DNA from: a virus
Strand: one strand, 5' to 3'
DNA: 20,059 nt
Virus record (IMG/VR): IMGVR_UViG_3300042356_000890
Span: 1 to 20,059 of that record
In this document: positions 1 to 20,059 of the stretch, in pieces
Numbering within the stretch: position 1 is the first letter of the stretch
How the letters are laid out: each line of letters opens with the position of its first letter
Notes under the pieces: generated by a model
Seen by the model: only the letters and a program-made list of their open reading frames with translations
Databases searched by the model: none
Told to the model about the DNA's origin: nothing
Translations under genes and position numbers: made by a program

Positions 1-63
1 GACTATGACCCCTACTTGACCTGTCCCCTGTCGAAAGGAAACCAATGCGGAAACTCGCAGTAA
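1..63 (+). CDS. Possible C-terminal end of an upstream gene (partial)
   Basis: Frame 1 is open from the window edge and ends with TAA at 61-63, encoding about 20 residues that end in NQCGNSQ. It would overlap the start of the next gene by 19 nt. The other two forward frames stop within the first 20 bases, so if a gene enters from the left in this frame it ends here. No family can be recognised from so short a tail, and the frame may be open by chance. Confidence 0.3.
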   Translation, partial: DYDPYLTCPLSKGNQCGNSQ

Positions 64-461
64 CCCTCATCATCTTGTCCCTATCCACCCTCACACCAAC
101 CACAACACAGGCATACGGCGAAGAACTCGTAATGCCGTGGGCGTTCTACCGCCGCCTCGCACAATGCGAAACCGGTTCCGACGTGAACCACTCCACCAAG
201 TCCTACACAGGAATGTTCGGCATAGCCCGTGGCACCTGGCAACGCTGGTCCAACACCTCATCCGCTAAAGGACTGAACTCACTACAACAAGCTCGCGTCG
301 TTGACAACATCGCCTGGGAAGGACACTGGCAAGGAACCAAATACAAATGGCCTGTCGGTCCGTGGGGATGGGGAGCCATCAAAGCGAACTGCAACGGGTT
401 GAAAGACCTGGTCTGCAAGTCTCGACACCCCAAAGTACAACGCTGGAAATACAGATGCTAA
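45..461 (+). CDS. Secreted Rpf/transglycosylase-like cell-wall hydrolase
   Basis: A 138-residue protein with a clear signal peptide: Lys/Arg at positions 2-3, a hydrophobic core at about 4-16, a Thr-rich stretch and a likely cleavage after TQA near residue 23. The mature part resembles the resuscitation-promoting-factor/transglycosylase-like fold: LAQCETG near residues 38-44 holds the candidate catalytic Glu, followed by GMFGIARGTWQ, then a helix with Ala/Gln and a WGWGAI segment near the end. Such domains cleave the glycan strands of peptidoglycan. The start is supported by GAAAGGA 7-8 nt upstream. In a phage it could be an exported lysin or a wall-remodelling factor. Extra cysteines towards the C-terminus (KANC, LVCK, YRC) suggest disulfides. 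The fold is recognised by motif only. Confidence 0.72.
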   Translation: MRKLAVTLIILSLSTLTPTTTQAYGEELVMPWAFYRRLAQCETGSDVNHSTKSYTGMFGIARGTWQRWSNTSSAKGLNSLQQARVVDNIAWEGHWQGTKYKWPVGPWGWGAIKANCNGLKDLVCKSRHPKVQRWKYRC

Positions 462-495
462 GGTTTCCACAGGCGGGGCTGACCAAGGGCGGCGT

Positions 496-915
496 ATGGA
501 AACGTTTCTATACAAAATCACAACCCGATTCTGGGCAAGAGTCAACATCGGCAACCCCGAAGACTGTTGGGAATGGCAAGGATCACTCAGAGGAGACGGC
601 TACGGACAGTTCTACGCCCAAGGCAAACACCGTTCAGTCCACCGCTTCTCGCACTACATCTCCACATACGAGACACCGCCAGTGGTACGCCACAAATGCG
701 ACAACCGCCGATGCTGCAACCCACACCACCTTGAAGGCGGAACCCAAACCGACAACATGAAAGATGTTGTTGACAGAGGCCGCCACTATTATGCAAACAG
801 AACCCACTGCCCACACGGACATGAATACACAGAAGAAAACACATACAGAAGACCGAACAACGGGCGTGAATGTCGCACGTGCAGGAAAGAACGAAAACAC
901 CGTTTGGTCTTGTAA
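496..915 (+). CDS. HNH endonuclease with C-terminal zinc-ribbon-like tail
   Basis: This 139-residue protein carries the phage/homing-type HNH layout: CWEWQGS at about 24-30, HRFSHYI at about 49-55, VVRHKCDNRRCCNPHHLEG at about 63-81 and then QTDNMKDVVDRGR. The first His, the Asn and the HH pair form the expected metal-binding centre, with structural cysteines around it. After this comes a second small Cys/His module (CPHGHEY ... CRTCRKER), probably zinc-binding. It is a DNA nicking or cleaving enzyme, either a free-standing homing endonuclease or one that helps packaging. The ATG lies just after GGGCGGCGT, a weak ribosome site, so an earlier start is possible. The gene is strikingly rich in A and C on the coding strand, unlike the DpdA and terminase genes. 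Confidence 0.85.
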   Translation: METFLYKITTRFWARVNIGNPEDCWEWQGSLRGDGYGQFYAQGKHRSVHRFSHYISTYETPPVVRHKCDNRRCCNPHHLEGGTQTDNMKDVVDRGRHYYANRTHCPHGHEYTEENTYRRPNNGRECRTCRKERKHRLVL

Positions 916-1025
916 TCGTTGCGACATTAGAGTAACCTTGTTCGTAGCGGTCATACACCCGCCGACACACAGTTGTCACAAAAAAGCTGGAAGAATACTT
1001 CCACTACAGAAAGAGGGGGAACCCA

Positions 1026-1433
1026 ATGAGTAACCACATCACCGTATCCGGAAAGGTCGGACAAGATCCTGAACTGCGATACACCCCAAGCGGGATGGCT
1101 GTTTTGACATTCTCGATTGCTGACACATACGGCAAAGATGAGAAGAAGAAAACAACCTGGCACAACATCACCGTGTTCAACAAGCTTGCAGAACACACCG
1201 CGAACAGCATCGCTAAAGGATCAACTGTCATTGTTGTTGGTCGTTACGAACAGGAAGAATTCACCAAGAAAGACGGCACCAAAGGTAAGTCAGTCAAGTT
1301 GATTGCTGACGAAGTTGGTATGTCTTGCCGTTGGAATTCGTGGGTTGCTGACCAAACCGAAAAGGTAATGGCACAAGTTGGTCAGGTGTTCCCTGGCGCA
1401 CGTCAAATTCAGGCAGACGAAGACCCGTTCTGA
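1026..1433 (+). CDS. ssb: Single-stranded DNA binding protein
   Basis: 135 residues with a typical bacterial SSB OB-fold: an N-terminal ITVSGKVGQDPELRYTPSG, the F-S-I-A-D strand, W-H-N-ITVFNKLAEH at about 40-52, and KGSTVIVVGRYEQEEF followed by a KDG hairpin. The C-terminus ends in the acidic tip DEDPF, which in SSBs recruits partner replication and repair proteins. It binds ssDNA during phage replication or recombination. The start has a strong site, AAGAGGGGGAACCC, before ATG. The stop overlaps the next ATG (TGATG), so the next protein is translationally coupled. At 135 residues it is shorter than many host SSBs because the flexible linker is short, which fits phage copies. Confidence 0.93.
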   Translation: MSNHITVSGKVGQDPELRYTPSGMAVLTFSIADTYGKDEKKKTTWHNITVFNKLAEHTANSIAKGSTVIVVGRYEQEEFTKKDGTKGKSVKLIADEVGMSCRWNSWVADQTEKVMAQVGQVFPGARQIQADEDPF

Positions 1434-1660
1434 TGCTAGAACAACCACCGATGTCTTTTGATGAGTGGTTGCAGTACGGCATAGTCCAGGGTTGGGCAAG
1501 CAAAACAGTTTGCTCAACCCACGATGGCCTACCATTTACCGATGAAGAAGAACAATGGGAACAAGGTTTAGATCCTTGCGTTCACGCTATCCGCTTGTTT
1601 GAGACAAAAGAAGATCAAGAGAACGTGTCGAGTAGAGAAAGTCGCTCCGATACTGAATGA
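1433..1660 (+). CDS. Small conserved phage protein of unknown function
   Basis: 75 residues, acidic, with the arrangement WLQYGI-x2-GW, VC-x-THDGLPFTDEEE, then DPCVHAIRLFE. This pattern is familiar from short actinophage proteins with no assigned role; the two Cys and the His could bind metal. It starts one base inside the ssb stop and its own stop overlaps the WhiB start by 4 nt (ATGA), so it sits in an ssb-x-whiB operon. Met7 (MSFDEW) is an alternative start, but the coupled ATG at 1433 is preferred because of the overlap. The last 15 residues are Ser/Glu-rich and probably disordered. Function unknown. Confidence 0.75.
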   Translation: MLEQPPMSFDEWLQYGIVQGWASKTVCSTHDGLPFTDEEEQWEQGLDPCVHAIRLFETKEDQENVSSRESRSDTE

Positions 1661-1938
1661 ACACGCCCGACGACTCTTGGAAAACCAAAGGTGCCTGCCA
1701 CGGCATCAACAAACCTGAAGTGTTTTTCCCTGAGATACCTTCCGGTGATGTACGACGTATTCATTGGTCAGCAGCGAAACAATACTGCGATGCTTGCACG
1801 GTCACGCTTCAATGCTTGAACTATCAGCTCGCATTTGAGGCGGAGACCGGTAGGCGTGAGGGGTATTGGGGCAACCTAACCCCGAAAGAACGCGAACAAC
1901 ACGTGCGAGTGGCCCAACCGATCAGGTGGCGCAAATAG
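1657..1938 (+). CDS. WhiB-family iron-sulfur transcriptional regulator
   Basis: 93 residues containing the four conserved cysteines of WhiB proteins, C14 (GACHG), C44 and C47 (YCDAC) and C53 (QCLNY), which ligate a [4Fe-4S] cluster. The family turn GYWGNLTPKER follows at 69-79, and W8 and PEVFFP near 20-25 also fit. WhiB proteins act through the sigma factor region 4 and are essentially limited to actinobacteria and their phages, so this gene is the best host indicator in the window. It overlaps the upstream stop by 4 nt. The C-terminal basic tail RWRK is short, so DNA contact may be limited. A phage copy may redirect host sigma factor use or mediate superinfection exclusion, as known for mycobacteriophage TM4 WhiB. 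That role is an inference here. Confidence 0.92.
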   Translation: MNTPDDSWKTKGACHGINKPEVFFPEIPSGDVRRIHWSAAKQYCDACTVTLQCLNYQLAFEAETGRREGYWGNLTPKEREQHVRVAQPIRWRK

Positions 1939-1941
1939 AAA

Positions 1942-1977
1942 GCCCCACCTAGCGGAAGGGGGAACGCTAGGCGGGGC
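1942..1977. terminator. Hairpin terminator between convergent operons
   Basis: Arms 1942-1954 (gccccacctagcg) and 1965-1977 (cgctaggcggggc) pair at 12 of 13 positions, with one A-C mismatch and a 10-base loop. It lies four bases past the whiB stop and 22 bases before the end of the leftward operon, so it could stop both transcripts. There is no clear T-run on either side, so termination may be of the stem-only type common in actinobacteria. Confidence 0.8.
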
Positions 1978-1998
1978 CGATCTAAGGGTAGCATACCG

Positions 1999-2280
1999 CT
2001 ACGGTTCTAGTTTCGTGATGTGATACACACTCCGATACTGAACAGAACAATTTTCTACGGCGGTCACAGCAGCGTGTCGAGTATCAAACACTTCTGCCCG
2101 TGCGGGGTTGCCGTACCACCGCCATACGTCGTTCCGATGATAACCGAACCATCGCATTGGTCGCCCCGATAGAGACTCTTGAACGATCACCCAACCGGTA
2201 TTCCCTAGCTTCTGCCTGGGGTTAGGTTGGATAGGGTCGCGCGGTGCCGTTGGCCGCCTGAGACGGGCTAGGAGACGCAT
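1999..2280 (-). CDS. Small hypothetical protein, last gene of leftward cassette
   Basis: 93 residues from an ATG at 2280 that overlaps the upstream TAA by one base (TAATG). The frame is open further upstream, but this coupled start fits the pattern of the whole cassette. The N-terminus is very basic (RLLARLRR), followed by a Pro-rich stretch, and then a compact part with WVIVQ, GYHRNDVWRWYGN and a helix FDTRHAAVTAVE. The Trp/Tyr-rich beta pattern suggests a small folded domain, but I do not recognise the family. It is the promoter-distal end of the operon and is followed by the shared terminator. Confidence 0.7.
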   Translation of the reverse strand: MRLLARLRRPTAPRDPIQPNPRQKLGNTGWVIVQESLSGRPMRWFGYHRNDVWRWYGNPARAEVFDTRHAAVTAVENCSVQYRSVYHITKLEP

Positions 2281-2465
2281 TAGAACGGCTCTGCGGTGTA
2301 GTAGTCGGGGTTCTTTCCCATACACACGGGGCATAGATCTTCTTTGCCGGTGCAGTACCACCCGTACTTGAACGCATCAACGCGGGCATCGGTTGAGGTT
2401 CCGATGGTGACGGTCAAGCTTTCGCCCTCGCACTTGTCGCACGATAAACGGATTATCAGTGCCAC
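2280..2465 (-). CDS. Small zinc-ribbon-like protein
   Basis: 61 residues starting with GTG behind a strong GAGGAGG site. Two CxxC pairs (C9/C12 and C45/C48), with a further Cys at 38, are separated by a beta-rich segment (SLTVTIG, KYGWYC), as in rubredoxin-like or zinc-ribbon knuckles. It overlaps the upstream membrane-protein gene by 10 nt and the downstream gene by 1 nt. The probable role is metal-stabilised protein or nucleic-acid binding; the family is not recognised. Confidence 0.7.
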   Translation of the reverse strand: MALIIRLSCDKCEGESLTVTIGTSTDARVDAFKYGWYCTGKEDLCPVCMGKNPDYYTAEPF

Positions 2466-2740
2466 TGTCTAACCTCCTCGATAGTTTCACGGATCCACGG
2501 CCACGCACACACGAACGTCACGCCGCCCAACAACACTGCCACCCACGGGTAGCTCTCGACTAGGCCGATAGCGAGAATGAACGCGCTAGCCCCGATCACA
2601 ACACGGTCACCGGTCTTTCCGTCACGGTGGCGGATACCTTGCCTTTCCCGTACTGCCTGGGTGCGTTGTCTCACGGTCTGCCGTGGCTCTCCGTGCCACG
2701 ATCTAACCGCGGGGTGGTTGGGTGAATGTTTGCGGGTCAT
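2456..2740 (-). CDS. Small two-pass membrane protein
   Basis: 94 residues. The first 46 are highly basic and soluble (many Arg, Lys and His). Two hydrophobic segments follow at about 47-61 and 65-82, separated by a short ESYP turn, with an acidic/amphipathic C-terminus. The short turn favours a hairpin with both ends in the cytoplasm. It has an AAAGGGCGGAGC ribosome site and its ATG overlaps the upstream stop (ATGA). Sequence alone does not tell whether it is holin-like, a superinfection-exclusion protein or something else. It lies in the early-type cassette, not beside the wall hydrolase, which argues mildly against a classical holin. Confidence 0.7.
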   Translation of the reverse strand: MTRKHSPNHPAVRSWHGEPRQTVRQRTQAVRERQGIRHRDGKTGDRVVIGASAFILAIGLVESYPWVAVLLGGVTFVCAWPWIRETIEEVRQWH

Positions 2741-2904
2741 TGCTCCGCCCTTTCTACTTGTGTTTTATAGACCGATGCCGCCGTAATAGCGTCGAGTTTT
2801 CTGCGGTAGTTCCGTCGGCACACATAGGTGCCGTGTTCCCAGATCTCGACACGCCACACACGGCGCAAGCCGTGAGGCGGTATGACGTAGGTGCCGTGCC
2901 TCAT
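2737..2904 (-). CDS. 55-residue hypothetical protein
   Basis: A complete reading frame from ATG (2904) to TGA (2737). Its stop overlaps the next start by 4 nt and its start overlaps the previous stop by 4 nt, exactly as its neighbours do. The protein begins MRHGTYVIPPHGLRRVW, has WEHGTYVCRRNYRRKLDAI in the middle and ends in a charged helix. The HGTYV motif occurs twice (residues 3-7 and 24-28), suggesting a short internal repeat or two similar beta strands. It is strongly basic, so nucleic acid binding is conceivable. Family not recognised. Confidence 0.7.
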   Translation of the reverse strand: MRHGTYVIPPHGLRRVWRVEIWEHGTYVCRRNYRRKLDAITAASVYKTQVERAEQ

Positions 2905-3074
2905 TGCTTGCCCCATTCTGAGTTGTTGAGAATGGCTAACGCTTGCGTGTATTCCTCGTAGCTCTCATCGCCTTTAGGGAACCTAGCCGTTAGCGTTTCA
3001 TCGTCGATGTATTTGGTGCCGGTGGAAAGATCCACTGCTACCACGAAATAAACAATTTTTTCTGGCGTTTCCAT
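2901..3074 (-). CDS. 57-residue hypothetical protein
   Basis: ATG at 3074 overlaps the upstream TAA by one base and is preceded by GGAAAGGGGCGAGTA. The protein starts METPEKIVYFVVAVDLSTG, giving one long beta strand, then a DDETLTARFPKGDES stretch and a C-terminal helix (YEEYTQALAILNN). It is acidic. The stop overlaps the next ATG by 4 nt. Codon usage and coupling make it a real gene, but the function is unknown. Confidence 0.72.
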   Translation of the reverse strand: METPEKIVYFVVAVDLSTGTKYIDDETLTARFPKGDESYEEYTQALAILNNSEWGKQ

Positions 3075-3532
3075 TACTCGCCCCTTTCCAATGCGTTAGC
3101 AAATGCGTTTTCGATGGCTACTTCTTCTGGCCGTTCACCGCTTTTCTCGGCGGCATAGATAGCCTCGTAGAGACATTCCATACCTTCGCGGGCTATCGCC
3201 TCCTCCAGGTCTTTAGCCCACATACGGGTTTTCATCACGGAGATCACCTTGTCGTTGAGTGTTTCACTCTCGCCGTGTTCGTCGATGATCGCTTGCCGTA
3301 CATTGTCGCGGGTAAACATTGTTCCTTTCCACCCAAATTTGCGCGCGAATGACCACATAAGGTCAAGGGCTTGCTCCTCGGTGAGGTTGTCTGTTGTTGT
3401 TTCCATTGTTTCGCCCCTTTCAGGCTTGTTGTTATTGGTAAGTAGGTCGAGACAGGCTCCGCATAGAGTCTCATTCTCGGCGTATCCGTCTAGGTGGTAA
3501 TTGCACTCTGTGCAGTGGCGTTTCTCTGTCAC
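3074..3532 (-). CDS. Zinc-ribbon plus helical protein, possible two-gene fusion
   Basis: 152 residues from GTG at 3532 (GTGA overlap with the preceding gene; site AAGGGGCAGAACA). Residues 7-27 form a CxxC-x13-CxxC knuckle (CTEC and CGAC). A low-complexity NNNKPERGE linker leads to Met43 at 3406, which has its own excellent site AAAGGGGCGAAAC. From there METTTDNLTEEQALDLMW begins a helical, acidic protein to the end. Either two products are made from one frame (152 and 110 residues) or two former genes have fused by loss of a stop. The downstream helical part has no recognised family. Confidence 0.75.
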   Translation of the reverse strand: MTEKRHCTECNYHLDGYAENETLCGACLDLLTNNNKPERGETMETTTDNLTEEQALDLMWSFARKFGWKGTMFTRDNVRQAIIDEHGESETLNDKVISVMKTRMWAKDLEEAIAREGMECLYEAIYAAEKSGERPEEVAIENAFANALERGE

Positions 3533-3738
3533 TGTTCTGCCCCTTGCAAGTAGTAGTCCTGCGCTGTGTGTGTTTCAGTGTCGAACAACCCGATGAATAC
3601 CGGCGTTCTGTTGCTATTGTCGGGTCGCCCTATTGCTAGGTCTGCGAACGCTTGCGCCTCTGCCCATTGGGGAAACGTGCGTTTCCAAATCTCGACCCCG
3701 TTATCGGGGTGTTCTGTTCTGATGCTTGCGATGATCAC
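3529..3738 (-). CDS. 69-residue hypothetical protein
   Basis: I choose GTG at 3738 because AAAGGGGC lies directly upstream and the previous gene ends three bases before it; a longer frame to 3888 would run through the neighbour. The protein has a VEIWKRTFPQWAEAQAFADLAIG helix-like centre and a beta segment TPVFIGLFDTETH, ending in an acidic tail. It looks like a compact alpha/beta fold. Family not recognised. Confidence 0.68.
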   Translation of the reverse strand: MIIASIRTEHPDNGVEIWKRTFPQWAEAQAFADLAIGRPDNSNRTPVFIGLFDTETHTAQDYYLQGAEQ

Positions 3739-3740
3739 CG

Positions 3741-4019
3741 CTAGCCCCTTTCTGCTTCTGTTGTTGTGTTGTGTTTCTGTTGGCACTCGATAATAAACGC
3801 CGACACCTTGCTTTTGACATACTGCGGAACGCCCCAATGCGTATCCCAAGCTATCCGCCCGTCGTCGTACATAACCCCCGACTCGCATTGGCGGAATGTC
3901 TTTAGGTATTCAGGGATCGCCCAACATAGGCCAGGTCGAGAGGGGTGCCATTCAAGCAGCCACCCGCCGACACGCTTGCGCGCCATTAGATCTGGGTTGT
4001 GTCTGTAGCCCTCGTACAT
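3741..4019 (-). CDS. 92-residue hypothetical protein
   Basis: ATG at 4019 overlaps the upstream TAA by one base, with AGGGGGAATGGCTA as ribosome site. The sequence holds GGWLLEWHPSRPGLCWAIPEY, then QCESGVMYDDGRIAWDTHWGVPQYVKSKVSAFI, rich in Trp and beta-forming residues. The C-terminus turns into a polar, Thr/Gln-rich tail whose codons form an A/C-rich repeat (caa-cag, aca-aca) that also supplies the ribosome site of the next gene. Met12 is an alternative start. Family not recognised. Confidence 0.72.
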   Translation of the reverse strand: MYEGYRHNPDLMARKRVGGWLLEWHPSRPGLCWAIPEYLKTFRQCESGVMYDDGRIAWDTHWGVPQYVKSKVSAFIIECQQKHNTTTEAERG

Positions 4020-4243
4020 TAGCCATTCCCCCTAACGATTAGATCGGTTAGGAATTGCATCGTCGCCCCGTCACTATCGGATCGGTAGGTGATAGCGGGG
4101 TACCGGCTCACGTGGTAGCCGTTGGGCGGGTCGGTGATGTATGAATAGCCCCCTGGGCCTACATACGTAACGCCCGTGCAAGGTTGCCCAATGTCCGCCC
4201 CGCATACGGGGCAGGCGTAACGGATAGAGAATGGATTACTCAC
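4019..4243 (-). CDS. Small phage zinc-binding protein (CPVCGA-x-IGQPC type)
   Basis: 74 residues from GTG at 4243, which overlaps the upstream stop by one base (TAGTG) and lies behind GGAAAGGTGG. A longer open frame exists, but the coupled GTG fits. The core is C11-P-V-C14-GADIGQP-C22, then GYHVSRYPA, so C11, C14, C22 and H44 could form a zinc site. The CPxCGA-x3-G-x-PC ... H-x2-R layout is well known in short actinophage and actinobacterial proteins, usually annotated as zinc-finger domain proteins. The likely role is DNA or protein binding; a precise function is unknown. Confidence 0.75.
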   Translation of the reverse strand: MSNPFSIRYACPVCGADIGQPCTGVTYVGPGGYSYITDPPNGYHVSRYPAITYRSDSDGATMQFLTDLIVRGNG

Positions 4244-4743
4244 TATGCCACCTTTCCATTGTTCAAGCGTTCCCGCGTAGCGTTCTCGCGTTCCTTCACT
4301 GTCTCGCGTGACCATTCCCACGGTGCAGCCGTCTCGCTTGCGATGCGGTCACATACCTTGTGGCGGATCGCATCGAGGCAAGCATTAGCGAAACTCTCGC
4401 CCCAGGTAGGCACCTCGCAGCTTTGATAGTTGAGGCAGGCGATAGCGTTCAACACGTGGCCCCACGGGATTAGCGCACGGCTCTCGCCACCAATGTGGGA
4501 AACACGGCGGAACCGGTAAACGATAGGGTGGTCGTGTTCGCGGTAACGGTAATTCACACTCTCCACGTTTGCGTCGGTTAGTAGTTGGCCTAATGTGTCG
4601 CCGGCGTTGGTGTCGTGCATCGTGTCGAACGTATGCACCTCGCCGTTATGCCAGACACGCAACCCGCGCGAGTGTGGCGGTCCGTCTAGGGCAACGGTGA
4701 CAAGTAGATCGATTAGATCGCTATTTACTACATAGGCAGACAT
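4243..4743 (-). CDS. Conserved MSAYVV phage/plasmid protein of unknown function
   Basis: 166 residues starting MSAYVVNSDLIDLLVTVAL. The middle holds VNYRYREHDHPIVYRFRR and ACLNYQSCEVPTWGESFANACLDAI, and the end has APWEW. This combination (MSAY start, YRY motif, CLxYQSCE, late APWEW) is one I recognise from many phage and plasmid proteins with no known activity. Conserved Cys and Glu in YQSCE may be functional. The start has AAAGGGGTTGG, and the gene begins immediately after the upstream stop (TAAATG). Its C-terminus overlaps the next GTG start. Confidence 0.8.
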   Translation of the reverse strand: MSAYVVNSDLIDLLVTVALDGPPHSRGLRVWHNGEVHTFDTMHDTNAGDTLGQLLTDANVESVNYRYREHDHPIVYRFRRVSHIGGESRALIPWGHVLNAIACLNYQSCEVPTWGESFANACLDAIRHKVCDRIASETAAPWEWSRETVKERENATRERLNNGKVA

Positions 4744-4968
4744 TTATACCAACCCCTTTACCGCTTGAAAGTAGGCGGTACCCGTCACGGTGGCTAGCTG
4801 CTCCGTGGTCTTTCCGTCGCGCATACCGTCGAGAAAGGCATTCAGTACCTTTTCCGCGATACCGGCGTGATGATCGGCGGGGATCTGGTCTGCCGTTGCC
4901 ATTTCTACGGCGTAGTTATGCACCCCCATTAGCACTGATAGCACTCTGGCCATTTCTTTAGTTTCCAC
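4744..4968 (-). CDS. 74-residue helical hypothetical protein
   Basis: GTG start with AAAAGGGGCGAACA upstream. The protein is nearly all helical (METKEMARVLSVLMGVHNYAVEM, then a DHHAGIAEKVLNAFLDGMRDG helix and an EQLATVTGTAYFQAVKGL helix), so a small helical bundle or dimeric regulator is plausible. It is separated from the upstream gene by a 107-base gap, the largest inside this cassette apart from the promoter at 5339-5367. No family recognised. Confidence 0.72.
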   Translation of the reverse strand: METKEMARVLSVLMGVHNYAVEMATADQIPADHHAGIAEKVLNAFLDGMRDGKTTEQLATVTGTAYFQAVKGLV

Positions 4969-5075
4969 TGTTCGCCCCTTTTCTATTTGCCCGTCGTGGT
5001 GACGTTCTCCCCTTGTGGGATAGTGGGCGGCAAGGTGGCGAACCTTGCGAGGGTCTAACCCCGCCCCGTATGGGT
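4969..5075. other. Gap within leftward cassette with small hairpin
   Basis: This 107-base gap has no convincing gene. It contains a perfect 7-bp inverted repeat, gcaaggt / accttgc (about 5030-5048), with a 5-base loop, followed by a small ggg-tctaa-ccc element. On the minus strand these lie between the stop of the 72-residue gene and the start of the 74-residue gene, so they could act as a weak terminator, an RNA processing site or a leader structure. Only the pairing is seen; a function is inferred. Confidence 0.4.
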
Positions 5076-5294
5076 CTAGTGTTCCATCTCGCTATTGAAC
5101 ACGTATTCGCTACCGTTCCACTCATAGAACCTGGCTATACAGATAGTGCGGGTATCGCCCCATTCGCGGCCCAACATACGTACCGCGTATTCCTCGCCCC
5201 GTGCTAGATCATCGGTTAGAACCGCGTTAGCGTTCCCGTCATAGTCGCCTATGGTGATGCGGTATTTTTTCTGTTGTGTTTCTGTTGTTGGCAT
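5076..5294 (-). CDS. 72-residue hypothetical protein, first after internal promoter
   Basis: ATG at 5294 behind AAAAGGGGCAAATA, and about 38 bases after the predicted start point of the promoter at 5339-5367. The protein begins with a polar MPTTETQQKK stretch, then alternating strands KYRITIGDYDGN and NAVLTDDLARGEEYAVRMLGREW, a TRTICIARFYEWNG strand, and an acidic end. It resembles a small alpha/beta sandwich. The position directly after the promoter suggests high or early expression. Family not recognised. Confidence 0.75.
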   Translation of the reverse strand: MPTTETQQKKYRITIGDYDGNANAVLTDDLARGEEYAVRMLGREWGDTRTICIARFYEWNGSEYVFNSEMEH

Positions 5295-5338
5295 TATTTG
5301 CCCCTTTTCTGTTTGGGAGCTTGCGCCCCGTTGGTGTC

Positions 5339-5367
5339 ATTATTGCAAACCGTGTAACACTTGTCAA
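5339..5367 (-). promoter_or_regulatory. Sigma70-type promoter P2 for leftward genes
   Basis: On the minus strand TTGACA (5367-5362) is a perfect -35, then a 17-base spacer and AATAAT (5344-5339) as the -10. The -35 and the first 14 spacer bases match the promoter at 6621-6649 except for one base. A 7-bp perfect inverted repeat, CGTGTAA (5351-5357) and TTACACG (5371-5377), straddles the -35, which would suit a repressor or activator site. Confidence 0.85.
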
Positions 5368-5377
5368 GGATTACACG
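5351..5377. promoter_or_regulatory. Candidate operator inverted repeat over P2
   Basis: Arms CGTGTAA and TTACACG are exact inverted repeats with 13 bases between, and the -35 box lies inside. The spacing puts the arm centres 20 bases apart, about two helix turns, as for a dimer binding one face of DNA. The other promoter keeps only the right-hand arm in altered form (TTGCACG on the coding strand), so control may differ between the two. Confidence 0.45.
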
Positions 5378-5379
5378 AT

Positions 5380-5583
5380 CTAATTGTGCGGGTTTATTGT
5401 CGCCCACATAAGTAAGGCGTCGTCGTGGTGGAACTCTTGCGGCATTAGTTCATCGTGGCAGTGTGGGCAAGGTTGCCCCTTGCGGCGGGCGTTCCATTCC
5501 TCCAACGTCAAGAATGGCAGTCTGGTAATCTCCCAACCGCAGCTAGGGCAATAGCTACCGCACGTCAATGTTTCGCCACTCAT
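5380..5583 (-). CDS. Small double-CxxC zinc-ribbon protein
   Basis: 67 residues from ATG at 5583, chosen because it overlaps the upstream TGA by 4 nt and follows GAGGCGGGGCT; the frame extends further upstream, but inside the neighbouring gene. Cys residues at 8, 12, 15, 39 and 42 give a CPSC ... CPHC zinc ribbon, with a TLEEWNARRKG helix between. The C-terminus is MPQEFHHDDALLMW. Zinc ribbons of this size often bind RNA polymerase, DNA or partner proteins. Its stop is followed 13 bases later by the -35 of promoter P2, so the gene closes the first sub-operon. Confidence 0.75.
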   Translation of the reverse strand: MSGETLTCGSYCPSCGWEITRLPFLTLEEWNARRKGQPCPHCHDELMPQEFHHDDALLMWATINPHN

Positions 5584-5807
5584 AGCCCCGCCTCGACACA
5601 TACGCAGCCCGCACGGGGGCGGGAGCAGTCGCCACAAATGGCGGTGATGACTGTCACGGAGTCATTAGGTAGGCGAACGATAAAGGCACCTAGATGGGAT
5701 AGGCGGGTGAACGGGGCGATAATCTCCCCGCCGGCCTTGACTATGGCATCAATGTAAGCGGGGTCACCGCCTACGGCCTCGACAATGGAACAGTGTTCAG
5801 GGTGCAT
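5580..5807 (-). CDS. 75-residue protein with C-terminal Cys cluster
   Basis: ATG at 5807 overlaps the upstream TAA by one base, behind GAAAGGCGGCCACTA. The N-terminal half is alpha/beta (HCSIVEAVGGDPAYIDAIV, then GEIIAPFTRLSHLG and AFIVRLPNDSVTVITAI). The C-terminal tail has C58, C61, C68 and C70 (CGDC then CVC), a possible single zinc knuckle. The combination is not one I recognise. Tightly coupled to both neighbours. Confidence 0.72.
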   Translation of the reverse strand: MHPEHCSIVEAVGGDPAYIDAIVKAGGEIIAPFTRLSHLGAFIVRLPNDSVTVITAICGDCSRPRAGCVCVEAGL

Positions 5808-6331
5808 TAGTGGCCGCCTTTCATAAATGGAAGAACGTCGGCAAGCTTGCCCGACGTGGAACGGGGCAGAATAGTGACCGCCTCTCCACTGTCGAACACA
5901 CGACGCACACGGGAAAACTCTCCGATGGGGGCGATACGTGCAGCCCGCCCCGCCTCCGTAGTGCAGATAATGCCGTAGGCATAAGTTAGGTCCCGCGAAC
6001 GGGTGACGGCCTCCACCGTGAACCGTTCACCGTCTAGTTCCGGTATGACGTCGCCTACCTGCAAATTAGAGGCGGTAATAGATACTGTTTCCATTAGTCC
6101 ATCTCCAACGGCGGTAAATGTCCACCCCGCAACACGTGACACAAGGTAGCTACCCTCCGTCACGTTGTCACCGTTAGGTTGGCAACCTTGCAGGCGCACG
6201 GTCTTATCCCCGACAGACAAGAACCGCATAAACCGCAGCGCGGTAGGGCTGCCAGGTAACCACCCCGTGACACGGTAAAGGGTGCCTATAGTGAGGTAGT
6301 TCATACCTCCGTCGATGGTAAATGTGTTCAT
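5807..6331 (-). CDS. 174-residue two-domain beta-rich hypothetical protein
   Basis: ATG at 6331 follows AAGAGGGGAAAAC, 12 bases after the upstream stop. Residues 1-78 form one beta-rich unit (NYLTIGTLYRVTGWLPGS, RFLSVGDKTVRLQGC, SYLVSRVAGWTFTAV). Met80 (6094) then starts METVSITASNLQVGDVIPE and a second beta-rich unit (GERFTVEAVTR, YAYGIICTTEAG, SGEAVTILPR). The segment SNLQVGDVI is typical of small SH3- or Hint-like barrels. Met80 has GGAGATGG upstream and an out-of-frame TAATG, so it may be a second start or the scar of a gene fusion. Function unknown. Confidence 0.72.
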   Translation of the reverse strand: MNTFTIDGGMNYLTIGTLYRVTGWLPGSPTALRFMRFLSVGDKTVRLQGCQPNGDNVTEGSYLVSRVAGWTFTAVGDGLMETVSITASNLQVGDVIPELDGERFTVEAVTRSRDLTYAYGIICTTEAGRAARIAPIGEFSRVRRVFDSGEAVTILPRSTSGKLADVLPFMKGGH

Positions 6332-6343
6332 TGTTTTCCCCTC

Positions 6344-6577
6344 TTAGAGTTCTACGACGTTCAAGGCGTTATCGACAATGGCTAGCTCATTATCGGCCAA
6401 CCACGTGGTGAGAACCTCCAACACGGCTGCGGCCTCCACCCGCAAACGTGTGTTCAAAACGTCGTTCAGGCGTGTTGTTAGGTCACTATTAGCGCAGTCA
6501 ATGCAGACACCTACACCGTCTAACGGTGCAGAATTACCGCATTTAGTGCAGTTGTCCCACTCAGGCTCATTGGTCAT
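6344..6577 (-). CDS. Small zinc-ribbon protein, first gene of leftward cassette
   Basis: 77 residues from ATG at 6577. This start has AAAGGGGCAAAAA upstream and lies about 37 bases after the predicted transcription start of promoter P1; the longer open frame to 6661 would begin upstream of that start point and so is rejected. C10, C13, C25 and C28 (CTKC ... CIDC) make a zinc ribbon. The rest is a long helix (TTRLNDVLNTRLRVEAAAV, VLTTWLADNELAIV). It may be a small regulator or adaptor, and its leading position in the operon suggests early expression. Confidence 0.76.
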   Translation of the reverse strand: MTNEPEWDNCTKCGNSAPLDGVGVCIDCANSDLTTRLNDVLNTRLRVEAAAVLEVLTTWLADNELAIVDNALNVVEL

Positions 6578-6620
6578 TTTTTGCCCCTTTCGGCGTGCCG
6601 GCGGAATTGCCGACATAGAG

Positions 6621-6649
6621 ATTATGACCAACCGTGCAACACTTGTCAA
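6621..6649 (-). promoter_or_regulatory. Sigma70-type promoter P1 for leftward cassette
   Basis: On the minus strand TTGACA (6649-6644), a 17-base spacer and CATAAT (6626-6621) precede the first cassette gene by a leader of about 37 bases. The -35 through spacer sequence, TTGACAAGTGTTGCACGG, matches that of promoter P2 at all but one position, so both are likely read and controlled together. Consensus -35 and 17-base spacing suggest a strong early promoter used by the host sigma factor. Confidence 0.85.
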
Positions 6650-6807
6650 GCTCATAAACAAGATTATTTATCAGGCCATCGACACCCCCACAAGATCGCA
6701 AACAACGCCGCCAACGATCACCCAACAACGGCACCCAACAACAGTCAAGGCGGAGCTATCCGCACGTCACTCGCGCGGGGCGGTAGGTGTCTCGAATTAG
6801 CCAGGTA

Positions 6808-6824
6808 GGGGGGGTAGGGGGGGG
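6808..6824 (+). repeat. Paired G-tracts
   Basis: Seven G (6808-6814), then TA, then eight G (6817-6824), formed by a near-tandem GTAGGGGGG unit. More G-runs of 3-6 follow between 6886 and 6941. The run density would allow G-quadruplex formation on the plus strand. Confidence 0.8.
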
Positions 6825-7134
6825 TGCCAATGTCGCGCCCATAATCGTTGTTATGTAATTTTCTCTCCCGCATTGGTGATTATGGCGGGCCGCGGGGCTA
6901 ACGGGGGGTCTGCCGAGGCGCGGGTAGGGGGAGTACTGTATTACCGGAAAGCTACGGATTCACTCTTTTTGTGTGGTGGGCTTGTTGGTGACTGTGTGTG
7001 GTGGTTGACCACTGTGAGTGACGGGCTAGTTGTTTTACACAGAGGGAGGCGGAGAAAGAAGAACCAGTGCCGCAGAGTCGATGATCAACGTCGAGATGGT
7101 GGCACTTCTTGGCAACAACCGAGCTTGCGAGGGC

Positions 7135-7187
7135 GTTAGCAGAAAGACTGTCCGGTGTCTGGCTAGGGGGTGCTAACAGTCTCCCCC
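7135..7187 (+). other. Nested and competing inverted repeats, possible structured RNA
   Basis: GTTAGCA (7135-7141) pairs with TGCTAAC (7171-7177). AGACTGT (7145-7151) pairs with ACAGTCT (7176-7182). The two right arms share two bases, so the pairings are partly exclusive or make a pseudoknot. A third option is GGGGG (7166-7170) with CCCCC (7183-7187). If transcribed rightward, this sits in the leader of the DpdA/terminase operon and could act as an attenuator; as DNA it could be a protein-binding site. Confidence 0.4.
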
Positions 7188-7519
7188 ACGCTTTACCACT
7201 TCAACGAGTGGATGGTGGCCGTGACTAGATTTGTTTTAGCCGACACCGAATGATGTAACGAGATGACGTTCGTAACGCTGCTTGTTTCTCTTACGCAACA
7301 GGGTCAGGTTCGGTCTTGGGTACTGATTGGTTGCAGGAAACATCTACCCACGTTTCCGTGTGTGAAATGCCCCGCACCATGCAACCGGTGTACAGCCCTG
7401 CTTGCCTCGCCTGTCTTCCCGACGGTAAGGACTTGTTCTGTTGCGAACTTGACTATAGCAGATGTGTATGCTTGTTTCTACTCAGTAAATGTAAAACTTG
7501 TTTAGAAGCGGGAAGTTTT

Positions 7520-8317
7520 GTGGATCGATTTAAATTTTATGTGGGGACAAACAACCCGTCGTGGTTGTGGAATGAAAACAATACGAACCCGCTGTTTGTT
7601 TCTGTTCGTCGGCTTCGTAAATACAAAAAGTTTCGACCTTCAGGTGTTTCTTGGTCTTGTGACAGTGGTGGCTTTACGGAGCTTTCTATTTTTGATAAGT
7701 GGGTTACACCGCCAGGTCAGTATGTTGAAGAACTTTACCGTATTACAGATGAGATTGGTTTGATGGATTGGGCTTCACCACAGGACTGGATGTGTGAACC
7801 GCACATGATTCAAAAAACAGGGAAGTCGATTGATGAGCATCAGCGTTTAACTTGCGAAAATTTTCTTGAGTTGCAAGGGTTAGCACCGGATCTTCCTATT
7901 ATTCCTGTCTTGCAGGGGTGGGATCCTGATGATTACAGGGTTCATTTAGATATGTATTTGGATTATGGGGTTGATCTTCGTGATTATCCCACCGTTGGTA
8001 TGGGGTCGTTTTGTCGTCGTGCAAACGTACAGGGCGTTAAACAGTTGGTGGAGGATTTGTCTGCTTACGGTCTAAAAATGCACGGGTTCGGGTTAAAGAA
8101 GGATGGGTTGAAACTTTTTCGTAATCATCTTGTGTCTTCTGATTCTATGGCTTGGTCTTTTACTGCTCGTACTGCAATGTGGCAGGCCATGAAGTTGGGT
8201 TGTGAAACAAAGTATTTGTGTGATCGCACGGATCATAAAGCTAGGAACTGTGGTGATTGTCATCGTTGGGCGATGATGTGGGCTGATGATGTAGCATCAA
8301 CACAGCAAAGGATGTAA
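7520..8317 (+). CDS. dpdA: DpdA-like 7-deazaguanine DNA transglycosylase
   Basis: A tRNA-guanine transglycosylase-related TIM-barrel protein of the phage DpdA type, which swaps guanine in DNA for a 7-deazaguanine such as preQ0 and so shields phage DNA from nucleases. Seen: KFYVGTNNPSWL near the start, W-S-CDSGGFTEL at 46-55 with the candidate catalytic D48, MDWASPQDWMCEP at 82-94, IIPVLQGWDPDDY at 127-139, VGMGSFCRR at 159-167, MHGFGLKK at 187-194 and SSDSMAWSF at 206-214 with a second candidate Asp. C228, C234, C244, C247 and H238/H248 could bind zinc as in the TGT family. GTG at 7520 (265 residues) is chosen because the barrel begins there and GCGGGAAG lies upstream; the frame is open back to 7316. 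The stop overlaps the terminase start. No preQ0 synthesis genes are visible here. Confidence 0.82.
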   Translation: MDRFKFYVGTNNPSWLWNENNTNPLFVSVRRLRKYKKFRPSGVSWSCDSGGFTELSIFDKWVTPPGQYVEELYRITDEIGLMDWASPQDWMCEPHMIQKTGKSIDEHQRLTCENFLELQGLAPDLPIIPVLQGWDPDDYRVHLDMYLDYGVDLRDYPTVGMGSFCRRANVQGVKQLVEDLSAYGLKMHGFGLKKDGLKLFRNHLVSSDSMAWSFTARTAMWQAMKLGCETKYLCDRTDHKARNCGDCHRWAMMWADDVASTQQRM

Positions 8318-10296
8318 TGGGTACTAAACGATCTGTCCCTCCTCAGGACAAAGCCAAGTTTTTTGCGTTGATCGCGTCGGGGCGTACCATCAAAGATGCG
8401 TGTGCTGAAACAGGGGTGCATTACAACACGGGTTCACGTTGGGTGAAAAAAGCGAAACTGTTGGAAGCGAACCGTAAAGAAGCGGCCCATAAGGTTTCGT
8501 CTGGTGCAGGATCAGGCGGTAGGCAATCTGTTGCACACCATAATTTTATGGATGCGATTGATTTGCCGTCAGTTATCCCGTATGAGCATTTGTGCGATAA
8601 CGCTAAACGCGGGTTGGAAGATTTTGATTTTTTCCGTAGCCACTATCTTGGGCGTGTCCCATCGCCGTGGCAGGTCGAAGCAGCAGTGCAACTTGTTGGG
8701 TTGTTGGAGTCTGAAGAAAAAGAATTTGTGGTGTTGAACGTTCCGCCTGGTGCGGGTAAGTCCACATTGTTTCACGATGTTGCGGTGTGGGCGATTGTTC
8801 GTAACCGGCGTGTTCGTGTGATGATTGGGTCGGTTTCTCAGAACATGGCGAAGATGTACTCTCGTCGTATCCGTGAAACGCTTGAGCGTGTGATGCCTAT
8901 TGAACCTGATCCGATGATGGTTCAGAAGGGGTTGGCTGTCAACGCGGAAGGCTGTCTAACGATTGACTATGGCAGGTTCAAACCTGTCGATAAGGGGGCG
9001 TTGTGGCGTTCAGAGGAGTTTGTTGTTGAACAAGAAGACGGAAACGGTTTGGATAACAAAGAACCAACAGTCCGAGCCTACGGTATTGAGGCAGAGTTCA
9101 TCGGCCACCGTGCCGACCTTTGCTTGTTTGACGATGTGGCCTCACCCGATAACGCCCGTGAAAGTGTGGCTCGCGACAAACTCCTTGAACGGTGGGACAA
9201 TGTGGCTGAAGCCCGATGCGACCCAGGTGGGTTGCTAGCTGTTATCGGGCAGCGTCTCGGTTCGGGTGATTTGTACGCTCATTGTCTTGCGAAGGAAACG
9301 TATGACATTGAAGAAGACATCAACTATGACGGTTCGGATGTGCAATCCCCTGAAGATGTTGAATCTGGTCAGCCTGTCCGACAGAAAAAATACAAGCACA
9401 TCATCTATAAAGCGTATTACGAAGAATTAGATACCGGTAAGGAATCTCGTTCGTTCAAATCGTTGCCGTACCCTGAAGGTCCGTTGCTTGACCCGAAGCG
9501 TCTCCCGTGGAAAGATTTGTCGTTTATCCGCTACAACAAACCTGACGTGTTTCAGGTGGTGTACCAACAGGAAGACCTTGATCTTGATGCTCGACTGGTG
9601 GACCGTACTTGGATTACTGGTGGCAAAGGAGCAGATGGGGTGGATTACCCTGGCTGTGTTGATAACGAACGCCAACCTGGGTATATCCCTGAAGGTTTAG
9701 CGCATCCGTGGGTGTCTATTTGTGCGGTTGACCCGTCACCAACAATGTTTTGGGCGTTTGTTTGGATTATTTACCAGCCTGAAACCCAGATATACCATGT
9801 GGTTGACCTTGAACGGGTGAAGTTGACCGCTGAAGAAGTCCTTGGATTTAACACTTCGACGGGGGAGTATTCAGGGTTGATGCACGAATGGCAGGAACGG
9901 TCCTACCAGATGGGTTATCCGATTAGCCATTGGGTTGTTGAGATCAATGCGGCACAGCGTTTCTTGTTGGCACACGATTTTGTGCGTCGCTGGCAGGCAA
10001 CTAACCGTGTGAACGTCATTTCTCATACCACTTCCCGTAACAAAGTTGACGAAAAGCTTGGTGTTGAGGCGTTGATTCCGCCGGTGATTAGGTCGGGGGC
10101 TATGCGGTTCCCTTCTATGCGTGGCAACTGGAAAACATTGGCGGCCCAGGATGAGTTGACTAAGTGGAGTCGAGATAAAAAGCACGGCACCGACATTGTG
10201 ATGGCGTTGTGGATGGCGATTTTGAATCTGCCTAATTTGACCCAGGCGAAGCCACCGCCGAGACAGTGGCGACCTTCGTGGTTGACAACCAGATAA
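8317..10296 (+). CDS. terL: Terminase large subunit with N-terminal helix-turn-helix
   Basis: 659 residues. Residues about 12-46 (GRTIKDACAETGVHYNTGSRW) form a helix-turn-helix of the kind seen in small terminase subunits. The ATPase follows: Walker A PPGAGKST at 143-150 and Walker B LCLFDD at 268-273. The C-terminal RNase H-like nuclease shows D472 (AVDPSP), E542 (VVEINAAQRF) and D626 (HGTDIVMALW), the expected acidic triad. This is the DNA packaging motor and genome-cutting enzyme. At 659 residues it is longer than a typical TerL, partly because of the HTH and an acidic insertion near 330-360. ATG overlaps the dpdA stop by one base and has AAAGGATGTA upstream. No separate small terminase gene is visible in the window. 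Confidence 0.94.
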   Translation: MGTKRSVPPQDKAKFFALIASGRTIKDACAETGVHYNTGSRWVKKAKLLEANRKEAAHKVSSGAGSGGRQSVAHHNFMDAIDLPSVIPYEHLCDNAKRGLEDFDFFRSHYLGRVPSPWQVEAAVQLVGLLESEEKEFVVLNVPPGAGKSTLFHDVAVWAIVRNRRVRVMIGSVSQNMAKMYSRRIRETLERVMPIEPDPMMVQKGLAVNAEGCLTIDYGRFKPVDKGALWRSEEFVVEQEDGNGLDNKEPTVRAYGIEAEFIGHRADLCLFDDVASPDNARESVARDKLLERWDNVAEARCDPGGLLAVIGQRLGSGDLYAHCLAKETYDIEEDINYDGSDVQSPEDVESGQPVRQKKYKHIIYKAYYEELDTGKESRSFKSLPYPEGPLLDPKRLPWKDLSFIRYNKPDVFQVVYQQEDLDLDARLVDRTWITGGKGADGVDYPGCVDNERQPGYIPEGLAHPWVSICAVDPSPTMFWAFVWIIYQPETQIYHVVDLERVKLTAEEVLGFNTSTGEYSGLMHEWQERSYQMGYPISHWVVEINAAQRFLLAHDFVRRWQATNRVNVISHTTSRNKVDEKLGVEALIPPVIRSGAMRFPSMRGNWKTLAAQDELTKWSRDKKHGTDIVMALWMAILNLPNLTQAKPPPRQWRPSWLTTR

Positions 10297-10308
10297 ATGT
10301 GTTATCTT
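10282..10308 (+). promoter_or_regulatory. Possible promoter before portal gene
   Basis: TTGACA (10282-10287), a 15-base spacer and TATCTT (10303-10308) occur at the end of terL and in the only sizeable gap (41 bases) of the late operon. The spacer is short for a sigma70 promoter, so this is tentative; it could give extra transcription of the virion genes. Confidence 0.35.
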
Positions 10309-10337
10309 AGGTTCGTCTTGGCTACCAAAGGTTTTGA

Positions 10338-12140
10338 ATGAAAACTGTTGAAGAAATCGTTGAACTGTACAAGGATCGTGTTGACACTCAAGGACCGATC
10401 CTTCGTCAGATGCGAGAAGTGCGACAGTTAGCAAATGGTGATGTCATTGTTCCGTTGAACGAATTGGACAGGAACACGAAATCTTCTGTGGCGAACCTGC
10501 TTGTTCAGGGTCTTGACCAGATGAGTATGCGTGTTGCTTCTACGATGCCGTCACCGTATTTTCCTGCTTTGCGTGAAGGTCAGGACCGTTCGATGAAACT
10601 GGCCCGTGACCGCAAGCGGGCAATGCTGGCTATTTGGGATCAGAACCGTATGTCTATGAAGATGCGTCAACGTGCGCGTCACCTTTTGGCGTACAGCAAT
10701 TCGCCTGTTTATTTGAAGCCGAACTTTGATAAGCGTCTTCCTGAGTGGCAGTTGCGTAACCCGTTGGATACTTTTGCTGCTCCACGGATTGACATTGATA
10801 ATCCTGTTCCGGACAATGTGATTTTTACGTATCACCGCCCGTACCGTTGGCTGATGCAAAACTACGGGGTACTGTTGAACGGTACGTTGCGTGTGGCGAA
10901 CCCAGGACAAGACACCCTGTTCACCATCCTTGAATACGTCTGCGCCAACGAAATCGTCACCATTGTGATGGGATCAGAAAAATCTTTCGACCCTCTAACA
11001 GGGCAAACCTTCCCAGGTCAGCAAGCAGTAGAACTGTCCCGTGTCATCAACCGCACAGGTATGCCACTGGTAGTTATGCCGCAACGCATCACCCTTGACA
11101 AACCCCGTGGACAATTCGACGGGTTGCTCGGAATGTATTACACCCGCGCCCGTTTGCAAGCCCTCACAGAAATCGCTATTGAACGAGGCATTTTCCCTGA
11201 CGAATACCTTGTGTCACGCCCAGGTGAAAACGCTGAAATTATCCAAATCGCAGACGGCAAAACAGGCCAACTTGGTGTAGTCAAAGGTGGCGACATTACA
11301 CAGCTACAAACAAACCCTGGCTACAAAACAGATGTGGCGTTGGACCGTTTGGAACGTCAAGAACGCCTAGAAGGTGCTATCCCCGCAGAGTTCGGTGGAG
11401 AATCCGGCACAAACATCCGTACAGGTCGCCGTGGCGAATCCATCCTGTCAGCAACCGTGGACTTCCGTGTACAAGAAGCGCAAGAACTGTTCGCATCTTC
11501 ACTTGTTGAAGAAGACAAAATCGCTATCGCTATCGAAAAAGCCTACTGGGGTAACGCATCAAAGTCGTTCTACATCCCAGGCACAGGCGGCGGAATGAAG
11601 GATTACACCCCGAACAAGATGTGGGAAACCGACTTCCATTATGTTTCATACTCCGCATCAGGGGCAGACATCAACAATCTTGTTATCAGTCTTGGACAAC
11701 GCTTAGGTACAGGCTTGATGTCTAAAGAATCAGCCCGTGAAGCAGACCCAATGATTAGCGATCCTGAGTTGGAACGTGACCGTATCGTGGCAGAAGCCAT
11801 CGAGTCGGCTTTGTTGCAGTCAGTACAGGCACAAGCCGCCGACCCGAACGGCCCATACCAACCAGATGATTTGGCTTTCATCGCTGAACAGGTAGCATCT
11901 AACAAGATGAGTTTGCCTCAAGCTATTCAAGCAGCGCAGAAACGCGCACAGGAACGACAGGCAACTCCCGCCCCGACGGGTGCGCCAGAAACAATGCCTG
12001 GTTTGTCACCTGCTGGTGTCGGTATGGAACAACCAATGGAAGCCCCTGCACCGTCAGGTATCGAAGGTCTTCTTGCACAACTAGGTGGTGGCGGTGGTGG
12101 TATGGCTCCGCCTGCTCCACCAATGGGAGGGATGCTGTAA
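10338..12140 (+). CDS. Portal protein
   Basis: 600 residues directly after the terminase, where the portal ring subunit is normally encoded. Seen: a helical N-terminus (VEEIVELYKDRVDTQGPIL), NLLVQGLDQMSMRVASTMPSPYF at about 53-75, a basic helix RDRKRAMLAIWDQNRMSMKM, LLAYSNSPVYLKPNF, the strand-rich middle, FPDEYLVSRPGENAEII near 290-306 and a long helical part with RTGRRGESILSATVDFRVQEAQELF. The last 60 residues are Pro/Gly/Met-rich and probably disordered. The portal forms the dodecameric DNA entry channel. Assigned by context and length more than by sharp motifs. Base composition changes abruptly near 10900 within the gene, from G/T-rich to A/C-rich. Ribosome site AAAGG lies 7 bases before ATG. 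Confidence 0.8.
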   Translation: MKTVEEIVELYKDRVDTQGPILRQMREVRQLANGDVIVPLNELDRNTKSSVANLLVQGLDQMSMRVASTMPSPYFPALREGQDRSMKLARDRKRAMLAIWDQNRMSMKMRQRARHLLAYSNSPVYLKPNFDKRLPEWQLRNPLDTFAAPRIDIDNPVPDNVIFTYHRPYRWLMQNYGVLLNGTLRVANPGQDTLFTILEYVCANEIVTIVMGSEKSFDPLTGQTFPGQQAVELSRVINRTGMPLVVMPQRITLDKPRGQFDGLLGMYYTRARLQALTEIAIERGIFPDEYLVSRPGENAEIIQIADGKTGQLGVVKGGDITQLQTNPGYKTDVALDRLERQERLEGAIPAEFGGESGTNIRTGRRGESILSATVDFRVQEAQELFASSLVEEDKIAIAIEKAYWGNASKSFYIPGTGGGMKDYTPNKMWETDFHYVSYSASGADINNLVISLGQRLGTGLMSKESAREADPMISDPELERDRIVAEAIESALLQSVQAQAADPNGPYQPDDLAFIAEQVASNKMSLPQAIQAAQKRAQERQATPAPTGAPETMPGLSPAGVGMEQPMEAPAPSGIEGLLAQLGGGGGGMAPPAPPMGGML

Positions 12141-12509
12141 ATGGCGAAGCAATACCCAAATCGTTCTGATCTTCGTGGTGGCAAAGTAGCGAAACAAACC
12201 GTTACCGGTCAAACCTATGGTCAGGCTACACAGCAGATGCAGGCACAGTCGGCTGTTCCTATGGCGCAATCCCCAACAGATAAACCTGTTGTAACCCCTG
12301 GTTCTCTTGGTGCTTTTGACCGCCCCACGGAACGCCCGATGGAACCTGTAACAGCGGGTGCTTCGTTTGGTCCTGGGCCTACACCACAATCACAGTTTCG
12401 TGTACCCACATCTGACCCTGTAGTAACAGAGTTACGTGCGTTGTTGGCGGCATACCCGTCTGACGAGTTAGCAGATATGTTGGATTCGTACATCCGTGAG
12501 GGCTACTAA
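12141..12509 (+). CDS. 122-residue virion-operon protein, unknown
   Basis: Starts immediately after the portal stop (TAAATG) and ends overlapping the next ATG by one base. The first 85 residues are Gln/Pro/Thr/Gly-rich with little predicted structure (SDLRGGKVAKQTVTGQ, then a Pro-rich stretch). Only the C-terminus (DPVVTELRALLAAYPSDEL and DMLDSYIREGY) looks helical. It may be a small scaffold-like or portal-associated protein. No family recognised; coupling shows it is made with the virion proteins. Confidence 0.75.
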   Translation: MAKQYPNRSDLRGGKVAKQTVTGQTYGQATQQMQAQSAVPMAQSPTDKPVVTPGSLGAFDRPTERPMEPVTAGASFGPGPTPQSQFRVPTSDPVVTELRALLAAYPSDELADMLDSYIREGY

Positions 12510-15500
12510 TGCCGTTTATTCAGGGTGACCCTGTAACACAGAACCAACGTTACGCATCGTTTGTTGAACAAGAAAAAGCAGATAAACAAGCACAACAGTC
12601 ATTGACTAAAGATGTTGCTGCCCGTGTGTCGCAAATCTATAAAGATGCACCGTACATCCCTGCGTCGGTTATTTTGTCTATGGCTAAATCTGGAACCAGT
12701 CCAGAAACCGTAGAGGCAATCAAGAAGACTGCCGCACAGCAAACCGCTAACCAGTTGGCACCGAACAAACCCAAGAAAAAGGGTTGGTTTCAGGAACTAA
12801 TTTACGACAATGTGAAGGCTGCTTCTCGATGGTCTTTTGCTGGTTTGTCCCTTGTACCCGATCTTGTACAAAACGCTGCTTCACAAGCTTTCTCAGCAAA
12901 CGACCCCGCTGGATTTGACGGATGGTTCAAGTCCACACAGTTAGGTACCTTGATGTCCAACACCAAGGAAGCCGGTGAAGGTTTCTTCCTTGGTGAAACC
13001 GCTATGGAAAAGCAAGCGGAACGCGCACGCCGAGTACGTGGAACTATCAACGGTTCAGCGTGGACCATTGGCCGTGGAGCCGCAGAGGTGGCATTTACCC
13101 CAGGTTCTAAACCGTATGCTTTTTTGTCAGGGTTTATTGATGCCGCAGTACAAATTGGTGCCGATCCAACACTCCCCGCTGGCAAAGCCCTGAAGACTGC
13201 GCGACTCGCCAAAGCAACATTGCCTGGTGTCGGTACAGCAGAAGAAATTGCTAACGCATCTCAACTTGCTAAAGGTCTAGCAGGTTTAAATAGTGCCGAA
13301 GGTATGTCTTTTCAAGCATCCAAGTTTGGTCAGTGGGCAACATCTGATCCACGCGCAAAGCGTTTGACATCTCGAATTGTTGAAATAGCTAGCGATGCAT
13401 CTAAAACAGTAGAAGAAAAAACTCTGTTTATGTTGGAAAACATTCCAGGTTTAGACCCTGTTATGGCTCGCGCATTTGCTGAAGCAGACGACCAAGCGAA
13501 AGTTCTTGGTTTGCTTGGTACAGCATCGGCTCGTTTGACAACAAACCCTGCTGATGTTTTGTTGCCTACAGATATCCGTGACATAAAACTTGCTCGACGC
13601 TTAGACCCACGATTTGATGATTCGGTAAAAGAACGTGTTGGTTTATACAGAAACTTTCGTGGTAAGTGGCTTCAAACAATGCCCAAAGGGACAGTAGTTA
13701 TCAACGGCACAGGAGCAGACAAAACACAGGCTGTTATGAACTACGCCCGTTATCTTCGTGGCTCAGGTTTAGCAGATGACAGCCAAGAATTCAAGACCGT
13801 CATGCAGAAAGTGGTGGAAGCGTATTCCAGCGCCGACCCTTCTATAGCCCGCGCATCCGCAAAGGAAGCATACGATTTACTTATTGAAACCGTATTTGTT
13901 TCTTTAGGTGGAAAATCAGCAGGTGCTAAACAAGCCGCTAAAGAAATTATTGGTGCAGCACGATCCGCTAAAGCACGTGTATTCAACATCAACGATGTAG
14001 GTAACGCAGATGATGGCGGTGCTTTACAGATGCTTCGTTCTGTTTTGCCTGAAGATGTATTTGACGACATACCACTTGATGTCCAAGACCGTCTCGTAAT
14101 CAACGGCCCAGGTGCGCTTATTGAACTAGCTGACGATGTTGAAGTTCTTCCTGATTTTCGTCGTATGCGAGCATTGGCGGGTAACCCTTGGTTGACACGC
14201 AACACAGCAGGTGGTCAACGTGCTGGCACAGTGATGGCTGAGTTTGTTCAAAACGAAATTTGGAAACCACTCACCTTGGCGACTGGCGGATACATGATGC
14301 GTAACATGATTGACGCACAAACCCGTATCGCCATGTCTGGTAGATCAGGATTGTTCAGCCATCCACAGGATTTCATCTTGTGGGTTCTTCGCAAGAAGGG
14401 CGCATTTGACATTACCGGTGAAGACTTCGGTGGTGTTGCTGGTGTATGGAATAAAGAACAAGACGAGTTTTGGCAAGCACTTACATTTGACCTGCATAAG
14501 AACTTGAATGATCCTGTTGCCGCTGAACAAAACCTGATTCGTAACGGAAACTTCTCTATCGTTGACCGTGGAGATGATGCCGTAGCCCACGTTACTGGTT
14601 ATGTCGATAACTTGGCTTTGATTCATACTGACCCTATTTTGTCGCGTGTAGCAAAACTAGGTCTTGAAGGTTTGGACCAACCAGCGCGTGTTCAGAAAAT
14701 CAAGGATTGGTTGACATCTCCTGAGAACAAAGAACTTCTTGGGCAGTTACGTAATTATTTTGCTGAAGGCGTGAAGTACACCGATCCTGTATCGGGTAAG
14801 ACAGGTCGCATCAGGATTGACCCTGCCGATTTAGACACTGCTGTTGATGCTTGGGTGGATAAACTTTCAGAGTTCCGTGTTGGAAGTATTGTCCGTGACA
14901 ACAAAGATTTGCGTGTTGTTTCTGCCTACAACAGGGTTCCCTTGACAACAATGGATGACGGCGGTAAAACAATTACTGCTGGCCCACGCAATATTGACAT
15001 CAACGACATTGATCCAAAAGACATCATCGACGGTGACGGCGGTATTGGTTCAGTTATCCGTCTTGAAGATGATGTTGAAGGTTTGATTATTGGCACGGTG
15101 GACACCCCAACAGGTATTGACCCGTTCACTGGTTTGCCTTCCACTAAACAGGATTATGTTGTCCAGCCTGTACACAATGGCCCTGCTTTCACTAAGGATG
15201 GTTTAGGTACACAGAATCTTCGCAATCTTCTTGACACTCTTGGCGAGGAAGGAAAACTCGCACAGAAGGTAAAGATTGCTCAACGCGGTACTACGGCTAA
15301 TACGGAACTTGGGCAACGTGCTTTGCAGGTGAAGAACAAGTTTGTTGATACTTTCTTTGTGAGCTTGTATGGCAAGGCGACACAGTTTCTTGAGAAGTCT
15401 CCGGTGTTCCGCCAGTCTTACTATCGTGAAGTGTTCAACAATGCTGACTTGTTGGCACCATCTGAAGCGGCGGCTTTGTTGAAGCGGGCTAATACTGAAG

Positions 15501-17128
15501 CCACAAAGTCTGGTATGAAACTTGCTAACTATGTTGGTGGCAAGGATGTTCTTGCTCGACTTAAAGAAGTTGCGGCATCAACATCTGACGCTATTGGGAC
15601 ATTGGAACAACTAGACGATTTTGCTAAAGCATCAGCATTGCGTCAAACAAAAGAACTGTTGTACAACGCCACAGAACGCTCCAACCTTGAAGACATATTC
15701 CGTATCATCATCCCGTTCGGTGGTGCCTGGAAAGAAGTTATGGGAACTTACGCCAAAGCAGTAGTCGAAGACCCAACCCGTCTCCGCAAAGCTCAACTTA
15801 TTTTTGACGGTGCAAGAAAGTTTGACCCCGACAACGACGGTCAAGGGTTCTTCTATCGTGACGCAACTACCGGTGAATACTCGTTCAACTTCCCATTGTC
15901 AGGTGACATTGCTCAACTATTGACAGGGCAAGATGTACCACTTCAAGCACCCGTACAACGTTTGTCTATTGGTCTTGGAGTTGTCCCGTCTATCGGGCCG
16001 ATGGCTCAAGTTGCAGCATCAAAAATTATTCCCGACACCCCCGCCACTGACGACATCATCGGGTTCCTTCTTCCATACGGAAGAAAAACAGACTTCAACC
16101 TGTTGCCATTGTGGGCTAAGAAAATGCAAGAAGCTTGGGAAGGCAACACTCAAAACCTGCAAACCGTGTACGGCAACACCTACATTGAGACGCTTCGCGC
16201 ATTGTCGGCTTCAGGTGAATACGACCTTGCCGATCCGAACGAGCAAGAACAACTGTATGCCGACGCTAAAGGTAAAGCACGTTGGCTTACTTTCTTACGT
16301 GCAGCAGGTCAGTTCATCGGACCAACTTCTCCATCTCCTGAGTTCAAGATTGCCACCAAAGAAGGCGACGTGTATGGAACACAGTTGGTGAAAGAGTTTC
16401 AGAAACTACAGGCCAACAACTACGACACGGCTGTATCCGAGTTTCTTCGTATCTACGGCAACGACGCTTTGTTATACATTTCCAACAAAACAGAATCAGT
16501 TGCCGGTGGTTTAGAAGCAACCGAAGATTTTGGTGATTGGGAACGAGGCGAAGGAGAAGGTCTTATTGACCAATACCCTGATGTCGCTGGCTTTATGGCT
16601 CCAGGTGGAGACAACTTCTCATTTGAGGTGTGGTCACGGCAGGTATCTAAGGGTCGTCGTCGTCGCCTGTCGGATCGTGAGATTGTCGAGTTGGCACAGT
16701 ACCGTGCAGCATCGGCACAGTATCGAGCATTGCGGGACAAACTGCCTCCCCGCCCAACAGCAGATCAAAAACGTTGGCTTCGCCAGTGGCGTGTCAAACT
16801 GAACAAGGAATACCCTGGTTTTCCTGTGGTGGCAGAGTTCAACCCTGGTGAGTTCCCGAAGAAATTGGAACAGTTGGGTCGTCTTGTGCAGGATAACCGT
16901 CTCGCAGATAACGATGTGGCTGACGCAACCCGTCAGTATTTGCAGGCGCGTGACGCGGCAGTTGAGCGTTATGTTCAGGCTGGTGGCGCGGCAGGTGGTT
17001 TCTCTACTGCTGTGGCTGCGGCCCCATTGCGCGACTGGCTTGCCGGTATCGGCAAAGCTTTGAAAGAGGATACGCCTGAGTTCGCTCGTTTGTATGAAAG
17101 ACTGTTATCAACAGAGGTAGAAGAATGA
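12509..17128 (+). CDS. Giant 1539-residue internal virion/ejection-type protein
   Basis: The largest gene of the window. The N-terminus is helical (VEQEKADKQAQQSLTKDVA), with a GWFQELIYDNVKAASRWSFAG segment near 91. Residues about 580-610 (LATGGYMMRNMIDAQTRIAM, then FILWVLRKKG) are weakly hydrophobic. An Asp-rich beta region lies near 825-875 (NIDINDIDPKDIIDGDGG). Residues about 1057-1080 (SNLEDIFRIIIPFGGAWKEV) form a motif I associate with large phage virion proteins. Basic GRRRRLSD lies near 1380 and an Ala-rich end follows. No catalytic motif is evident. Size and position after the portal suggest a protein packaged in the head or ejected with DNA; this is inference. Its end overlaps the next gene by 4 nt. 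Confidence 0.8.
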   Translation: MPFIQGDPVTQNQRYASFVEQEKADKQAQQSLTKDVAARVSQIYKDAPYIPASVILSMAKSGTSPETVEAIKKTAAQQTANQLAPNKPKKKGWFQELIYDNVKAASRWSFAGLSLVPDLVQNAASQAFSANDPAGFDGWFKSTQLGTLMSNTKEAGEGFFLGETAMEKQAERARRVRGTINGSAWTIGRGAAEVAFTPGSKPYAFLSGFIDAAVQIGADPTLPAGKALKTARLAKATLPGVGTAEEIANASQLAKGLAGLNSAEGMSFQASKFGQWATSDPRAKRLTSRIVEIASDASKTVEEKTLFMLENIPGLDPVMARAFAEADDQAKVLGLLGTASARLTTNPADVLLPTDIRDIKLARRLDPRFDDSVKERVGLYRNFRGKWLQTMPKGTVVINGTGADKTQAVMNYARYLRGSGLADDSQEFKTVMQKVVEAYSSADPSIARASAKEAYDLLIETVFVSLGGKSAGAKQAAKEIIGAARSAKARVFNINDVGNADDGGALQMLRSVLPEDVFDDIPLDVQDRLVINGPGALIELADDVEVLPDFRRMRALAGNPWLTRNTAGGQRAGTVMAEFVQNEIWKPLTLATGGYMMRNMIDAQTRIAMSGRSGLFSHPQDFILWVLRKKGAFDITGEDFGGVAGVWNKEQDEFWQALTFDLHKNLNDPVAAEQNLIRNGNFSIVDRGDDAVAHVTGYVDNLALIHTDPILSRVAKLGLEGLDQPARVQKIKDWLTSPENKELLGQLRNYFAEGVKYTDPVSGKTGRIRIDPADLDTAVDAWVDKLSEFRVGSIVRDNKDLRVVSAYNRVPLTTMDDGGKTITAGPRNIDINDIDPKDIIDGDGGIGSVIRLEDDVEGLIIGTVDTPTGIDPFTGLPSTKQDYVVQPVHNGPAFTKDGLGTQNLRNLLDTLGEEGKLAQKVKIAQRGTTANTELGQRALQVKNKFVDTFFVSLYGKATQFLEKSPVFRQSYYREVFNNADLLAPSEAAALLKRANTEATKSGMKLANYVGGKDVLARLKEVAASTSDAIGTLEQLDDFAKASALRQTKELLYNATERSNLEDIFRIIIPFGGAWKEVMGTYAKAVVEDPTRLRKAQLIFDGARKFDPDNDGQGFFYRDATTGEYSFNFPLSGDIAQLLTGQDVPLQAPVQRLSIGLGVVPSIGPMAQVAASKIIPDTPATDDIIGFLLPYGRKTDFNLLPLWAKKMQEAWEGNTQNLQTVYGNTYIETLRALSASGEYDLADPNEQEQLYADAKGKARWLTFLRAAGQFIGPTSPSPEFKIATKEGDVYGTQLVKEFQKLQANNYDTAVSEFLRIYGNDALLYISNKTESVAGGLEATEDFGDWERGEGEGLIDQYPDVAGFMAPGGDNFSFEVWSRQVSKGRRRRLSDREIVELAQYRAASAQYRALRDKLPPRPTADQKRWLRQWRVKLNKEYPGFPVVAEFNPGEFPKKLEQLGRLVQDNRLADNDVADATRQYLQARDAAVERYVQAGGAAGGFSTAVAAAPLRDWLAGIGKALKEDTPEFARLYERLLSTEVEE

Positions 17129-17907
17129 GCCAAGGCAATACAAATCAAGAAGAAGAACAACAGGCCGAACTTCCAGCGATGCCCCCTATCGGGTCTATCG
17201 GTGGCGGTGGGTATTCGCTACTGCCCGATGTTCAATTACCACAACGTCGTGTCAAAGGCGTTTCTCAAACCCTTGGTCAACCAAACCAAAAAGACATTCT
17301 TCCATCAACCACCAGTGGTAACGAGTTCATTTATGTTGGTCAGAACCTTGTCAACAGTCAAGGTATTCTTGTGCGTGGGCAGTACACCGAAGATGAGGCG
17401 TATTCAGAACTAGCGAAGTTGCCGTTAGCAGAACGCCGTGCATTACAAAACCTTCTGTATTCAGTAGGCGCATACGGCAGTTCTAAGCCGTCACGCTCAG
17501 GTTTCAACTCATCTGACTTCTCCGCTATGCGCGAAGCGATGCTGTACGCCAACGCTAAAGGTGTAACACTTGATGTTGCTACAGCAATGATGGCATCAGA
17601 ACTTGGTGGTGCAGGAGCCGGTGGCGGGCAACGTATCCGTACCACACCAAAACAGGATCTTCAAGCGGTGTTCCGCCAGGCATCTGGTCAAATCCTTGGC
17701 CGTCGTTTATCTGATGCTGAAGTTGAAAAGTTTGTGAAGGCATACAACCGTCAGGAAGTATCTGAGGCTATGGGTGGTGCTGCGGCTCCGTCGGTTCAGA
17801 CTGCCGCCACACAAGCAGTTGAGGCTGCGGCTCCTGATGAGGCTGCGGCTATGGGGGCTTTACAGTTGACGAACATTATTGATTCCGCAATCAAGGAGCT
17901 TGGCTAA
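17125..17907 (+). CDS. 260-residue virion-operon protein, unknown
   Basis: ATG overlaps the giant-protein stop by 4 nt (ATGA). The N-terminal 60 residues are acidic and then Pro/Gly-rich (EEEQQAELPAMPPIGSIGGG). The middle is folded (EFIYVGQNLVNSQGILVRGQ, DEAYSELAKLPLAERRALQ), followed by SDFSAMREAMLYANAKGVTLD and a helical LQAVFRQASGQILGRRLSDAE. The end is an Ala-rich region (EAAAPDEAAAMGA) encoded by a short DNA repeat. Probably a minor virion or internal core protein by position. No family recognised. Confidence 0.75.
   Translation: MSQGNTNQEEEQQAELPAMPPIGSIGGGGYSLLPDVQLPQRRVKGVSQTLGQPNQKDILPSTTSGNEFIYVGQNLVNSQGILVRGQYTEDEAYSELAKLPLAERRALQNLLYSVGAYGSSKPSRSGFNSSDFSAMREAMLYANAKGVTLDVATAMMASELGGAGAGGGQRIRTTPKQDLQAVFRQASGQILGRRLSDAEVEKFVKAYNRQEVSEAMGGAAAPSVQTAATQAVEAAAPDEAAAMGALQLTNIIDSAIKELG
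17821..17850 (+). repeat. Short coding repeat for Ala-rich segment
   Basis: gaggctgcggct occurs at 17821-17832 and again at 17839-17850, an 18-base period that encodes EAAAPD then EAAAMG. It is probably a small in-frame duplication in a flexible tail. Confidence 0.65.
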
Positions 17908-19292
17908 TGGCTGAACAGGTTTTGAACACTAAACAGGATTATGCAAATCGTCTTTTGCGTTTGCAGGAACTTATCAATAGCAACGATAAATACATTGGTC
18001 AACAACCACAGTTTTCTTCTAGATACAACGAAGCGGTCAGTACACGTCAAAAACTGGTGAAAGACTATCTGCAAACCGTTGTTGACATGAGAACAAAATT
18101 TGGTGTTGTCGGTTCAGATTTCAAAGTTGTCAAAACTGTTCCCAAATCTTTGACCGACCTTTTGGATTTGGCTAATGGAAACAACATTGAAGATGTCGTT
18201 CAAATTGTTGTACCACAAGTTTTGTCTAAAAGGATTTCTCCTGCAACTGCTCAATCTGCTGGAAGTTGGGGCATTTCTGCTACCCCTGCACAAATCAAAG
18301 CAGTAAAACAAAAAGCAGTACAAGGACCCAAACTTTCTGAACCTGGTGCAGAAGTGGTTACTGGTCCTACAGGTACTACTGGACCAACAGAACCGACTAC
18401 GGGAGGTGGAGGAACTGGTGGCGGTACAGACAAAACCAAGAAACCTGCACTCCCAAAGAATTGGGAAGCACAGTTCCGCCGTATGTTCCCCGAACAATCA
18501 TGGCTACTTGACCTTGACAAAACCAAATACCCAAAACTGTTCTCACTCATCCAGCGCGGTATCTCCGATCGGATGTACGAAACCGCTGAAGGTCAGCAAC
18601 GTTTCGCAGCAGAACTAAGAAACACTGATTTCTATGTCGAGTTGCGTAACACAGACAAGGTACGCCAAATCAAATCACTTGTTGGTGATCTTGGATTTGA
18701 CTCCGTACCGTTCAACAAGTTCCTGACCACAGCATCCAACATGGGATGGGAAGGCGAAACCCTTCAACAAGAGGTCTATAAAGAAGCGTTCCGTAAGAAC
18801 GAAACAGGCCAGTATGTCAACCCGACAGCCGTTACCCGCGCCAAAGCATCCAACAACTATCTTGCTATCGCCAACATCGGCAAAGCGTATTTCAGCCAGG
18901 TAGCAGACAGCACCGTTGAGAACGCCCTTACCGGTGGTATCACCAATGAAGATGTGCAACGTCAACAGCGTGAACTAGCCAAAACAAAGTACGGTCATTT
19001 GTCTAACTTGATTGAGCAAGGTTTGACTTTGCAGGAACTTTCTTCACCATTCCAACAGCAGGCTGCTTCCATCCTTGAACGCTCCACCGATTCGATTGAC
19101 ATGGGGCAAGCAATGTTTGAAGCGGCATACAACTATGGCGAGACAGGTCAGAAGCGGATGATGACATCGGGTGAGTGGGAAATTCTTCTCCGATCAGATG
19201 CGAAGTACGGTTGGGATAAAACCGAGAACGCTAAACGTGAAGCTCGCCAACTTGCCAGCAGTATCTCTCAAGCCTTTGGAAAGGTTATGTAA
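17907..19292 (+). CDS. 461-residue virion-operon protein with Gly/Thr linker
   Basis: ATG overlaps the upstream stop by one base. Residues 1-140 are helical (QDYANRLLRLQELINSNDKY, then RYNEAVSTRQKLVKDYLQ). A collagen-like flexible linker follows at about 152-178 (GPTGTTGPTEPTT, then a Gly run). The C-terminal domain starts at KNWEAQFRRMFPEQSW and stays helical to the end, including YLAIANIGKAYFSQVADST and ILERSTDSIDMGQAMFEAA. The layout resembles phage internal-core or minor tail proteins with two domains joined by a disordered linker. No family recognised. Its stop overlaps the next start. Confidence 0.78.
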   Translation: MAEQVLNTKQDYANRLLRLQELINSNDKYIGQQPQFSSRYNEAVSTRQKLVKDYLQTVVDMRTKFGVVGSDFKVVKTVPKSLTDLLDLANGNNIEDVVQIVVPQVLSKRISPATAQSAGSWGISATPAQIKAVKQKAVQGPKLSEPGAEVVTGPTGTTGPTEPTTGGGGTGGGTDKTKKPALPKNWEAQFRRMFPEQSWLLDLDKTKYPKLFSLIQRGISDRMYETAEGQQRFAAELRNTDFYVELRNTDKVRQIKSLVGDLGFDSVPFNKFLTTASNMGWEGETLQQEVYKEAFRKNETGQYVNPTAVTRAKASNNYLAIANIGKAYFSQVADSTVENALTGGITNEDVQRQQRELAKTKYGHLSNLIEQGLTLQELSSPFQQQAASILERSTDSIDMGQAMFEAAYNYGETGQKRMMTSGEWEILLRSDAKYGWDKTENAKREARQLASSISQAFGKVM

Positions 19293-20059
19293 TGGAAGAC
19301 CAGTCAGCATTTGACATTCTTGTGAACACACTGAAGTTTTACGGGTTGGTGACAGATACCGATACCCGTCTTGTTGACGCAATCAGGACTGCATGGACAG
19401 GGAAAGTAATCGGCCCTGAATCCACTGTTGACGACATCGGTATTCAGTTGCGTGACAATCCTGTGTTTCAGGAACGATTCCCCGCAAACCAAGCACTCAA
19501 AGCAGCAGGCAAACCGCAGTACAGCGTCAGCCAATACCTTCGTCTTGAAGGCGACTACAAGCAAGCCCTTCAAAACGCTGGTATGCCCGCAGGGTTCTAC
19601 GACCAACCACAAGACTTTCAGAACTTCATCGCCAACGATGTCTCTGTACAAGAAGTCGAGGCTCGCGCACAACTCGGATACCAAGCTGTCCGTCAAGCCC
19701 CACCCCAAGTAGTCGCTGAATTCCAACGTCTCTACGGAGTATCCGAAGGAGAACTGGCCGCCTACTTCATTGACCCTCAACGGATGCGACCCACCTTTGA
19801 TCGTTACGAAGCAGAACGCCAAGCCCGTTCAGCCCAGATCGCTGCGGCTGGAACCACCCAAGCAGGGATGACAATAGGTAGGGCGCAAGCCGAAGAACTT
19901 GCCCGTGCCGGTATTTCAGGTGAGCAAGCACAAGCAGGGTTCCAAGCATTAGGCGAAAGTCAAGGACTGTTCCAAGCGCAGATGCAAGGTGAAGAAACCA
20001 TCAGCCAAGAACAAGCCATCGCTGGAACATTCGGCACAAACGCTGAAGCACGTAAGGCA
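19292..20059 (+). CDS. Virion-operon protein, open at right edge (partial)
   Basis: An open frame of 256 codons runs from ATG at 19292, overlapping the previous stop by one base (TAATG), to the window end without a stop. The N-terminal part has SAFDILVNTLKFYGLVTDTD, a DDIGIQLRDNPVFQERFP segment and SVSQYLRLEGDYKQALQ. The later part is Gln/Ala-rich and repetitive (EGELAAYFIDPQRM, then AQAEELARAGISGEQAQAGF with similar units), suggesting long helices. It is probably a further internal virion protein. The rest of the gene lies outside the window, so the true length is unknown. Confidence 0.8.
   Translation, partial: MEDQSAFDILVNTLKFYGLVTDTDTRLVDAIRTAWTGKVIGPESTVDDIGIQLRDNPVFQERFPANQALKAAGKPQYSVSQYLRLEGDYKQALQNAGMPAGFYDQPQDFQNFIANDVSVQEVEARAQLGYQAVRQAPPQVVAEFQRLYGVSEGELAAYFIDPQRMRPTFDRYEAERQARSAQIAAAGTTQAGMTIGRAQAEELARAGISGEQAQAGFQALGESQGLFQAQMQGEETISQEQAIAGTFGTNAEARKA

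Follow-up and report, generated by a model that had tools for sequence, protein, structure and literature searches.

Among phages that encode DpdA, those without preQ0 genes are the largest class known (PMC6884629). That is to say, DpdA without a base supply is the commonest arrangement of this enzyme in phages, yet one tested case is unmodified, which is an open puzzle. When two DpdA-only phages were analysed by mass spectrometry, no modification was found in Orion and trace dADG was found in Salmonella phage 7-11, and the authors of that study considered that DpdA-only proteins may have diverged functionally (PMC6884629). As for phages with a pathway of their own, the DNA of Rosebush contains about 28% dPreQ0 at G, and dpdA of Escherichia phage CAjan is essential for the dPreQ0 in CAjan DNA (PMC6884629). 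The CAjan gene belongs to an early-type cluster with folE, queD, queE, queC and a preQ0 transporter. In CRB2 (cluster B), DpdA and the que genes are close to the terminase genes (PMC6392294). In addition, the arrangement gp04-gp03-gp02-TerL of Rhodococcus phage ReqiPine5 brings a VUT-type membrane protein, a DpdA-like protein and a PAPS reductase beside TerL, the DpdA-like protein being of PHROG 15826 type rather than PF23859 and the genes lying on the strand opposite TerL. Given CRB2 and ReqiPine5, a DpdA near the terminase is therefore not new.

The window, i.e., the whole 20,059-nt stretch of viral DNA analysed here, comes from a freshwater-type phage, and its features are collected in Table 1. 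The ORF in front of terL is a phage DpdA, a further member of the known class. Its closest described counterparts are found in the DpdA-only mycobacteriophages (Orion/Phipps gp20, Validus gp43 and Peanam gp41), whose DpdA is of the same PF23859 type and 39-45% identical (39% for gp20 of Phipps, a cluster relative of Orion), and which also have no preQ0 pathway (PMC6884629). In these phages, however, dpdA is surrounded by tail genes or adjoins the integrase gene, whereas that of the window is next to terL; moreover, Orion, whose DNA is unmodified, has a different host. The window resembles CRB2 in having DpdA near the terminase, but both Rosebush and CRB2 encode preQ0 enzymes, of which none was found in the contigs of the window phage, and its dpdA is not part of an early-type cluster as in CAjan. 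In bacterial dpd systems dpdA is accompanied by partner genes such as dpdB, while the neighbours recognised in the window are phage genes.

Table 1. Features around dpdA in the window (all positions are those of the window).
Feature	Position	Strand	Basis or description
Structured RNA-like element of about 200 nt, head of the packaging operon, left border of the slot	7255..7461	+	covariance model, 211 bits (its training set included the near-identical copy of L002)
SD-like GGGAAG, upstream of the dpdA GTG	7510..7515	+	sequence reading
dpdA	7520..8317	+	TGT-like 7-deazaguanine DNA transglycosylase (predicted), GTG start, 265 aa
SD-like AAAGGA for terL, within dpdA	8307..8312	+	sequence reading
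TAATG junction, one-base overlap of dpdA stop and terL start	8315..8319	+	sequence reading (dpdA TAA at 8315-8317, terL ATG from 8317)
terL, large terminase, 659 aa, right border of the slot	8317..10296	+	PHROG 38, 8.7e-62
portal protein	10338..12140	+	PHROG 104, 1.6e-18

The first-pass annotation had recognised a TGT-like DpdA from the motifs DSGGF, LQGWDP and VGMGSF, and had proposed structure prediction or a profile search as the check; the motifs are present (residues 48-52, 131-136 and 159-164, respectively), both checks have been carried out, and the assignment is upheld. Pfam PF23859 (DpdA) matches residues 5-259 with an E-value of 1.5e-63 (214.9 bits against a cut-off of 27), and PHROG 1279 matches with 4.3e-70. 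The AlphaFold model, built from 16 relatives, has a pLDDT of 88.7 and a pTM of 0.87, and the predicted fold is a TGT-like barrel. The best Foldseek matches of the model are the TGTs of Z. mobilis (5.9e-6); after re-alignment the top solved structure is 7ui4, the DNA preQ0 insertase DpdA (Z 17.6 over 242 residues, 3.9 Å), with which the tRNA-guanine transglycosylases tie (Z 17.6 to about 17). The TGT-like fold is thus common to all of them, although 7ui4 is a crystal chain of 413 residues and only 13% identical to the 265-residue protein of the window. A sequence search of the PDB gave no true relative, and the protein itself was unmatched in PADLOC.

TGT chemistry uses two catalytic aspartates and proceeds by base exchange through a covalent intermediate. 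In the window protein, D48 (DSGGF), H188 (HGFG) and D208 (DSMAW), which we take from knowledge of TGTs to be the catalytic Asp residues and a conserved His, are invariant in an alignment of 18 relatives, and among 115 homologues DSG[GA]F is present in 114, H[GA]FG in 115 and DS.[AS]W in 114. The CAjan protein is so diverged that BLASTP gives no full alignment, but it shares DSG[GA]F, K[LM]H[AG]FG and DS..W with it. A C-terminal pattern resembling C-x-H-x-C-x2-C, a putative zinc-binding cluster recognised by regular expression only, is also found in the window protein and 74 of the 115 homologues. The dN/dS of dpdA is 0.03-0.11, and since this is purifying selection, the gene is not a chance ORF. 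It could still be asked whether the substrate is tRNA, or the base one other than preQ0, so that the enzyme would be a tRNA modifier of host takeover. The equal fold scores of the tRNA enzymes, the label of PHROG 1279 (queuine tRNA-ribosyltransferase) and the functional divergence of DpdA-only proteins, considered open (PMC6884629), are in keeping with such a substrate; however, the family model that matches is that of the DNA enzyme DpdA, and DNA methylases are both the neighbours of dpdA (within 2.5 kb at 7 of the 27 loci in phages and 16 of the 80 in bacteria) and its alternates in front of terL, so we regard tRNA or another base as improbable and DNA as the probable substrate.

The position of dpdA is best understood from the region between the RNA-like element and terL, which behaves as an exchange slot. 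In L034, terL is 98.2% identical in DNA to that of the window and the same element lies upstream, but dam takes the place of dpdA; conversely, L007 and L020 carry a dpdA almost identical to that of the window beside a terL that is 81% identical in protein. The breakpoints of the exchange are the end of the element and exactly the ATG of terL. Such near-isogenic pairs with dpdA or dam are natural controls. In relatives with a different modification gene at this place, the element usually precedes it. Among 116 distinct upstream regions of terL, each at least 1.2 kb long, 20 contain modification-type genes: DpdA in 8, N4/N6 methylase in 5, Dam in 4, VUT plus a DpdA-like protein in 2 and a PAPS-reductase-like protein in 1; the others contain mostly small basic proteins or nothing recognised. 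In the 38 long contigs, all matches of PF23859, Dam and N6_N4 are in or near the slot, while C5 methylases, present in 17 of the 38, are outside it where checked (e.g., in L007 and L008, where they lie upstream by about 7 kb). Therefore, what is conserved looks like a slot between the element and terL, a place of exchange and not a fixed machine of modification and packaging, at which phages would trade whole DNA-protection chemistries at one spot. The combination of structured element, exchangeable modification slot and terL is a new variation on a known arrangement.

The left border of the slot is itself conserved. By sequence profile, the element is found in 191 of 235 loci of the terL family, where it precedes terL by 15 to about 1900 bp (the L002 copy is at 9735-9943). 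In an alignment of 36 sequences, 97.0% of the cells pair, against 25-46% in slid controls; both sides change in 19 of the 25 pairs of the element, and cells of this kind number 207, compared with 66 in shuffles. From a subset of 25 sequences, a longer fold was obtained that is closed by a UGCU/AGCA stem. G-U pairs are common in the element, and therefore RNA is favoured over DNA. Rfam gave no match for 7255-7461, and this covarying element, which stands first in the packaging operon, is a candidate for a new RNA family and may act as a leader, an antiterminator, a packaging RNA or a cos/pac-linked site. A wider proposal would be that the slot is dedicated to interchangeable protections of unrelated chemistry (7-deazaguanine, by DpdA or by a transporter plus DpdA-like enzyme, N6-adenine, N4/N6 methylation, and a PAPS-reductase-like system) and that an undescribed structured RNA governs late/packaging expression, so that modification would begin together with packaging; we hold this proposal tentatively, with rather more doubt than confidence.

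Downstream of the slot, the portal gene at 10338..12140 indicates a packaging/structural operon, and because the ORFs after dpdA are those of TerL and the portal, dpdA heads the rightward packaging genes. Late expression of dpdA is probable from this position, and the overlap of its stop with the start of terL means that both are probably translated from one late mRNA; a scan for consensus promoters and terminators gave no excess over shuffled sequence. The N-terminal part of TerL (window 8317-8470) is HTH-like (HTH_23, 22.8 against a cut-off of 24.6 bits), and is possibly a fused DNA-binding part of the small-terminase type. The portal gene and a small ORF are followed at 12509-17128 by a gene for a protein of 1539 aa, which has no convincing match in Pfam or PHROG. 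At the other end of the window, a 138-aa ORF (45-461) resembles a secreted transglycosylase/Rpf-type domain and has no PHROG match.

The one-base overlap reported in the first-pass annotation is real, but its phrase "fused by translation" is correct only for the stop and start codons, since there is no fusion protein. Its further suggestion that a modification step coupled to packaging would be unusual retains the TAATG as its basis and is weakened in two ways: DpdA near the terminase has already been published, and the overlap is limited to the lineage of the window and one lineage with the same dpdA cassette. A small gene separates dpdA and terL in L008 (DpdA 84% identical), among close relatives dpdA may lie 290 bp from terL, and in L022 a gap of about 120 bp lies between the two genes; L023-L026 carry dpdA in antisense orientation to terL, although in L023-L025 the antisense gene is still located between the element and terL. 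Given these gapped and antisense arrangements, it is the location that is conserved, in part of the family, and not the TAATG. The next closest DpdA proteins (L009-L013, 68-70% identical) are encoded next to Dam and/or C5 methylase genes, and near them no relative of the window terL was found. In the 105-kb phage contig L012, Dam, C5 methylase and dpdA are consecutive (8224-10783). A fixed coupling of terL and dpdA as a general rule was considered and rejected, dpdA being gapped, antisense or elsewhere in relatives. In its strict form, coupling would mean that DpdA and TerL are produced in a fixed ratio and that the DNA is modified on entering the motor. The TAATG is compatible with this, and so is the tendency of forward-facing modification genes in the slot, unrelated as they are, to abut or overlap terL (DpdA +1, Dam +11, N4/N6 methylase +5, DpdA-like +11, PAPS-like 0); the small proteins that are common in the slot typically stop 10-15 bases before it. 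But the separated and reversed genes of the relatives speak against it, as does the location of DpdA in other phages with replication or unrelated genes, and strict coupling is very improbable.

As had been noted from the window, folE, queD, queE and queC are not nearby, and the wider search agrees: models of QueC, QueD and FolE had no match in 25 related contigs, in which controls matched, and radical SAM (QueE) had none in 10, both sets including a contig of 25.7 kb that shares 99.98% identity with the first 10.3 kb of the window, as well as dpdA relatives of about 39 kb; the contigs may be incomplete, but two dpdA relatives reach this length. The preQ0/G+ pathway of folE, queD, queE and queC is thus lacking in the near-identical and related contigs, and the window phage fits the DpdA-only class as judged on QueC, QueD, FolE and radical SAM. 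The YhhQ/VUT transporter family is likewise absent from 24 of the 25 related contigs, the exception being L046. It has been reported that YhhQ/QPTR (COG1738, PF02592) imports preQ0 and preQ1 (PMC5372724, PMC11130926); Hutinet et al. found YhhQ in some phages, uncorrelated with any group, and GATOR-GC puts its frequency in bacterial dpd islands at about 9%.

A genome scan gave 203 relatives of the window DpdA, mostly in Actinomycetota. The bacterial dpdA genes are accompanied by those of tyrosine integrase, FtsK/TraB-like, primase-polymerase-like and SSB proteins, and by this reading of the sequence by eye the loci appear to be integrative elements. In 18 of 80 bacterial loci a VUT/YhhQ-family gene is located 27-125 bp upstream of dpdA on the same strand, and loci with this pairing are spread over several separate parts of the DpdA tree. 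The loci with this gene order include L145, L146, L157, L162, L176 and L182. At the level of gene order, this supports salvage of an imported base in this DpdA subfamily and offers a testable answer to the puzzle of the missing base supply; the window phage would have to rely on an importer of its host.

Taken together, dpdA of the window probably encodes a functional, exchangeable anti-restriction enzyme that uses a host-made or imported 7-deazaguanine. Once the phage DNA has been replicated, and before it is packaged, DpdA would exchange some of its guanines for a 7-deazaguanine base, which would protect the DNA against host restriction; the base would not be made by the phage, but would come from the host or be imported by a host transporter of the YhhQ/QPTR type. 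The gene travels as an exchangeable cassette between the structured element and terL, and its coupling to terL would be incidental and unnecessary for function. Against this account stand the unmodified DNA of the DpdA-only phage Orion, the contigs of the window phage with no transporter, and the tie between DpdA and TGT in fold. It may alternatively be supposed that dpdA is conditionally useful cargo, i.e., that the enzyme is intact but the usual host has no base, so that the DNA is normally unmodified and the gene pays only where preQ0 is present. The host in which Orion DNA is unmodified has no queuosine genes at all (PMC6884629), the contigs of the lineage contain neither transporter nor synthesis genes, and dpdA comes and goes by exchange between near-identical phages, all of which suits such cargo. 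The purifying selection on dpdA, however, is against it, and relatives with a YhhQ-family transporter and a DpdA-like gene in the same slot suggest that base supply matters; although it deserves some weight, we consider conditional cargo unlikely and retain the functional anti-restriction enzyme as the preferred explanation.

The slot of L046 (3440-4577) contains the gene of a YhhQ/VUT-family membrane protein and, after it, that of a DpdA-like protein (PHROG 15826), which overlaps terL. The model of the DpdA-like protein is a barrel that matches TGT (Z 13.7) and pyruvate kinases (Z up to 14.8) about equally, and the protein is a candidate DpdA on the basis of GenBank labels and its VUT neighbour. 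The pair of VUT and DpdA-like genes recurs in mycobacterial, Arthrobacter and Rhodococcus phages. A PAPS-reductase-like gene recurs near DpdA or in the DpdA slot (L081:1369-2256, L111:4002-5093 and L342:4694-5611), the cases being the terL slot of L081, Streptomyces phage Gilgamesh and ReqiPine5, and this suggests a role in DNA modification. As for the host, a genome scan with the TerL alignment confirmed nothing, and a WhiB-like gene in the window hints at an Actinomycetota host.
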